A stretch of DNA of 64,000 nt, from positions 186,001 through 250,000 of the forward strand of contig NZ_WHJH01000002.1 in the NCBI RefSeq assembly GCF_011682145.1, in the 5' to 3' direction. The position numbers were made by a program, and so were the translations under genes. This document shows positions 1 to 64,000 of this stretch, in pieces. Below the pieces are notes generated by a model. It was not told the origin of the DNA. It did no database searches and saw nothing but the letters and a program-made list of their open reading frames with translations. Positions within the stretch are counted from its first letter, which is position 1; the number at the start of each line of letters is the position of its first letter. The stretch comes from Massilia mucilaginosa (GTDB lineage: Bacteria; Pseudomonadota; Gammaproteobacteria; Burkholderiales; Burkholderiaceae_D).

Positions 1-359
1 TCATTTTCCTGTGGACCCCGCCGCACTTCTGGGCGCTGGCCATGTACCGGCGCGACGATTACGCCCGCTCCGGCCTGCCGATGCTGCCGGTCACGCACGG
101 CATGAACTTCACCGGCTTCCATGTCTGGCTGTACTCGATCGCGCTGGCCGCCACCACGCTGCTGCCGTACGCGGTGCGCATGAGCGGGCACATCTACCTG
201 GGATCGGCGGTGCTGCTCAATGCCGTGTTCCTGTGGCATGGCTGGCAGGTGTACCGCCACTATTCCGACCAGGTCGCCCGCAAGGCCTTCACCTGGTCCA
301 TCATTTACCTGTCGCTGCTGTTTGCCGCGCTGCTGCTCGACCACTACATCAAATTATGA
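1..359 (+). CDS. ctaB: Protoheme IX farnesyltransferase, C-terminal part
   Basis: This is the 3' end of heme O synthase, a membrane prenyltransferase that adds a farnesyl group to heme b for terminal oxidases. The reading frame is open from the window edge (codons from base 3). The motif [13 protein letters not shown], typical of the family's last conserved loop, is followed by three hydrophobic segments ending DHYIKL. The start and the DxxxD substrate-binding motifs lie outside the window. Its stop overlaps the start of the SCO gene (ATGA), so the two are translationally coupled, which fits a cytochrome oxidase assembly operon. The name cyoE is an alternative for the same family. Confidence 0.93.
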
Positions 360-949
360 TCAAAAAACTGCTCGCCCTGTGCACCTTGTCGATCGTCCTG
401 AGCGCCTGCGACAAGGTGGCCACGCCGCCCACGCCGCCGAGTTTCCAGAACACCGACCTGACCGGTCTCGACTACGCGCGCGACTTCGCCTTGACCGACC
501 ACAACGGCAAGGCGCGCACCCTGGCCGACTTCAAGGGCAAGGTGGTGGTGATGTTCTTCGGCTTCACCCAGTGTCCCGACGTGTGCCCGACCACCATGGC
601 CGAGATGGCCGCGGTGATGAAGGAACTCGGTCCCCAGGCCGACAAGGTGCAGGTGCTGTTCGTCACCGTCGACCCGGAACGCGACACCCAGCAACTGCTG
701 GCGCAGTACGTGCCGGCCTTCGATCCGCGCTTCCTGGGCCTGTATGGCGACCTTGACGCGACCGCCAAGGTGGCCAAGGAATTCAAGGTCTTCTATGCCA
801 AGGTCAAGGGCAAGACCGAAGGCAGCTATTCGATGGACCATACCGCCGCCAGCTACGTGTTCGACCGCAACGGCAAGATCCGCCTGTTCGTGCGTCACGG
901 CAAGGGGCCGGCGCCGATCGTGCACGATATCAAGCAACTGCTGAACTGA
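356..949 (+). CDS. SCO1/SenC family copper chaperone lipoprotein
   Basis: A 197-residue membrane-anchored thioredoxin-fold protein that delivers copper to the CuA centre of cytochrome c oxidase or acts as a thiol reductant for it. The N-terminus is a lipoprotein signal with lipobox LSAC (Cys18). The copper-binding pair is seen as CPDVCP (Cys73, Cys77), and the distal histidine ligand as DHTAA (His162), so all three known ligands are present. The ATG overlaps the ctaB stop, and ctaB-sco is a common pairing in cytochrome oxidase loci. An upstream in-frame extension is possible but covers ctaB in another frame and lacks the signal peptide, so the start at 356 is preferred. Confidence 0.95.
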
Positions 950-990
950 TCCACTACGCTGATCCGCCACACTGACCTGACTGGGTGACC

Positions 991-2052
991 ATGGACCAAG
1001 AGCGCGCCGGCAAGAATTACGCATACATGGGCGCGATCGCGCTGCTCACCATCGGTTGCCTGTACGTCCTGCGGCCGTTCCTGGCGGCGATCCTGTTCGC
1101 CGCCGCCATTGTCATTTCCTCCTGGCCGATCTACCTGTACGTGCTGGCGCGCATGCGCGGACGGCGCACCCTGGCCGCGCTGACGCTCACCCTGACCCTG
1201 ACCTTCCTGGTGATCCTGCCGATCGCGCTGGTGGCCTACAACCTGGCCGACGATGTGGGGCGCTTCTACGAGCAGTTGAAGGCCGCGGTCGCCACCGGGC
1301 ACGTCGAGCCGCCGGCCTGGCTGCGCCAGATTCCGCTGGTGGGCGAGACGCTGTACAGCTACGTGGGCAACCTGGTGTCGAGCCGCGAGCAGATGATGGT
1401 GCTGGCCCAGCGCCTGCTTGAACCGGCGCGCCACTACCTGCTGGGCGGCGGCATCGTGCTGGGCACCGGCGTCGCGCAGATGAGCCTGGCGGCCTTCGTC
1501 AGCTTCTTCCTGTACCGCGACGGCCATACCTTGCTGGTCGCCATCGGCGTGGCCATGCAAAGGATCATCGGCGAGCGCGCCGAGCGCATCGCCACCACCG
1601 TCAGCCAGACCGTGCGCGGGGTGATGTACGGCTTGCTGGGTACGGCGCTGGCGCAGGCCGTGGTGGCCGCGATCGGATTCGTGATCGCCGGCGTGCCCGG
1701 CGTGCCGCTGCTGGCCGTGGCCACCTTCGTGATGTCGCTGGTGCCGGTCGGCCCGCCGATCATCTGGGGCGGGGCGGCGATCTGGCTGTTCAACCAGGGC
1801 CAGACCGGCTGGGGTATCTTCATGGTGGTGTGGGGTCTGGTGCTGATCAGCGGGGTGGACAACGTGGTCAAGCCGATGCTGATCAGCCGCGGCAGCAGCC
1901 TGCCGTTCCTGCTGGTGTTGCTGGGGGTCTTGGGCGGGGTGCTGGCGTTCGGTTTTGTCGGGCTGTTCATCGGGCCGACCTTGCTGGCGGTGGGGTATTC
2001 GCTGATGCGCGAGTGGACTGGCATCGAGCCGGCTGTCGTCAACGATATTTAA
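991..2052 (+). CDS. AI-2E family (PerM/UPF0118) membrane transporter
   Basis: A 353-residue polytopic membrane protein of the AI-2 exporter-like family. Members are proposed permeases or Na+/H+ antiporters, and the substrate of this one cannot be read from sequence. It starts with a long N-terminal hydrophobic hairpin (IALLTIGCLYVLRPFLAAIL), has a soluble central part near residues 80-150, then several C-terminal membrane segments. The family signature region follows the pattern PVGPPIIWGGAAIWL and later DNVVKPMLISRG, which is highly characteristic. A GTG six bases earlier (985) is an alternative start. The stop abuts the ATG of the acetyltransferase gene with no gap. Confidence 0.9.
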   Translation: MDQERAGKNYAYMGAIALLTIGCLYVLRPFLAAILFAAAIVISSWPIYLYVLARMRGRRTLAALTLTLTLTFLVILPIALVAYNLADDVGRFYEQLKAAVATGHVEPPAWLRQIPLVGETLYSYVGNLVSSREQMMVLAQRLLEPARHYLLGGGIVLGTGVAQMSLAAFVSFFLYRDGHTLLVAIGVAMQRIIGERAERIATTVSQTVRGVMYGLLGTALAQAVVAAIGFVIAGVPGVPLLAVATFVMSLVPVGPPIIWGGAAIWLFNQGQTGWGIFMVVWGLVLISGVDNVVKPMLISRGSSLPFLLVLLGVLGGVLAFGFVGLFIGPTLLAVGYSLMREWTGIEPAVVNDI

Positions 2053-2475
2053 ATGGTGGACATCAGAGCCGCCACCATGGCCGACCTGGAATTGCTGGCC
2101 GCGCTCGATACCGTGGCGGTTTGCGACCCTGGGCGCCGTGCTCAGATCAGACAGTGGATCGAGAGCGGAACGTGCCATGTGGCGCGCATCGGCGATTCGG
2201 TCGGCGCCTATGGCGTCCTGGGATACCATTTTTTCGGTAACGGGTTCATTGAGATGGTCATGGTAGGCGAACGTTTTCGCCGCCATGGCTTGGGGATGGC
2301 GCTTGTGCGTTTTTTCCAGGCGCGCTGTACGACACCGAAACTCTTTGCGTCGACAAACCTGTCCAACCTGCGCATGCAAGAACTGCTCAAGTCGGCCGGT
2401 TTTCGACCCAGCGGATTCATCGACAATCTGGATGACAACGATCCGGAAATCGTGTTCTTTTCACGCTCCGTATAA
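2053..2475 (+). CDS. GNAT family N-acetyltransferase
   Basis: A 140-residue acyl-CoA N-acyltransferase fold protein. The acetyl-CoA pyrophosphate loop is recognisable as ERFRRHGLGMAL (about residues 73-84, pattern R-R-x-G-x-G). The protein is the short single-domain type that usually acetylates small molecules or protein N-termini; the substrate is not predictable. Its ATG follows the stop of the AI-2E gene immediately, so it depends on translational coupling. Downstream lies a cluster of short repeats rather than another gene, so it probably ends the transcription unit. Confidence 0.87.
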   Translation: MVDIRAATMADLELLAALDTVAVCDPGRRAQIRQWIESGTCHVARIGDSVGAYGVLGYHFFGNGFIEMVMVGERFRRHGLGMALVRFFQARCTTPKLFASTNLSNLRMQELLKSAGFRPSGFIDNLDDNDPEIVFFSRSV

Positions 2476-2488
2476 CATATCCACCACC

Positions 2489-2681
2489 GGTGTCAGGTCT
2501 GACATTCGGACACGGACCCGGCTATATTTCCAAATGCCGAGTCTGGGAGGTGGCAGAACAGAAGAGCTCGTGTCCGAATGTCAGACCAGACACCAGCTGT
2601 AGGACACCGGCTTTAAAGAAGAGCCCGTGTCCGAATGTCAGACCTGACACCGGCTGTTGTCAGAATGTCAGACCTGACACC
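2489..2681. repeat. Cluster of dispersed GTGTCAGGTCTGACA-type repeats (locus 1)
   Basis: This holds four copies of one about 27-base unit that starts GGTGTCAGGTCTGACA and ends CGGACACGG. One is in plus orientation (2489-2515). Three are inverted: 2569-2594 with one changed base, 2625-2651 complete, and 2659-2681 lacking the outer end. The core TCAGGTCTGA is nearly palindromic, so each copy can fold, and opposite copies can form a long hairpin. The last copy ends nine bases before the stop of the CNNM gene. Further copies are at 13550-13674 and 14543-14558. The layout resembles REP/BIME-type intergenic elements; no transposase gene is in the window. Confidence 0.85.
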
Positions 2682-2689
2682 GACTGTTG

Positions 2690-4030
2690 TCAGTCCTGCT
2701 CGTCCAGATCGGGCGTGCGTTGCACTTGCGGAATCACCTTGATCAGCACGATGCGCGGGCCATTCATTTTCTTGACCACGATGTCGAAGTGCGGGAATTC
2801 GATGCGCTGGCCCTGCTTGGGTATGTCGCCCAGCTTGACCATCAGCAAACCACCAACCGATTCGACTTCATCCAGGCCCAGGGTCTCGTTGTCGATATCG
2901 ATCCCCAGAATCCGTTCCAGCGAGAAGATCGGCAGGCTGGCCTTGCCGATCAGCGTGCCGTCCGGCTGGCGCAGCCAGTCGTTCTCGTTGAGGCGGAATT
3001 CGTCGCGGATTTCACCGACCATGGCGCCGAGCAAGTTGTCGAGGGTGATGAAGCCGACCGGGCGCTTGCCCTTTTCGCCAATCAGCGCAAAGTGCGGCGC
3101 GCCGTCGCGGAAGCGGCGGAACATCTGCTGCGCCGGCGTGCGCGCCGACATCGTCTCGACCGGGCGCAAAAACTGGGTCAGATCCTTGATCTGGCGTCCG
3201 GCCTGCTGGGCAAAGAACAGGTCTTTCAGGTGGATCACGCCGAGCACGTCTTCGCCATTGGTGTCGAAGTACGGGTAGCGGCTGAAGCGGTTCCTCACCA
3301 CGGTCTGCAAGTTTTCTTCCATCGATTTGCTGGCGTGCAGGGCAATGACTTCGTTGATCGGACGCATCAGGTCGGCCACCGACAGCTGGCTGAAGTCGAG
3401 CGACTGGGCCAGGATGTGGCGCTCGTCGCGGGTGAATTTTTCGCCCGGCTGGCTGGTGCGCAAAATCAGCTTGAGTTCTTCGGTCGAGTAATGGGCATCG
3501 TGCCCGCCCTTGCCGGACAGGCCCGCCAGGCGCAGCACCATGTTCGCGCTGCCGTTGAGCACGTAGATGGCCGGGTACATCGACCAGTAGAAGATATACA
3601 GCGCCGGCGCGGTCCACAGGCCGACCACTTCCGGATTGCGGATCGCCAGCGATTTCGGCGCCAGTTCACCCACCACGATGTGCAGGAAGGAAATCACGCT
3701 GAAGGCCACCACGAACGAGACCGTGTGGATGATTTTCTCGGATTCGACGCCGATCATGCCGAACACCGGCTCGAGGATGCTGGCAAAGGCCGGCTCGCCG
3801 ACCCAGCCCAGGCCGAGCGAGGCCAGGGTAATACCTAACTGGCAGGCCGACAGGTAGGCGTCCAGCTGGCCGTGGACCTTGCCCAGCAGGCGCCCGCGCA
3901 CCCCCTGGCTCTTGGCAATCGCGCGCACGCGGGTTTTTCGGAGGGTGACAATGCCGAATTCGGCAGCCACGAAAAAGCCATTGAGCGCGACCAGGAACAG
4001 GGCGAGCAAGACCAGTAAGGCATTTTGCAT
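2690..4030 (-). CDS. CNNM/HlyC-type membrane protein with CBS domains (TlyC/CorC family)
   Basis: A 446-residue protein with an N-terminal CNNM (DUF21) four-helix membrane domain (about residues 1-195, ending near the STEELKLIL linker), a CBS pair (about 210-335) and a C-terminal CorC_HlyC domain (about 350-430). Members are implicated in Mg2+/Co2+ transport or its control. The old label hemolysin is not supported by function in most members. The start is ATG with the hydrophobic segment ALLVLLALFLVALNGFFVAAEFG. A second paralogue lies at 38962-40284. The 3' end runs right up to the repeat cluster, which may act as its transcript end. Confidence 0.92.
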   Translation of the reverse strand: MQNALLVLLALFLVALNGFFVAAEFGIVTLRKTRVRAIAKSQGVRGRLLGKVHGQLDAYLSACQLGITLASLGLGWVGEPAFASILEPVFGMIGVESEKIIHTVSFVVAFSVISFLHIVVGELAPKSLAIRNPEVVGLWTAPALYIFYWSMYPAIYVLNGSANMVLRLAGLSGKGGHDAHYSTEELKLILRTSQPGEKFTRDERHILAQSLDFSQLSVADLMRPINEVIALHASKSMEENLQTVVRNRFSRYPYFDTNGEDVLGVIHLKDLFFAQQAGRQIKDLTQFLRPVETMSARTPAQQMFRRFRDGAPHFALIGEKGKRPVGFITLDNLLGAMVGEIRDEFRLNENDWLRQPDGTLIGKASLPIFSLERILGIDIDNETLGLDEVESVGGLLMVKLGDIPKQGQRIEFPHFDIVVKKMNGPRIVLIKVIPQVQRTPDLDEQD

Positions 4031-4087
4031 AAAGAGTTGGGTTAGCTTTTCGCTTAGGTCAAAGGACCGGGATGGTCATTGTACCGT

Positions 4088-4996
4088 TCATGGCGTGCTG
4101 AACACACCTTGATGTACTGCGGAAAGGATCGCTTCGACCGCGGGATGCTTGATTTTACGCTCGTTCGAGATGGCATAGACGTGCTCGCGCACCTGCGGCA
4201 CGTGGCCGGCCAGCACCGCGCCGAACTGGTCGGCCAGATCGCCGGCCAGCGCCGCCGGCGCGAAAAACAGGCCCGCCCCGCGCCGTCCGAAGGTGTTGAG
4301 CAGGGCGTTGTCTTCGAATTCGCCGACCACGTCCGGCCGCACATTGTGCAGCTCGAACCATTCGTCGATCCGCCCGCGCAGGGCGTTGTTGCGGGTGGGC
4401 AGCAGGAACGGGGCACCGTTCAGGCTGCCCGGGAAGCCCTCGGAGTAGGCCCCGGCCAGGGCCGGCGTGCCGACCACGATGGTGTCGCTTTCGAACAGCA
4501 TGTGGCTGAACACGCGCAAGGTGGTGCCCGAGCGCACCGCGCGGTCGGTCAGCACCACGTCCAGCTTGTGCAGAGCCAGGTCGGCCAGCAGGGCTTCGAA
4601 CTGGTCCTCAAAGCAGACCAGGCGCACCGGCGTGGCCAGGTGCAGGGTCGCTTCGAGCAGGCGGAAGGCGGTCAGCTTCGGCAGCGAGTCGGAAATGCCG
4701 ACCGTGAGCCGGGTGCGCCCGCTGTCGGCTTCCCCAAGCGCTTCCTGCAATTGTTCGCCCAGCAGGAAGATCTGGTCGGCGTACGCCAGCGCCAGCCGTC
4801 CGGCCTCGGTCAGCACCAGGCCGCGGCCCTGCTGCATGAAGAGCGACTTGCCGATCGACTGCTCCAGCTGGCTGAGCTGGGTGCTGATGGTCTGGATCGC
4901 CAGTCCCAGCCGTTCGGCGGCGCGCGTCACGCCGCCTTCCTTGGCCACCACCCAGAAGTAGTACAGGTGGCGAAAATTCATCCCGGTATTTTTCAT
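4088..4996 (-). CDS. nhaR: LysR-type regulator, NhaR-like
   Basis: A 302-residue LysR regulator. The N-terminal winged helix-turn-helix (residues about 6-65) begins MNFRHLYYFWVVAKEGGV, which closely resembles NhaR, the Na+-responsive activator of the nhaA antiporter; the rest is a periplasmic-binding-like effector domain. An internal Met six codons on is an alternative start. It is divergent from the DUF475/Ter-type genes across a 105-base region containing the palindrome ATTTTTAAAAAT (5035-5046). No nhaA is present here, so the likely target is the neighbouring stress module (inference). The family is certain; the nhaR symbol rests on resemblance only. Confidence 0.85.
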   Translation of the reverse strand: MKNTGMNFRHLYYFWVVAKEGGVTRAAERLGLAIQTISTQLSQLEQSIGKSLFMQQGRGLVLTEAGRLALAYADQIFLLGEQLQEALGEADSGRTRLTVGISDSLPKLTAFRLLEATLHLATPVRLVCFEDQFEALLADLALHKLDVVLTDRAVRSGTTLRVFSHMLFESDTIVVGTPALAGAYSEGFPGSLNGAPFLLPTRNNALRGRIDEWFELHNVRPDVVGEFEDNALLNTFGRRGAGLFFAPAALAGDLADQFGAVLAGHVPQVREHVYAISNERKIKHPAVEAILSAVHQGVFSTP

Positions 4997-5101
4997 GCTT
5001 CGGTTTTTCAGAAGTAATGCTCCGATTATCTCCTATTTTTAAAAATGTTGCTTACGGATACACTCCCTGTATCAACAATAACAAATGAGGGAAATCAATA
5101 C

Positions 5102-6139
5102 ATGAAGCATTTCAGAATTTCATTTCTAGTCACCTTCGTCTGCCTTGCGGTGGCCGGCTGGTGGGGCTACTCGCACCATGGCATCGGCGGCATGTTCTCG
5201 GCGCTGGGCGTGGCGGCCATTTTGGGCATCATGGAGGTGTCGCTGTCCTTCGATAACGCGGTCGTGAACGCTTCGGTGCTCAAGACCTGGGATGACTACT
5301 GGCAAAAGCTGTTCCTCGGCGTCGGTATCATCATCGCCGTGTTCGGTATGCGTTTGCTGTTCCCGCTGGTGATCGTGGCGCAAGCTGCCGACTTGGGCAT
5401 TATCGAAGTATGGAACCTGGCACTGTCCGATCCGAAAGCCTACTCGGCTCACCTGACGGCCCACCATGCGGAAGTGGCGGCCTTTGGCGGTATGTTCCTG
5501 TTGCTGGTGTTCCTGAACTTCCTGCTGGATGATGAAAAAGAAACCCACTGGTTGGGCAGCCTGGAAGAAAAGCTCGGCGCGCTCGGTAAAGTCGGCTCGA
5601 TTTCGGTGATGATTGCCCTCGGTACCTTGATGGCCAGCATGACGATGGTCGCCGAAGCGCAAAAGATGGTCGTGCTGATGGCCGGTCTGTGGGGTATCCT
5701 GATTTACGTCGGTGTCGACACGATCAGCAGCCTGCTCGAAGGCGATGATGCCGAAGGCAGCAATGTCGGCGACATGGTCAAGCGCGGCGGTATCGGTGGC
5801 TTCCTGTACCTGGAAGTGCTGGACGCATCGTTCTCTTTCGACGGCGTGATCGGCGCGTTTGCGATCACCACCGACGTCGTGATCATCATGCTGGGCCTGG
5901 CGATCGGTGCCATGTTCGTGCGCTCGATGACGGTGTTTTTGGTCAAGAAGGGCACGCTGGACGAATTCGTGTACCTGGAGCACGGCGCACACTATGCGAT
6001 CGGTATCCTGGCGCTGATTATGTTGGCAAGCATGAAGTTCCATGTGCCTGAAATCTTCACCGGCCTGATTGGCGTGGCCTTTATCGTCGCCTCGCTGTGG
6101 TCGTCGGTGCAGCACAAGAAACAGCAGCTGCTTGCGTAA
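5102..6139 (+). CDS. DUF475 family integral membrane protein (TerC superfamily)
   Basis: A 345-residue polytopic membrane protein with about nine hydrophobic segments. The TerC-type acidic membrane motifs are present: EVSLSFDNAVVNA near residue 50 and EVLDASFSFDGVIGA near 245, each placing acidic residues inside membrane helices. TerC-like proteins are linked to metal ion export and tellurite or phage stress. The ATG at 5102 is chosen because GAGGG lies about ten bases upstream; earlier in-frame codons lack this and precede the membrane start. It leads a set of Ter-type genes on the same strand (TerD, TIGR00266, TerZ-like), suggesting a membrane partner for them. Confidence 0.9.
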   Translation: MKHFRISFLVTFVCLAVAGWWGYSHHGIGGMFSALGVAAILGIMEVSLSFDNAVVNASVLKTWDDYWQKLFLGVGIIIAVFGMRLLFPLVIVAQAADLGIIEVWNLALSDPKAYSAHLTAHHAEVAAFGGMFLLLVFLNFLLDDEKETHWLGSLEEKLGALGKVGSISVMIALGTLMASMTMVAEAQKMVVLMAGLWGILIYVGVDTISSLLEGDDAEGSNVGDMVKRGGIGGFLYLEVLDASFSFDGVIGAFAITTDVVIIMLGLAIGAMFVRSMTVFLVKKGTLDEFVYLEHGAHYAIGILALIMLASMKFHVPEIFTGLIGVAFIVASLWSSVQHKKQQLLA

Positions 6140-6170
6140 CTCGCGTTACCAAGCCCTGCGTAATACAACG

Positions 6171-6200
6171 GCGGCAAACTGACGAACACCAGTTTGCCGC
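6171..6200 (+). terminator. Hairpin between the DUF475 and terD-like genes
   Basis: A perfect 11-base stem GCGGCAAACTG / CAGTTTGCCGC with an 8-base loop lies 31 bases after the DUF475 stop. No T-run follows (GTCATTCCCC), so it may be a partial terminator or an RNA-processing or stability hairpin rather than a full stop. Confidence 0.55.
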
Positions 6201-6247
6201 GTCATTCCCCGGTGTTCATTGTTTTAATAACTTTTGGAGAATAAAGT

Positions 6248-6823
6248 ATGCCTATCAGCTTGCAAAAAGGCGGTAACGTCAACCTGAGTAAAGAAGCACC
6301 TGGCCTGACCAAGATGATCGTCGGCCTCGGCTGGGACACGCGCGCCACCGACGGCAGCGCATTCGACCTGGACGGTGCTGTGTTCCTGCTGAACGCCAGC
6401 GGCAAGGTCCGTTCCGACGCCGACTTCATTTTCTACAACAACCTGAAATCGGCTGACGGCTCGATCACCCACTCGGGCGACAACAAAACCGGCGATGGCG
6501 ATGGCGACGACGAAAGCGTGACCATCGACTTGGCCAACGTGCCGGCCGATATCGACAAGGTCGTGCTGGCCGTGACGATTCACGATGCCGAGACACGCCG
6601 CCAGAACTTCGGTATGGTATCGAAAGCGTTCGTCCGTTGCGTCAACGCCGCCGGCAACGCCGAAATCGCCCGCTACGACCTGTCGGAAGACGGCTCGACG
6701 GAAGCGGCCATGATCTTCGGTGAAGTCTACCGCGCTGGCGCCGACTGGAAATTCCGCGCCATCGGCCAGGGCTTCCAGGGCGGCCTGGGCCCCCTGGCAA
6801 CGAGCTACGGCGTCAACGTTTAA
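6248..6823 (+). CDS. TerD family protein
   Basis: A 191-residue cytoplasmic TerD-fold protein of the tellurite-resistance/stress family. Members bind calcium and are thought to organise stress responses at the membrane. The N-terminal signature [13 protein letters not shown] and the calcium-binding loop [13 protein letters not shown] (residues about 77-89) are both intact. The start is supported by TTTTGGAGA eight bases upstream. It lies 108 bases after the DUF475 gene and 65 before the TIGR00266 gene, all on one strand, consistent with one transcription unit. The 191-residue length equals that of stand-alone TerD and TerE. Specific assignment to terD or terE is not possible. Confidence 0.93.
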
Positions 6824-6888
6824 CCTTTTTTGCGGCGGCCCGCGCAGCGACATTCGTCTGCGGCGCGGGTCGCCAACAAGGAGTCAAC

Positions 6889-7584
6889 ATGCCAGTTTTT
6901 ACCGTCACAGGCGATATCGATCCTTTCCTGCACGTCTCGATGACGCGCGGCGACACGATTTACTGCGAGTCGGGTGCGATGGTCATGATGGAGTCGGCGC
7001 TTGACCTCAAGGGCAAGATGCAGGGCGGCATCGGCAGCGCGCTGATGCGGCGCTTCGCCAACGGCGAATCGTTCTTCCAGCAGCACATCGAAGCGGTGCG
7101 CGGCGATGGCGATTGCCTGCTCTCGCCGACCCTGCCGGGCGCGATGCAGATCATCGACGTCGGCCAGCGCCAGTACCTGCTCAGCGACGGCGCCTTTGTG
7201 GCCGCCAGCGCCAGGGTCGAACTCAAGGTGCGCACGCAAAGTCTCGGCAATGCGCTGTTCGCCGACAGCGGCGGCTTTTTCGTGACCGAAACCAGCGGCA
7301 ATGGCCAGGTGGTCGTGTCCGGTTTCGGCTCGATGCATGAGCTGATGGTCGAGAAGGGCAAGGACATCACGATCGACAATTCGCACGTGGTCGCCTGGGA
7401 CAGCAGCCTGCAATACGCGCCGAGCATCACCACCGGCACCAGCGGCGGCTTTTTCGGCAATCTGATCAACAGCCAGACCAGCGGGGAGGGCATCGTGCTA
7501 CGCTTCTCCGGCAATGGCAAAGTCTATATTTGTTCGCGCAACCGTGCCTCGTTCCAAGCCTGGGCGGCAGGCGGCGCGCGCTAA
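6889..7584 (+). CDS. TIGR00266 (AIM24-like) family protein
   Basis: A 231-residue beta-rich protein of the TIGR00266/AIM24 family. Recognisable pieces are the N-terminal CESGAMVMM stretch, a central GDGDCLLSPTLPG and the glycine-rich TSGGFFGNLIN before the C-terminus. The biochemical role is unknown. Comparative genomics has repeatedly found these proteins with TerD and TerC genes, which is exactly the setting here. A good ribosome site AAGGAG sits seven bases before the ATG. There is no signal peptide or membrane segment. It lies between two TerD-fold genes. Confidence 0.9.
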   Translation: MPVFTVTGDIDPFLHVSMTRGDTIYCESGAMVMMESALDLKGKMQGGIGSALMRRFANGESFFQQHIEAVRGDGDCLLSPTLPGAMQIIDVGQRQYLLSDGAFVAASARVELKVRTQSLGNALFADSGGFFVTETSGNGQVVVSGFGSMHELMVEKGKDITIDNSHVVAWDSSLQYAPSITTGTSGGFFGNLINSQTSGEGIVLRFSGNGKVYICSRNRASFQAWAAGGAR

Positions 7585-7601
7585 CACCAAGGAGTCATAC
7601 C

Positions 7602-8183
7602 ATGTCAGTCAATCTGCAAAAAGGCCAGAAAATTTCTCTGGATAAAGAAGCCGGCAGCACCCTGACCCGCATCACCATGGGTCTGGGGTGGGATGCCATC
7701 AAGACCAAGGGCCTGTTCGGCTTTGGCGGCAAGACCCAGTCGGTCGATCTGGACGCATCCTGCCTGTTGTTCGACGAGAGCGGCAGCCCGGTCGATGTGG
7801 TCTGGTTCCGCCAGCTCAAGAGCAAGGATGGCAGCATCGTGCACACGGGCGACAACCGCACCGGCGCCGGCGACGGCGACGACGAGCAGATCCTGGTCGA
7901 CCTGACGGCGGTGCCGGCCAGCGTCAAGTCGCTGGTGTTTACCGTGAACAGCTTCACGGGCCAGAATTTCGCGCAAGTCGAAAACGCCTACTGCCGCATC
8001 ATCAACGGTGCCGACCAGAAGGAAGTGGCGCGCTTCAACCTGTCGGTGCAGGGCGAGCACACGGCCCAGATCATGGCCAAGCTGTACCGCCATGGCGGCG
8101 AGTGGAAGATGCACGCGATCGGCGAAAACGGCAGCGGCCGTACCTTCGACGAGCTGATGCCGAAGATCACGCCGCACCTGTAA
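7602..8183 (+). CDS. TerD family protein, TerZ-like
   Basis: A 193-residue TerD-fold protein. It starts MSVNLQKGQKISLDKEAG and has the calcium loop GDNRTGAGDGDDE (residues about 83-95). It differs from the 6248 gene by an insert after GLGWD (KTKGLFGFGGKTQSVDLDAS) typical of the TerZ subgroup. AAGGAG lies eight bases before the ATG. It follows the TIGR00266 gene by 17 bases and is the last gene of the Ter-type unit. The 188 bases downstream contain a GC-rich hairpin (CGCCGGCC/GGCCGGCG at 8191-8210) without a clean T-run. Confidence 0.93.
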   Translation: MSVNLQKGQKISLDKEAGSTLTRITMGLGWDAIKTKGLFGFGGKTQSVDLDASCLLFDESGSPVDVVWFRQLKSKDGSIVHTGDNRTGAGDGDDEQILVDLTAVPASVKSLVFTVNSFTGQNFAQVENAYCRIINGADQKEVARFNLSVQGEHTAQIMAKLYRHGGEWKMHAIGENGSGRTFDELMPKITPHL

Positions 8184-8371
8184 TTGTTTGCGCCGGCCGC
8201 CCGGCCGGCGCGCCAGCAGCGCCCTGCACCCATCCCCTCGTCATGCGATGCGGGTTTTTTGGGGCGGGGCGCTTTTTTTGTGCCTTGATGAAGTGCCCGC
8301 TGCTAGAATTCGCCTCATAAAGCAAGCGAGGAATACCCCGCGGTGCGACCCTCTTCATTGCAAAGCGTTGT

Positions 8372-11300
8372 ATGAATCTTCACAAGCCCGGCGCGCACGT
8401 CGAGCCGGAGCGGCCGGCGGCCGCTGCCGCCATCGCTCCGCGCTGCCTCTCGATCGATCTCGAAGTGGGCCTGAAAGACGGCCTGATCCACCAGTTCGCC
8501 GCCGTGCGCGGCGATACCGGCGCGGCCTTCGTCTTCACCAAAGGCAATTTGCAGCACGCGCTGGCGCAGCTCGACGACTTCGCCGACCCGGTCGCCTTTC
8601 TGCTCGGCCACAACCTGATCGAATTCGACGCACCGCACCTGGCCGCTTGCGCGCCGCAACTGCGCCTGCTCCAGCTGCCGATGGTCGACACCTTGCGCCT
8701 GAACCCGCTCGCCTTTCCGCGCCACCCCTACCATCATCTGGTCAAGCACTACAAGCACGGCCAGCTCCAGCGCGGCGCCCTCAACGACCCCGAGCGCGAC
8801 GCCCGCCTGACGCTCCAGGTGTTCGCCGACCAGCTGGCCGCCCTGCGCGAGACGCACGACAGCGCGCCCGACCTGCTGCTGGCCTGGCACTGGCTCGCCA
8901 CCAGCGCCGCCACCCTGTCCGGTCTCAATTCCCTGTTCATGATGGTGCGCCGCCAGGCACGCCCGCTTGACGCCGATGCCATCGCCGCCATCCTGCGCCG
9001 CCTGGACGGCCAGGCCTGCCTGAACCAGGCACGCGCCATCGCCGCCGACGCGCCCGCCCTCGGCTGGGCGCTGGCCTACGCGCTGGCCTGGCTCTCGGTG
9101 GCCGGCGCCAGCTCGGTCATGCCGCCCTGGGTGCGCCACCAGTTCCCGCAGGCGGCGCAACTGGTGCGGCGCCTGCGCGATACCGCCTGCGCCGACCCGG
9201 GCTGCGCCTGGTGCAGAGCGCGCCACGACCCGCTATCGGAACTCAAACGCTGGTTCGGCTTCGACGCCTTCCGCGCCGAACCGTGCGACGCCAACGGGCG
9301 CCCCCTGCAGGAAGCGATCGTCGACGCGGCCATGCGCGGACGCCACGTGCTCGGCATCCTCCCGACCGGCACCGGAAAATCGCTGTGCTACCAGATTCCG
9401 GCGCTGTCGCGCTACGACAAGACCGGCGCGCTGACGGTCGTCATTTCGCCGCTGGTGGCGCTCATGGCCGACCAGGTGGCCGGCCTGGAAGCGCGCGGCA
9501 TCGGCTGCGCGGTGGCGATCAACGGCCTGCTCTCGATTCCCGAACGGGCCGCCGCGCTGGACCGGGTGCGCCTGGGCGACGCCGGCATCGTCATCGTCTC
9601 GCCCGAGCAATTGCGCAGCCCGGGCGTGCGGCGCGTCCTGGAACAGCGCGAGATCGGCGCCTGGGTGCTCGACGAAGCGCACTGCATCTCGAAATGGGGC
9701 CACGACTTCCGTCCCGACTACCGCTACGTCGGGCGCTTTATCCGCGAACGGGCCGGGGAGGGGGCCATTGCCCCGGTGCTGTGCCTGACCGCCACCGCCA
9801 AGCCGGACGTGGTGGCCGACATGCTGGCCCACTTCCGCGACAAGGTCGGCATCGACCTGACTGTGCTCGACGGCGGCGCGCGGCGCGTCAACCTGTCGTT
9901 CTCGGTGGTGCCCACCACCCAGGCCGAAAAATTCGCGCACATTCACCAGCTGCTCGACGCCGAACTGCCTGCGCACGCGCCCGGCGGCGCCATCGTCTAC
10001 TGCGCCACCAAAAAGCAGACCGAGGAAATCGCCGCCTTCCTGCGCCAGAAAGAGGTGAGCGCCGCGCACTTCCATGCGGGCCTGCGCGGGCGCGACAAAA
10101 AAGACCGCCAGCAAGCCTTCATCGGCGGCGAGCTCAAAGTCATCGTCGCCACCAACGCCTTCGGCATGGGCATCGACAAGCCCGACGTGCGCCTGGTGAT
10201 CCACGCCGATATTCCGGGTTCGCTCGAAAACTACCTGCAGGAAGCCGGCCGTGCCGGGCGCGATTGCGGCGCCGCCCAGTGCGTGCTGCTCTACACCGTG
10301 GAAGACGTGGAGCGCCAGTTCGCCATGTCGGCCCGTTCGCGTCTGTCGCAGCAGGATATCCAGGTGGTGCTCAAGGCGATCAAGCGGCTCGAGCGCAAAA
10401 AACACGGCGACGCCGACATCGTCGCCACCGCCGGCGAGATCCTGACCGAAGACGCCGACGGCGACTTTGCGCGCGACTCCGCCACCGACGACACCCGTGT
10501 GCGCACCGCCATCGCCTGGCTGGAAGAAGCCAGACTCCTCACGCGCGAAGAAAACCAGGTACAGATCTTCCCATCCTCGCTGCGCGTGGCCACGCTCGAC
10601 CAGGCGCGCGAAAAGCTGGCCGCCTACCCCTTGTTCCAGGAGCACCGCAGCGCCTTGCTGGCATTGGTGGAGGCCCTGATCGGGGCCGACCCCGACCAGG
10701 GCATCTCCACCGACGACTTGATGAACGCCTCCGGCCTGTCGGCCGAGAAGGTGCGCGCCGCGCTGTATGAGCTGGAGCAGTACAAGATCGCCAGCAACGA
10801 CACCGCGCTGACCGCCTTTGTGCACGTGGCGGTCGAGATGTCGTCCAAGCGCCTGTTCGAGCAAAGCTGCGCGCTTGAAGAAGCGCTGCTGGCGGCCATG
10901 CGCGAAGGCGCGCCCGATTTGGCCAAGGGCGGCTCGTCAGTGCTGCACCTGCGCCACGCCAGCTCGCGCCTGAAAGACGCGGGCCTGGCCTGGGCCCTGC
11001 CCGACCAGCTGCTGCGCATCGTGCGCAGCATCGCCAACGACGGCCATGGCGACGATGGCGTGGGCAGTTTCAGCGTGCGCCAGCTCGACCCCGAAAACGT
11101 GCAGGTCACGTTGCAGCGCAACTGGAACCAGGTCGCCGGCACCGCCGCCCTGCGCCGCGACGGCGCAGGCGCGCTGCTGGAGCACCTGCTCGCCAGCCTG
11201 GCGCCCGGTGCGCGTGGCAACGACCAGCTGGCCAGCACCACGCTTGGCCGGCTGCTGGCCGCCATCGAAGGCGACCTGGAACTGGCGGGGCGTGCCAAAT

Positions 11301-13525
11301 CGTGCCCCAGGCTGGTCGACCGCAGCCTGCTGTGGCTGCATGAACAGGGCGTGATCCGCCTGAACAAGGGCATGGCGGTGTTCCGCCCGGCGATGACGAT
11401 CCGCCTCGCGCCCGAGCGGCGCGGCTTCTACAAGGCCGACTACGCGCCGCTCGAACTGCACTATGGCGAACAGGTGGTGCAGATCCACGTCATGGCCGAA
11501 TATGTGCAGCGCGGCCTGCAAAAGATGGCCGACGCGCTCAAACTGGCGATGGATTACTTCAGCATGGAGCGCAAGCAGTTTCTGGCCGAATGGCTGCCCG
11601 CGCGCGAAAAGGAACTGGAACGCCAGACCACGCCGGCCTCGTGGCGCGCGCTTGTCGACAGCCTGGGCAACAGCGCCCAGCAGCGCATTGTCGCCGACGA
11701 CCGTGATCGCACCAACGTGCTGGCGCTGGCCGGTCCCGGCTCGGGCAAGACGCGCGTGCTGGTGCACCGCATCGCTTACCTGGTGCGGGTGCGGCGCGAA
11801 AATCCGCGCGCCATCCTGGTATTGACCTACAACCGCCACGCCGCTGTCGAAATCCGGCGCCGCCTGGCCGCCCTGATCGGGCGCGACGCCGCGGGCGTGA
11901 TCGTGCTGACCTGCCACGCGCTGGCGATGCGCCTGGCCGGCATCAGCTTGAGCAAACGCCTCGGCGCCGACGACGAGCTGCTCAGGCTAGTCATTCCGCA
12001 AGCAGTGGCGCTGTTGAACGGAACCGGCCTGGCGCCGCAGGAAGCGGACGAGCAGCGCGACCGCCTGCTGGGCGCCTTCCGGGCGATTCTGGTGGACGAA
12101 TACCAGGACATCGGACCCGACCAGTACGCGCTCATTTCCGCGCTGGCGGGGCGCAACAGCGCCGACGAGGATGCGCGCCTGTCCCTGTTCGCGGTCGGCG
12201 ACGACGACCAGAACATCTACGCCTTCAACGGCGCTTCGGTCGACTTCATCCGCCGCTTCGAACAAGACTACAGCGCCAGGCCGGCCTACCTGACCGAGAA
12301 CTACCGCTCGACGCGGCACATCATCGATTGCGCCAACCTGGTCATCGCGCCGGCCGGGGCGCGCATGAAAAGCGCGAATCCGATCGGCATCGACCGCGCC
12401 CGCAGCAAGTTCGACGCGGGCGGCGCATGGCAGGCGCGCGATGCCGTCGCGCGCGGCCGCGTGCAGATCATCGACGCCGGCGTGGACGACGCCAGCCAGG
12501 CGCTGGCCATCATGGCCGAACTGCAGCGCCTCGCCGCGCTCGATCCCGGCTGGGACTGGGCTGGCGTGGCGCTCATCGCGCGCGAATGGAAAACCCTGGA
12601 ACCGGTGCGTACCTTCTGCATGATGAATGCCATCCCGGTGCAGCTGGCCAACGAGGAAACCGCGCAGTTCTGGCGCCTGCGCGAAACCCAGGCGCTGGCG
12701 CGCTGGCTGCGCCAGGACGCCGGTGCGCTGGCCGACACTGCGGCCATCGAGGCCTGGCTCGACACCCAGCCGCCCGGCATCTGGCTTGCCCTGCTGCGCC
12801 AGGCGGTGCAGGAATACGCGCTTGAAACGGGCGGCGCCGAACTGCCGGTGGCGCACTTCATCGAGTGGCTGGCCGAGTGGGGCCGCGAGGCGCGCCGGCG
12901 CCAGGGCGGTTTGCTGCTGCTGACGGCGCACCGCGCCAAGGGGCTGGAGTTCGATCACGTCGCCGTGGCCGATGGCCACTGGACTGCGCTGGGCGAAAAC
13001 GACGACGCCGATGCGCCGCGCCGCCTGTACTACGTGGCCATGACGCGCGCGCGCCAGACCCTGACGCTGGCGCGCTTTGCGCCATCGCGCAACCGTCCGG
13101 CGAGCCTGCTCGACGCACTGGCCGACGCCCCATGCCTGCTGCGCCGGGCGCCTGTGGCGATGGCAGCTGCGCCGGTCGCGCTGCGGCGCCGCTATCTCCA
13201 GATCACGCTGCAGGATGTCGACATCGGCTTCGTCGGCCGGATGGCGTTGGGCGACCCGGTCCACCGCGCCATCGCCGCGCTGCGCATCGACGATCCGCTG
13301 CAGTTGCGCGAACGTGAAACCAAGTGGGAACTGGTGACAGCAGATGGCGTAGTGGTGGGGCAGCTGGCAAGGTCGTTCAAACCGCCGCGGCATCTGCGCT
13401 GGAGTGCCGGCCGGGTTGCGGCCATCCTTGTACGCCGGGCCGACGACGACGAGACCGAGTACCGCCGCCTGTCCCGCTGCGAGCAATGGGAAGTGGTGCT
13501 ACCCGAACTCGTCTTCGACATCTGA
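8372..13525 (+). CDS. Exonuclease-like / RecQ / UvrD-type multidomain helicase
   Basis: A 1717-residue fusion. Residues about 25-165 form an RNase H-fold 3'-5' exonuclease-like domain (SIDLE, GHNLIEFDAP, NDPERDARLT). Residues about 290-680 are a RecQ helicase: LPTGTGKS near 330, DEAH 434-437, and QEAGRAGRD as motif VI. The RecQ zinc-binding and HRDC parts are not recognisable; a long helical or winged-helix linker follows. Residues about 1100-1610 are a UvrD/Rep superfamily 1 helicase: GPGSGKT 1121-1127, DEYQD 1242-1246, GDDDQNIYAFNGA, and LTAHRAKGLEFDHV 1517-1530. All key ATPase motifs look intact in both engines. The role is inferred to be DNA repair, recombination or defence. There is no clear ribosome site at the ATG. 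Confidence 0.93.
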   Translation: MNLHKPGAHVEPERPAAAAAIAPRCLSIDLEVGLKDGLIHQFAAVRGDTGAAFVFTKGNLQHALAQLDDFADPVAFLLGHNLIEFDAPHLAACAPQLRLLQLPMVDTLRLNPLAFPRHPYHHLVKHYKHGQLQRGALNDPERDARLTLQVFADQLAALRETHDSAPDLLLAWHWLATSAATLSGLNSLFMMVRRQARPLDADAIAAILRRLDGQACLNQARAIAADAPALGWALAYALAWLSVAGASSVMPPWVRHQFPQAAQLVRRLRDTACADPGCAWCRARHDPLSELKRWFGFDAFRAEPCDANGRPLQEAIVDAAMRGRHVLGILPTGTGKSLCYQIPALSRYDKTGALTVVISPLVALMADQVAGLEARGIGCAVAINGLLSIPERAAALDRVRLGDAGIVIVSPEQLRSPGVRRVLEQREIGAWVLDEAHCISKWGHDFRPDYRYVGRFIRERAGEGAIAPVLCLTATAKPDVVADMLAHFRDKVGIDLTVLDGGARRVNLSFSVVPTTQAEKFAHIHQLLDAELPAHAPGGAIVYCATKKQTEEIAAFLRQKEVSAAHFHAGLRGRDKKDRQQAFIGGELKVIVATNAFGMGIDKPDVRLVIHADIPGSLENYLQEAGRAGRDCGAAQCVLLYTVEDVERQFAMSARSRLSQQDIQVVLKAIKRLERKKHGDADIVATAGEILTEDADGDFARDSATDDTRVRTAIAWLEEARLLTREENQVQIFPSSLRVATLDQAREKLAAYPLFQEHRSALLALVEALIGADPDQGISTDDLMNASGLSAEKVRAALYELEQYKIASNDTALTAFVHVAVEMSSKRLFEQSCALEEALLAAMREGAPDLAKGGSSVLHLRHASSRLKDAGLAWALPDQLLRIVRSIANDGHGDDGVGSFSVRQLDPENVQVTLQRNWNQVAGTAALRRDGAGALLEHLLASLAPGARGNDQLASTTLGRLLAAIEGDLELAGRAKSCPRLVDRSLLWLHEQGVIRLNKGMAVFRPAMTIRLAPERRGFYKADYAPLELHYGEQVVQIHVMAEYVQRGLQKMADALKLAMDYFSMERKQFLAEWLPAREKELERQTTPASWRALVDSLGNSAQQRIVADDRDRTNVLALAGPGSGKTRVLVHRIAYLVRVRRENPRAILVLTYNRHAAVEIRRRLAALIGRDAAGVIVLTCHALAMRLAGISLSKRLGADDELLRLVIPQAVALLNGTGLAPQEADEQRDRLLGAFRAILVDEYQDIGPDQYALISALAGRNSADEDARLSLFAVGDDDQNIYAFNGASVDFIRRFEQDYSARPAYLTENYRSTRHIIDCANLVIAPAGARMKSANPIGIDRARSKFDAGGAWQARDAVARGRVQIIDAGVDDASQALAIMAELQRLAALDPGWDWAGVALIAREWKTLEPVRTFCMMNAIPVQLANEETAQFWRLRETQALARWLRQDAGALADTAAIEAWLDTQPPGIWLALLRQAVQEYALETGGAELPVAHFIEWLAEWGREARRRQGGLLLLTAHRAKGLEFDHVAVADGHWTALGENDDADAPRRLYYVAMTRARQTLTLARFAPSRNRPASLLDALADAPCLLRRAPVAMAAAPVALRRRYLQITLQDVDIGFVGRMALGDPVHRAIAALRIDDPLQLRERETKWELVTADGVVVGQLARSFKPPRHLRWSAGRVAAILVRRADDDETEYRRLSRCEQWEVVLPELVFDI

Positions 13526-13549
13526 CCCCATCGCCCACCACCCACCGCC

Positions 13550-13674
13550 GGTGTCAGGTCTGACATTCGGACACGGCCTCTGCTGTAATGCGCACTGCGC
13601 GCATGATTACCGCCGGTGCCAGGGCCGGTGCCAGGTCTGACAGGGCCGGTGCCAGGTCTGACAAACGGACACGG
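13550..13674 (+). repeat. Dispersed repeats, locus 2
   Basis: A complete plus copy of the 27-base unit found at 2489 (13550-13576) is followed by a short copy GGTGCCAGGTCTGACA (13627-13642) and a full variant copy ending ACAAACGGACACGG (13648-13674). Both the first and the last copy are followed by GCCTCTGC, so the repeated unit extends beyond the core. They lie in the 297-base gap after the helicase gene; the rest of that gap carries the promoter region of the next gene. Confidence 0.85.
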
Positions 13675-13786
13675 CCTCTGCAGTGAGGCCTTGAGCATGC
13701 ATCGACACTGTCCAGCCCGTGACGAAATGTTAATACATGACACAAAATAAGACACAAAAAATGCATGGGTGCCGTGGCATCGTCGC

Positions 13787-13792
13787 TATAAT
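13787..13792 (+). promoter_or_regulatory. Likely -10 element of the PEP-CTERM gene
   Basis: A consensus TATAAT lies 30 bases before the ATG in an AT-rich island. The matching -35 position is poor (CATGGG). A direct repeat GACACAAAA lies just upstream (about 13739-13759), possibly an activator site. Confidence 0.45.
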
Positions 13793-13822
13793 GAATATTT
13801 TTGCAACATTAAAGGACTAAAA

Positions 13823-14356
13823 ATGTTTCGTTATCTTGCGTGCGCAGCAACGGCCTTCCTGTTTCTTTCCCCGGCCCAGGCGGCCCTGCAATCCTATGAC
13901 TGGAGTTTCACTGGCGGCTTCTCCTATCCCGGCCTTGATGGATTTCCCCGCGACACCACGCTCAGGGGCACTTTCACGGTGGACGACCTGAACGCCGACG
14001 GCAAGTTCGACAAATTCGAATTGCAGTCGCTTTCCTATTTCGGCCACGAATATACGAACTGTGCCGAGTGCACAATCGACAGCTTCTTGTGGGTACCGGG
14101 CAGTGCACCGCAGTTCGACATTTCCCGTTCAAACTATACTGGACCGTTCTATTATTCCTACTCCTTACGCACGGGGGGCAGTTTCCGCGACTCCGGAGGC
14201 GTCTATGGTGAAGGCGCGCCTTACAGCGGCGGTGGTGACTGGACCCCGAACGTCACCTGGAAAGTGAGCGCCGTGCCCGAACCGCAAACCTGGCTGATGC
14301 TGGGCGCGGGTCTGTTGGCCATTGGCGCTGCCGTACGCCGCCGCAAGGCTGGTTGA
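13823..14356 (+). CDS. PEP-CTERM sorting domain protein
   Basis: A 177-residue exported protein. It has an N-terminal signal peptide (MFRYLACAATAFLFLSPAQA) and a C-terminal PEP-CTERM tripartite signal: VPEPQTW, a hydrophobic helix LMLGAGLLAIGAAV and the basic tail RRRKAG. Such tails are recognised by exosortase EpsH/XrtA in exopolysaccharide-producing bacteria. The middle (about 120 residues) has no known domain; it contains one CAEC cysteine pair. The ATG was chosen because AAAGGA precedes it and the signal peptide begins there. No exosortase gene is in the window, so sorting must rely on genes elsewhere. Confidence 0.9.
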   Translation: MFRYLACAATAFLFLSPAQAALQSYDWSFTGGFSYPGLDGFPRDTTLRGTFTVDDLNADGKFDKFELQSLSYFGHEYTNCAECTIDSFLWVPGSAPQFDISRSNYTGPFYYSYSLRTGGSFRDSGGVYGEGAPYSGGGDWTPNVTWKVSAVPEPQTWLMLGAGLLAIGAAVRRRKAG

Positions 14357-14542
14357 GCCATCCGGGCGCACTTGAAGAAGTTGCCGGCGCAATCCGGCAA
14401 CCGGGTAACGCGACCGTGCGCTGCTGGCCGAACGCGTTAGCGGTGCAGCGTCGCCCTCCCTGGTAAATCCGAACCCGCCGCCAGATCTGGCTTTCCGTGG
14501 GTTCGCCCCGCCTTCTGCTGCACGCGTGCGACAGAAGCGCCC

Positions 14543-14558
14543 CGTCAGACCTGACACC
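14543..14558 (-). repeat. Half copy of the dispersed repeat, locus 3
   Basis: CGTCAGACCTGACACC matches the inner half of the repeat unit seen at 2625-2651, in inverted orientation. It lies between the PEP-CTERM gene and the GntR operator; nothing else is recognised in 14357-14542. Confidence 0.7.
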
Positions 14559-14606
14559 AAACAAGAAGATTGCCGGAAACACTTGACCGGGCCGTTTTCT
14601 CCGCAT

Positions 14607-14630
14607 ACTGTATTACTCAATTAATACAGT
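14607..14630 (+). promoter_or_regulatory. Palindromic operator of the GntR gene
   Basis: Perfect inverted repeat ACTGTATTA-N6-TAATACAGT, ending eight bases before the ATG of the GntR gene. The spacing and position fit autoregulation by a dimeric YtrA-type GntR protein. The AT-rich arms also provide promoter-like sequence, so binding would block transcription or translation start. Confidence 0.75.
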
Positions 14631-14638
14631 AGATTGAT

Positions 14639-15037
14639 ATGACGATCCCTTTAGCCCATCTGTTCTCGATCGCCACCGGGTCATCCGAGCCGATCTACCG
14701 CCAACTGGCGGACCAGGCACGGCGCCTGATCGCCGGCGGCCAGCTCGCTCCCGGCGATGCCATGCCGTCCGTGCGCGAAGTTGCGCTTGCCCTGGCGGTC
14801 AATCCCATGACGGTCTCTAAAGCCTGGGGTTTGCTCGAAACCGAAGGCGTGCTCACGCGCCGGCGCGGTCTTGGCATGACGGTGGCCGAAGCGCCGCCGT
14901 CCGGCCACAGCCTGGCGCAACGCGCCCAGTTGCTGCGCCCGACCCTGGAACGCGCCGCGCTCGAAGCGCGCCAGCTCGAACTCGATCCCGAGACCGTCCT
15001 CGCCTTGTTCACCCAGATAATGAAAGACACCCCATGA
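14639..15037 (+). CDS. GntR family regulator, YtrA type
   Basis: A 132-residue regulator with an N-terminal GntR winged helix (SEPIYRQLADQARRLIAGG ... AVNPMTVSKAWGLLETEGVL, residues about 15-80) and only a short C-terminal helical dimerisation part, which defines the YtrA subfamily. These usually repress themselves and an adjacent ABC transporter. Here the next gene, an ABC ATPase, starts inside its stop (4-base overlap), matching that pattern. A perfect palindrome lies directly upstream. No Shine-Dalgarno sequence is visible. The regulator looks intact although the transporter downstream is broken. Confidence 0.92.
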   Translation: MTIPLAHLFSIATGSSEPIYRQLADQARRLIAGGQLAPGDAMPSVREVALALAVNPMTVSKAWGLLETEGVLTRRRGLGMTVAEAPPSGHSLAQRAQLLRPTLERAALEARQLELDPETVLALFTQIMKDTP

Positions 15038-15747
15038 GCGCTCCCATCCTGCACGCCTCGTCGCTGACCAAGCACTTCGGCGCCCAGCCGGTCCTCAACG
15101 CGCTCGACTGGCAGGTGCGGCCGGGCCAGGTGATCGGCCTGCTGGGCCGTAACGGCGCCGGCAAGTCGACCCTGCTCGAATGCCTGCTCGGCCTGCGCGA
15201 GAGCGATGGCGGCACGGTCACCGCCTTCGGCGAAGCCGTCGGCGACCTGTCGTCCGCCACGCGCGCGCGCATCGGCTACGTGCCGCAGGCGAGCGATCTG
15301 TTCGCGTGGATGACGGCTCGGCAGATGCTGGCCTACTTCGAAGCACTGTACCCGCGCTGGAACGGCGAGCGCGTCGCGCAGCTGCTGGCGCGCTGGGGCT
15401 TCGATGGGCTCATGTGCGGTAAGCCGATCAGCAAGCTGTCGGGTGGCGAAAAGCAGCGCCTGTCGATCATCCGCGCGCTGGCGCACGACCCGGAACTGCT
15501 GGTGCTGGCCGCTTGCGCGACCTGGCTGCTGCCTGCCTCGGCACTGCTGGTGCTGGCCGCTTGCGCGACCTGGCTGCTGCCTGCCTCGGCACTGCAGTAT
15601 GCCGCCCTGAGCGGCAGGTTCGACAACGCCACCTGGTGCGTGCTCGGCGCCGTCAGCTTGCTGGCCGGCGCCGCCTGGGCGCGCCATTGCTGGGTGCGCA
15701 TGGTGAAGGCGCCGGCGGCCTTTCCGGCCGGCCGCCTGCTTGCCTAG
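15034..15747 (+). pseudogene. ABC transporter ATPase fused to permease end by internal deletion
   Basis: The frame encodes 237 residues. Residues 1-154 are a normal ABC ATPase N-terminal part: Walker A GRNGAGKST, Q-loop YVPQASD and signature LSGGEKQR. The sequence then stops matching at HDPELLVL, just where the Walker B Asp-Glu (DEP) and the H-loop should follow. It continues in frame into hydrophobic sequence (AACATWLLPASA twice, then ALQYAALSGRF ... RHCWVRMVKAP) that looks like the last membrane segments of the partner permease. So the end of the ATPase and most of the permease gene are missing. Without Walker B it cannot hydrolyse ATP. A 48-base perfect tandem duplication lies at the junction. 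An assembly collapse is an alternative explanation. Confidence 0.8.
15496..15591 (+). repeat. 48-base perfect tandem duplication at the fusion junction
   Basis: Copies 15496-15543 and 15544-15591 are identical and in frame, each encoding LLVLAACATWLLPASA. The unit begins with CTGCTGGTGCTGG, the sequence at which the ATPase homology ends, suggesting recombination at this short homology. Confidence 0.95.
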
Positions 15748-17492
15748 TTCGCGCGTTTCTGCACCAGCGCGCTGCCGACGCCGTGGCGTTTGCCTTCGCT
15801 CACGGCCGTCACGCTGCCGTCGGCATGGAACACGATGGCGTTGGCCGCGCCGATTTCTTGCGGCTTGGCGGCCCATTTGTAGCCCAGCTTTTCCAGGGCC
15901 AGCGCCTGCGCGCTGCCGGCAAAGCCCGGTTCGATCCCGGTGGCCGCATCGTTGCGCTGGCTCAGGCGCGGGGCGTTGATGGCCTTGTCCATCGGCATGC
16001 CGAAGTCGATGTGGTTGACGATGGTTTGCAGCACGGTGGTGATGATGGTGGCGCCGCCCGGGCTGCCGACCGTAAACGCCGGCTTGCCGTTCCTGAACGC
16101 GATGGTCGGCGCCATGCTGCTGCGCGGACGCTTGCCCGCTTCCGGCACGTTGGGGTGCGGGCCGCTGAAGTCGAAATCGGTCATTTCGTTATTGAGCAGG
16201 AAGCCGTAGCCGGGCACCACGATGCCGCTGCCGCCCCACGATTCGATGGTGAAGGTGTAGGCGACGATATTGCCTTCCTTGTCGGACACGGCCAGGTGAG
16301 TGGTGTGGGCATTCTCGGCCAGCAGGCGCGCCGCCTGCGGACGCTGCGGCACGCTGGGGTCGTTCTGGAACGGGTACGGGTCGCCCGCCAGCACCTTGGG
16401 ACCGGCGCGCTCGGCGTTCATCTGGGCGCGCCGGCGCGCCGCGTATTCCTTGCTGAGCAGGCCCGCCACCGGCGCGTCGACATACTCGGGATCGGCCAGG
16501 TAGGCATTGCGGTCGGCGAAGGACAGCCGGCTCGCTTCCATATACAGATGTTCGGCGCTGGCGCGCGGCAGCGCCTTGAGGTTGTAGCCTTCGAGCAGGT
16601 TGAGCGCTTCGCCGATGGCAATCCCGCCGCTGCTCGGCAAGGGCATGCCGACAATTTCGTAGCCGCGGTAGGTGGTCCTGACCGGCTGGCGGATGCGCGC
16701 TTCGTAGTTGGCCAGGTCGGCCATGGTCATCGCCCCGGCACGCACGCGCACCCCGGCCGCCACCGGCGGCCTGGCCACGGCGTCGACGATGGCGCGCGCG
16801 ATCGGTCCCTGGTAAAAGGCTTTCGGGCCCTGCGCGGCAAGTTCGCGGTAAGCCTTGGCCAGGCCGGGATTTTTCAGCACCGTGCCGAGCGCCAGCGGCT
16901 TGCCGTCTTTTAAGAACAGGGCGCTGCTGCTGGCAAACAGCTGGAATTTTTTCTGGTTCTCGGTGCTGAGGCGATGGAAGTTTTCGCTCACCGGAAAGCC
17001 CCTGGTGGCGACGCCGATGGCGGGCGCGAGCACCTGCTTGAACGACATGGTGCCGTAGCGGCTCAGCGCTTCGTGCCAGCCGCGCACGGTGCCGGGCACG
17101 CCGACCGAGGCGCCGCTGGCGATGGTCGTATCGAGCTCGCTCTCCTTGCCGTTGTCGTGGAAGACGGCGGGGCCGACCTTGCCTGGCGCCGTTTCGCGAT
17201 GCTCGACCGTGATCACGCGCTTGTCCTTGGCCAGGTAAATCATCATGAAGCCACCGCCGCCGATGCCGCAGCTGTAGGGATCGGTCACGCCGAGGGTGGC
17301 GGCCGCCGCGACGGCGGCGTCGACCGCATTGCCGCCCTTGTCGAGGATTGCCATGGCCGACTGCGAGGCCTGTTCGCTGATGGTGGCGACCGCGCCGCCG
17401 GTACCGCTGGCCACCGGGGTCCCGGCATGGCCTGCGGGAATGATCAGGACGATGGTGCAGGCGAGGGCGAAGCGGCGGGCGGCGTGGCGCAT
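15744..17492 (-). CDS. ggt: Gamma-glutamyltransferase
   Basis: A 582-residue periplasmic or secreted enzyme that cleaves gamma-glutamyl bonds of glutathione and transfers the glutamyl group. It has an N-terminal signal peptide (about 23 residues, ending AGHAG). The autoprocessing site is seen in AHTTHLAVSD, with Thr397 as the expected nucleophile that becomes the new N-terminus of the small subunit. The later PSSGG and GSPGG motifs bind substrate. Length matches the family. It follows a small lipoprotein gene by six bases on the same strand and converges with the broken ABC gene, overlapping it by four bases. Confidence 0.95.
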   Translation of the reverse strand: MRHAARRFALACTIVLIIPAGHAGTPVASGTGGAVATISEQASQSAMAILDKGGNAVDAAVAAAATLGVTDPYSCGIGGGGFMMIYLAKDKRVITVEHRETAPGKVGPAVFHDNGKESELDTTIASGASVGVPGTVRGWHEALSRYGTMSFKQVLAPAIGVATRGFPVSENFHRLSTENQKKFQLFASSSALFLKDGKPLALGTVLKNPGLAKAYRELAAQGPKAFYQGPIARAIVDAVARPPVAAGVRVRAGAMTMADLANYEARIRQPVRTTYRGYEIVGMPLPSSGGIAIGEALNLLEGYNLKALPRASAEHLYMEASRLSFADRNAYLADPEYVDAPVAGLLSKEYAARRRAQMNAERAGPKVLAGDPYPFQNDPSVPQRPQAARLLAENAHTTHLAVSDKEGNIVAYTFTIESWGGSGIVVPGYGFLLNNEMTDFDFSGPHPNVPEAGKRPRSSMAPTIAFRNGKPAFTVGSPGGATIITTVLQTIVNHIDFGMPMDKAINAPRLSQRNDAATGIEPGFAGSAQALALEKLGYKWAAKPQEIGAANAIVFHADGSVTAVSEGKRHGVGSALVQKRAN

Positions 17493-17498
17493 AGGGCG

Positions 17499-17924
17499 TT
17501 ATGGGCTTTCGGTGGCAGGTTGGCTGATGGTCAGGCGCACCGCGGACGGCGGGGCCGGCGGCGCATTGGTCGGGCGCGGTGGCGGCGGGGTGGTGGCCAG
17601 GGCGATCACCAGGTCCGGCCGCTGCACCGAGATGTAGGTCGGCTCGGCCGGTTCCAGGGTGAATGGCTCTACGCCAACGGGAAAGATCAGGGTGAAGTGG
17701 TAGACGATCTTGCCGGCCGTGATGCACACCACGTCGGGCGGGCAGCGGCTGTCGTCGACCCGCTCGAAACGCAGGACGGTGTCCGGCGCCAAGGTCGTGC
17801 TGGTTTGCGGCAACAAGGCCACGGTCTGGTTGCGCTTGTGTTGCATCGGCGGTTCCTTCGTTGGCGCGGCGGTGCAGCCGGTAAACACACAGGCGGCGGC
17901 GATCGCGAATAGCAGCTTGTTCAT
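17499..17924 (-). CDS. Small proline-rich lipoprotein, function unknown
   Basis: A 141-residue predicted lipoprotein. The signal peptide MNKLLFAIAAACVFTGC gives a lipobox FTGC with Cys17. The ATG at 17924 is preferred over an ATG 33 bases upstream because GAGGAG lies just before it and the signal peptide starts there. The middle contains CPPDVVC and beta-strand-like sequence; the C-terminal third is rich in proline (TTPPPPRPTNAPPAPP). No family was recognised. It is directly upstream of ggt and probably co-transcribed, so it may be an envelope partner, but this is only context. Confidence 0.75.
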   Translation of the reverse strand: MNKLLFAIAAACVFTGCTAAPTKEPPMQHKRNQTVALLPQTSTTLAPDTVLRFERVDDSRCPPDVVCITAGKIVYHFTLIFPVGVEPFTLEPAEPTYISVQRPDLVIALATTPPPPRPTNAPPAPPSAVRLTISQPATESP

Positions 17925-18059
17925 GATGGGCTCCTCAGTAGTGGGAAAGCCGATCATAGATCATATCAATTTCGCCACTGTGTGGCCGCGCAATTGACGA
18001 GCCGGCGCGCGCTGGCCTTGCGATGGGTAAACGCCAGGCCAGCCGGGGGGCTCGGGAAA

Positions 18060-18791
18060 TTACACCGATGCCGCGCCGTCTTGCAGGCGGCGGCGGGTGC
18101 GCCGGGTCAGGCCGATCACGGCCAGGCCGAGCGCCAGCATGGCGTAGGTTTCCGGTTCCGGCACGGCGCTGGTGTAGACCGTCAGGGTCGGGTTCAGCAG
18201 GGTCAGGCCGGCAAACGAATCCTGGCTGCGCAGCACGCCATCGGGCGTGGTCCAGGTGGCCGGCATGGCGAACACGGTCATGCTGCCGTTCAGGGACATG
18301 GTCATTTCCTTGAGCATCGTGTTGCCGGAGCTGAACACGAAGGCGTCGTTTCCATTGAGCAGATTCACCTGGCGGTTGCTGTTGCCGCTCCAGGTGTTGT
18401 CGCCGCTGGCGAACAGGCTGACCGAACCGCGGTTGCTGGCGCTGCCGGCACCGGCCAGGCCGCCCGGCGGCACGGCGGCGTCGAGCGTGCCGACGAAGGT
18501 GGCCGAGAAGGAATAGCCGGTGATCAGGTAGCCCGAGCGCGCGGCGAAGCTCACGTCGCCCGAGTAGCCGTTGCCGTCGGCATCGCTGCTCATGACGGCC
18601 ATGCTGTCGGCAAAATCGCTGAAGCGGATGGTGGCCGCGCCGCCGGTATCGGAGACCAGCACATCGGCCACGTTCGAATCAGGGTTGCTGAAAGTGAAGG
18701 TTTTAGCTTCGATGACGGTCGGTGCCGCGACTGCGCTTGCGGACGCGAAAGCCAGCGCGACTGCACCCATCTGCAATGTAAACAAGTTCAT
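18060..18791 (-). CDS. PEP-CTERM sorting domain protein
   Basis: A 243-residue exported protein with signal peptide MNLFTLQMGAVALAFASASAVAA and a C-terminal PEP-CTERM signal (VPEPETYAMLALGLAVIGL then TRRTRRRLQ). The start at 18791 is chosen over an ATG nine bases upstream because AAGGA lies seven bases before it and overlaps the earlier ATG. The body is Ser/Gly/Asn rich with no cysteines and resembles beta-sandwich exoproteins; its function is unknown. The tail continues after the basic cluster as LQDGAASV, similar to the neighbour at 18964, which suggests a shared origin of the tails. Confidence 0.88.
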   Translation of the reverse strand: MNLFTLQMGAVALAFASASAVAAPTVIEAKTFTFSNPDSNVADVLVSDTGGAATIRFSDFADSMAVMSSDADGNGYSGDVSFAARSGYLITGYSFSATFVGTLDAAVPPGGLAGAGSASNRGSVSLFASGDNTWSGNSNRQVNLLNGNDAFVFSSGNTMLKEMTMSLNGSMTVFAMPATWTTPDGVLRSQDSFAGLTLLNPTLTVYTSAVPEPETYAMLALGLAVIGLTRRTRRRLQDGAASV

Positions 18792-18963
18792 TGGTCCCAT
18801 TCCTTTTCAAGTCTTCACATCGATGAACGCCCCACGGCGTTTTCAAGTTGCCATCATAATCGAGGGCTTCTTGTACGTGATAGCACAACATTGTAAGAAA
18901 GATATTGGGAGCAACAGGCGGCCGCCGGCGGCAATCGCGGCGGCCCGGATGGCGGCTTCGCGC

Positions 18964-19452
18964 TCAGGCGTCGAGACTGTCCTGCAGGCGCTTGCGGGTG
19001 CCGCGCGTGAGCACGATGACGGCCACGCCGACGCCGAGCATGATGTAGGTTTCCGGTTCCGGCACCGATTGCGAGGCCACGCTGGCGCGCGTGCCGGCCG
19101 TGTCGAAGGCGCTGCGCGGCTGCTTGTCGAAGCTGCGCACGTCCGGGTAGGCCTGGCGCAGGGTGGGCGCGCTCCAGGAGCCAAGATTGCTGTTGGCAAC
19201 CACGCTCAGCGCAGTGGCGAGATCGTGTTCGTTTTCGCCCAGCACGTCGCCGGGGCGCAGGTGCATGGCGCGGGTGACATCGGCCAGGCCGCGGCTGGCG
19301 CGCGCGTCGGCCAGTTCGATGCCGCCATGGCTGGCGTAGCGTTTGGTCACATTATTCAGGGCAGGGGACTCGATCAGGGCCGGAGCGGCGCCGGCCAGGC
19401 CGGGCGCCAGCAGCAGGGCGGCCAGATGTCGTGTCCATGTTAAGTATTTCAT
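18964..19452 (-). CDS. Small PEP-CTERM sorting domain protein
   Basis: A 162-residue exported protein with a signal peptide (MKYLTWTRHLAALLLAPGLAGA) and a C-terminal PEP-CTERM signal VPEPETYIMLGVGVAVIVL followed by TRGTRKRLQDSLDA. The central 100 residues have no recognised domain. It is on the same strand as the PEP-CTERM gene at 18060 with a 172-base gap. The two share the unusual tail TR-x-TR-(K/R)-RLQD, but their middles do not resemble one another. The exosortase system expected to process both is not in the window. Confidence 0.85.
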   Translation of the reverse strand: MKYLTWTRHLAALLLAPGLAGAAPALIESPALNNVTKRYASHGGIELADARASRGLADVTRAMHLRPGDVLGENEHDLATALSVVANSNLGSWSAPTLRQAYPDVRSFDKQPRSAFDTAGTRASVASQSVPEPETYIMLGVGVAVIVLTRGTRKRLQDSLDA

Positions 19453-19630
19453 TTGCAGACTACCTATTCATGTTTAGCTGTGAAAAAGGCTGTGACGGCG
19501 CTCGGGGCAGCTCGGGGCCCCATGATTGCCGCGCCCGGATACCGGCACGGTATGCATGATACGTCAAAGTCGAATTATAAATATGTAATCAAGTGTATTG
19601 ACTTGTACAAGCTTGACGAATTGTACCGAC

Positions 19631-19665
19631 AAAAAAAATGCCGCCTAGTCTACACCAGGCGGCAT
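19631..19665 (-). terminator. Rho-independent terminator of rpoH
   Basis: On the minus strand a perfect 9-base stem ATGCCGCCT / AGGCGGCAT with a 10-base loop is followed by eight Ts (the A-run 19631-19638 on the plus strand). It lies 30 bases after the rpoH stop. Confidence 0.93.
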
Positions 19666-19694
19666 CGGCGCGGGGCGCCGGACGTGCGCTACTC

Positions 19695-20594
<900 letters not shown>

Positions 20595-20715
20595 GTATTT
20601 CCTCGTAGAGTTCTGTGCTGCATCATCGAATGCCCGGGCCGGAGTCCGGTCCGGGGCGACTGTTGCGGTCTGATGCCAGCGGTGGCTTCGGGTCTTCCCC
20701 GCCATGCAAGTCCCT

Positions 20716-20745
20716 ATATTAGCACTCTCTGCTTAGGAGTGCCAA
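20716..20745 (-). promoter_or_regulatory. CIRCE operator overlapping the rpoH promoter
   Basis: TTAGCACTC-N9-GAGTGCCAA (20719-20745) matches the HrcA-binding CIRCE element TTAGCACTC-N9-GAGTGCTAA with one mismatch. On the minus strand a promoter TTGGCA-N18-TAATAT spans the same bases (-35 at 20740-20745, -10 at 20716-20721), so HrcA binding would directly block RNA polymerase. Confidence 0.87.
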
Positions 20746-21018
20746 TGTGCAGAATGTATGGCCGCGATAGCGAAATCTTATTGCTTGCAGGCAACCATAA
20801 ATTGGCAAGTTTCACTCTAGTCGAGGAGTGCATTCACGCCTTGATACGGATCAAGGAAGCGCTGCGGCGCATCGCCATTTGTTTGCGCCAACGCGCGTCG
20901 ACAGCCGCCGCCAGTATCGCCCGGTACGGTGCGGGGCTCTGTACGCTCACACACGCTGGGCGCGCCGGCGGCGCAGTTGCGTACCCGCGACGGAGACATG
21001 TAAATGTAAGAAGATGTA
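20746..21018. other. Non-coding stretch between rpoH promoter and RTX gene A promoter
   Basis: Short open frames here have no ribosome site or recognisable protein. Composition is mixed, with an AT-rich end leading into the RTX promoter. No RNA gene or repeat was recognised. Confidence 0.5.
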
Positions 21019-21045
21019 TTGACATGGCGAAAGAATTTCTTTAAA
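21019..21045 (+). promoter_or_regulatory. Shared RTX-family promoter, gene A
   Basis: TTGACA, 15 bases, TTTAAA, with 32 bases to the ATG. The same block with the same 15-base spacing precedes RTX genes B (42582), C (44610) and E (51890). The bases before the -10 (TTTC) and after it (AACAA) are also similar to those of the others. Confidence 0.7.
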
Positions 21046-21077
21046 ACAATGACATCTCAACAGTTTTGAAAGACATC

Positions 21078-24000
21078 ATGACTCCCATCATCATCGACGG
21101 CGACGACAATAACAACTATCTGAATGGCGGCTCAGCGGCGGAAGTGATGAACGGAAAGGGCGGTGACGATTTCCTGTACGGCGGCGATGGCAACGATACC
21201 CTTGACGGCGGCGCCGGCAACGATATCCTCGATGGCTCCTTCGGCGCCAACACTTACCGCTGGGGGCGCGGCGGCGGACAGGACGTCGTCGTGCGCGGCG
21301 GCGTGAGCGATGCCGGCATGAACCTGCTGCAACTGGGCGATGACCTGGCCCCGGCCGATCTGCGCCTGGAGCGTTACAACGACGACCTGGTGCTCGGCAT
21401 CGCCGGCACCACCGACAGCCTGACGGTGCACGGGTTTTTCATGCCGGGGGTCGGCTACAACGGCGCCATGGCGTGGGCCTACCCGCTCAGCGAAATCGGC
21501 TTCGCCGACGGTACCCGCTGGGACATGCAGGCAATCCAGAGCCAGGTCAAGCTCGGCGGCAGGCCGTTGACCGTGCTCGACGACCAGGATAATTATCTGT
21601 ACGGCCCCTTCCTCGACGGCGCCGGCGGCAACGACATGCTCTCCGGCTCCGGCCCGTCCGTGCTGATCGGCGGCAGCGGCAACGATACCCTGATCGGTTC
21701 CCAGATGGACGATGTGCTGGCCGGCGGCAGCGGCGACGACAGCCTGGTCGGCGGCTTCGGCAACGATTTTCTCGATGGCGGCAGCGGCAACGACCTGCTC
21801 GACGGCGAAGGCGGCTTCGACACCTACCGTTTCGGCTACGGCAGCGGCCAGGACAGCATCGCCGCGCCCAAGTACGGCCAGGGCGACAGTTTGCTGATCG
21901 ACATGGCGGCCGGGGTCCAGGCCGGTACCCTGACGGTGCTGCGCCCGCTCCCGGACAGCCCGGACCTGGTGCTGGAACTGCCGCTGAGCGGCGAGCGCCT
22001 GACCGTCAAGGATTATTTCATCGCGCCGCGCACGGTGAGCATCCACTTCGCCGACGGCAGCGTGATGAGCAAGTCGGCGATCGACATGCGGGTCTACGGC
22101 GGGATGCCGGTCAACACGGTCAACGGCACCGACGGCGCCGATTTCCTCAATGGCGGCTATGACAGCGACATCCTGCGCGGCGGCGGCGGCGACGATACCC
22201 TGGCCGGCCAGAACGGCGACGACCTGCTGATCGGCGGCGACGGCAACGACATGCTCGATGTCTACCACGGCAACGATGTCGCCGACGGCGGCGCCGGCGA
22301 CGACCGCTTCCTGATCGGCGAGGGCCGCGCCACCTTGCTGTTCGGGCGCGCCTCCGGGCATGACTTGCTGCTGCCCGGGTACGGCGGCAGCGGCGTGACC
22401 ACGGTGCTGCTGGAAGCGGGCATCGGCGCGGCCGATATCGTCCTCACCCGCAGCGATAACGGCCAGGGCCCCGAATTGCTGATCGGCGTGGGCGGCCCCG
22501 GCGCCAGCCTGCGGGTGGCCGCGTATTTTCCGCCGATGGAGATGCAAGGGCCGGCCATCGCGCTGCAGTTCGCCGACGGCACCCGCTGGGACAAAGCGCT
22601 CATCGACAACCTGCTGCTGACCGGTAACGACGAGCATAACGACCTGCGTGGCACCATCGGCAACGACCGCATCGACGGCCGCGGCGGCAACGACGTGCTG
22701 CATGGCTTGCAGGGTAACGACCTGCTGCTGGGCGGGTCCGGGGTCGATGCGCTGCTCGGCGGCGAGGGCGACGATACTCTCAACGGCGGCCAGGGCGAGG
22801 ACTACCTGGACGACAATGTCGGCAACAACACCTATGTGTTCGCGCGCGGCGACGGGCGCGACATCATTTTCAACAATCTGAAGATGCCGGAGCTGCGCTA
22901 CCAGACCATCGTCTTTAGCGCCGGCATCCTTCCCGAGGAAGTGCATGTGCAGCGCGTCAACCGCGGCAGTTTCGACGACCTGCTGCTGACGGTCGACGGC
23001 GCGCCGGGCCAGGAAATCACGGTCCAGGGCTACATCTTCAACGACCCGGCGTACGCCACCAATATGCAGCTCAAGGAAATCCGCTTTGCCGACGGCAGCA
23101 AGTGGGACGCGGCGGCCATTTCCCAGCGCGCCAACCTGGGCACCGAGATGAACGAGAGCATCGCCGGCACCGAGGGCAACGATGTGATCGACGCCAGGGG
23201 CGGCGACGACACCCTGCTTGGCCAGGGCGGCGACGACACCCTGATCGGCGGGCGCGGCGACGACAACTTGTCCGGCGGCAACGGCTCCGATGCCTATGTA
23301 TTCAACCTGGGCGACGGGCGCGACATGCTGATCGACATGCGCGAGACCAGCGGCGAAGGCAACACCCTGCGCTTCGGCGCCGATATCAAGCCGGCCGACC
23401 TGCGCGTGACGCCGAACGGCTCCCATCTCGAACTCGCCTATGGCAATATGGGCGACATGATCGTGCTCACCACTGGCGGCGAGCCGGGCACGGAGAGCGC
23501 CATCAAGCGCATCTACTTTGCCGATGGCAGCACCGGCTTCGTCGGCGATTACTTCAACCAGGCGCCCGTGCTGGCACTGCCGCTGCCCGACCAGGCGGCG
23601 CTGGGGGGCCAGCATTTCAAGCTGACCCTGCCAGCGGGCATGTTCACCGATCCCGACGCGGGCGACGTGCTGAACCTGATGATGGCGCAAAGCGACGGCT
23701 TGCCGTTGCCCGCCTGGCTGCGCTTCGACCCGGCCAGCGCCACCCTGGAGGGCACGGTCCCGCAGGGCTTGCAGGCCAACATCCCGCTGCGCGTGACCGC
23801 GAAAGACCTGGTCGGGCTGCACGTCACGGATGACTTCATCCTGGCCGTGGGCGCCGCCAACAGCGCACCGACCGTCGCGCTGCCTGTCAAGACCATCACC
23901 ACCTACGAAAACAGCGGGTTCAGCGTGCGCACGCCGACCTTTGCCGACGCCGACATCGGCGACACCCTGAGCATCAAGGTGCGCATGGCGGACGGCAGCG

Positions 24001-25565
24001 CATTGCCCTCGTGGCTCTGGTTCGACGGCAAGGAAACCCTGAAGGCCGTGACCGATTACGACCGTGCCGGCAATTACCAGCTGGTGGCGACGGCCACCGA
24101 CCAGGGTGGCCTGACGGTATCGAGCAACATCGACATCGTCGTCAAGAATGCCAACCGGGCCCCGGTGCCGACCGAGGCGCCCGGGACGCTCAACGCCGCG
24201 CGCGACACGCCGTTTTCCTTCGCGCTGCCGGCCAGGACCCTGGTCGACCCCGATGGCGATGCCGTCACCTACCGCCTGACCCAGTCGGGCGGCGCCGCCT
24301 TGCCATCCTGGCTGAGCTTCGATCCGCTCACCCGTACCCTGTCCGGCACGCCCCTGGCGGGCGCCGCGGCAACCTTGTCGCTGGCGCTGGGCGCGACCGA
24401 TAGCGGCGGCTTCAACGGCGCCATCGGCTTCAAGCTCAACGTCGCAGCCGATGCGGCGCGCAACCTGAGCGGCAGCGCCGGCGCCGATGTGCTCGATGGC
24501 TTGTCGGCGGGTGACACCTTGTTGGGCCAGGCCGGCAATGACCGGCTCAACGGCCAGGCCGGCAACGACGTGCTCGACGGCGGCCTGGGCGCCGACCGCA
24601 TGGCCGGCGGCATCGGCGACGACCGCTACCTGGTCGATGCGGCGGGCGACCAGGTGGTCGAACTGGCGGCCCAGGGGCGCGACACCGTGGTAGCCTCGGT
24701 CGGCTACACCCTGCCCGCCAATGCCGAGGTGCTGGTACTGGGCGGGGTGGGCTCGCTGGCCGGCTACGGCAACGGCACTGACAACGTCTTGTACGGCAAT
24801 AGCGGGAATAACTTCCTCAATGGCAACGGCGGCAACGACCTGTTGCAGGGCGGCGCCGGCAACGACAGCCTGGTCGATACTATGGGCAAGAACCTGTTCG
24901 ACGGCGGCAGCGGCGTCGACACGCTCAGCGGCGGTACGAGTAACGAGCTGTACATCGGCGGCGCCGGCAACGACATCATCACGACCGGCAGCGGGATCGA
25001 CATCATCGCCTTCAACCGCGGCGACGGCAGCGATACGGTCACTCCCGGCAGCGTGGCGGACAATGTGATTTCGCTGGGACGCGGCATTACCTACGCCGAC
25101 CTGACGTTCAAGAAAGTGGGCAGCGACCTGGTGTTCGGTACCGGCGCCGGCGAGCAGATCAGCCTGAAGAACTGGTTCGGCGCGGGCAGCTACCACAGCG
25201 TGGGCAAGTTGCAGATGTTCATCGACGGTAGCGTCGACTTCCTGGCCGCGTCGCCGCTGGCCATGCACAGCCAGAAAGTCCAGCAGTTCAACTTCGATGC
25301 GCTGGCCGGCAAGTTCGAGCTGGCGCTGCTGGCCGATCCGGCGCTGGCCAGCTGGAGCCTGGCGCCCGAGCTGGCCGGCGCCTGGATCAAGGCGAGCGGC
25401 AACATGGCCATCGGCGGCGACCTGGCGCAGCAGTACGCGGCCGGCACCCTGGCCAACGTGGCCCAGGTCCCGGCCTTGAACATCATCGGCAGCAGCAGCT
25501 TCGGCGACGGCCAGTACCTGACCTATCCGATCAACCTGGCCGACGGTTCCGGCTTCCTGATGTAA
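21078..25565 (+). CDS. Giant RTX calcium-binding protein A
   Basis: A 1495-residue secreted-type protein. Residues about 1-825 alternate RTX nonapeptide blocks (GGxGxDxLx, for example GGDGNDTLDGGAGNDIL) with HCBP-related segments (pattern GRG-GQD ... FADGTRWD). Residues about 828-1125 hold three Ig-like/putative-Ig domains, each with the core LPSWLSFD...LSGTP. A second RTX block follows (about 1130-1340), then the family C-terminal region. There is no N-terminal signal peptide and almost no cysteine, as expected for type I secretion. The C-terminus ends NLADGSGFLM instead of the LNDGSPLLY of its relatives. The ATG at 21078 fits the promoter spacing. No transporter gene is nearby. Function could be adhesion, matrix or an unknown enzyme. 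Confidence 0.9.
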   Translation: MTPIIIDGDDNNNYLNGGSAAEVMNGKGGDDFLYGGDGNDTLDGGAGNDILDGSFGANTYRWGRGGGQDVVVRGGVSDAGMNLLQLGDDLAPADLRLERYNDDLVLGIAGTTDSLTVHGFFMPGVGYNGAMAWAYPLSEIGFADGTRWDMQAIQSQVKLGGRPLTVLDDQDNYLYGPFLDGAGGNDMLSGSGPSVLIGGSGNDTLIGSQMDDVLAGGSGDDSLVGGFGNDFLDGGSGNDLLDGEGGFDTYRFGYGSGQDSIAAPKYGQGDSLLIDMAAGVQAGTLTVLRPLPDSPDLVLELPLSGERLTVKDYFIAPRTVSIHFADGSVMSKSAIDMRVYGGMPVNTVNGTDGADFLNGGYDSDILRGGGGDDTLAGQNGDDLLIGGDGNDMLDVYHGNDVADGGAGDDRFLIGEGRATLLFGRASGHDLLLPGYGGSGVTTVLLEAGIGAADIVLTRSDNGQGPELLIGVGGPGASLRVAAYFPPMEMQGPAIALQFADGTRWDKALIDNLLLTGNDEHNDLRGTIGNDRIDGRGGNDVLHGLQGNDLLLGGSGVDALLGGEGDDTLNGGQGEDYLDDNVGNNTYVFARGDGRDIIFNNLKMPELRYQTIVFSAGILPEEVHVQRVNRGSFDDLLLTVDGAPGQEITVQGYIFNDPAYATNMQLKEIRFADGSKWDAAAISQRANLGTEMNESIAGTEGNDVIDARGGDDTLLGQGGDDTLIGGRGDDNLSGGNGSDAYVFNLGDGRDMLIDMRETSGEGNTLRFGADIKPADLRVTPNGSHLELAYGNMGDMIVLTTGGEPGTESAIKRIYFADGSTGFVGDYFNQAPVLALPLPDQAALGGQHFKLTLPAGMFTDPDAGDVLNLMMAQSDGLPLPAWLRFDPASATLEGTVPQGLQANIPLRVTAKDLVGLHVTDDFILAVGAANSAPTVALPVKTITTYENSGFSVRTPTFADADIGDTLSIKVRMADGSALPSWLWFDGKETLKAVTDYDRAGNYQLVATATDQGGLTVSSNIDIVVKNANRAPVPTEAPGTLNAARDTPFSFALPARTLVDPDGDAVTYRLTQSGGAALPSWLSFDPLTRTLSGTPLAGAAATLSLALGATDSGGFNGAIGFKLNVAADAARNLSGSAGADVLDGLSAGDTLLGQAGNDRLNGQAGNDVLDGGLGADRMAGGIGDDRYLVDAAGDQVVELAAQGRDTVVASVGYTLPANAEVLVLGGVGSLAGYGNGTDNVLYGNSGNNFLNGNGGNDLLQGGAGNDSLVDTMGKNLFDGGSGVDTLSGGTSNELYIGGAGNDIITTGSGIDIIAFNRGDGSDTVTPGSVADNVISLGRGITYADLTFKKVGSDLVFGTGAGEQISLKNWFGAGSYHSVGKLQMFIDGSVDFLAASPLAMHSQKVQQFNFDALAGKFELALLADPALASWSLAPELAGAWIKASGNMAIGGDLAQQYAAGTLANVAQVPALNIIGSSSFGDGQYLTYPINLADGSGFLM

Positions 25566-25576
25566 GCGCCATGCAA

Positions 25577-25601
25577 AAGGGGCCGCACGGTGCGGCCCCT
25601 T
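25577..25601 (+). terminator. Terminator hairpin after RTX gene A
   Basis: Perfect 11-base stem AAGGGGCCGCA / TGCGGCCCCTT with a 3-base loop, 12 bases after the stop. The T-run is weak on both sides; it may serve both RTX A and the converging ftsX transcript. Confidence 0.75.
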
Positions 25602-25641
25602 CGATTGTCTTGATGGCCGCGCAAGCGGCCATTTTTTCGTC

Positions 25642-26562
25642 CTAGCGCAGGCGCGCCAGGTGCCTGCGCACCGACAAAACCGCGCCGGCCAGGCCGAGCG
25701 TGGCGCTGACCGCCAGCAGCAGCCCCATGAAGACGGGACCCAGCGGCGCCAGCTGGAACGACGAGCCGTACAGGCGCGCGAAGTCGCCGATGGCGAGATT
25801 GAGCGGCTGCAGCGACAAGGTCACCGCGCCGAGCGCCACGGCGCCGGCGCACAAGCCGAGCAAGCCGCCGGTGTAATAGAAGGGACGGTGGATAAAGCCG
25901 TCGGTCGCACCGATGAGTTTGCTGACGGCGATTTCGTCGCGCTGGGTCAGCACCTGCAGGCGGATCGTATTGAACACCACCGCCACCACCACCATGCCGA
26001 GCGTGACGGCCAGCAGCAGCAGGATCAGGCGCAGCACGCGCAGCAGCGCGGCCAGGCGCTTGACCCAGGCCGAATCGACCTGCACCGCGTCCACCCCGGG
26101 CAGGGTGCGCAGGCGCGCGGCGATGGCGTCCACGCTGCCGGCTTCGTTGACGCTCCTGAAACTGTCGAGTTTGAGCACATAGCCGTCCGGCAGCGGATTT
26201 TCGCCCAGGGTGGCCAGCACGTCGGTCAGCCCGGTCTTGCTGTTGAGGCTTTCGAGCGCCTGTTCGCGCGGCACGAACACGATGCGCGACTTGGGATCGG
26301 CCAGGATGGCGCGGATCGCCGGTTCCATGGCCAGCGCCTGCTCGCGCGTGGTACCGGCCTTGACGAACAGGCTGATTTCGGGCTCGACCGAGAGCTGCTC
26401 GGACATCGGGCGCACATTGTCGAGCAGGGTCAGGCCGGCGAACGGCAGGGTCAGCGCGATGGCCACCACGATCACATTGAACAGGAAACTGAGCGGCGAC
26501 TTGCCCAGGGTGCCGAGCGCCGAGCCGATCGCGAAACTGTGTTGGCGGAACCAGCGCTTCAT
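25642..26562 (-). CDS. ftsX: Cell division protein FtsX
   Basis: A 306-residue membrane component of the FtsEX complex, which controls peptidoglycan hydrolases at the septum. Four membrane segments are visible: one after the cytoplasmic N-terminus (SFLFNVIVVAIALTLPFAGLTLL), a large extracellular loop of about 120 residues, then three C-terminal segments in a FtsX/MacB-type permease domain with the cytoplasmic motif DEIAVSKLIGATDGFI. The start overlaps the end of ftsE by four bases (translational coupling). In E. coli the next gene would be rpoH; here RTX gene A lies in between on the other strand. Confidence 0.96.
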   Translation of the reverse strand: MKRWFRQHSFAIGSALGTLGKSPLSFLFNVIVVAIALTLPFAGLTLLDNVRPMSEQLSVEPEISLFVKAGTTREQALAMEPAIRAILADPKSRIVFVPREQALESLNSKTGLTDVLATLGENPLPDGYVLKLDSFRSVNEAGSVDAIAARLRTLPGVDAVQVDSAWVKRLAALLRVLRLILLLLAVTLGMVVVAVVFNTIRLQVLTQRDEIAVSKLIGATDGFIHRPFYYTGGLLGLCAGAVALGAVTLSLQPLNLAIGDFARLYGSSFQLAPLGPVFMGLLLAVSATLGLAGAVLSVRRHLARLR

Positions 26563-27233
26563 GTGGCGTCTCCCACCACCGTGCCGTGGTCGAGCCGGAT
26601 CACGCGCGCGTGCTTGTGGCGCGCGGCGTCGTACAGCACCAGTTCGTCATGGGTGGCGATCAGGCAGGTCACGCCCACCGAGTGAAAGGCGCGCAGGGCG
26701 TCGAGCACCTTGTCGGCGCTGGCGCGGTCCAGGTTGGCGGTCGGTTCGTCGGCCAGGATGATCTGCGGCCGGTTGACGATGGCGCGCGCGATGGCCACGC
26801 GCTGCTGTTCGCCGCCCGACAGTTCGAGCGGCTTGGACAGGGCGCGTCCTTCCAGCCCGACCTTGTCGAGCGCGGCGCGCGCGCGCAGTTCGGCCTCGGC
26901 CCTGGAGGCGCCGGTCACCAGCAGCGGCAGCATGGTGTTGGCCAGGATCGAACGGTCGGTCAGCAGGCGCTGCTGCTGGAAAATCAGGCCGAGGTTACGC
27001 CGCAGGTAGGGCAGGCCGGCCTTGTTCATGCGCCCGATATCCTGGTCGTTGACCAGCACGCTGCCCGAGGTGGGGCGTTCCATGGCGGCGATCATTTTGA
27101 GCAGGGTCGACTTGCCGGCGCCGGAGGGGCCGGCCAGGTAGACCAGCTCGCCGCGGGCGATGTTCAGGGTCACTTCGCGCAGGGCGATGGCGTCGGCCGA
27201 GTACGTTTTGGAGACACACCTAAATTCGATCAT
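26559..27233 (-). CDS. ftsE: Cell division ATP-binding protein FtsE
   Basis: A 224-residue ABC ATPase that powers FtsX. Walker A is GPSGAGKS (residues 35-42), the signature is [15 protein letters not shown], Walker B is [12 protein letters not shown], and the switch histidine is in IATHDE, so all catalytic elements are intact. Length equals that of FtsE elsewhere. It is six bases from the upstream ftsY and overlaps ftsX downstream, giving the ftsY-ftsE-ftsX operon order known from many proteobacteria. Confidence 0.97.
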
Positions 27234-27239
27234 GAAAGC

Positions 27240-28400
27240 TTATCCCAGCAGCGCCTCGACGAATTCGTCGGCGCTGAACGGTTGCAGGTCTTCGATTTTC
27301 TCGCCGACCCCGATGAAGTACACCGGAATCGGGCGGGTGCGGGCAATCGCGGCCAGCACGCCACCCTTGGCGGTGCCGTCCAGCTTGGTGATGACCAGGC
27401 CGGTCAGCTGCAGGGCGTCGTCGAAGGCCTTGACCTGGGCCAGCGCGTTCTGGCCGGTGTTGCCGTCGATGACCAGCAGCACTTCGTGCGGGGCGCCCTC
27501 CATGCCCTTGCCGATCACGCGCTTGATCTTTTTCAGTTCTTCCATCAGGTGCAGCTGGGTCGGCAGGCGCCCGGCCGTGTCGACCATGACCACGTCCATC
27601 TTGCGCGCCTTGCCCGATTGCACGGCGTCGAAGGCCACGGCGGCCGGGTCGCCCGACTCCTGGGCGATCACGGTGACGTTGTTGCGCTGGCCCCAGACCA
27701 TCAACTGCTCGCGCGCGGCGGCGCGGAAGGTGTCGCCGGCGGCCAGCAGCACCGATTGCTCGTACTTCTGCATGTGCTTGGCAAGCTTGCCGATGGTGGT
27801 GGTCTTGCCGGCGCCGTTCACGCCCGCGATCATCATCACCAGCGGTTGGTGGCGGCCCAGTTCGAGCGGCTTGACCAGCGGACGCAGCATGTCGGTCATG
27901 AGCACCTTGAGCGCGGCTTTCACGGCGGCGGCATCAAGCAGCTTGTCTTCCTTGACCTTGCGGCGCAGCTCGGTGAGCAGGTAATCGGTGGCGTCCATGC
28001 CGGCGTCGGACATCAGCAGCGCCGCTTCGAGCTCCTCGTACAGGTCTTCGTCGATGCGCGCGCCCACGAACAGCAGGCTCAGGTTGCTCGACGTCTTCGA
28101 CAGGCCGGCTTTCAGGCGCGCCATCCAGGAACTCTTGCTGTCGGCCTCGCTGCCGAGGCGTTCGGCGGTTTCGGGAATCAGTTCGCTACCGAAGGCCGGC
28201 ACGGCCGGCGCCACGAAGGTCGAGGTGCTGCCGTAGCGGCGCGACGGCGCTGGCGGCGACTCGGCAAGGGCTGCGCCAACGACGGCGGCCACGGCTACCG
28301 GCGTGACTGGCACGGCCGGGGCGGGCGGAGGGGGAGCTGCGGGCGGCGTTGGCGGCGGAAGATCGGGAGCGGGCGGTTTTTTCTTAAAAAAACTAAACAT
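27240..28400 (-). CDS. ftsY: Signal recognition particle receptor FtsY
   Basis: A 386-residue SRP GTPase that docks ribosome-SRP complexes at the inner membrane for co-translational insertion. The N-terminal 70 residues are rich in Pro and Ala (A domain, variable between species). The four-helix N domain follows (about 90-170), then the G domain: G1 GVNGAGKTTT near residue 192, G3 DTAGRLPTQ, and G4 TKLDGTAKGG. The end is FSADEFVEALLG, typical of FtsY. It is the first gene of the ftsYEX operon; the 134 bases upstream hold its promoter region. Confidence 0.97.
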   Translation of the reverse strand: MFSFFKKKPPAPDLPPPTPPAAPPPPAPAVPVTPVAVAAVVGAALAESPPAPSRRYGSTSTFVAPAVPAFGSELIPETAERLGSEADSKSSWMARLKAGLSKTSSNLSLLFVGARIDEDLYEELEAALLMSDAGMDATDYLLTELRRKVKEDKLLDAAAVKAALKVLMTDMLRPLVKPLELGRHQPLVMMIAGVNGAGKTTTIGKLAKHMQKYEQSVLLAAGDTFRAAAREQLMVWGQRNNVTVIAQESGDPAAVAFDAVQSGKARKMDVVMVDTAGRLPTQLHLMEELKKIKRVIGKGMEGAPHEVLLVIDGNTGQNALAQVKAFDDALQLTGLVITKLDGTAKGGVLAAIARTRPIPVYFIGVGEKIEDLQPFSADEFVEALLG

Positions 28401-28534
28401 GGGAATGTGGTGGAGGGCGCAGCATGCTGATGCCCGGCGGCGCCGGGCACGACGAAATCGATGCCGCGTATTTTACCAGAGCAGGGCGGGGTTTCCCCCG
28501 CCAGGCTGGCCGCTGCGCTGTACCAAGCACTTAC

Positions 28535-29488
28535 TTAACTGGCAAGGGCCGTATTCTGTACCCGCCAGCGCGCCACCGCCGTGTCGATATCGTGCAGGTC
28601 GAGCACCCGGTTGGGCCCGAGCTGGCGCCGCGCCAGCGCCGCGCAACTGCCGCCGGCCCAGACCTGCACACGCTCGCCCAGCCGGCTTTGCAGCTCGATC
28701 ACATTGTCGATTGCCGCGCGCGGCGACATCACGCTCGAAAACGACAGCGCCACGATGTCGGCGTGCTGCACGCGCGCCGCTTCGACGATGTCGGTGAGCG
28801 GCGTCTGCACGCCGAGCGAGACGCAGTGCGCGCCTTCCAGCGCGAACAGCGCCTCGGCCATCAGCAGGCCCAGGCCGTGGCGCTCCTGGGGCACGGTGGT
28901 GAGCAGGATGCGCGGGACGGCGTCGGCATGGCCGACCTGCTGGTTGGCCGAAAAGATCGCATTTCTCATCACGCTTTGCAGCATTTCGGCGAACAGGTGT
29001 TCTTCGAAGATGGCCAGGCCGCCGGCGGCCCAGGTTTCGCCGACCAGCGTGGTCAGGGGCGCCACCAGTTCCAGCACGAAGCGGCGCAGGCCCAGTTGCA
29101 GCAGCGACTGCGCCATTTTCTGGCGCAGCTCGTGCATCTGGTGCGCCTTGATCATGGCCAGGCACTGGCGCAGCACCGGATCGTCGGCGTCGCCGGCGAT
29201 CGAGCCGGTGCCGGACTTGCTGGCCATGTTGCTCAGCTCCTCCGTACTCAGCTGCATGATCTTGCCGGGCCGGTAGCCCATGTCGAGCAGGCGCTTGACC
29301 ACGCGCAGGCGCGCCACCTGGTCGAGCGGATACTGGCGCTCGCCGTTGGCGTCGCGCTCGGGCTGCGGAAAGTTGTAGCGCCGTTCCCACACGCGCAGGG
29401 TTTCCTTGGGGACGCCGGTCTCCCGTTCAACGTCGCTGATGCTGCTGAAGACGGCAGTGGTCGGTACTTCGCTCATTGTCGCATTCAT
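28535..29488 (-). CDS. MerR regulator with cobalamin-binding domain, CarH/LitR-like
   Basis: A 317-residue regulator. Residues about 15-83 are a MerR winged helix (SISDVERETGVPKETLRVWERRY). Residues about 105-185 are the helical B12 cap domain with the light-sensor motif W153-x9-E163-H164, and about 190-310 form the Rossmann B12 domain with E202-x-H204-x-x-G207, where the histidine is the expected lower cobalt ligand. These features are the hallmarks of adenosylcobalamin photoreceptors of the CarH/LitR group, which bind DNA in the dark and let go in light. It is divergent from a lipid-modification operon across 291 bases containing two palindromes. The light role is inferred; the family call is firm. 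Confidence 0.9.
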   Translation of the reverse strand: MNATMSEVPTTAVFSSISDVERETGVPKETLRVWERRYNFPQPERDANGERQYPLDQVARLRVVKRLLDMGYRPGKIMQLSTEELSNMASKSGTGSIAGDADDPVLRQCLAMIKAHQMHELRQKMAQSLLQLGLRRFVLELVAPLTTLVGETWAAGGLAIFEEHLFAEMLQSVMRNAIFSANQQVGHADAVPRILLTTVPQERHGLGLLMAEALFALEGAHCVSLGVQTPLTDIVEAARVQHADIVALSFSSVMSPRAAIDNVIELQSRLGERVQVWAGGSCAALARRQLGPNRVLDLHDIDTAVARWRVQNTALAS

Positions 29489-29680
29489 GGTTTGTTCAGG
29501 ACATCATCCTGATTGTAAGTTGAAATCATGCGCATAAAACTACTGTTTATATCAGCTTGTTTTCACGGTCCGCTTCCAGCGCGACATGATGCCATGCCTG
29601 TGGATTTTTCTGCTCAGTATTAAATCGCGTTTCTTGAATCCAATTTCCTACCCGTCACGTATATATCCATGTTGCCGCGT

Positions 29681-29757
29681 TTTGTCATGGACAAAGCGTT
29701 GACAGATTTCATTATTTCACGGATTATCCGTCAGATGGGGAGTTTGTCCTAGACAAA
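29681..29757 (+). promoter_or_regulatory. Promoter with two TTTGTC-N3-GACAAA operators
   Basis: Palindrome 1 is 29681-29695 (TTTGTC ATG GACAAA), directly before a -35 TTGACA (29699-29704). The matching -10 is GATTAT (29722-29727, 17-base spacer). Palindrome 2 is 29743-29757 (TTTGTC CTA GACAAA), downstream of the -10. The identical arms flank the promoter of the operon starting at 29780, the arrangement expected for repression by the divergent CarH-like regulator. An imperfect third copy is at 29491-29505. The rest of the 291-base gap shows nothing else. Confidence 0.8.
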
Positions 29758-29779
29758 ACAAGGAAAACAGGTGGATGTG

Positions 29780-31078
29780 ATGAAGATTGCAGTGATTGGG
29801 GCGGGGATTTCCGGTTTGTCGTGTGCCTACCGGCTTGTCCATGGCGGGGCGGACGTGACCCTGTACGAGGCGGGCGCTTACTTCGGCGGCCACAGCAATA
29901 CCGTCGACGTCACCCTGGACGGCGTCACGCACGGCGTGGACACCGGTTTTTTGGTGTTCAACGAGCGCACCTATCCCAATCTGATCGCCCTGTTCGCCGA
30001 GCTTGGCGTGGAAACGGCGCCGAGCGACATGTCGTTCTCGGTCAAGCTGCCGCTCGGGCAGCAAGCCGGCGCGCGCGTGCTGGAATGGGCCGGCAGCAAT
30101 CTCGACACCCTGTTCGCCCAGCGCGGCAACCTGCTGCGCCCGCGCTTCCTGCGCATGGTGCGCGACATCCTGCGCTTCAACCGGCACGCCAGCAGCCTGG
30201 CCACGGCCAACCGCATGCCGGCCATCTCGCTTGGTGAATTCCTCGACCAGCACAACTACAGCGAGCAGTTCCGCGCCTGGTACCTGCTGCCGATGGCCGC
30301 CTGCATCTGGTCCTGTCCGTCAAGCCAGATGCTGGCCTTCCCGGTGGCCACCTTCATTCGCTTCTGCCACAACCACGGCCTGCTGCAGGTGAGCGACCGG
30401 CCGCAGTGGCACACCGTGCGCGGCGGCTCGCGCAACTATGTCGACAAACTGCTGGCCGCGATTCCCCGGCGCCGCCTCGGCACGCCGGTGACGTCCGTCA
30501 CGCGCAATCCGGCCGGCGGCGCGCGTTCGGTGCGGGTCGATACCGCCCAGGACACCGAACAGTTCGACCACGTCGTCATGGCCTGCCACAGCGACCAGTC
30601 GCTGGCGCTGCTGAAAGACGCGCGCGAAGACGAGCGTTCGGTGCTGGCGGCGGTGCGCTACCAGCCCAACCGCGCCGTGCTGCACACCGACGCCAGCTGC
30701 CTGCCGCGCAGCCGCAAGGCCTGGTCGGCCTGGAATTACCAGAGCACGGCGTCGGCCACGCCGCAGGTGTGTGTGCACTACCTGCTCAATGAGCTGCAGC
30801 CGCTGCCCTTCAAAACGCCGCTGATCGTCTCGCTCAACCCGATCGACGAACCGAATCGCGCACGCGTGCTGCAATCGTTCGCGTACGCGCACCCGGTGTT
30901 CGACGATGCCGCCGTGGCCGCACAAGGGCGCCTGGCGCTCTTCCAGGGGCAGCAGAACACCTGGTTCGCCGGTGCCTGGACCGGCTACGGCTTCCATGAA
31001 GATGGCCTCAAGTCGGGCCTGGCCGCCGCCGCCGCCCTGACCCGCCTGATGCAGGGCACGCGCGATGCGGCGGCCTGA
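29780..31078 (+). CDS. FAD-dependent oxidoreductase (amine oxidase/desaturase-like)
   Basis: A 432-residue flavoprotein. The N-terminal Rossmann motif is VIGAGISGLSCAYRL with the acidic end of the second strand (LYEAG), and a second FAD contact lies near the C-terminus (WFAGAWTGYGFHEDGLKSG), as in the flavin amine oxidase/phytoene-desaturase superfamily. It leads the light-operon-type cluster together with DUF1365 and a CFA-like methyltransferase, so a desaturase or oxidase acting on lipid chains is likely (inference). AGGTGG five bases before the ATG sets the start; GTG nine bases earlier is an alternative. Its stop lies 14 bases inside the next gene. Confidence 0.9.
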   Translation: MKIAVIGAGISGLSCAYRLVHGGADVTLYEAGAYFGGHSNTVDVTLDGVTHGVDTGFLVFNERTYPNLIALFAELGVETAPSDMSFSVKLPLGQQAGARVLEWAGSNLDTLFAQRGNLLRPRFLRMVRDILRFNRHASSLATANRMPAISLGEFLDQHNYSEQFRAWYLLPMAACIWSCPSSQMLAFPVATFIRFCHNHGLLQVSDRPQWHTVRGGSRNYVDKLLAAIPRRRLGTPVTSVTRNPAGGARSVRVDTAQDTEQFDHVVMACHSDQSLALLKDAREDERSVLAAVRYQPNRAVLHTDASCLPRSRKAWSAWNYQSTASATPQVCVHYLLNELQPLPFKTPLIVSLNPIDEPNRARVLQSFAYAHPVFDDAAVAAQGRLALFQGQQNTWFAGAWTGYGFHEDGLKSGLAAAAALTRLMQGTRDAAA

Positions 31079-31883
31079 CCCGGCGCCCGCGCCGCGCGCG
31101 CAGCTGTGCTTCGGCCAGGTGCGCCACACGCGCCTGCGGCCCGTGCTCAACGCCTTCGCCTACGCCACCTATTATGTGCGCCTGCCGCTGCGCGCGATGG
31201 CGGCGCAAGGCTTCGGCTGCGCGCTGTTTTCGCGCAACCGCTTCAACCTGCTGTCGTTCGCCGACGCCGACCATGGCGACGGCAAGCAGCCGCTGGTCGA
31301 CTGGATCGACGGCCTGCTGCGCCAGGAAGGCATTCTTGATGCCGATGGCGAAGTCTGGCTGCAAACCATGCCGCGCGTGCTCGGCTTCGTGTTCAACCCG
31401 GTCTCGTTCTGGTTTTGCCACCGGCGCGACGGCGCCCTGCGCGCGCTGGTGTGCGACGTGCGCAATACCTTCGGCGAACGCCATTTCTATTTGCTCGACA
31501 CCGGCGCCGACATCGCCAACGGCCAGGAACTGCACGCGCGCAAAGTGTTCCACGTCTCGCCCTTCTGCGAAGTGCAGGGCGGCTACCGCTTCCGCTTCAC
31601 GCACGTCGTGCGCATGAAGGATGGCCAGGCGCAGGACAGCACGCTGGCCTGCATCGACTACCACGACGCCGACGCTGATGTTGACGGACCGCTGCTGCAA
31701 ACCAGTTTGTCCGGCAGCGCCGCGCCAATCACCGCCGCCAGCGTCGCGCGCGCCTTCTTCGGTTTTCCGCTGATGACGGCCGGCGTGGTGGCGCGCATCC
31801 ATCTCCAGGCGCTGCGCCTGTGGCTGCGGCGCGTTCCCTTCTTCTCCAAACCGACTCCACCCCAACATAAGGTAACCCGATGA
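31065..31883 (+). CDS. DUF1365 family protein
   Basis: A 272-residue protein of the DUF1365 family. Typical stretches are RHTRLRPVLNAFAYATYYVRLPL near the N-terminus, RVLGFVFNPVSFWFCH around residue 105, and FHVSPFCEVQGGYRF. It has no clear signal peptide. The biochemical function is unknown, but the gene nearly always travels with a flavoprotein and a CFA-synthase-like methyltransferase, as here. It overlaps the flavoprotein gene by 14 bases and the methyltransferase gene by four, so translation is coupled. Inference: a component of the same membrane lipid modification route. Confidence 0.92.
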   Translation: MRRPDPAPAPRAQLCFGQVRHTRLRPVLNAFAYATYYVRLPLRAMAAQGFGCALFSRNRFNLLSFADADHGDGKQPLVDWIDGLLRQEGILDADGEVWLQTMPRVLGFVFNPVSFWFCHRRDGALRALVCDVRNTFGERHFYLLDTGADIANGQELHARKVFHVSPFCEVQGGYRFRFTHVVRMKDGQAQDSTLACIDYHDADADVDGPLLQTSLSGSAAPITAASVARAFFGFPLMTAGVVARIHLQALRLWLRRVPFFSKPTPPQHKVTR

Positions 31884-33112
31884 GCTCCCAATCCCTGCCA
31901 TCGCTTGTTCCGGCCGCGCCGAGCCATCGCGCGGCCACGTCCGCGCCCTCGTCAGCCAAAGTCATTCTCAAGCTGCTCGAAAACCTGAAACACGGTGCGC
32001 TGACCTTGATCACGCCGGACGGCGCGCAGCGGCACTTCGGCGACGAGTCGGTTCCGGTGATCCTGGAACTGCATAACTGGAACTGCTTCAGCGCGGCCCT
32101 GCGTTCGGGCGACATCGGCTTTGCCGAAACCTATATCGAGGGCGACTGGCAGACCAACAACCTGACCGCCCTGATCGCGCTGCTGGCGCGCAACCGCGCC
32201 GCCATCGAAACGCTGGTCTACGGCAGCTGGTGGGGCAGCCTGGCGTACCGCATCAAGCACCTGTTGAACCGCAACAGCAAGTCCGGCAGCCGCAAGAACA
32301 TCCACGCCCACTACGACATCGGCAATGCGTTCTACACACTGTGGCTCGACCCGTCGATGACCTATTCGAGCGCCTTGTATACAGAGGCCAGCGGGCGCGA
32401 CCTGGAACAGGCGCAGAAGGCCAAGTACCGCAGCATCCTGCGCCAGCTGGATGTCTCGCCCGGCCAGAAGGTGCTGGAAATCGGCTGCGGCTGGGGAGGC
32501 TTCGCCGAACTGGCCGCGCGCGACGCCGAAGTCCATGTGACCGGGCTGACCCTGTCGGAGCAGCAGCTGGCCTACGCCAGGACGCGCCTCGACAAGGCCG
32601 GGTTATCGGATAAAACCGACCTGCGCCTGTGCGACTACCGCGACAGCGCCGGCCAGTACGATGCGATCGCCTCGATCGAGATGTTCGAAGCGGTGGGCGA
32701 GAGCTACTGGCCGAGCTACTTCGAGTGCATCGCGCGCAACCTCAAGCAGGGCGGGCGCGCCTGCATCCAGACCATCGTGATCGCCGACGAACTGTTCGAG
32801 CGCTATCGCAAGGGCACCGACTTCATCCAGCAGTTCATCTTCCCGGGCGGGATGCTGCCGTCGCCGTCGGCCTTCGAGCGCATGGCCTTCGAACATGGCT
32901 TGACGGTGACGAACGCATACCGCTTCGGGATCGACTACGCCGACACCCTGGTCGCGTGGCGCCAGGCCTTCCATGCGCGCATCGACGAGGTGCGCGCGCA
33001 GGGCTTCGACGAGCGCTTCATCCGCACCTGGGAGTTTTACCTGTGCTACTGCGAGGCCGCGTTCCGTGAAAAGAACACCGACGTCATGCACTTCACCCTG
33101 ACGAAAGCCTGA
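31880..33112 (+). CDS. Cyclopropane-fatty-acid-synthase-like lipid methyltransferase
   Basis: A 410-residue S-adenosylmethionine-dependent enzyme of the CFA synthase family, which methylates or cyclopropanates the double bond of phospholipid acyl chains. It shows the family motif HAHYDIGNAFYTLWLD (about residues 142-157) and the SAM-binding loop VLEIGCGWGGFAE (198-210). The sequence IEMFEAVGESYWPSYF contains the conserved catalytic-site region, and the C-terminal WEFYLCYCEAAFRE is typical. In clusters with DUF1365 and a flavoprotein such enzymes can make methyl-branched or furan fatty acids rather than cyclopropanes, so the exact product is open. Start overlaps the previous stop. Confidence 0.92.
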   Translation: MSSQSLPSLVPAAPSHRAATSAPSSAKVILKLLENLKHGALTLITPDGAQRHFGDESVPVILELHNWNCFSAALRSGDIGFAETYIEGDWQTNNLTALIALLARNRAAIETLVYGSWWGSLAYRIKHLLNRNSKSGSRKNIHAHYDIGNAFYTLWLDPSMTYSSALYTEASGRDLEQAQKAKYRSILRQLDVSPGQKVLEIGCGWGGFAELAARDAEVHVTGLTLSEQQLAYARTRLDKAGLSDKTDLRLCDYRDSAGQYDAIASIEMFEAVGESYWPSYFECIARNLKQGGRACIQTIVIADELFERYRKGTDFIQQFIFPGGMLPSPSAFERMAFEHGLTVTNAYRFGIDYADTLVAWRQAFHARIDEVRAQGFDERFIRTWEFYLCYCEAAFREKNTDVMHFTLTKA

Positions 33113-33113
33113 G

Positions 33114-33656
33114 ATGCGGCGCCGCCAGCTCCTGCTGTCCGCCTGTGCGCTGATGGTCGTCAAGTCCGCCAGCGCAGCTCCCGGCCATATCGAAGAACAC
33201 CTGCCGCAGGCAAGGGTGGCCGGCAAGGGCACGTTTACCTGGTTCTCGCTGGCGATCTACGACGCCGAACTGTGGGTGGGCGACCAGGGCTACCGGCCTG
33301 ACGCTCCCTTTGCCGCGCCGTTTGTGCTCGACCTGCGCTACGCGCGCAAGCTCGATGGCGTCAAGATCGCCGAGGCCAGCGCCGAGCAGATGGAAAAAAT
33401 CGGCGCCGGGACGCCGCTTCAACGCGCCCAGTGGCTGGCCAAAATGAAGACCATCTTCCCCGATGTGAAGGAAGGCACGCATATCAGCGGCGTGTTCCTG
33501 CCCGGCGCGGGCGCGCGCTTTTACCTCGATGGCAAGGCGCTGGCATTGGTTCCCGACCAGGACTTTGCGCGCGCGTTTTTCGGCATCTGGCTCGATAGCG
33601 CCACCAGCGCGCGCGCGCTGCGCACCGCACTGCTCAAAGACGCCGCGCCGCGATGA
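33114..33656 (+). CDS. Chalcone isomerase-like exported protein
   Basis: A 180-residue protein with a chalcone-isomerase fold and an N-terminal signal peptide (MRRRQLLLSACALMVVKSASA). Typical parts are TWFSLAIYDAELWV, LRYARKLDGVKIAEAS and the end region FFGIWLDSATSARALRTALL. Bacterial members are not flavonoid enzymes; they are thought to bind fatty-acid-like ligands in the periplasm. It starts one base after the methyltransferase stop and overlaps the transporter gene by four bases. In this operon it may carry a lipid product or precursor (inference). Confidence 0.88.
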   Translation: MRRRQLLLSACALMVVKSASAAPGHIEEHLPQARVAGKGTFTWFSLAIYDAELWVGDQGYRPDAPFAAPFVLDLRYARKLDGVKIAEASAEQMEKIGAGTPLQRAQWLAKMKTIFPDVKEGTHISGVFLPGAGARFYLDGKALALVPDQDFARAFFGIWLDSATSARALRTALLKDAAPR

Positions 33657-34900
33657 GCCGCCTGTCGCTGGCGAAGCTGCTCTCGTACGGCCTGTTCGGC
33701 CTGCCGCTGGCGATGGTCGCGCTGCCGATCTATGTTTACCTGCCCCAGTTTTACGCCGAACGCGCCGGCCTGTCGCTGGCGCTGATCGGCGCCGTGCTGC
33801 TGGCCGCGCGCGTGGGCGCCGCTTTCATCGACCCGCTGCTCGGCTGGTGGATCGAGCGCGGGCAGGGCGCCTATGCGCGCTACGTGGCGCTGGCGCTGCC
33901 GCTGCTGCTGGCAGGCTTCGTGGCGCTGTTCCATCCGCCGGCGCTGGGCAGCCTGGCGACCATGGCCTGGTTTCTCGGCACCCTGATGCTGGTCTACCTG
34001 GGGTTTGGCATCGCCACCATCGCGCACCAGAGCTGGGGCGCGGCGCTCACCCAGGCGCCGCTCGAACGCGCGCGCGTGACCGGCGTGCGCGAAGCCTGCG
34101 GCCTGGCCGGCGTGGTGCTGGCCGCCGCGGTCACTGGCGCGGCCGGCTACGACGCATTGAGTCTGGCCTTCGCCGCCACCCTGGCCGTGGGCGGCGCGCT
34201 GCTGCTGGTGCGCGCGCCGCGTGCGCCGGTCAAGGCGGCATTCGAAGCGCGGCCCGGCTGGCGCGCCATGGCCGCGCCGTTTCGCCAAGCGCCGTTCCGC
34301 GCCCTGTTCGCGGTGCTGATCGTGAACGGCATCGCCTCGTCGATTCCGGCCACGCTGTTTCTGTTTTTCGCCGCCGACCGCTTGCAACTGGGCGCCATGT
34401 CGGCCCTGTTCCTGATCATTTACTTCGCCGCGGCGGCCTGCTCGATGCCGCTGTGGATCGCCGCCGCCGCCCGCTTCGGCGAGGCGCGCGCATGGGCGGC
34501 CGGCATGCTGCTGGCCGCTGCCGTCTTCGTCTGGGCTTTCGGGCTGGGCGCGGGCGCGAGCATCGCCTTCGGCGTCATCTGCCTGCTGTCAGGGCTGGCG
34601 CTGGGGGCCGACCTGGCGCTGCCGCCGGCGCTGCTGGCCGGCGTGATCGCCGGCGCCGGTCATGCGGGCGGGCGCGAAGCGGCCTATTTCGGCGTGTGGA
34701 ACTGGGGCGTGCAAATGACCCTGGCGCTGGCCGCCGGCATCGCCCTGCCGCTGCTGGCGTGGCTCGGCTACGTGCCCGGCGCGGGCGGCGGCAGTGGTAA
34801 TGGTACCGCGGCGCTGGCGGCGGCCTACGCACTGCTGCCGTGCGCCCTCAAATTGCTGGCCGCCGCCATGTTGTGGCGCGCGCCGCTTCGTCACTGTTGA
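33653..34900 (+). CDS. MFS transporter (GPH/MFS_2-like)
   Basis: A 415-residue polytopic protein with about twelve hydrophobic segments. The stretch GAAFIDPLLGWWIERGQG corresponds to the conserved cytoplasmic loop after the second helix in the glycoside-pentoside-hexuronide/MFS_2 group, which contains sugar and lysolipid transporters. Substrate cannot be read from sequence; the lipid-centred operon suggests a lipid-related or small hydrophobic cargo. It overlaps the chalcone-isomerase-like gene by four bases and is 18 bases before the DUF3833 gene. Confidence 0.88.
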   Translation: MSRLSLAKLLSYGLFGLPLAMVALPIYVYLPQFYAERAGLSLALIGAVLLAARVGAAFIDPLLGWWIERGQGAYARYVALALPLLLAGFVALFHPPALGSLATMAWFLGTLMLVYLGFGIATIAHQSWGAALTQAPLERARVTGVREACGLAGVVLAAAVTGAAGYDALSLAFAATLAVGGALLLVRAPRAPVKAAFEARPGWRAMAAPFRQAPFRALFAVLIVNGIASSIPATLFLFFAADRLQLGAMSALFLIIYFAAAACSMPLWIAAAARFGEARAWAAGMLLAAAVFVWAFGLGAGASIAFGVICLLSGLALGADLALPPALLAGVIAGAGHAGGREAAYFGVWNWGVQMTLALAAGIALPLLAWLGYVPGAGGGSGNGTAALAAAYALLPCALKLLAAAMLWRAPLRHC

Positions 34901-34918
34901 TCACCAAAGGATAGCCCC

Positions 34919-35473
34919 ATGAAACTCCACAAGATCTTTGCCGCCGGCGCGCTGGCGCTGGCCATCGCCGGCTGCGGCACGCCCTCGCCCGACACCTATG
35001 CGAAGCAGACCCCGGCGCTCGACATCACCCGGTACTTCAACGGCACGCTGGACGCGCACGGCATGTTCCAGGACCGCTCCGGGGAAGTCATCAAGCGCTT
35101 CGTGGTGCAGATGCGCTGCACGTGGAATGGCGACACGGGCGTGCTCGATGAAGATTTCGTCTACTCGGACGGTACCCGCCAGAAGCGCATCTGGACCCTG
35201 ACCCGCACCGGGCCGAACACGTTTACCGCCACGGCGGCGGACGTTGTCGGCACCGCGCGCGGCACCGTGTCGGGCAATGCGCTGCGCTGGCAGTACGTGC
35301 TGGCGCTGCCGGTCGACGGCAAGGTGATCAACATGGATATGGACGACTGGATGTTCCTGATCGACGACAAGGTCATGTTGAACCGCACGGCGATGAGCAA
35401 GTTCGGCGTGAACCTGGGCAGCGTGACCTTGTCGTTCACCAAGCGCACGTCAGCGCTCGTGGCGCCGCAATGA
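34919..35473 (+). CDS. DUF3833 family lipoprotein
   Basis: A 184-residue predicted outer-membrane or periplasmic lipoprotein with the lipobox AIAGC (Cys19) after a 17-residue hydrophobic signal. The DUF3833 body is recognisable by DITRYFNGTLDAHGMFQDRSGEV, the central YSDGTRQKRIWTLTRTG and WMFLIDDKVMLNRTAMSKFG. The fold is probably a lipocalin-like barrel; function unknown. It has a ribosome site AAAGGA before the ATG, and its end overlaps the SDR gene. DUF3833 genes are regular partners of DUF1365/CFA clusters. Confidence 0.9.
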   Translation: MKLHKIFAAGALALAIAGCGTPSPDTYAKQTPALDITRYFNGTLDAHGMFQDRSGEVIKRFVVQMRCTWNGDTGVLDEDFVYSDGTRQKRIWTLTRTGPNTFTATAADVVGTARGTVSGNALRWQYVLALPVDGKVINMDMDDWMFLIDDKVMLNRTAMSKFGVNLGSVTLSFTKRTSALVAPQ

Positions 35474-36237
35474 ACCCGCGCATCAAGGAGTGGCGCGGGC
35501 AGCGCGTGTGGATGATCGGCGCCTCGACCGGGATCGGCGAGGCGGCGGCGCACCTGTTGCTCGACCTGGGCGCGCGCGTGGCGTTTTCCGCGCGCAGCGC
35601 CGACAAGCTGGAACAGACGGTGGCGGGCGAACCGCGCGCGCTGGCGCTGGCGCTCGACGTGCTTGATCACGCCAGCGTGGACAAGGCCTGCCAGCGCATC
35701 GTGGCCGAGTGGGGCGGCATCGACCTGGTGCTGATCGTCGCCGGCGGCTACAACGAAATGCGGGCGGACGCGATCGACCTGGCGGCGGCCAACCGGATGA
35801 TCGACCTGAACCTGCGCGGCGCCTTCAACTGCCTGGACGTGGCGCTGCCGCTCCTGCTCGAACAGGGCGCGGGCGGGATCGGCATTGTCGCCTCGGTGGC
35901 CGGTTACGGCGGGCTGCCCAAGGCGCTGGTGTACGGACCGACCAAGGCGGCGCTGATCAACCTGTCGGAGTCGCTGTATCTGGACCTGCGTTCGCGCGGT
36001 GTCTCGGTGTACCAGATCAATCCGGGCTTTGTCGACACGCCGCTCACGGCCGGCAACGACTTCAAGATGCCGGCGCTGATGAGCGCCGCCGATGCCGCCT
36101 ATGCGATGGTGGACGGGATCGAGCGCGGCGACTTTCATATTCATTTTCCGAAGCGCTTCACCAACAGCATGCGCCTGGCGCGCCTGCTGCCGTACCGCCT
36201 GTATTTCTGGCTGATCCACAAGGTGACCGGCTTATGA
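35470..36237 (+). CDS. Short-chain dehydrogenase/reductase
   Basis: A 255-residue NAD(P)-dependent oxidoreductase with a Rossmann fold: the nucleotide loop MIGASTGIGEAAA near residue 17, the catalytic serine in VASVAGYGG and the Tyr-x3-Lys pair in VYGPTKAAL. It would interconvert an alcohol and a carbonyl group; in this operon the substrate may be a lipid intermediate (inference). The ATG lies within the end of the DUF3833 gene, and the stop overlaps the start of the NTF2-like gene (ATGA). Length is normal for a classical SDR. Confidence 0.93.
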   Translation: MNPRIKEWRGQRVWMIGASTGIGEAAAHLLLDLGARVAFSARSADKLEQTVAGEPRALALALDVLDHASVDKACQRIVAEWGGIDLVLIVAGGYNEMRADAIDLAAANRMIDLNLRGAFNCLDVALPLLLEQGAGGIGIVASVAGYGGLPKALVYGPTKAALINLSESLYLDLRSRGVSVYQINPGFVDTPLTAGNDFKMPALMSAADAAYAMVDGIERGDFHIHFPKRFTNSMRLARLLPYRLYFWLIHKVTGL

Positions 36238-36668
36238 ACCGCGCGCCCGAACTGGCACGGCTGGTGGCGTTCTACGAAGGCATCGAGCGCGCGTCGATGC
36301 GCGCCCGGATCGAGCAGATCTACGCGCCCGATGCGCAGTTCAAGGACCCGTTCAACGAGGTGCGCGGGGTCGGGCCGATCGTGGCTATCTTCCAGCATAT
36401 GTTCGAGCAGGTCGACCAGCCGCGTTTTGTGGTGACGTCGACCGTGCTGCAGGGTGACGATGCCTTTTTGACATGGGAGTTTTTGTTCCGGATGAAGCGT
36501 TTTTCAAAGGAGCCGCAATGCATTCGCGGGGCGACCCGGATTCGCTTCGATACGAACGGAGCTGTAATGACGCACCGGGATTATTGGGATGCCGCCGAGG
36601 AGCTTTACGAGAAGCTGCCGATAATAGGAAGCATGATGCGCTGGCTCAAACGCGCCGCAAATAAGTAG
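36234..36668 (+). CDS. NTF2-like/SnoaL-like small protein
   Basis: A 144-residue protein with the NTF2-like cone fold pattern: an N-terminal helix (ELARLVAFYEGIERASM), the conserved IYAPDAQFKDPFNEVRG and a beta-rich second half (DDAFLTWEFLFRMKRF, CIRGATRIRFDTNGAV). Members act as isomerases, dehydratases or ligand-binding proteins. The ATG overlaps the SDR stop and gives the conserved N-terminus; longer in-frame extensions run inside the SDR gene in another frame. It is the last gene of the eight-gene operon and may act on the SDR product. Confidence 0.88.
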   Translation: MNRAPELARLVAFYEGIERASMRARIEQIYAPDAQFKDPFNEVRGVGPIVAIFQHMFEQVDQPRFVVTSTVLQGDDAFLTWEFLFRMKRFSKEPQCIRGATRIRFDTNGAVMTHRDYWDAAEELYEKLPIIGSMMRWLKRAANK

Positions 36669-36770
36669 GCTGTCGGGACCGGCCTACATATGCATCAATC
36701 CGGCGTAAGAATCGCTAGGCTTTTATCTGAAAAGGGTATAAATTATTACAAAACGATTACAGGAGGCAGT

Positions 36771-36998
36771 GTGAACAGCCCAGACAATTTCAGCTTGTTG
36801 ATTTCGCCGGAGACGATTCATGTGGCGGGGTCGATGTGGATACGCAATGTCATCGGCCTGGCGTTTATCGCCACCGTTGCATGTTTCTTTACGGCACCTG
36901 TTGCCCAAACCCAGAGTGCCTATGACCGCCCGCTGCCTATGCCAGCCGAGCTTGGTCTTGAACTGCTGCCGCAGGCGCAGTTGCTTAGTTCCCAGTAA
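36771..36998 (+). CDS. Small single-span membrane protein, unknown
   Basis: A 75-residue open frame starting with GTG four bases after a perfect AGGAGG. It has one hydrophobic segment (VIGLAFIATVACFFTAPVA, about residues 28-46) followed by a polar tail ending LLPQAQLLSSQ, so it is either a secreted peptide with an internal signal or a small membrane protein. No family was recognised. It lies 102 bases after the lipid operon with an AT-rich stretch between (GGTATAAATTATTAC), so it may have its own promoter. The strong ribosome site is the main support. Confidence 0.55.
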   Translation: MNSPDNFSLLISPETIHVAGSMWIRNVIGLAFIATVACFFTAPVAQTQSAYDRPLPMPAELGLELLPQAQLLSSQ

Positions 36999-37026
36999 TT
37001 ACAATACCGCCGTCGCCAGTGTTTTG

Positions 37027-37064
37027 GCACCACCGTCGTTCCCTCGCGGGAACGACGGTGGTGC
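37027..37064. terminator. Long perfect hairpin between convergent genes
   Basis: A 17-base perfect stem with the 4-base loop TCGC (left arm 37027-37043, right arm 37048-37064, core CCACCGTCGTTCCC). It lies between the small plus-strand gene and the minus-strand TPP enzyme, so it can end both transcripts. T-runs are weak. Confidence 0.7.
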
Positions 37065-37072
37065 GTGCCGTG

Positions 37073-38770
37073 TTATTTGCCGGCCGCTTGCGCCGTCTTG
37101 CGAATTGTTTCCAAGGTCGCATTCGGGGTAATCAAATTCCCGTCGTAACGCAATTCGATCACCGCCGGCAGCGCATGGTCGCGCGTGTGTTCCAGCGCGC
37201 GTGCCAGTGCCGGACCAAATTCCGCTGTCGCATTGACCACCTCGCCGTGCGCGCCATACGCCCTGGCCAGTTCGCCAAAGTCCGGGTTATGCAATCCGGT
37301 GCCCGATACGCGGCCCGGATAATCCCTTTCCTGGTGCATGCGGATGGTGCCGAACATGCCATTATTAAAAACAATAATAATCACGCCGGCTTTATATTGC
37401 ACCGCGGTCGCCAGTTCTTGTCCATTCATCATGAATTCGCCATCGCCGGCAAATGTCACCACCGTGCGTGACGGATCGACAATCTTGGCCGCGATGCCGG
37501 ACGGGACGCTGTAACCCATCGCGCCATTGGTCGGCGCCAGCTGGGTGCGCATGCCGCCGTAGCGATAAAAGCGGTGTGCCCAGGAAGCGTAATTGCCGGC
37601 GCCATTCGTGATGATGGTATCTCGCGGAACTTGCGCCATCAGTTCCTGCACCACTTGCCACAGGTCGAGCGGGGATTTGCCATCCTTGAAAATCGGCGGC
37701 TGTTCCTGATAGGCGGCCAGCTCGGCCTTCGCCTCGGCCACCGTGCCGCGCCAGGCGGCGGCGTCGACCGGTTCCATCGCGGCCAGCATGGCGCAGGCTT
37801 GCGCGGCGCCGCTGTTGATCATCAGCTCGGCCTGGTAGACGCTGCCCAGTTCCTCGGCGTCCGCATGGAAATGCACCAGGCGCTGGCTTGGCACGGGCGA
37901 GGCCAGCAGGGTGTAGCCGCCGGTGGTCATTTCGCCCAGGCGCGGGCCGATGGCAATCACCAAATCCGCGTTTTTCACGCGCGCGGCCAGCTTCGGATTG
38001 ATGCCGATGCCGACGTCGCCTATATAGTTGGGGTGGGCGTTGTCGAGCAGGTCCTGGAAGCGGAAGGTGCAGCCGACCGGCAGCGCGTTGGCTTCGGCGA
38101 AGGTCTGCAAGTCGGCGCAGGCCTGGGCGTTCCAGCTGGCGCCGCCGAGCAGCACCACCGGGCTTGTTGCGGCGGCCAGCATCTCGCGCAGGGTGGCGAT
38201 CTGGGCGGCGGAGGGCGAGGCCTGCACCGGCTGGTAGCGGCGGGTGTCGGCCACGCTGGCGGTGTCGATCAGCATGTCTTCCGGCAGCGCCAGCACCACC
38301 GGGCCGGGGCGGCCGCTGGTGGCGACCTGGAAGGCGCGCGCGATGTATTCGGGAATGCGGTCGGCGCGGTCGATCTGGGTCACCCACTTGGCCATCTGGC
38401 CGTACATGCGGCGGTAGTCGATCTCCTGGAAGGCTTCGCGGTCGATGAAATCGTTGCCGACCTGGCCGATGAACAGGATCATCGGGGTCGAATCCTGGTA
38501 GGCCGTGTGCACGCCGATCGAGGCGTTGGTCGCGCCCGGGCCGCGTGTGACGAAGCAGATGCCGGGTTTGCCGGTCAGCTTGCCGTAGGCTTCGGCCATG
38601 AACGCGGCGCCGCCTTCCTGGCGGTTGATGATGAAGCGGATATCGGAGTCGTGCAGGGCGTCGAGCACGTCGAGGTAGCTTTCGCCGGGAACCCCGAAGG
38701 CGGTGTCGACGCCATGAATGTTGAGGGCATCGACCAGAATCTGGCCGCCACTGCGGGAAGGGTGCGTCAT
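37073..38770 (-). CDS. Thiamine pyrophosphate enzyme, acetolactate-synthase-like
   Basis: A 565-residue ThDP-dependent enzyme with the three-domain layout of the acetolactate synthase/pyruvate oxidase family. The N-terminal domain has the catalytic glutamate in NRQEGGAAFMAEAYG. A central domain (about 190-330) would hold FAD or its remnant. The C-terminal cofactor site has GDGEFMMNGQE and, 27 residues after GDG, the NN of VFNN. The ATG at 38770 gives the usual N-terminus (ILVDALNIHGVDTAFGVPGES); a 19-residue upstream extension is less likely. There is no small regulatory subunit gene beside it, so a biosynthetic role in branched amino acids is doubtful; oxalyl-CoA, glyoxylate or other 2-oxo acid chemistry is possible. 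Confidence 0.9.
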   Translation of the reverse strand: MTHPSRSGGQILVDALNIHGVDTAFGVPGESYLDVLDALHDSDIRFIINRQEGGAAFMAEAYGKLTGKPGICFVTRGPGATNASIGVHTAYQDSTPMILFIGQVGNDFIDREAFQEIDYRRMYGQMAKWVTQIDRADRIPEYIARAFQVATSGRPGPVVLALPEDMLIDTASVADTRRYQPVQASPSAAQIATLREMLAAATSPVVLLGGASWNAQACADLQTFAEANALPVGCTFRFQDLLDNAHPNYIGDVGIGINPKLAARVKNADLVIAIGPRLGEMTTGGYTLLASPVPSQRLVHFHADAEELGSVYQAELMINSGAAQACAMLAAMEPVDAAAWRGTVAEAKAELAAYQEQPPIFKDGKSPLDLWQVVQELMAQVPRDTIITNGAGNYASWAHRFYRYGGMRTQLAPTNGAMGYSVPSGIAAKIVDPSRTVVTFAGDGEFMMNGQELATAVQYKAGVIIIVFNNGMFGTIRMHQERDYPGRVSGTGLHNPDFGELARAYGAHGEVVNATAEFGPALARALEHTRDHALPAVIELRYDGNLITPNATLETIRKTAQAAGK

Positions 38771-38961
38771 GGAGTCTCTGCCTGGATGGTTGAGTATGCG
38801 CCATTCTATGCGAGCCGATTCGGGCAAGCTTTTGAAATTACGACATTAAATATCACAATTTCTATCCCCGCCGGACCGCGCGCGACATTGTGCTGCCTCA
38901 AACCGAGGCCTTATGGCAGGGCTAACGTGGATGGCTCGACCTTGTCCACCCGCCGCTGTCC

Positions 38962-40284
38962 ATGGAATTGCTGATCATCCTCGTCCTGATCCTGCTCAAT
39001 GGCGTGTTCGCCATGTCCGAGCTGGCGCTGGTGTCGGCCAAGCGCGTCCGCCTCGAAAAAATGGCCGCCGACGGCCGGGGCGGGGCGCGCACCGCCATGC
39101 AGCTGGCCGACGACCCAAGCGCCTTCCTGTCCACGGTGCAGGTCGGCATTACCCTGATTGCGATTTTTAATGGCGCTTTCGGCGAAGCCTCGCTGACCGA
39201 TCGCCTGGCGCCGCACCTGGCCACGCTGCCGCCGCTGGCACCCCATGCGCGCCAGGTGGCGCTGGCGCTGGTGGTGGCCGGCATGACGCTGGTGTCGATC
39301 CTGCTCGGCGAGCTGGTGCCCAAGCGCATCGCGATCCAGTATCCGGAAGCCGTGGCGGCCCTCATCGCGCCGCCGCTGCGGGCGCTCGCGCGCGCCATGG
39401 CGCCGCTCGTGAACGTGCTCTCGGCCTTGAGCGACCTGATCATGCGCGTGCTGGGCATGGGGCGCGCGCCCGACAGCGCCCCCACCGCCGACGAGATCAG
39501 CGGCATGCTGCGCGAGGGTGCCGACGCGGGCGTGCTCGACAAGACCGAATCGGACATCGCCGCGCGCGCCCTGCGCCTGGACGATCTGCGCCTCGATGCG
39601 CTGATGACGCCGCGCGCCGCGCTGCAGCTGATCGACCTCGACGGCGAGCGCGGCGCCAACCTGGCGCGCATCGCGGCCAGCCCGTTGAGCCGCTTTCCGG
39701 TGGTGCGCGGCGACGCTTCGCAGGTGCTGGGCGTGGTCGACGCCGGCGAGCTGTTCGCCCAGGCGGTCGCGCATGGCGCGTTCGAGGCCATCGATCCCGG
39801 CGCGGCCATGCGTCCGGCGCCGCTGGTGCCGCAGACGGTGAGCGCGCGCGGCTTGCTGGAACAGTTGCGCCAGCAGAAAGCCGAGCTGGCGCTGGTGGTC
39901 GACGAGCATGGTGAGCTCAAGGGCATGGTGACCCTGGTCGACCTGATGGCGGCCCTGATCGGCGCGCTGCCGGGCGATGAAGGGAGCGAGGCGGACGCGG
40001 TGCGGCGCGAGGACGGCAGCTGGCTGCTCGACGGCGCCATGCCCCTGCCGCGCCTGCGCGAGGTGCTCGCGGTCGATCAGGCGCTGCCGGGCGAGGCGAG
40101 CGGAGCGTATCGAACCCTGGCCGGCTTCGTGCTGGAGCAACTCGGGCATGTGCCGGCCGCGTCCGACCGTTTTGTGTGGGAACGCTATCGTTTCGAGGTG
40201 GTGGATATGGACAGGCACCGGATCGACCGGGTGCTGGTGACGCCGCTGGAAGAGGCCGGCGGCGCGGTGCCGGCCAGGGTGTGA
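38962..40284 (+). CDS. CNNM/HlyC-type membrane protein with CBS domains (second copy)
   Basis: A 440-residue paralogue of the 2690-4030 gene. It has an N-terminal CNNM domain starting MELLIILVLILLNGVFAMSELALVSAKRVRLEKMA, a CBS pair (about residues 205-330, ending DEHGELKGMVTLVDL) and a C-terminal CorC_HlyC domain (about 345-430). It is probably linked to divalent cation transport or its control. It differs from the first copy in its shorter linker and in VPKRIAIQYPE versus APKSLAIRNPE, so this is an old duplication or separate subfamily. It converges with the pectate lyase gene. Confidence 0.91.
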   Translation: MELLIILVLILLNGVFAMSELALVSAKRVRLEKMAADGRGGARTAMQLADDPSAFLSTVQVGITLIAIFNGAFGEASLTDRLAPHLATLPPLAPHARQVALALVVAGMTLVSILLGELVPKRIAIQYPEAVAALIAPPLRALARAMAPLVNVLSALSDLIMRVLGMGRAPDSAPTADEISGMLREGADAGVLDKTESDIAARALRLDDLRLDALMTPRAALQLIDLDGERGANLARIAASPLSRFPVVRGDASQVLGVVDAGELFAQAVAHGAFEAIDPGAAMRPAPLVPQTVSARGLLEQLRQQKAELALVVDEHGELKGMVTLVDLMAALIGALPGDEGSEADAVRREDGSWLLDGAMPLPRLREVLAVDQALPGEASGAYRTLAGFVLEQLGHVPAASDRFVWERYRFEVVDMDRHRIDRVLVTPLEEAGGAVPARV

Positions 40285-40333
40285 TGATGTACTGATGCGG
40301 CGCCGGCGCGGCGCGCGCAGATGCTGCACTCGA

Positions 40334-40360
40334 CGCCGCAGCCGGGGGCGGGCTGCGGCG
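40334..40360. terminator. Hairpin between CNNM gene and pectate lyase gene
   Basis: Perfect 10-base stem CGCCGCAGCC / GGCTGCGGCG with a 7-base loop in the 96-base gap between two convergent genes; suitable as a shared terminator, though without a T-run. Confidence 0.6.
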
Positions 40361-40380
40361 CGATGCGGGACGTTCCTGGA

Positions 40381-41814
40381 TTACCTGACGCTGAGCTTGC
40401 CGGCGCCCGCATTGCGCAGCACCGATTCGCGCACCTTGGCGGTGTCGAGCAAGGCTGGCGTGTACGGCAGGGTCCAGCCGACCGCGGTGCTGAACTTGCA
40501 GCTGGCGCCGCCCAGGCCCAGCGCCGCGCCGTTCAGCAGCGAACCGCTGTCGACGATGGCGCCGGTCTTGCTCGACGAACCCGAAGCTTCGACCACGTCG
40601 CCGCAGTCGGTGGCGCCGATGATGTCGAAGGCATTGTTCTGCGACACGATCTTGGCCTTGTAGCCCACGCCGATGCTGTAGTGGTGCGCGTACAGCTTGG
40701 CGTTGCGGTCGCCCTCGTAGTAATTGTTGTACACGTGAACTTTGCCGAAACGCACGCGCGGGGCGCGGCTGGTCACCTGCTTGTAGCGGTTGCCGTGGAA
40801 GGTCACGGTCAGGTGGCCGTCGTCGGCGGTGGTGCTGTCGGACGAGCCGATCAGGGTGTTTTTCTCGTGCAGTTCGAACACATTGTTCGACACGGTCACG
40901 TAGTCGGACCCGTTCTTGACATCGAGTGCGCCATCGTGGCACTGCTTGAGTTTGCCGTTTTCTTGCGGGAACTGATCATCGGTGCGCGGCGCATCGGTGA
41001 AGGTGTCGTGGTCGATCCAGACGTGGGTCGACTTGTCGACATTCAGGCCGTCGTATTCGGAGTTCCAGTTGCCGCTGCTACCGTCCTGCGGGTCCCATTT
41101 CGGCGCGATGTCGCACGGATTGGCGATGGTCAGGTTGCGTACGATAACGTTATCGACGCCCTTGATCATGATGCGGCCGTTGACGATGCGCGCGTCGCTG
41201 CCCACGCCGATCAGGGTGGTGTTCGACGGAATCGAAATCAGGCTGCGCGCGCCCTGGTCGCTGGCGCTCTTGAAAGCGCCGCCGTTGTCGCTGGCCGTCA
41301 TGTCGATGGTGCCGTAGACCTTGATCTGTGCCGGCTTGCCGGCCTGGGCCTTGAGCGCCGCCAGCAACTGTGACGGCGAGCTGACCAGGTAGATCTCTTT
41401 CTGTGTCGCCGCCGCGCCGCCGCGGGTACCGCTGCTGTGGCTGGCCCAGCCGGTTGCCGGCGCCGCTTGCGTGAGCGGATCGGTGCCGGCTGGCGGGGTG
41501 ACCGGCGGCGTCACCGGTGGGGTAACCGGCGGCGTGGTGCCGCCGTCCAGCGGGCCTACCGCGCATTTCTTGTCGACGCCCGGATACGGATCGCTGCCGA
41601 AGGTGGCGGCGGTGCAGGCCACTTTGCCGCTGAGCGACTTGAGCACCCACTTGTTCTTGATGCCGAACGACACCTGGCGCTTGGCAGTGCCGATGTCGCA
41701 GGTACCGCCCTGGGCGGCGCATTTCGAAAAGCTGGTCGGCCAGTCGGCGGCGTGGGCGGCGGAGCTGGCGAACAGGGTGGTGCTGATCAGTGCGGCAAGA
41801 GGTAACAGTTTCAT
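40381..41814 (-). CDS. Secreted pectate lyase, polysaccharide lyase family 1
   Basis: A 477-residue secreted enzyme cleaving polygalacturonate by beta-elimination. A signal peptide ends at AAHA (about residue 22). A small cysteine-containing N-terminal module (about 23-90, CAAQGGTCDIG ... CTAATFG ... KKCAVG) is joined by the repeat linker PPVTPPVTPPVTPP to the catalytic beta-helix (about 120-477). Calcium-site and catalytic motifs are visible: YDGLNVDKSTHVWIDH, HDGALDVKNGSDYVTVS, and SRAPRVRFGKVHVYNNYY, where the arginines of R-x-P-R-x-R include the catalytic base. It suggests plant material as a carbon source. There is no other pectin gene beside it. Confidence 0.95.
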   Translation of the reverse strand: MKLLPLAALISTTLFASSAAHAADWPTSFSKCAAQGGTCDIGTAKRQVSFGIKNKWVLKSLSGKVACTAATFGSDPYPGVDKKCAVGPLDGGTTPPVTPPVTPPVTPPAGTDPLTQAAPATGWASHSSGTRGGAAATQKEIYLVSSPSQLLAALKAQAGKPAQIKVYGTIDMTASDNGGAFKSASDQGARSLISIPSNTTLIGVGSDARIVNGRIMIKGVDNVIVRNLTIANPCDIAPKWDPQDGSSGNWNSEYDGLNVDKSTHVWIDHDTFTDAPRTDDQFPQENGKLKQCHDGALDVKNGSDYVTVSNNVFELHEKNTLIGSSDSTTADDGHLTVTFHGNRYKQVTSRAPRVRFGKVHVYNNYYEGDRNAKLYAHHYSIGVGYKAKIVSQNNAFDIIGATDCGDVVEASGSSSKTGAIVDSGSLLNGAALGLGGASCKFSTAVGWTLPYTPALLDTAKVRESVLRNAGAGKLSVR

Positions 41815-41944
41815 TAAAGTTTCCTTTTTAAAAATTGTCGATATTGTAATAGTTTGTATGTATGCCGGGTAACGCAGCTGCGATCACTTTTTTCGCATGA
41901 TCGATACTGAAAACGATATGGCTTGTTGGGGAAAGCGCGGAAAC

Positions 41945-41974
41945 TTGGTCCTGTGTGCCGTGGCGCGGTACAAT
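41945..41974 (+). promoter_or_regulatory. rnpB promoter
   Basis: TTGGTC (41945-41950), 18 bases, TACAAT (41969-41974), with the expected RNA start about seven bases later. Confidence 0.6.
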
Positions 41975-41980
41975 GGCGCG

Positions 41981-42336
41981 GTGAAGCAGGTCAGACAGTC
42001 GCTGGCTGGCGCGTAATGCGTCGGCGGGAGGAAGGTCCGGACTCCATAGAGCAGGGTGACGGTTAATGGCCGTCCGCTGAAAGCCGACCGGCGCAAGCCG
42101 GGGAGTATAAGGCGAGGAATAGGGCCACAGAGACGAGCGTATTAAGTTACGGTGAAACGCGGTAACCTCCACCTGGAGCAATCCCAAATAGGCACGCGTT
42201 GAGGCGGCTCGCGGAGCGTGCGGGTAGGGAGCTTGAGCGCAGGAGTAATTCTGCGCCTAGAGGAATGGCTGTCATAGCGAATGCCTGCAAGGGTAGTCGC
42301 CGTAACAAAATCCGGCCTATCGGCCTGCTTCACACT
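41981..42336 (+). ncRNA. rnpB: RNase P RNA, bacterial type A
   Basis: The catalytic RNA that trims tRNA 5' leaders. The 5' strand GAAGCAGGTC (from 41983) pairs with GGCCTGCTTC (42322-42331) to form P1. Conserved elements in order are GACAGTCGC, GGAGGAAGGTCCGGACTCC (CR-I region), CAGGGTGACGG, ACAGAGA, CGGTGAAACG, and near the 3' side GGAATGGCTGTCATAGCGAA, followed by ACAAAATCCGGCCTAT before the P1 closure. The exact ends are inferred from P1. About 356 bases, normal for beta-proteobacteria. A GC hairpin (42344-42362) follows and could be the processing or termination structure. Confidence 0.95.
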
Positions 42337-42581
42337 GAATACTCCGGCGCGCAAGGCGCCGGCGAGGCATTCCGCATGCTGTACGCGGCAGCCGCCTTCA
42401 TGCAACCCCGCGCACGCCGCCCACCGATGGACGGTGCGGCCGAGGTTCTCTGTCGATTCCCATTTCACGCGCATTGACGGGCCCGTCATCGTGCCGACGT
42501 CATGCTTGCGTCTGCCATGACCGGTCATGTGCCGGACAGCGACATGCGACAGCCCGGCCCAAGCCAAATGTATGGAAAATA
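42337..42581. other. Spacer between rnpB and RTX gene B promoter
   Basis: It contains the hairpin CCGGCGC/GCGCCGG (42344-42362) just after rnpB, then about 220 bases with no recognisable gene or repeat; short frames here lack ribosome sites. Confidence 0.5.
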
Positions 42582-42608
42582 TTGACTGAAATTAAACATT
42601 TCTATAAA
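42582..42608 (+). promoter_or_regulatory. Shared RTX-family promoter, gene B
   Basis: TTGACT, 15 bases, TATAAA, then 33 bases to the ATG. It is flanked by TTTC before and ACAAA after the -10, as in genes A and C. Confidence 0.7.
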
Positions 42609-42641
42609 ACAAAAGTTCACCAACTTCATGGACTTTTTCAC

Positions 42642-44481
42642 ATGGCAAGCATCTATCGCGGCACGGAATGGAACGATCGTTTTTCCGCTAACGCAGAAGA
42701 CAACTATATCTACGGACTTGGCGGCAATGACCGTCTGGACGGTGGGAAAGGCAACGATACGCTGGTGGGCGGCGCAGGCAACGATACCCTTTCCGGCAAT
42801 GCCGGGAACAACGTCTATGTCATCAACCGTGGCGATGGCCAGGATGAAATATGGCTGCGTGGCACCCAGTTCGGTGAAACCGGGCTCAAGCACTACAGCG
42901 TACTCCAGTTCGGCGACCGGATCGCCCCCGCCGACATTGTGGCCACCCGCACACCGTGGAGTGCGCTGTTGCTGACCATCCGCGACAGCAATGACAGCGT
43001 CACCGTTATTGATTACTTCCGTAACAGCAGCGTCACTGGCGACGTGGAAAAGCTGTTCCAGCTCCAGGAGATCCGTTTTGCCGACGGCAGCAGCTGGAGC
43101 GTGGAAGACTTGCTGCGCCAGCTCAGTCCGGTCGAGATGCTTGGCGACGCGGACAATCGCGCCAGCGGCAGCGCGCTCGACGGCCAGGGCGGGGATGACT
43201 TCCTGACCGGCAATGGCAGCGAGGTACTGCTGTTCGGCGGTGCCGGCAACGACACCCTGCACGGCGGCTACGCCGATAACGTGCTCGACGGCGGTACGGG
43301 CAACGATATGCTGCACGGCCACAGCGGCATGAATACCTATCGCTTCATCGGCATGTGGGGGCAGGATACGATCGCCTTGCCGGAGTACCCGAACTCCGCC
43401 CAGTCGCTGCTTGAGCTGCCCGGCACGACGGCGTCGGCGCTGAGCTTCGCGCGCTCCGGCGACGGAACTGGCAACGACCTGCTGATCGGCGTCAAGGGTA
43501 GTGCCGAGAGCATCGCCGTGACCGGCTATTTCGATACCCAGAGCGGACTGGCCGGCAGAATGCGCATCGCGCTGGCCGATGGCGTCAGCCTGGATGCGGC
43601 GGCGGTGGCCGGGGCGCTGGAGGCAGACCCGCTGCGCGTGCTCACAGGCACGCCGGGGAATGACACGATCTGGGCCCCGCCGTACTTCCGCGATACCGTG
43701 ATCGACGGCGGCGACGGCGACGATATGCTGAACGGCGACTACGGCAATGATGTTTTGCTGGGAGGTAATGGAACCGACGACCTTGCCGGCGGGCCGGGCG
43801 ACGATATCCTGGACGCCGGTCCGGGTGACGCCCGTCTGTTCGGCGGCGAGGGCAGCAATGTGTATCGCTTTGGCCGCCTTGCCGGCACGTATCAGATCGG
43901 GCTGAACGGCAATGGCAGCCAAACGCTGCTGGTCGCCGGCGATGTGCAGCCGGAAGACCTCAGTGTCGCGCAGGTGGATGGCATGGTCGAGATCGCCATT
44001 GCCGGCAGCGCGGCCAAGGCGCTTTTCCAGGTTGAGACCGAGTTCAGCGACGGCGTGGCGATGCCGCGTTATCCGGTGAAAATCCAGTTTGCCGATGGCA
44101 CGGTGTGGGACCAGGATGCGCTGCAGCGCAGGCCAGCGGGCCGAGGTTGCGCTGCCGTTCATCCTGGAATTGCCATCGTCGCTGTTCCACGACGCCGATG
44201 ACGATGGCGCCGGCAAGATCAGCGTCGACGGCTTGCCGGCCTGGCTGGGCTTCGACCCTGTCACTGGCGTGTTGGGCGGCACGCCGGGCGCCGCCGATGC
44301 CGGCGCGGCGACGCTGACGGTGACCCTGACCGACAGCACAGGCTTGCGTGCCAGCAGCAGTGTCGGCCTGGTGGTGCAGGCGCCCGTCATCGGCATTATC
44401 GGCAGTGCCGGGCCCGGCGCGGCGTCGCACGCCTCGCCCGACGCCGCCACCCTGAACGACGGCTCGCCGCTGCTGTTCTAA
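42642..44481 (+). pseudogene. RTX calcium-binding protein B, broken copy
   Basis: The first frame (42642-44201) encodes a normal family start: MASIYRGTEWNDRF, RTX blocks (GLGGNDRLDGGKGNDTL) and HCBP-related segments, up to FADGTVWDQDALQ. Between about 44127 and 44141 the frame is lost. The continuation is in the next frame (to 44481): ALPFILELPSSLFHDADDDGAG, one Ig-like domain (LPAWLGFDPVTGVLGGTP), then a jump straight to the family end IGIIGSAGPG...TLNDGSPLLF. Compared with C, D and E, about 25 linker residues at the frameshift and the entire second RTX block plus most of the C-terminal region are missing. Promoter and terminator remain, so a truncated protein could still be made, but without the secretion-type end. 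Confidence 0.85.
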
Positions 44482-44503
44482 TCCAGGCAGTTCCTTCATC
44501 CAC

Positions 44504-44530
44504 AGCCATTCCCGCTCGGGAATGGCTTTT
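44504..44530 (+). terminator. Terminator of RTX gene B
   Basis: Perfect 10-base stem AGCCATTCCC / GGGAATGGCT, loop GCTC, then TTT. The same stem sequence recurs after genes C and D. Confidence 0.85.
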
Positions 44531-44609
44531 CCCCCACCCCGTTCCAGCTGCGCCGCCGCTCCCGCGTGCAACAGCTTGCTCACATCACGGTCAATTTCTT
44601 CACAGCATA

Positions 44610-44636
44610 TTGACAATCAATCTATATTTCTATAAA
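44610..44636 (+). promoter_or_regulatory. Shared RTX-family promoter, gene C
   Basis: TTGACA, 15 bases, TATAAA, 29 bases to the ATG at 44666 (35 to the alternative ATG at 44672). The -10 is in TTTCTATAAAACAAA, almost identical to gene B. Confidence 0.72.
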
Positions 44637-44665
44637 ACAAATGTTCTAAACATTTATCGAAAGCA

Positions 44666-47473
44666 ATGTGTATGAACGGTCTTCCTGTTGGCGTCAATCA
44701 AGTTTACGTATATGGGCACGGTCTTCAGCAAATTCCGCCTCGCTATACCATCAAGTCCGGCACCCATGATGTTCTGTGGATGCTTGACCGAAACCCGGAC
44801 GATGTGATCTTCCAGCGCCGCGATGACGATCTGCTCATCGCCGACCGCAGCGGTGGCCACCACATGACCATCGACGCCTACTTCGTCAAGTCGGTGGGCG
44901 TGACACAAATCGAACAGCCCCATCTCATCGAAGAAATCCGCTTTGCCAATGGCATGCGCTGGGATGCGCAAGCGGTGCTGGCCCGGACCTTGCTGTCGAC
45001 CAAGTCGTTGACGCAGCTCGACGATGGCGACAACGTCGTGGAGACCCTCATGCCGCTCGACGCGGGCGGCGGCAACGACGAGATCTGGAGCGTCGTCGAT
45101 GCGAATCTGCTGAGCGGCGGCAGCGGCAATGACACCTTGCACGGCGGCAGCGGCGCGGACGTGCTGCGCGGCGGCACCGGCAACGACAAGCTCGACGCCG
45201 GCGCGGGCGACGATGTCCTTGCCGGCGGCGCCGGCGACGACCTGCTCGATAGCGGGACCGGTTATGACACCATCGAATTCGGACGCGGAGACGGGCGCGA
45301 CACCGTGCTGTCGGCGGCGCGGTACGGAATGGCAAGCAAGACAATCGCGCTGGCGGCCGGCATCGTGCCCGGCGCCGTCCAGCTCAGCCGGGATGGCAAG
45401 GACCTGATCGTTGCGCTGAAAGGAAGCGCCGATGCCCTGACCATGAGCGGCTTCTTCGAGCTGTCGCACCGTGACCTCCGGATCCGTTTTGCCGACAGCA
45501 GCGTATGGAACGGCGAGCGCATCGCCGAACTGGCCAATGTGCCTTCCGGCTATGCCTGGATTGGCGATGAAGGTGGTGACGACTTCACGGCAAGCGACAG
45601 GGGCGAGCTGTTGAATGGCATGGGCGGCCGCGACCGGCTGAGCGGCGGCGCGGGCGCGGATGTGCTGATCGGCGGCAGTGGCGACGATACCCTGGCCGGC
45701 GGCGCGGGCGACACCATCGATGCCGGCCCGGGCGTTGACCGCATCTCGCTCGACGGCGTGGCCACGGTATTGTTCGGGCGCGACTCGGGCCTCGATGACC
45801 TCAAGCTGCAAGGACCGCAAGCGAAGGCCAACGTTGTCTTCGGCCCGGGTATCGCGCTGTCCGATCTGCGCATCGTGGCGGATCCATCCGATTTGAGCGC
45901 CTTGTTCGTGTCGCTCAAGGACGATCTGAGTTCAGAGGGAAAAATGCTCTTGCGCATTGAAGGCGATGTGGGAGCCGGCGCCACCCGGTTGCCGGCGCTC
46001 ACCTTCACATTTGCGGATGGCACCGTGCTCGACAGCGGTGTAGTCCGCGAACTGGCGCTGGGGGGGCAAAATACGGCCCCGATGGTCAATATCGACCTGC
46101 CCGATCTGACGACCGAAGACTCGGTGCCGTTCAGCCTGGTTCTTCCCGTCGACCTGTTTCGCGATGTGGATGACGACGGCGCCGGCCTCATGACCGTGCT
46201 GGACATGCCCGACTGGCTCAGCTTCGACAGCGCCACCCGTACCCTGAGCGGCACCCCCAAGCTGCATCATGCCGGTGAAACGCGCCTGACGCCGTTCTGG
46301 ATCGACAGCAGCGGCAGCTTTGCCCTGACCGAATTCAACCTGACTGTGACGCGCGCCGCCAGCGTGACGCTGACGGGCACGGCGGCGGCGGATGCGCTGA
46401 CCGGCAAGTCGAATCACGACAGCCTGCGCGGGCTGGCCGGCGACGACGTCCTCACTGGCATGGAGGGCAACGACACCCTCGACGGCGGTGCCGGCAAGGA
46501 CACGCTCGCTGGCGGCGACGGCAACGACAGCTATAGCGTCGACGACGCCGGCGACGTCATCGTCGACACCGGCTGGGGCAGTCTCGACCATGTTACATCG
46601 AGCATCAGCCTGACCCTGCCCGCCGGCGTTGAACTGCTGACTCTGGTTGGCACGGGTGCGCTCAACGGCAGCGGCAATGACGCCCACAACCTATTGAAAG
46701 GCAATGCCGGCGTCAATCTGCTGGACGGCCTGGACGGCATCGACCTGCTGCAGGGCGGCGCCGGCAATGACGGACTCACCGATGCGGCGGGACGCGCCAG
46801 CCTGCTCGACGGCGGGGCCGGCCTCGACCGGCTGGTGGGTGGCGGCGGCAACGACCTGTTCAGCGGCGGCAAGGGCCCGGACTTCATCACCACCGGCGGC
46901 GGCCAGGACATGATCGCCTTCAACCGGGGCGATGGCGTCGATACCGTGATCGGCACGGGCGGCGCCGACAATACCCTGTCGCTGGGCGGCGGCATCGGCT
47001 ATGCCGACCTGCTGCTGAGCAAGTCCGGCAACGATCTGGTCCTGACCACCGGCGCGGCGGAGAAGCTCATCTTCAAAAGCTGGTACGCGGGGGCGGGCAA
47101 CGCCAGCATCGGCACCTTGCAAGTAATCACCGCCGCATCCACCGACTACCATCCTGGCGCGCTGAGTCCGATCAACGACAGCAAGGTCGAGCAGTTCGAC
47201 TTCCTCGCCATGGTGGCGCGCTTCGACCAGGCGCTGGCCAACGGCGCGACGGCCTGGAGCGCGTGGACCACGCTCGAGCAATGCCATCGCGGCGGCAGCG
47301 ACACGGCGGCCATCGGCGGCGACCTGGCTTACCAGTACGGGCTCAACGGCAACCTGGCCACGATCAGTGCGGCGGCGGCAATCGCCATTGTCGGCAATAG
47401 CGGCTTCGGCGCTGTGGTGCAGGAATTCTTGCCCGGCGCCAGCCTGACCGACGGCTCGCCGCTGCTGTACTAA
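44666..47473 (+). CDS. RTX calcium-binding protein C
   Basis: A 935-residue secreted-type protein. Unlike its relatives it begins directly in an HCBP-like segment (PDDVIFQRRDDDLLIADRSG ... IEEIRFANGMRWD) without a leading RTX block. RTX blocks follow (GGSGNDTLHGGSGADVL, about residues 140-200 and 310-355), then one Ig-like domain (about 468-567, LPDWLSFDSATRTLSGTP pattern), a second RTX block (about 570-760) and the family C-terminal region ending SLTDGSPLLY. There is no N-terminal signal peptide. It has one cysteine in the C-terminal region (LEQCHRGG) where relatives have Phe. Type I secretion is inferred. The missing front block suggests loss or a different start. Confidence 0.88.
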   Translation: MCMNGLPVGVNQVYVYGHGLQQIPPRYTIKSGTHDVLWMLDRNPDDVIFQRRDDDLLIADRSGGHHMTIDAYFVKSVGVTQIEQPHLIEEIRFANGMRWDAQAVLARTLLSTKSLTQLDDGDNVVETLMPLDAGGGNDEIWSVVDANLLSGGSGNDTLHGGSGADVLRGGTGNDKLDAGAGDDVLAGGAGDDLLDSGTGYDTIEFGRGDGRDTVLSAARYGMASKTIALAAGIVPGAVQLSRDGKDLIVALKGSADALTMSGFFELSHRDLRIRFADSSVWNGERIAELANVPSGYAWIGDEGGDDFTASDRGELLNGMGGRDRLSGGAGADVLIGGSGDDTLAGGAGDTIDAGPGVDRISLDGVATVLFGRDSGLDDLKLQGPQAKANVVFGPGIALSDLRIVADPSDLSALFVSLKDDLSSEGKMLLRIEGDVGAGATRLPALTFTFADGTVLDSGVVRELALGGQNTAPMVNIDLPDLTTEDSVPFSLVLPVDLFRDVDDDGAGLMTVLDMPDWLSFDSATRTLSGTPKLHHAGETRLTPFWIDSSGSFALTEFNLTVTRAASVTLTGTAAADALTGKSNHDSLRGLAGDDVLTGMEGNDTLDGGAGKDTLAGGDGNDSYSVDDAGDVIVDTGWGSLDHVTSSISLTLPAGVELLTLVGTGALNGSGNDAHNLLKGNAGVNLLDGLDGIDLLQGGAGNDGLTDAAGRASLLDGGAGLDRLVGGGGNDLFSGGKGPDFITTGGGQDMIAFNRGDGVDTVIGTGGADNTLSLGGGIGYADLLLSKSGNDLVLTTGAAEKLIFKSWYAGAGNASIGTLQVITAASTDYHPGALSPINDSKVEQFDFLAMVARFDQALANGATAWSAWTTLEQCHRGGSDTAAIGGDLAYQYGLNGNLATISAAAAIAIVGNSGFGAVVQEFLPGASLTDGSPLLY

Positions 47474-47496
47474 TCCACGCAGAACCTTCATCAACA

Positions 47497-47527
47497 GCCA
47501 TTCCCGCGCGTTGTGCACGGGAATGGC
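47497..47527 (+). terminator. Hairpin after RTX gene C
   Basis: GCCATTCCCG / CGGGAATGGC with an 11-base loop, same stem as after genes B and D, but followed by GAGCACC instead of Ts. Readthrough into gene D, which lacks the shared promoter, is therefore plausible. Confidence 0.65.
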
Positions 47528-47594
47528 GAGCACCAGCAATCACTTCGGCCGAGCCCGGCCAGAAGTTGCTTTTCTTCATAGAACGGATACGCAG

Positions 47595-50500
47595 ATGGCA
47601 ACGCAACGCGATAATTCACCTCCTGTCGTCATCATCGGCGGCGATGGCGACGAAATACTCTACGGACAAGGCGATGGCGACCTGCTGCTGGGCGGTGGCG
47701 GCGACGACACCCTGGTCGGCGGGGCCGGCGACGACAGGCTGAACGGCGGCAGCGGAAAAAATACCTATGTCTTCGGCCGCGGCGACGGACAGGACACGGT
47801 CACCACCAGCGACAACGGGCCGCAGGCCCAGGACGTGCTGCGCTTCGGCGACGGCATCGGCGCAGCCGACATCGTGCTAGCCCGCAGCGGCGACGCGCTC
47901 GAACTGCGCATGCGCGGCAGCGACGACCGGGTCACGGTGGCCGGCTATTTCGTCACCTCCACCGGCGACCAGGCGGCCCTGGCGGGACAGCCCTTGCGCC
48001 TCGGCGAGATCCGCTTTGCCGACGGCAGCGCCTGGCGTTACGAGGATGTGCTGGCCCGGCTCGATCCCGTGCTGGTGCTCGATGGCGGCAACAACGTGGC
48101 GCTCGGCCGCCACCTCGATGGCGGGGCCGGCGACGATCTGCTCACGGCCGTCGAGGATGGCTGGCTGCGCGGCGGCGCCGGCAACGATACCTTGCGCGGC
48201 GGCGCGGGCCACGACCTGTTCGAGGGCGGCGAAGGCGACGACCTGCTCGCCGGCGGCGCTGGCGTGGACACCTACCGTTTCAGCGGGAACTGGGGGCACG
48301 ACACGCTCGACCTGCATCCCGGGGCGGGACTGCGGGGAACCATCATCGACATGCCCGGCCAGTTGTCCGGCGCACTGACGTTCGCTCGCTCCGGCGAGGA
48401 CCTGATCGTCGCTGTCAACAATGGCGGCCAAACGCTGCACGTGGCGCGCTATTTCCATGCCGACGCCTCGGCCATCGCAGCCAGCCTGCGCATCGTCCTG
48501 GCCGATGGCGTGGTCATGGACCAGGCGCTGATCCGTGCCGCGCTGGACGAGCCGCACGGCATGCGCCTGCCCGGCAGCAGCGGCGACGATCAACTGGCCG
48601 GCAGCACGCGTAACGACCTGATCGACGGCGGCGGCGGTCACGACCTGCTCGACGGCGGCGCCGGCAGCGACCTGCTGTTCGGCGGCGACGGCAACGATAC
48701 CCTGCTCGGCGGCGAGGGCAACGACTTGCTCGACGCCGGCCCGGGCAATGCCGACCTCGACGGCGGCGCCGGCGTCAATCTGTACGCCTTCGGACGCGAT
48801 GCCGGCATCTACCGCGTGAGCGCTGCGCCGGCCGGCAAGCACATCCTGCTGCTCGACGCCGATGTGCGGCCGGGCGACCTGAGCGTGGCCTTGCGCGACG
48901 GCATGCTGGAAGTGTCCATCGACGGCACCGGCGCCGTGGCGCGCCTGCCGTTCGATACCTTGGCTGCGGGCGCCAACCGGGCCATGCCGGTGCTGCTGCG
49001 CTTCGCTGACGGCGCGGAATGGGACGGCGACGTCTTGCTCAGCAAGTTGCTGCACGGCGATGTCGGCGACAACACCCTGAGGGGCGGCCCCTCGCTCGAC
49101 ATCCTCGACGGCATGGAAGGCAACGATGTGCTCGATGGCGCCGACGGCAACGACACCGTGCGCGGTGGCGGCGGCAACGATACGCTCGATGGCGGCCGCG
49201 GCAACGACGTTCTGCAGGGCGGCAGCGGCGACGATACCTTCCTCGATGCGCACGGCAAGAATACCTATCTGTTCAGCCGGGGCGATGGGCGCGACCTGAT
49301 CGCCGGCGCCGCCCGCCAGGCCGGTGCCAGCAATGTGATCGAGTTCGCCGCCGGAATCGCGCCGGACGATGTGTCGCTCGCCATCGTGCCCAACGCCGCC
49401 TCGGGCAACGCCGACCTCATCGTCGCCATCGGCAGCGAGCGCATCACGGTGGCGTCCTGGCAGGGCAAGGATGTCGCGCCGGCGCCGCTGAGCGGCATTG
49501 GCTTTGCCGACGGCACCTTCTGGAGCGCCGAGTCGTTCGGCGCACGCACCATGATCGGGGATGGCGGCGACAACCTCCTGAAAGGCACCGCAGCGAACGA
49601 CGTACTGGAAGGCAAGGGCGGTAACGATACCCTGGACGGCGCCGGCGGCAACGATACCTTGTGGGGTGGCGACGGCAACGACGATCTGCAGGGCGGCAGC
49701 GGCTTGAACCTGTTCCATGGCGGGCGCGGCGACGATATCCTGCGCACGACGCCGAGCGCCCGCGATACGTTTGTGTTCAATCAAGGCGACGGCAGCGACA
49801 CGCTCCTCAACCCGGGCAATGGCACGGTGATCGCGTTCGGGCCGGGCATCGTGGCCAGCGACATCGTGCCGGTCAATCTTGCCGCATCGATGGCGTTTGC
49901 CTATGCCGGGAGCGACGGCGCCGTCGATCGCGTGGTGCTGCTTGCGCGCAGCGCAACGCAGGCGGATGCCGTCAACGTCCGCTTCGCCGACAACACGGTC
50001 AAGCCGTTGTCCGCTTTCATCCGCCATGCGCCGGAGGTGCAAGCTGGCATGAACGGCGTTGCGATGCTGGAAGGCTACAGCATCGCGCTGACCATCCCCG
50101 ACGATGCGTTTGTGGATGTCGATGCCGGCGATGTGCTGCGCTACGACCTGCGCACGGAACAGGGCGGCGCGCTTCCCGCCTGGCTCAGCTTCGATGCCGA
50201 GGCCCGCGTCATGCAGCTCAGTCCGGGGTATCGCGACGCCGGCGATATCAGGCTGATCCTCACCGCGACCGATAGTTCGGGCCAGTCGGCCAGCACCGGT
50301 TTCATGCTGCAAGTGGACGACCTTCCGGTCGCGCCGGTGGTCGGCACGCCCATGGCCGACCAGACGGTCGAAGAACAGCGCCCCTTCAGCCTGGTCCTGC
50401 CGTCCGACCTGTTCGTCGACGAGGATGACGACGGCGCCGGCGTCATGACAGTCGGCGCGCTGCCGGACTGGCTGAGCTTCGATGCGCCCAGCCGCACCCT

Positions 50501-51725
50501 GAGCGGCACCCCGGCCACGCCCGGCGCCGGCGCGCTCGCCATCGACGTCACCTGGACCGACAGCGGCGGCGCCAGCGCCAGCACCAGCTTCAATCTGAAC
50601 GTGGCCGCGGCCGGCAGCATCGCGCTGCGCGGCACAGCGCAGGCCGACATCCTGCATGGCAAGTCGAATGACGACCACCTGGCCGGCCTGGGCGGCAACG
50701 ACCGGCTGTACGGTCATCTGGGCAACGATGTGCTCGACGGCGGCGCCGGCAGGGACACGCTGGCTGGCGGCGCGGGCAACGACCGCTACCTGGTCGATGC
50801 CCAGGATGTCGTGACCGAAGAGGCCGACGCGGGCCTGGACCAGATCGGCAGCGCGGCCGGCCAGACCCTGCCGGTGCATGTCGAGATCCTGACCTTGACG
50901 GGCAGCGCGGCGGTCAACGGCCGTGGCAACGGGCTCGACAACCTGCTCAAGGGCAATGTGGGCGCCAACCAGCTGCATGGCCTGGACGGGGTCGACCTGC
51001 TGCAGGGTGGGGCGGGCAACGATACCCTGACGGATACGGCCGGCCATGCCAACCTGCTCGACGGCGGCGCCGGGGCCGACCGCCTGAGCGGCGGCGACGG
51101 CAGCGAGCTGTTTTTTGGCGGCAAGGGCGCCGACAACATCGCCACCGGGGCGGGCGCCGACCTGATCGTGTTCAATCGCGGCAATGGCATGGACACGGTC
51201 GGCGTATCGGTGGGTGCGGACAATGTCGTCTCGCTTGGCGACGGCATCGCGTATGCCGACCTGGCGCTGCGCAAGTCCGGCGCCGACCTGATCCTGTCGG
51301 CTGGCGCCGGCGACCAGATCACCTTCAAGAGCTGGTACGCGAAGCCGGACCACGCCAGCGTCGCCGTGTTGCAGATGGTGACGGCGGGATCGGCGGACTA
51401 CCTCCCCGGCGCAAGCAGCCCGATCCAAGATAACAAGGTGGAAGCCTTCGATTTCATGGCCTTGATCGCCCAATTCGACCAGATCCGGTCCGCTTCGGGA
51501 AGCACCTGGCGCTTTGGGGCAAGCCTGGAGCAATTTTCCATCGGCGGCAGCGACACGGCGGCCATCGGCGGCGACCTGGCTTACCAGTATGCACTCAAGG
51601 GTAACCTTGCCAATGTCGGCGCGGCGGTGGCGATCGCCATTGTCGGCAGCAGCGGTTTCGGCAGTGCGACGCAGGAATTCGTGCCCGCATCCAGCCTGAA
51701 CGACGGCTCGCCATTGCTGTACTAA
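47595..51725 (+). CDS. Giant RTX calcium-binding protein D
   Basis: A 1376-residue secreted-type protein. It has an N-terminal RTX block (GDGDEILYGQGDGDLLLGG...), then four HCBP-related/RTX units (YVFGRGDGQDTVTTSDNG; YRFSGNWGHDTLDL; YAFGRDAGIYRV; YLFSRGDGRDLIAGA), two Ig-like domains (about residues 812-1005, LPAWLSFDAEARVMQL and LPDWLSFDAPSRTLSGTP), a second RTX block and the family C-terminal region ending SLNDGSPLLY. The ATG at 47595 is chosen as the first ATG before the repeat region; an upstream TTG lies in the gene C hairpin. No signal peptide and no cysteine-rich part. It lacks the shared promoter and probably depends on gene C transcription. Confidence 0.89.
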   Translation: MATQRDNSPPVVIIGGDGDEILYGQGDGDLLLGGGGDDTLVGGAGDDRLNGGSGKNTYVFGRGDGQDTVTTSDNGPQAQDVLRFGDGIGAADIVLARSGDALELRMRGSDDRVTVAGYFVTSTGDQAALAGQPLRLGEIRFADGSAWRYEDVLARLDPVLVLDGGNNVALGRHLDGGAGDDLLTAVEDGWLRGGAGNDTLRGGAGHDLFEGGEGDDLLAGGAGVDTYRFSGNWGHDTLDLHPGAGLRGTIIDMPGQLSGALTFARSGEDLIVAVNNGGQTLHVARYFHADASAIAASLRIVLADGVVMDQALIRAALDEPHGMRLPGSSGDDQLAGSTRNDLIDGGGGHDLLDGGAGSDLLFGGDGNDTLLGGEGNDLLDAGPGNADLDGGAGVNLYAFGRDAGIYRVSAAPAGKHILLLDADVRPGDLSVALRDGMLEVSIDGTGAVARLPFDTLAAGANRAMPVLLRFADGAEWDGDVLLSKLLHGDVGDNTLRGGPSLDILDGMEGNDVLDGADGNDTVRGGGGNDTLDGGRGNDVLQGGSGDDTFLDAHGKNTYLFSRGDGRDLIAGAARQAGASNVIEFAAGIAPDDVSLAIVPNAASGNADLIVAIGSERITVASWQGKDVAPAPLSGIGFADGTFWSAESFGARTMIGDGGDNLLKGTAANDVLEGKGGNDTLDGAGGNDTLWGGDGNDDLQGGSGLNLFHGGRGDDILRTTPSARDTFVFNQGDGSDTLLNPGNGTVIAFGPGIVASDIVPVNLAASMAFAYAGSDGAVDRVVLLARSATQADAVNVRFADNTVKPLSAFIRHAPEVQAGMNGVAMLEGYSIALTIPDDAFVDVDAGDVLRYDLRTEQGGALPAWLSFDAEARVMQLSPGYRDAGDIRLILTATDSSGQSASTGFMLQVDDLPVAPVVGTPMADQTVEEQRPFSLVLPSDLFVDEDDDGAGVMTVGALPDWLSFDAPSRTLSGTPATPGAGALAIDVTWTDSGGASASTSFNLNVAAAGSIALRGTAQADILHGKSNDDHLAGLGGNDRLYGHLGNDVLDGGAGRDTLAGGAGNDRYLVDAQDVVTEEADAGLDQIGSAAGQTLPVHVEILTLTGSAAVNGRGNGLDNLLKGNVGANQLHGLDGVDLLQGGAGNDTLTDTAGHANLLDGGAGADRLSGGDGSELFFGGKGADNIATGAGADLIVFNRGNGMDTVGVSVGADNVVSLGDGIAYADLALRKSGADLILSAGAGDQITFKSWYAKPDHASVAVLQMVTAGSADYLPGASSPIQDNKVEAFDFMALIAQFDQIRSASGSTWRFGASLEQFSIGGSDTAAIGGDLAYQYALKGNLANVGAAVAIAIVGSSGFGSATQEFVPASSLNDGSPLLY

Positions 51726-51748
51726 GCCAGGTCTACCGGGCATTTGCA

Positions 51749-51786
51749 GCCATTCCCTGGGTTCGCGCCCTCGGAATGGCATTTTT
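51749..51786 (+). terminator. Terminator of RTX gene D
   Basis: GCCATTCC / GGAATGGC stem with a 16-base loop, followed by ATTTTT; same stem core as after B and C. Confidence 0.8.
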
Positions 51787-51889
51787 ACGTCTTCGACGGC
51801 TGCATGGCCGGTGCCGGTGCGAGCGCCATTCGCGCGGTTGCGCATGGCACTACCGGACAGCGCGGATAGCGCTACCAGGGCGGCATAAA

Positions 51890-51916
51890 TTGACGCACGT
51901 AAAACACTTCTATAAA
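51890..51916 (+). promoter_or_regulatory. Shared RTX-family promoter, gene E
   Basis: TTGACG, 15 bases, TATAAA, 32 bases to the ATG at 51949. The segment CTTCTATAAAAGAAAC matches the -10 region of B and C closely. Confidence 0.7.
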
Positions 51917-51948
51917 AGAAACATTTGCCTTAAAGAAATGGAAATGTG

Positions 51949-54000
51949 ATGAATGTGATTCGAGACGGGAATATGCTTGTTCTAAATCCGAATTGGGGGC
52001 AACCGGGAAGTCCATGGAGCGACGGCGCTGGCCTCGATCTCCACGGCACCGATGGGAGCGACATTCTGAGCGGCGGCAGCGGCGACGACACGCTCGCTGG
52101 CGGCGCGGGTGACGATACCTTGACGGGGCTGGACGGCCACGACTATTTGTCAGGGGGAGATGGAAACGATGTCATCGATGCGGGGCACGGAGTCAATTGG
52201 GTTGATGGCGGGCCTGGCGACGATGTTTTCCTGAGTTCCCGTAGTGACTTCATGACCAGGTATTTTTTCAACAAAGGCGATGGGGTTGATCGTATCATCT
52301 CGCCAGCGTACGGACTCGATTTCAAATTTGGGCCTGGCATCGCGGCCAGCGATATCGCTCCGGTCATAGGCAGCAGTTCCATGCGTTTTACTTACGCAAA
52401 TGCCAATGGAGCGAGCGATGCTTTCGTGATTGAAAGCCAGTACAGCGGGATCGGGGGAGCCGATGGGATCATGCTCTATTTTGCCGACAATACGGCCGTC
52501 AGATTGGCCGACCTGATCATGAATGCACCCGTCGTATTCCGGCCTGTCTTCGAGTTTGACATACCGGAAGGCCAGTTTGGGGGAAGTTCGTTCGTCCATA
52601 ATTTTTTGGATTTTGATAGCGAAGTGCTTCGTTACGACTTGCGCATGAAGGATGGTAGCGCGCATTCCGCGTGGATTAACCTCGACAGCAACAAGGACGA
52701 ATTGTCAATAAGCCCGTCCCATCATGACGCCGGCAAGTATGCGCTTGTCCTCACGGCCACGGACCCCACGGGATTGTCCGTCAGCGCCGATTACCTCGTC
52801 AATATTGAAGAACGCAACGCCTTCCCGAGGCCGGGCACGCCGATGCAGGACCAGCAAGCCGAGGCGGAACTTCCTTTCAGCCTGGTGTTGCCCTCCACCT
52901 TGTTCAGCGACGCGGACGACGACGGCGCCGGGGTGATGCGTGTCGACGCGCTGCCATCCTGGCTGCACTTCGATGCGGCCAGCCGGACCTTGAGCGGCGT
53001 CGCTCCCTGGCCCTCCACGGAACATATACCCATCAAGATCATCTTCACCGACAGCGGTGGTGCGAACGCCAGTTCCAGCTTCTTCTTGACGGTGACGGAG
53101 CCGGCGCAAACTGAGCAATTCGGCACGCCACAGGCCGACAGGCTGAGCGGCCGTTCGAACAGCGACCGTTTGTGGGGACTCGATGGCGATGACCAGTTAT
53201 TCGGCATGGCCCATGACGATTACCTGAACGGCGGAAACGGCAACGATCTTCTCGACGGCGGCTCCGGTACCAGTCTCCTCCAGGGCGGCGCGGGCAACGA
53301 TGCCCTGTTGTCCACGGGCGGGGGGCGGCTGCTGCAAGATGGCGGGTCGGGCGACGATCGCCTGCTCGGCGGCGACGACGTCCGGATGGCGATTGGCGGC
53401 GCCGGCGCCGACACCATCATGGGCGGCGGCGCGGTGATCGCTTTCAACCGTGGCGACGGCCGCGATACCGTGGCGATGGGCGACTCACTCCTGGGCGATA
53501 CACTGTCGCTCGGCGGCGGCCTCACCTACGCCGACCTGGTGCTGCGCAAGTCCGGCAGCGATCTGGTGCTGTCGTCCGGCACTGCGGACCAGATCACCTT
53601 CAAGGGCTGGTATGCCTCTGCGTACCATACCGGCGTCGCCACCTTGCAGATGGTGACTGCGGCATCATGGGATTACAACCCGCAAGCGCTGAGCCCGATT
53701 ACCGACAACAAGGTCGAGCAATTCGATTTCCGGGCGCTGATGGCGCGCTTCGATGAAATCCGCGCGAGCGGTGCGACCGCATGGAGTATCTGGACTACCC
53801 TGGAGCAATTTCACCTGGGCGGCAGCGACACGGCGGCCATCGGCGGCGACTTGGCTTACCAGTATGCACTCAACGGCTCGCTGTCGAATATCGGAATGAC
53901 AACCGCAATCGGCATCGTCGGCAGCGCTGCTTTCGGCACTGCCGGGCAACTGCTCCTCGATCCTGCCAGCCTGAACGACGGCTCGCCGCTGCTGTCCTGA
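51949..54000 (+). CDS. RTX calcium-binding protein E
   Basis: A 683-residue secreted-type protein, the shortest intact family member. It has one short RTX block (about residues 26-90, GGSGDDTLAGGAGDDTLTG), one HCBP-like segment, two Ig-like domains (about 194-384; the second with LPSWLHFDAASRTLSG), a second RTX block (about 390-520) and the family C-terminal region ending SLNDGSPLLS. No signal peptide. The ATG at 51949 is preferred over GTG 51946 because it matches the promoter distance in gene A. The N-terminal half is less GC-rich and more diverged than in the other copies, so it may be the oldest or a differently sourced copy. Confidence 0.89.
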   Translation: MNVIRDGNMLVLNPNWGQPGSPWSDGAGLDLHGTDGSDILSGGSGDDTLAGGAGDDTLTGLDGHDYLSGGDGNDVIDAGHGVNWVDGGPGDDVFLSSRSDFMTRYFFNKGDGVDRIISPAYGLDFKFGPGIAASDIAPVIGSSSMRFTYANANGASDAFVIESQYSGIGGADGIMLYFADNTAVRLADLIMNAPVVFRPVFEFDIPEGQFGGSSFVHNFLDFDSEVLRYDLRMKDGSAHSAWINLDSNKDELSISPSHHDAGKYALVLTATDPTGLSVSADYLVNIEERNAFPRPGTPMQDQQAEAELPFSLVLPSTLFSDADDDGAGVMRVDALPSWLHFDAASRTLSGVAPWPSTEHIPIKIIFTDSGGANASSSFFLTVTEPAQTEQFGTPQADRLSGRSNSDRLWGLDGDDQLFGMAHDDYLNGGNGNDLLDGGSGTSLLQGGAGNDALLSTGGGRLLQDGGSGDDRLLGGDDVRMAIGGAGADTIMGGGAVIAFNRGDGRDTVAMGDSLLGDTLSLGGGLTYADLVLRKSGSDLVLSSGTADQITFKGWYASAYHTGVATLQMVTAASWDYNPQALSPITDNKVEQFDFRALMARFDEIRASGATAWSIWTTLEQFHLGGSDTAAIGGDLAYQYALNGSLSNIGMTTAIGIVGSAAFGTAGQLLLDPASLNDGSPLLS

Positions 54001-54010
54001 TCCGCTGTTT

Positions 54011-54036
54011 GCCCGCGGCGCTGGCCCGCCGCGGGC
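54011..54036 (+). terminator. Terminator hairpin after RTX gene E
   Basis: Perfect 10-base stem GCCCGCGGCG / CGCCGCGGGC with a 6-base loop, followed by TTCCT. It differs from the shared hairpin after B, C and D. Confidence 0.7.
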
Positions 54037-54282
54037 TTCCTATCACACTCCATCGTCCACACACCGGACAAATTACTCATCCGTTGCGCAAAAGTAAGCA
54101 GATGTAATTATTTTAAGTCTTGTTGTGTCCGGCAAACCCATGTGTATAGATGAGGTTGAACATTCAGTGTACTGCCTAAGTCTCTAATTTTTCGACATAT
54201 TTTGCTTTGAAGATCCTTCAAGGTAATGCGCTAAGTCCTTGACTTCATTAACAAAATTCCCTTTTAGCACGATTGAAAGCGC
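54037..54282. other. AT-rich spacer before the dcw promoter
   Basis: No gene was recognised. It is clearly richer in A and T than its surroundings and may hold extra promoters or regulatory sites for the dcw cluster; no RNA gene was recognised. Confidence 0.5.
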
Positions 54283-54345
54283 TTGACCGTCCAGATGGCT
54301 TCATCTAAAGTGGGCAACTGTGTGAAAAAGTGTAGTTTTGTGGGA
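54283..54345 (+). promoter_or_regulatory. dcw promoter with MraZ boxes
   Basis: Promoter TTGACC (54283-54288), 17 bases, TAAAGT (54306-54311). Immediately downstream are four boxes beginning TG at exact 10-base steps: TGGGC 54311, TGTGA 54321, TGTAG 54331, TGGGA 54341. MraZ is known to bind direct repeats of TGGGN spaced by five bases, so this is its likely autoregulatory site; the middle two boxes are degenerate. Confidence 0.75.
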
Positions 54346-54408
54346 GGAAATCCATGCTCCTGGCGCCAAAACACCGACTTCATAATAACTTTTCAAAGTA
54401 GGTAACTC

Positions 54409-54837
54409 GTGTTTCAAGGCGCGTCCGCAATCAATCTCGATGCGAAAGGCAGGATGTCCATTCCCGCCAAGCATCGCGACGCACTCGCAGTCCAGTGCGA
54501 AGGCCGCCTCACGCTTACCCGCCACCCGCACGGGTGCCTGCTGTTTTTTCCGCGTCCGGTGTGGGAATCGCACCGCGAGCAGATCGCCGCCTGGCCGATG
54601 TCGGCGCGCGCGTGGCAGCGTATTTTCCTCGGCAATGCATGCGATGTCGAGCTCGATTCCGCCGGGCGTATCCTGATCTCGCCCGAGCTGCGCAGCGCTG
54701 TCGGCCTCACCCGTGAGGTCATGCTGCTTGGCATGGGCAGCCATTTCGAAATCTGGGATGCCGCCAAACTGGCCGAAGACGAGCAAGCCGCCGTCGCCGG
54801 TGGCATGCCCGATGTCTTATCCAATTTCTCTTTCTAA
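54409..54837 (+). CDS. mraZ: Transcriptional regulator MraZ
   Basis: A 142-residue AbrB-like DNA-binding protein that forms rings and represses the division/cell wall cluster it heads. Two SpoVT/AbrB repeats are visible: [26 protein letters not shown] and later [18 protein letters not shown]. It starts with GTG, supported by the conserved N-terminus MFQGA and by AGGT nine bases upstream. It is followed nine bases later by rsmH. The likely operator with 10-base periodic boxes is 64 bases upstream. Confidence 0.96.
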
Positions 54838-54846
54838 GGCGCGCCG

Positions 54847-55812
54847 ATGATGAATGTGGTGGCGGTGCCGGAATTTCAGCACCGGACGGTGTTGCTGGAC
54901 GAAGCGGTCGACGCGCTCGACCTGACGGGCGTACGCGCCGATGGCACTTATATAGACGGGACCTTCGGTCGCGGTGGACACAGCCGCTTGATCCTGTCGC
55001 GGCTGGGGCCGAACGGGCGCCTGTTTGCGTTCGACAAGGACTTGCAGGCGATTGCCACGGCCGGCCAGATCGGCGATCCGCGCTTCGAGATCGTGCACGA
55101 CAGTTTCGCCACCATGCGGCAGGCCCTGGCCGCGCGCGGCGTGGCGCAGGTCGATGGCATCCTGCTCGACCTCGGCATTTCCTCGCCGCAGGTGGACGAC
55201 GCCGCGCGCGGTTTCAGCTTCCGCAACGATGGCCCGCTCGACATGCGCATGGACACCACGCGCGGCGTTTCCGCCGCCGACTGGCTGGCCAGCGAGACTG
55301 AACAACAATTGGAAAGGGTGATTCGCGATTATGGGGAAGAACGGTTTGCTTTTCAGATTGCAAAGGCGATTGTTGCTCGCCGGGCAGTCGAACCAATTTC
55401 AAGCACACGACAGCTTGCCGGCATCGTGGCAAACGCGGTTAAAACCCGGGAGAAGGGCAAGGATCCGGCCACACGGACCTTTCAGGCTATCCGGATTTTC
55501 ATCAATAAAGAGCTTGAAGACCTTGAAACAGGCTTGAGCGCGGCCTACGCCATGCTCGCGCCCGGTGCGCGCATGGCCATCATCAGCTTCCATTCGCTGG
55601 AAGACCGCATGGTCAAGCAGTTCCTGGCCAGCAAAGTCAAGGTCGAGCAGCCCGACCGCCGCCTGCCGATCCGCGCGGTCGACCTGCCGCAGCCGCTGAT
55701 GAAGCTGATTGCCAAGATGAAGCCGTCCGACGCCGAGATCGCCGGCAATCCGCGCGCGCGCTCGGCCGTGATGCGGGTGGCCGAACGCTTGCCGGCCCGG
55801 AGCGTGCCGTGA
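54847..55812 (+). CDS. rsmH: 16S rRNA (cytosine1402-N4)-methyltransferase RsmH
   Basis: A 321-residue SAM-dependent methyltransferase (formerly MraW) that modifies C1402 in the ribosomal decoding centre. Motifs seen: [27 protein letters not shown] (SAM loop), [24 protein letters not shown] and [16 protein letters not shown]. Length is normal. A second ATG three bases on is an equivalent start. It overlaps ftsL by four bases. Part of the conserved mraZ-rsmH-ftsL-ftsI order. Confidence 0.97.
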
Positions 55813-56081
55813 ACGGCAAGATCAACATCGTGCTCGCCGCGCTGCTGGTCGGCTGCGCTTTGTCGCTGGTGAACGCCCAGTTCCAGGCGCGCAACCTGTT
55901 CATCGAGCTGGGCAAGCTCGAACACCAGGCGCGCCAGCTCGACATCGACTGGGCCCAATTGCAGCTCGACCAGTCGACCCTGGGCACCAACGCGCGCATC
56001 GAACAGATCGCGCGCGACAAACTCGACATGACGCCGCTGACCCCGGCGCGCACACAGTACCTGACGGAAGGGGCGCAATGA
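55809..56081 (+). CDS. ftsL: Cell division protein FtsL
   Basis: A 90-residue single-span membrane protein of the FtsQLB complex. A short cytoplasmic start is followed by one hydrophobic helix ([19 protein letters not shown]) and a coiled-coil periplasmic part (residues about 30-75, leucine/isoleucine heptads [21 protein letters not shown]). Start is GTG inside the end of rsmH; the end overlaps ftsI by four bases. The position between rsmH and ftsI is diagnostic because the sequence itself is poorly conserved. Confidence 0.93.
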
Positions 56082-57862
56082 AACGCGGTAACAATGGTGC
56101 GGCAGGCGCGCGCGTAGCGGCCTCGAAAGGCGTATCGTTCTCGAAAAGCCCGGTGCTGGCGGTCAGCCTGCCCACCTGGCGTTCGCGCGTCGTGCTGTTC
56201 GTGCTGTTCGCCTCCTTTGTGGCGCTGGCCGGGCGCGCCATGTGGCTGCAAACCGTGTCCAACGAATTCCTGATCGGCCAGGGCAAGAACCGCTACGAGC
56301 GCACCATCGAACTGCCGGCCACGCGCGGGCGCATCCTCGACCGCAACGGCCAGGTGCTGGCGTCCTCGGTGCCGGTCAAGGCGGTGTGGGCGATTCCCGA
56401 AGACGTGCTCGAGTCGCCGCCGGAAAAACTGCGCGCGCTGGCCGGGCTGCTCGACATGAGCGACGCCGCGCTGCGCAAAAAACTCGATTCCGACCGCACC
56501 TTCGTGTACCTCAAGCGCCAGGTCGAAATGCCGGTGATCGACCAGATCGCCAAACTCGGCATCAAGGGCCTCGACACGCGCAAGGAATACAAGCGCTTTT
56601 ACCCGCAGGGCGAAATCGCGACCCACCTGGTGGGCTTTACCAACGTCGAAGACGCCGGCCAGGAAAGCATGGAACTGGCGCAGCAAAAGAACCTGGTGGG
56701 CACCACCGGCAGCCGCCGCGTGATCAAGGACCGCCTCGGCCAGATCGTCGAAGACGTGGGCCTGTCGAAAGAGCCGCACGACGGCAAGGACCTGACCCTG
56801 TCGGTCGACAGCAAGCTGCAATACATCGCTTTTACCCAGGTCAAGGAAGCCGTGGCCAAGTTCAAGGCCAAGGCCGGCGCCGCCGTGGTGCTGGACGTGA
56901 AAACCGGCGAAGTGCTGGCGCTGGCCAACTGGCCGACCTACGACCCGAACGACCGCAAGGGCCTGACCGGCGCGCAGCTGCGCAACCGCGTCATCACCGA
57001 CACCTTCGAGCCGGGTTCGACCCTGAAACCGTTTACCGTGGCGCTGGCGCTCGACAGCGGGCGCGTCACGCCGACTACCCGCATCGATACCGGTGCCGGG
57101 CGCTTCGTGATCAATGGCGCGCCGATTTCCGACACCAAGCCGCACGGCGTGATCACGGTCTCCGAGATCGTCGAAATGTCGTCCAATATCGGCACCTCGA
57201 AACTCGCGCTGTCGATGCCGCCGCGCGAAATGTGGGAGATGTTTACCGAAGTCGGTTTCGGCCAGCAGCCCAAGTTCGGCTTCCCGGGCGCGGTGGCCGG
57301 GCGCGTGCGTCCGTATAAATCGTGGCGGCCGGTGGAGCAGGCCACCATGAGCTACGGGAACGGCATCTCGGTCTCGCTGCTGCAGCTGGCGCGCGGCTAC
57401 ATGATGTTCGCGCGCGACGGCGACACCATTCCGCTGTCGTTCCAGAAAACCACCGAGCCACCGGTCGGGCGCCAGATCATCAAGCCGAAAACCGCGCGCC
57501 AGATGCGCGAGATGCTCGAACTGGTGGTCTCGGGCGCCCACGGCACGGCCAAGCAGGCGCGCGTGGCCGGCTACCGCGTGGGCGGCAAGACCGGTACCGC
57601 CTACAAGGTCGAAAACGGCAAGTACGCGATTCCGCGCAAGTACATCGGGTCCTTTGTCGGCATGGTGCCGATGTCGAACCCGCGCTTCATCATCGCCGTC
57701 ATGATCGACGAACCGACCGCCATCGGCCACTTCGGCGGCATCGTGGCGGCGCCGACGTTTGCCGCGCTGGCCGCCAACGCGCTGCGCGCACTGAATATTC
57801 CGCCCGATTCGGATGTGACAGAAATCGTCGCGCCGAACGATGGCTCCGGGGAGGTGATGTAA
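56078..57862 (+). CDS. ftsI: Septal peptidoglycan transpeptidase FtsI (PBP3)
   Basis: A 594-residue class B penicillin-binding protein that cross-links septal peptidoglycan. It has a short cytoplasmic tail, one membrane anchor (VVLFVLFASFVALAGRAMWLQ), a dimerisation/pedestal domain (RGRILDRNGQVLASS) and the transpeptidase domain: active-site SxxK in GSTLKPF near residue 313, SSN in MSSNIGTSKLAL and KTG in VGGKTGTAYK. All three catalytic motifs are intact. It overlaps ftsL by four bases and murE by one. Confidence 0.97.
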   Translation: MKRGNNGAAGARVAASKGVSFSKSPVLAVSLPTWRSRVVLFVLFASFVALAGRAMWLQTVSNEFLIGQGKNRYERTIELPATRGRILDRNGQVLASSVPVKAVWAIPEDVLESPPEKLRALAGLLDMSDAALRKKLDSDRTFVYLKRQVEMPVIDQIAKLGIKGLDTRKEYKRFYPQGEIATHLVGFTNVEDAGQESMELAQQKNLVGTTGSRRVIKDRLGQIVEDVGLSKEPHDGKDLTLSVDSKLQYIAFTQVKEAVAKFKAKAGAAVVLDVKTGEVLALANWPTYDPNDRKGLTGAQLRNRVITDTFEPGSTLKPFTVALALDSGRVTPTTRIDTGAGRFVINGAPISDTKPHGVITVSEIVEMSSNIGTSKLALSMPPREMWEMFTEVGFGQQPKFGFPGAVAGRVRPYKSWRPVEQATMSYGNGISVSLLQLARGYMMFARDGDTIPLSFQKTTEPPVGRQIIKPKTARQMREMLELVVSGAHGTAKQARVAGYRVGGKTGTAYKVENGKYAIPRKYIGSFVGMVPMSNPRFIIAVMIDEPTAIGHFGGIVAAPTFAALAANALRALNIPPDSDVTEIVAPNDGSGEVM

Positions 57863-59412
57863 TGACACAAATAATGCCGTCCTTGAATCCGCAGCAGGTC
57901 TGCACCTGGATCGCCCAGGCCGCCGCTGGCGCCAGGGTGGTGTCCGACTCGCGCCGCGTCAAGCCGGGCGATGTCTTCTTCGCCTATCCGGGCGACGCCG
58001 CCGACGGCCGCGCCTACATTGCCAAGGCCATCGAGCAGGGCGCCGCCGCCATCGTGTACGACGATCGCGACTTTGCCTGGAACGACGCCTGGAGCGTGCC
58101 GCACCTGGCCGTGGCCGACCTCAAAGCGCAGGCCGGCCCGATCGCGCACGCCTGCTATCGGATGCCCGACAGCGCCATGTTTACCGTCGGCGTGACCGGC
58201 ACCAACGGCAAGACCTCGTGCGCGGTCTGGCTCGGCCAGGCCTTCGCGCGCCTGGGCGAGACGGCCGCCGTCATCGGCACGCTCGGCGTGGGCCTGTTCA
58301 GCGGCCGCGGTGAAGTCGAGTACGACGTCACCGGCTACACGACGCCCGACGCGGTGCTGCTGGCCGAAAAACTGGCCGGCGTGCGCGATGCGGGCGCCAC
58401 CGCGCTGGCGATTGAGGTAAGCTCCATCGGGCTCGGGCAAGGCCGTACCCTGGGCATGCATTTCGACGTTGCGTTGTTTACCAACCTGACGCGCGATCAT
58501 CTCGATTATCACGGCACCATGGAAAGCTACGAAGCGGCGAAAGCAAAGCTGTTCGCGTGGCCAGGATTGAAAACAGCAGTGCTTAACCTTGACGACCCGG
58601 CAGGACAACGCCTGGTCAACCAACTCGTATCCCGGCCCGGCGCCCCTTGCGTGACCGGCTACACCCTGCGCGACGTGGCCACCCAGCCCGACATCGCCGG
58701 TGTGACCATGCTGCGCGCCTCGCAGTTCCGCAGCCGCCACGCGGGTACCGAATTCCATCTCGATTCGCCGCTCGGCGGCGCCCAGGTCAAGACCAAACTG
58801 GTGGGCCACTTCAATATCAGCAATGCGCTGGCGGTGCTCGGTGCACTGCTGGCCAAGGGCGTGGCCTTGCGCGCCGCGCTCGACGCCATCGAAGCGCTCA
58901 CGCCAGCGCCGGGCCGCATGCAGCAGATCGGCGGCCAGGATGCGCCGATGGTGGTCATCGACTACGCCCACACCCCGGACGCGCTGGAGCAAACCCTCGG
59001 TGCGCTGCGCCAGGTCGCGCACGAACGCGGCGGCCAATTGTGGTGCGTGTTCGGCTGCGGCGGCGACCGCGATCCGGGCAAACGCCCGCAAATGGGCGCG
59101 ATTGCGCAGATCGCCGAACACGTGCTGGTCACCAGCGACAATCCGCGCAGCGAAGATCCGGCCGCCATCATCCGCCAGATCGTCGCCGGCATGGACGCGG
59201 CCCATCCGGCGTCGCGCTTCCAGGCGATCGAAGACCGCGCCGCCGCGATCCTGTCGGCCGTCAAGCACGCGGCCAAGCCGGACGTGATCCTGCTGGCCGG
59301 TAAAGGCCATGAACCGTACCAGGAAATCAAGGGCCGCAAGATGCCGTTTTCCGACGCCGACCACGCCGCGCTGGCGCTGGCCGCGCGCGTGACCATGATG
59401 AGGACCAACTGA
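57862..59412 (+). CDS. murE: UDP-MurNAc-tripeptide synthetase MurE
   Basis: A 516-residue cytoplasmic ligase that adds the third residue to the UDP-MurNAc dipeptide. The ATP loop is GVTGTNGKTSCA (about residue 110), the carbamylated-lysine region follows in YEAAKAKLF, and the C-terminal domain carries DNPRSEDP, the motif that selects meso-diaminopimelate rather than lysine. Start shares one base with the ftsI stop; the stop shares one base with murF. Normal length. Confidence 0.97.
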   Translation: MTQIMPSLNPQQVCTWIAQAAAGARVVSDSRRVKPGDVFFAYPGDAADGRAYIAKAIEQGAAAIVYDDRDFAWNDAWSVPHLAVADLKAQAGPIAHACYRMPDSAMFTVGVTGTNGKTSCAVWLGQAFARLGETAAVIGTLGVGLFSGRGEVEYDVTGYTTPDAVLLAEKLAGVRDAGATALAIEVSSIGLGQGRTLGMHFDVALFTNLTRDHLDYHGTMESYEAAKAKLFAWPGLKTAVLNLDDPAGQRLVNQLVSRPGAPCVTGYTLRDVATQPDIAGVTMLRASQFRSRHAGTEFHLDSPLGGAQVKTKLVGHFNISNALAVLGALLAKGVALRAALDAIEALTPAPGRMQQIGGQDAPMVVIDYAHTPDALEQTLGALRQVAHERGGQLWCVFGCGGDRDPGKRPQMGAIAQIAEHVLVTSDNPRSEDPAAIIRQIVAGMDAAHPASRFQAIEDRAAAILSAVKHAAKPDVILLAGKGHEPYQEIKGRKMPFSDADHAALALAARVTMMRTN

Positions 59413-60797
59413 TGCACGGCACGCTCGCACAACTGGCCGCGTCCATTCCCGGCGCGCGCATGACGGCCGACGCCACCTTTGGCAGCGTCTCGACCGACAG
59501 CCGCAGCGCCGGTCCTGGTGCGCTGTTCGTCGCCCTGCGCGGCGAGACCTTCGACGCCCACGACTTCCTGGCGCAAGTGGCGGCCGGCGGCGCCGCTGCC
59601 GTGGTGGTGGAAAGCCTGCCGGACGGCTGGACCCTGCCCGCCATCGTGGTGCCCGATACGCTGGTGGCCCTGGGCGGCATCGCCAACCACTGGCGCGCGC
59701 AATATGGCATTCCCGTGATCGGCGTCACCGGCAGTAACGGCAAGACCACGGTCAAGGAAATGATCGCCGCGATCCTGGCGGCCGGCCTGTCGGAAGACGC
59801 GCGCCTGGCCACGCGCGGCAATCTGAATAACGAAATCGGCGTGCCGCTCACCTTGATGCGCCTTGGCGCCGAACACAAGGCTGCCGTGATCGAACTGGGC
59901 ATGAACCACCCGGGCGAAATCGCGCGCCTGGCCGCGATTGCCGCGCCGACCATCGGCCTGGTGAACAACGCCCAGCGCGAGCACCAGGAATTCATGCACA
60001 CCGTGGAAGCGGTGGCACGCGAAAACGGCGCCGTACTGGCCGGCCTGGCGCAGGACGGCGTGGCCGTCTTCCCCGGCGACGACGAATACACCGCGCTGTG
60101 GCAAGGCATGGCGGCCGGCCGCCAGGTTGTCAGCTTCGGCTTCGACCCCGCTTGCAACGTCAGCTGCGCGCATCGCGCCACCGATTTCGGCAGCGAACTC
60201 GATGTGAGCGTGCGCATGGACGGCGCGCCGCTGCGCAGCTTCAACGTCAAGCTGGCCGCGGCCGGCCTGCACAATGTGCGCAACGCGCTCGCGGCGATCG
60301 CCTGCGCCATCGCCGCCGGCATTGCGCCGGACGCCGTGGCGCGCGGCCTGGCCGCCTTCGAGCCGGTCAGCGGACGCCTGCAACGCAAGCATGCCGCCTG
60401 CGGCGCCACCGTCATCGACGACACCTACAACGCCAACCCGGATTCGGTGCGCGCCGCCATCGACGTGCTGGCGCAGTCCGCCGCGCCGCGCATCCTGGTG
60501 CTGGGCGATATGGGCGAAGTCGGCACCCAGGGCCGCGAGTTTCACGAAGAAATCGGCGCCTACGCGGCTGCGCGCGGCATCGGGTCGGTGCTCGTCACCG
60601 GCGAGCTGACCCGCCACATGGCCGCCTCGGGCGCGCAGCATTACACGCAGTTCGACGAATTATTGGCAGCACTCGATACACAATTGGGCAGCACCTCTGA
60701 CGCGACTGTACTGGTGAAGGGATCGCGTTTCATGAAAATGGAACGGGTCGTCGCTCACCTGGCCGGATCACACAACACAAGTAAGGAAGCCCACTAA
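59412..60797 (+). CDS. murF: UDP-MurNAc-tripeptide:D-Ala-D-Ala ligase MurF
   Basis: A 461-residue ligase that adds D-alanyl-D-alanine to complete the cytoplasmic peptidoglycan precursor. Motifs: N-terminal uridine domain with [17 protein letters not shown] loop [14 protein letters not shown] (about residue 110), [10 protein letters not shown] and the C-terminal [14 protein letters not shown] typical of MurF. It overlaps murE by one base and is followed one base later by mraY. All key residues look intact. Confidence 0.97.
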
Positions 60798-60798
60798 C

Positions 60799-61968
60799 AT
60801 GCTGCTCTGGCTCGCACAAATGTTCCAGGACGAACTCGGTCCTCTGCGAATCTTCAACTTCATCACCTTCCGCGCGGTATTCGCCACCATCACGGCGGTA
60901 CTGATCGGCCTCGTCGCCGGTCCGGCCGTGATCCGCAAACTGACCTCGATGAAAGTCGGCCAGGCAGTGCGCCCGGACGGTCCGCAGACGCACCTGAAAA
61001 AACACGGCACCCCGACCATGGGCGGTGTGCTGATCCTGATCGCCATTGGCGTCTCGACCCTGCTGTGGTGCGACCTGTCGAACCGCCTGGTGTGGCCGGT
61101 GCTGGTGGTGACCCTCGGCTTTGGCGCCATCGGCTGGGCCGACGACTACCGCAAGGTGGTCTACCAGGACCCGGAAGGCATGCGCTCGGGCGAAAAATAC
61201 TTCTGGATGTCGCTGATCGGCATCGCCGCCTCGCTGTACCTGGCGTTCTCGGTGTCGGCGCCAACGCCGGGCAAGGTGTGGGACCTGTTCTACGCGTGGG
61301 TGCAGTCGGGCTTTTCGCTCGACCTGCCGCCCAAGGCCGACTTGATCGTGCCGTTCGTGAAAACCGTCAGCTATCCGCTCGGCGTGTGGGGCTTCATCGC
61401 GCTGACCTACTGCGTCATCGTCGGCACCAGCAATGCGGTCAACTTCACCGACGGCCTCGATGGCCTGGCGATCATGCCGACCGTGATGGTCGGCTCGGCC
61501 CTCGGCCTGTTCGCCTACCTGACCGGCAGCGCCACATACTCCAAATACCTGTTCATCCCGCACATTCCCGGCGCGGGCGAGCTGTTGATTTTCTGCGGCG
61601 CGATGGCCGGCGCGGGCCTGGCTTTTCTCTGGTATAACGCGCATCCGGCCCAGATGTTCATGGGCGACGTCGGCGCGCTGGCGCTCGGCGGCGCGCTCGG
61701 CACCATTGCCGTCATCGTGCGCCAGGAGATCGTGCTGTTCATCATGGGCGGCGTGTTCGTGGCCGAAACGGTCTCGGTGATCATCCAGGTCAGCTGGTTC
61801 AAGTACACCAAGAAGCGTTACGGCACTGGCCGCCGCGTGTTCCTGATGGCGCCTTTGCACCATCACTTCGAACAAAAAGGCTGGAAAGAGACCCAGGTCG
61901 TCGTGCGCTTCTGGATTATCACGATGATGCTGGTGCTGGTCGGCCTGTCCACCCTGAAGCTGCGCTGA
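60799..61968 (+). CDS. mraY: Phospho-MurNAc-pentapeptide transferase MraY
   Basis: A 389-residue integral membrane enzyme with about ten helices. It transfers phospho-MurNAc-pentapeptide to undecaprenyl phosphate to form lipid I. Conserved motifs: [10 protein letters not shown], the Mg2+-binding aspartates in [17 protein letters not shown] and [11 protein letters not shown], and the histidine cluster MAPLHHHFE. Length is typical of beta-proteobacteria (long first periplasmic loop). The stop shares one base with murD. Confidence 0.97.
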
Positions 61969-63488
61969 TGAACCACCTCGAACAATACGCCGGCAAGCAC
62001 GCCCTGGTCCTCGGACTGGGCGAGTCCGGTCTCGCCATGGCGCAGTGGCTGGCGCGCTGCGGTGCGCGCGTGCGCGTGGCCGACACGCGCGAAGCCCCGC
62101 AACGCCTGCAGGCATTGAAAGACGCCGTGCCGGATGCAGAGTTCATCGGCGGCGAGTTGGGAGAAGCACTGCTCGATACGATCGACTTCGTGGCGGTCAG
62201 CCCGGGCCTGGCGCCCGAGCGCGAACTGGCCAGCATCCTGCCGGCGGCTGGCGCGCGCGCCATTCCGGTCTGGGGCGAGATCGAACTGTTCGCCCAGGCC
62301 CTGGCGGCGTTGAAAGAAGAACGCGCGTATGCGCCGAAAGTCATTGCCATTACCGGCACCAACGGCAAGACCACCGTCACCAGCCTGACCGGTTTGCTGT
62401 GCCAGCGCGCCGGCCTGTCGACCCGCGTGGCCGGCAATATCAGCCCGGCGGCGCTCGACGTGCTGCGCGAAGTACTCGACGGCGCGGGGGCGGAAAGCGC
62501 TCTGCCGCAAGCCTGGATTCTCGAGTTGTCCAGCTTCCAGCTGCATTCCACTTTCAGCCTTAACGCCGATGCCGCCACGGTCCTGAACATCACCCAGGAC
62601 CATCTCGACTGGCACGGCAACATGGATGCCTACGGTCTTGACAAGGCGCGCATTTTCGGCCCGGCGACGGTTCGCGTGCTCAATCGCGACGATGCGGCGG
62701 TGATGCGCATGGCCGCCCAAGGCAGCGTGGTGCGCACCTTCGGCACCGGCGAGCCGCAGGACGCCGACAGCTTCGGCCTGCACAACGAACGCGGCGTGCT
62801 GTGGCTGACCGTGGCCGTGGCCGGTGAAGAAAGCGAAAAGAAGCGCAAGAAAAGCGACCCGGTCGAAGTGGTGCCGTGCACGATCAGCCGCCTGATGCCG
62901 GCCGACGCGCTGCGCATCCGCGGCCTGCACAACGCCGCCAACGCGCTGGCCGCGCTGGCCCTGTGCCGCGCCATCGGCCTGCCGTTCGCGCCGCTGCTGC
63001 ATGGCCTGCGCGACTACCAGGGCGAACCGCACCGGGTCGAACTGGTGGCCGCCATCGACGCCATCGACTATTACGACGACAGCAAGGGCACCAATGTGGG
63101 CGCCACCGTGGCTGCCTTGAGCGGCCTGGGCAAGGCCTTCGGCGGCGAGTCGCAAAAGATCGTGCTGATCGCCGGGGGCGACGGCAAGGGCCAGCAATTC
63201 GAACCGCTGGCCGAACCGTGCTCGCGCTACGTGCGCGTGGTGCTGCTGATCGGGCGCGACGCGCCGCTGCTGCGCGCGGCCATCGAGCCGTCCGGTGTCG
63301 ATGTGATCGACTGCGACACCCTGCCCGAAGCCGTGCGGCGCGCCTCCGCGCTGGCGCAGCCGGGCGACGCGGTGCTGCTCTCGCCGGCCTGCGCCAGCTT
63401 CGACATGTTCACCGGCTACGGCCACCGCGCCCAGGTGTTCGTCGACGCCGTGCGCGAGCTGGCGCTCGACAAGGGACAGGATCTCTGA
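61968..63488 (+). CDS. murD: UDP-MurNAc-L-alanine:D-glutamate ligase MurD
   Basis: A 506-residue cytoplasmic ligase adding D-glutamate. Motifs: N-terminal nucleotide-type loop [17 protein letters not shown] loop [13 protein letters not shown] (about residue 127), ELSSFQL, and the C-terminal [11 protein letters not shown] and [20 protein letters not shown] typical of MurD. It is longer than E. coli MurD (438) because of inserts around residues 165 and 265-300 (a charged stretch [15 protein letters not shown]), a feature common in Burkholderiales. It overlaps mraY and ftsW by one base each. Confidence 0.97.
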
Positions 63489-64000
63489 TGGCCTTCCAGT
63501 TTCCATTCAAATTCGCCGGCTCGGCTTCGGACGCATTGTCCGGGGACCGCACACGCCCGTCGAAAATGATGGAATACGACCAGCTGCTGGTCTGGGTCAC
63601 CGTGCTGCTGATGCTGTTCGGGATGGTGATGGTGTACTCGGCCTCGATCGCGCTGCCCGATTCGCCCAAGTACGCCAATTACAAGACCACCTACTTCGTG
63701 CAGCGCCAGGCGATTTTCATCATGGTCTCGATGCTGGCCGGGTACTTCGTGTTCCGCATTCCGGTCGCGCTCTGGCAGCGCTACGCCTCCCCCCTGTTCG
63801 TGGGCAGCCTGGTCTTGCTGGTACTGGTGCTGGTGCCGCACGTGGGCTTTTCGGTCAACGGCGCGCAGCGCTGGCTGGACCTCAAATTTTTCAAGCTGCA
63901 GCCGTCGGAAGTGATGAAGATCGCCGCCGTGCTGTATGCCGCCGACTACACGGTGCGCAAGCAGGAATACATGCACAAGCTGACCAAGGGCTTCCTGCCG
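63488..64000 (+). CDS. ftsW: Septal glycosyltransferase FtsW, N-terminal part
   Basis: The first 171 residues of a SEDS-family peptidoglycan polymerase of the divisome; the gene runs off the window. After a 30-residue cytoplasmic tail, four hydrophobic segments are visible, starting DQLLVWVTVLLMLFGMVMVYSAS. The SEDS signature follows: GFSVNGAQRWLDL and FKLQPSEVMKIA. The start overlaps the murD stop by one base. Position after murD and before murG (expected outside) matches the canonical dcw order. Confidence 0.96.
   Translation, partial: MAFQFPFKFAGSASDALSGDRTRPSKMMEYDQLLVWVTVLLMLFGMVMVYSASIALPDSPKYANYKTTYFVQRQAIFIMVSMLAGYFVFRIPVALWQRYASPLFVGSLVLLVLVLVPHVGFSVNGAQRWLDLKFFKLQPSEVMKIAAVLYAADYTVRKQEYMHKLTKGFLP

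Follow-up and report, generated by a model that had tools for sequence, protein, structure and literature searches.

Two copies of one palindrome, TTTGTC-N3-GACAAA, lie on either side of a promoter in the window (the whole stretch of 64 kb from Massilia mucilaginosa that was analysed), between a MerR-type regulator and eight tightly packed genes that diverge from it. Which protein might bind these palindromes, and why are there two of them around a single promoter? A preliminary description had proposed a CarH-like photoreceptor that forms a DNA loop or a double block in the dark and releases it in the light. The features of the region are given in Table 1. Elsewhere in the window (21066-25565), we noticed an open reading frame (ORF) of 1499 residues that is rich in GGxGxD-type repeats, and looks RTX-like by eye.

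Table 1. Features of the regulator and operon region, with positions in the window.
Feature	Position	Strand	Basis
LitR/CarH-family MerR regulator, 317 aa, divergent from operon	28535..29488	-	Pfam, PDB alignment
Weak third palindrome copy, TTTGTTCAGGACATC, candidate autoregulatory site	29491..29505	.	Adjoins regulator start
TGAATCC-N16-CGTATA, candidate activator site or additional promoter of the ECF type	29635..29663	+	Recurrence in LitR upstream regions
Operator site 1, TTTGTC-ATG-GACAAA	29681..29695	.	Candidate; pattern match, conservation among relatives
Two TnnACA units 11 bp apart (TGGACA 29688, TTGACA 29699)	29688..29704	+	CarH direct-repeat register
-35 hexamer TTGACA	29699..29704	+	Promoter scan; conserved block in alignment
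-10 hexamer GATTAT, 17-bp spacer	29722..29727	+	Promoter scan; conserved block in alignment
Operator site 2, TTTGTC-CTA-GACAAA	29743..29757	.	Candidate; 62 bp from site 1
FAD amine-oxidase-like protein, candidate UfaD-type desaturase	29780..31078	+	Pfam Amino_oxidase
DUF1365 protein (domain of UfaO, PMC7380195)	31065..31883	+	Pfam E 6.4e-79
Cyclopropane-synthase-type SAM methyltransferase	31880..33112	+	CMAS E 1.5e-84
Chalcone-isomerase-like protein	33114..33656	+	Pfam
MFS transporter	33653..34900	+	MFS_2
DUF3833 protein	34919..35473	+	Pfam
Short-chain dehydrogenase	35470..36237	+	Pfam
SnoaL-like protein, last gene of the operon	36234..36668	+	Profile match

The regulator exceeds the Pfam cut-offs for MerR_1 (58.9 against 21.6), B12-binding (41.4 against 32.1) and B12-binding_2 (25.8 against 23), and its residues 11-302 align with CarH of Thermus thermophilus (PDB 3whp/5c8d, E 2.1e-24). 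In CarH, W131, E141, H142 and H177 are key residues for the binding of adenosylcobalamin (PMC11796333), and the alignment to the PDB CarH finds the equivalents of all four in the regulator. The motifs W-x9-EH and ExHxxG, by which the preliminary description had recognised a CarH-like protein, are indeed there as W153-x9-E163-H164 and E202-x-H204-x-x-G207. Judged by its domains, the regulator is a class I member of the LitR/CarH family (LitR hereafter), with an N-terminal MerR helix-turn-helix and both B12 domains, and it is likely a vitamin-B12 light sensor. As its score with the NCBIfam profile for CarH (NF052513) is 111.2 bits and thus below the curated cut-off of 400, we do not class it as CarH proper. 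We also considered a class II LitR (PplR/PmlR2) and rejected it, since both B12 domains are present and TGTACA dyads are absent from the top dyads listed.

The two palindromes were found where they had been placed in the preliminary description, both without mismatch, site 1 before the -35 and site 2 after the -10 of a sigma-70-like promoter (TTGACA-N17-GATTAT, 29699-29727). They are the sole matches in the 64-kb window at up to two mismatches; shuffled windows contain on average 0.77 such matches, and at least two in 19 of 100 shuffles. In the whole genome, three exact copies exist, two at the LitR locus and a third that overlaps ORFs. A wider regulon in this genome was considered and rejected, as 12 of the 13 checked copies (up to one mismatch, outside the locus) overlap an ORF of at least 90 codons; such ORFs are common in this high-GC genome, and two further copies lie outside the check. 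One copy with up to one mismatch, at L008, is intergenic. On the minus strand, we observed a weaker promoter-like sequence, AGGACA-N16-GATAAT (29723-29750), the -35 of which falls inside site 2, so that a divergent promoter that overlaps the first could drive transcription of the regulator.

To compare these sites among relatives, LitR homologues were gathered by protein similarity from 195 genomes of the family and 399 genomes of the order. At E 0.001, 142 of the 195 family genomes have a match, many through the helix-turn-helix alone, and at E 1e-30 a match is found in 125 of the 399 order genomes. We used 191 LitR loci, without eight weaker or partial matches of the order and without those family matches that were partial, very distant or confined to the helix-turn-helix, and reduced them to 180 by removing 11 with near-identical upstream regions. 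Thirteen of the 191 had first been obtained via the paired pattern, and all 13 also matched in the protein search at E 1e-30.

Within 500 bp upstream of LitR, TTGTC-N3-GACAA with at most one mismatch occurs in 135 of the 180 regions (shuffled mean 2.0), and 71 regions contain two such sites (shuffled mean 0.0), compared to two regions with a reversed control pattern. The same pattern ranks first in an unsupervised count of inverted dyads (98/180). A blind search for paired sites matched 14 of the 399 order genomes, including our own (reversed control: 0), and the pairs adjoin a LitR homologue in all 14. The palindromes are thus conserved next to orthologous regulators, and the idea that the operator sequence marks this subgroup is supported; a lack of such conservation, which the preliminary description had named as grounds for refutation, was not observed. 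The B12 residues W, E, H, E, H and G are invariant in all 135 LitR that have a site. In the 45 regions where no site with up to one mismatch is present, each of these residues is still kept in 42-44 proteins; no other operator was found in these regions, as no inverted or direct dyad occurs in more than four of the 45. Even at two mismatches, 27 of the 180 regions contain no site, and most LitR of these regions share 35-45 % identity with the one in the window. The comparison supports that the palindromes are operators of the divergent class I LitR, as far as this can be predicted from DNA and protein sequences. A chance origin of the palindromes was rejected in view of the shuffles, the number of copies in the genome, the blind paired search and the counts upstream of LitR.

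How are the two sites arranged around the promoter? We found 100 pairs, of which 72 have a promoter score of at least 9. The usual layout, counted from the 13-bp core, is site1-N4-TTGACA-N17-TATNNT-N16/17-site2, and alignments of the pairs spaced by 62 bp (n=27) and 63 bp (n=36) are conserved mainly in site 1, the -35, the -10 and site 2. Among the scored pairs, the promoter spacer is 17 bp in 67 of 72 and 18 bp in five (scan range 16-18). Promoters activated by classical MerR proteins have a spacer of 19-20 bp with the operator inside it; such activation was rejected for this locus, where the spacer is 17 bp and the operators lie outside. Measured from the start of site 1 to that of the -35, the offset is 16-18 bp in 65 of the 72 scored pairs (62 of these belong to the 62-64 bp class), 26 bp in one and 28-31 bp in six; in a lower-scored pair (L207), site 1 is at 19 bp from the -35. 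Site 2 follows the -10 at 16-18 bp in 68 of 75 pairs, and at 16-17 bp also in the six pairs with the larger offset of site 1. Within the 62-64 bp class, there is a weak tendency for the two outer distances to offset each other (n=62, r -0.30, one-sided p 0.015, with kinship ignored).

These fixed distances could be explained if LitR bound each palindrome independently, at the -35 and in the early transcribed region, as a double steric block without contact, where the spacing would be set only by the place of each site relative to RNA polymerase. In line with this, the spacer and the gap between the -10 and site 2 are each fixed, and the two-site layout of PmlR2 from Pseudomonas mendocina, where Site 1 covers the -35 and Site 2 lies between the transcription start and the start codon, is described as denying access to the polymerase (PMC9758184). 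Furthermore, one genus (g6) has lost site 1 and has site 2 alone, as scored in eight loci (L041, L042, L043, L046, L219, L221, L226 and L228). However, in these loci site 2 is found 14, 12 or 3 bp from the -10 compared to the usual 16-18 bp; as the eight loci come from one genus, this pattern is perhaps one event. In addition, independent blocks do not need site 1 to be at either 16-18 or 28-31 bp from the -35, which is the case in 71 of the 72 scored pairs. We thus consider two independent blocks rather unlikely, yet the most serious of the alternatives.

The distance between the two sites is a further signal. In the set collected by protein similarity (at most one mismatch each, less than 100 bp apart), 56 of 69 pairs are spaced by 62-64 bp, and the other 13 by 52, 53, 53, 55, 59, 59, 65, 74 (four pairs), 75 and 76 bp; 24 further pairs with up to one mismatch, 108-265 bp apart, involve third sites. 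In addition, genome contigs were scanned for pairs spaced by 45-75 bp, which gave at least 120 stretches, and a LitR within 1.5 kb was required. Among the matches listed, the 61 pairs adjacent to LitR have spacings of 45, 52, 53 (five pairs), 54, 58 (two), 62 (nine), 63 (29), 64 (six), 74 (six) and 75 bp. Three stretches are present in two records each (L097/L140, L106/L138 and L141/L181), which leaves 58 distinct pairs, three of which are also in the protein-collected set. The spacing count took all 120 stretches listed and the promoter reading of scan pairs 80 of the at least 120. The 59 listed stretches without LitR within 1.5 kb include many repeat families and are no random control, and the 1.5-kb cut left out L122 (72 bp spacing, 3.2 kb from LitR) and L075 (63 bp spacing, 1.9 kb from LitR).

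The spacings cluster at 52-54, 62-64 and 74-76 bp, which corresponds to five, six and seven helical turns. Among the matches listed, 58 of the 61 pairs (56 of the 58 distinct ones) are within a quarter turn of whole turns of 10.5 bp. Outside the 62-64 bp class, 14 of 17 lineages are in phase (p 3.5e-5 in a mean-cosine test and 0.004 in a binomial test). The grouping into lineages was made by hand on the basis of handles and titles, with one spacing each (53 for L223, which has 53 and 55); the p values treat the lineages as independent, and genera could overlap or, such as Zoogloea, also hold 62-64 bp pairs. Out of phase are the genus g23 (L224, L237 and L231; 59-60 bp), a MAG stretch (L141, L181; 58 bp) and Rugamonas fusca (L185; 45 bp). 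No clear promoter was seen in the 53-bp class among the scan pairs examined. Upstream of LitR in L223, we observed three palindromes in series, 55 and 53 bp apart. A Trichormus contig (L094, 572-1577) contains six repeats 187 bp apart, each with a TTGTC-N3-GACAA pair at 58 bp; as the stretch has no LitR match, this is probably an unrelated repeat family.

Pairs of the 74-bp class have the start of site 1 at 28 bp ahead of the -35 rather than at 17 bp, and their -10 and site 2 are still 17 bp apart. Site 1 is thus shifted upstream by 11 bp, or about one helical turn, and site 2 keeps its place. The 11-bp shift can also be read as the register of CarH repeats, and this ambiguity is what weakens the loop claim most. 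LitR would then bind head to tail on 11-bp TnnACA repeats, with the right arm of site 1 as one unit and the -35 itself as the next; the palindromy would be secondary and site 2 a separate auxiliary site. Such a tandem array fits the window, where TGGACA and TTGACA are exactly 11 bp apart and the second unit is the -35 itself, and it fits GACAA-N6-GACAA as the most frequent direct dyad (in 19 of the 180 upstream regions) and the three TnnACA units at 11 bp that end in the -35 in L104, L106, L138, L280, L283 and L284, a design that matches the one described for T. thermophilus CarH (PMC9304148). Nevertheless, the central T that TnnACA requires is present in only 33 of 64 copies of site 1, the arms of both palindromes are strongly conserved, and site 2 in the window has no TnnACA partner 11 bp downstream. 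We therefore regard a tandem array as an improbable explanation of the whole arrangement. A preferred facing of the TnnACA half-sites was rejected as well, since the centre of site 1 shows no skew (33 T versus 31 A); the centre of site 2 is skewed (49 A versus 15 T).

The reading that we prefer is a clamp across the promoter. In the dark, LitR loaded with adenosylcobalamin would bind both sites; with a transcription start assumed some 7 bp downstream of the -10, site 1 covers about -54 to -40 and site 2 about +9 to +23. Sites that straddle the promoter, abut the -35 and cover this early region suggest repression. The preference for whole turns suggests that both bound units lie on the same side of the helix, as they should if they touch. 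Most likely as a dimer of dimers, LitR may then bridge or bend the roughly 62 bp over the promoter and so block RNA polymerase. Light would split the cobalt-carbon bond, the oligomer would fall apart, and the released lipid operon, probably for a furan fatty acid, would protect against photo-oxidation. We infer the binding, the bridging, the response to B12 and light and the operon product from sequence comparison. That LitR with adenosylcobalamin sits on both sites in the dark, on the same face and bridged, and shuts the promoter until light releases it seems to us evenly balanced between right and wrong; a 62-bp loop is stiff, which argues against the bridging. Somewhat more tentative is the general form of the proposal, in which a light-breakable LitR tetramer clamps a minimal loop of five, six or seven turns across a sigma-70 promoter throughout the Betaproteobacteria and in further alpha- and gammaproteobacterial records, merged in some lineages with a direct-repeat array of the CarH type. 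For the loop or double block suggested in the preliminary description, the whole-turn spacing thus adds evidence, and the loop itself stays a proposal.

Upstream of site 1, a second element may contribute to the control of the operon. GAATCC-N16-CGTATA is found in 18 of the 180 LitR upstream regions (shuffled mean 0.0) and lies 17-19 bp before site 1 where site 1 is exact. Its distance to site 2 is 78-81, 68-70 or 58 bp, that is, roughly in steps of 11, and a looser ATCC form is found 71-72 bp from site 2 in two loci. The element is similar to the RpoE2 promoter of Shewanella, TGATCC-N16-CGTATT (PMC4336711). Control by RpoE-ChrR (ECF11) was rejected, as the TGATCC form occurs in 0 of 180 regions and the best ChrR match in the genome has 26.6 bits compared to a cut-off of 124.5. 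We found no obvious target beside the two other genomic copies of the element that we inspected. This conserved ECF-like element, the fixed spacing of the sites and the 11-bp direct-repeat register with the -35, which links the locus to CarH operators, go beyond the preliminary description.

The preliminary description had also reported a weaker copy of the palindrome beside the start of the regulator and suggested autoregulation. With three mismatches in 12 positions, this copy alone is not significant. Nevertheless, TTTGTTCAGGACA is kept by the regulator start in the six closest relatives (L018-L023), and the position is nearer to the consensus in the next relatives, with two mismatches in L024, two in L025 and one in L026. 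Autoregulation may thus have local support among these relatives, while the copy in the window itself is weak.

We then turn to the genes that the promoter would serve. The eight-gene operon is borne out by the ORF list and the domain matches; its FAD gene likely starts at ATG 29780, where the ORF list gives GTG 29771. A homologue of the FAD gene is present in 87 of the 180 LitR loci, always divergent from LitR in the stretches compared, and in 57 of 97 pair loci. For 38 of the remaining 40 pair loci, we took the first ORF beyond the pair. These form clusters of 13 members (one of which is a glutathione peroxidase) and five members (FolE2), with Pfam run on one member each, as well as one cluster of three and one of two, and single ORFs include a photolyase (L207) and FolE (Pfam). 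Pairs linked to LitR thus precede, elsewhere, genes whose tested members are a photolyase, FolE, FolE2 and a glutathione peroxidase. The glutathione peroxidase would fit a general oxidative stress response, and LitR might then sense cobalamin or redox state rather than light through the same operators. We consider this very improbable, because the equivalents of the four key CarH residues are all present and a photolyase lies beyond the pair in L207.

The operon (29780-36668) resembles a furan fatty acid cluster in one piece, with genes of the DUF1365/UfaO, methyltransferase and FAD types beside a light regulator. In Rhodobacter, the furan fatty acid genes comprise ufaM and RSP1091-1087 with ufaD and ufaO; UfaO has a DUF1365 domain, and the enzymes involved include a SAM methyltransferase and a fatty-acyl desaturase (PMC7380195). 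Genes of these types are also found here, with the FAD gene as a candidate counterpart of ufaD. According to the same source, the Rhodobacter product rises upon deletion of chrR and ufaM lies apart, whereas here the genes form one operon beside LitR. From these common features, a photo-oxidative lipid role of the operon is likely, and its product is probably a furan fatty acid.

If the interpretation holds, the locus offers a candidate recognition sequence and a promoter geometry for B12 photoreceptors of a branch that is widespread, with LitR matches in 125 of the 399 order genomes. Targets then become predictable genome by genome, from the lipid operon to photolyase, GTP cyclohydrolases and glutathione peroxidase. 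The locus is also a testable case of helical phasing in a repressor of the CarH type, and a palindromic two-site operator that is released by light would be a compact tool to control genes with green light.

Several known systems share parts of this design. In Vibrio cholerae, the MerR-like VCA0056 lies next to phr and blue light induces a cyclopropane-synthase gene; the sections of PMC5241685 considered here describe no operator, and ChrR acts there, whereas no ChrR exceeds the cut-off here. The class II LitR proteins PmlR2 and PplR1 of Pseudomonas likewise are repressors with two operators (PMC9758184). In contrast to the regulator of the window, they have only one of the two B12 domains (four-helix), are released by LOV proteins and use TGTACA-N12-TGTACA sites (PMC9758184). 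At P crt of Myxococcus, the operator of CarA/CarH likewise has an inverted repeat upstream of the -35; a second one overlaps the -35, 11-bp repeats are present with the -35 inside, and the parts of PMC9304148 considered here describe no partner site downstream of the -10. In the open-licence literature that we searched, we found no palindromic operator of a class I LitR, no CarH loop, no LitR with this operon and no inverted TTGTC-N3-GACAA pairs at whole-turn spacing. CarH of T. thermophilus and Bacillus megaterium is a similar regulator, with a MerR domain, a two-part cobalamin domain and the W, EH and ExHxxG signature, and the 11-bp TnnACA step onto the -35 is a likeness of the DNA. Its operators are described as three or four tandem 11-bp direct repeats, nnnnTnnACAn (PMC9304148), whereas the promoter here lies between two inverted repeats, in most cases spaced by whole turns, with two TnnACA units only; moreover, CarH controls carotenoid genes and the genes here are lipid genes. 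With direct repeats known for class I CarH and a two-site layout for class II, the comparison suggests that paired inverted operators of a class I regulator are apparently a new variant.
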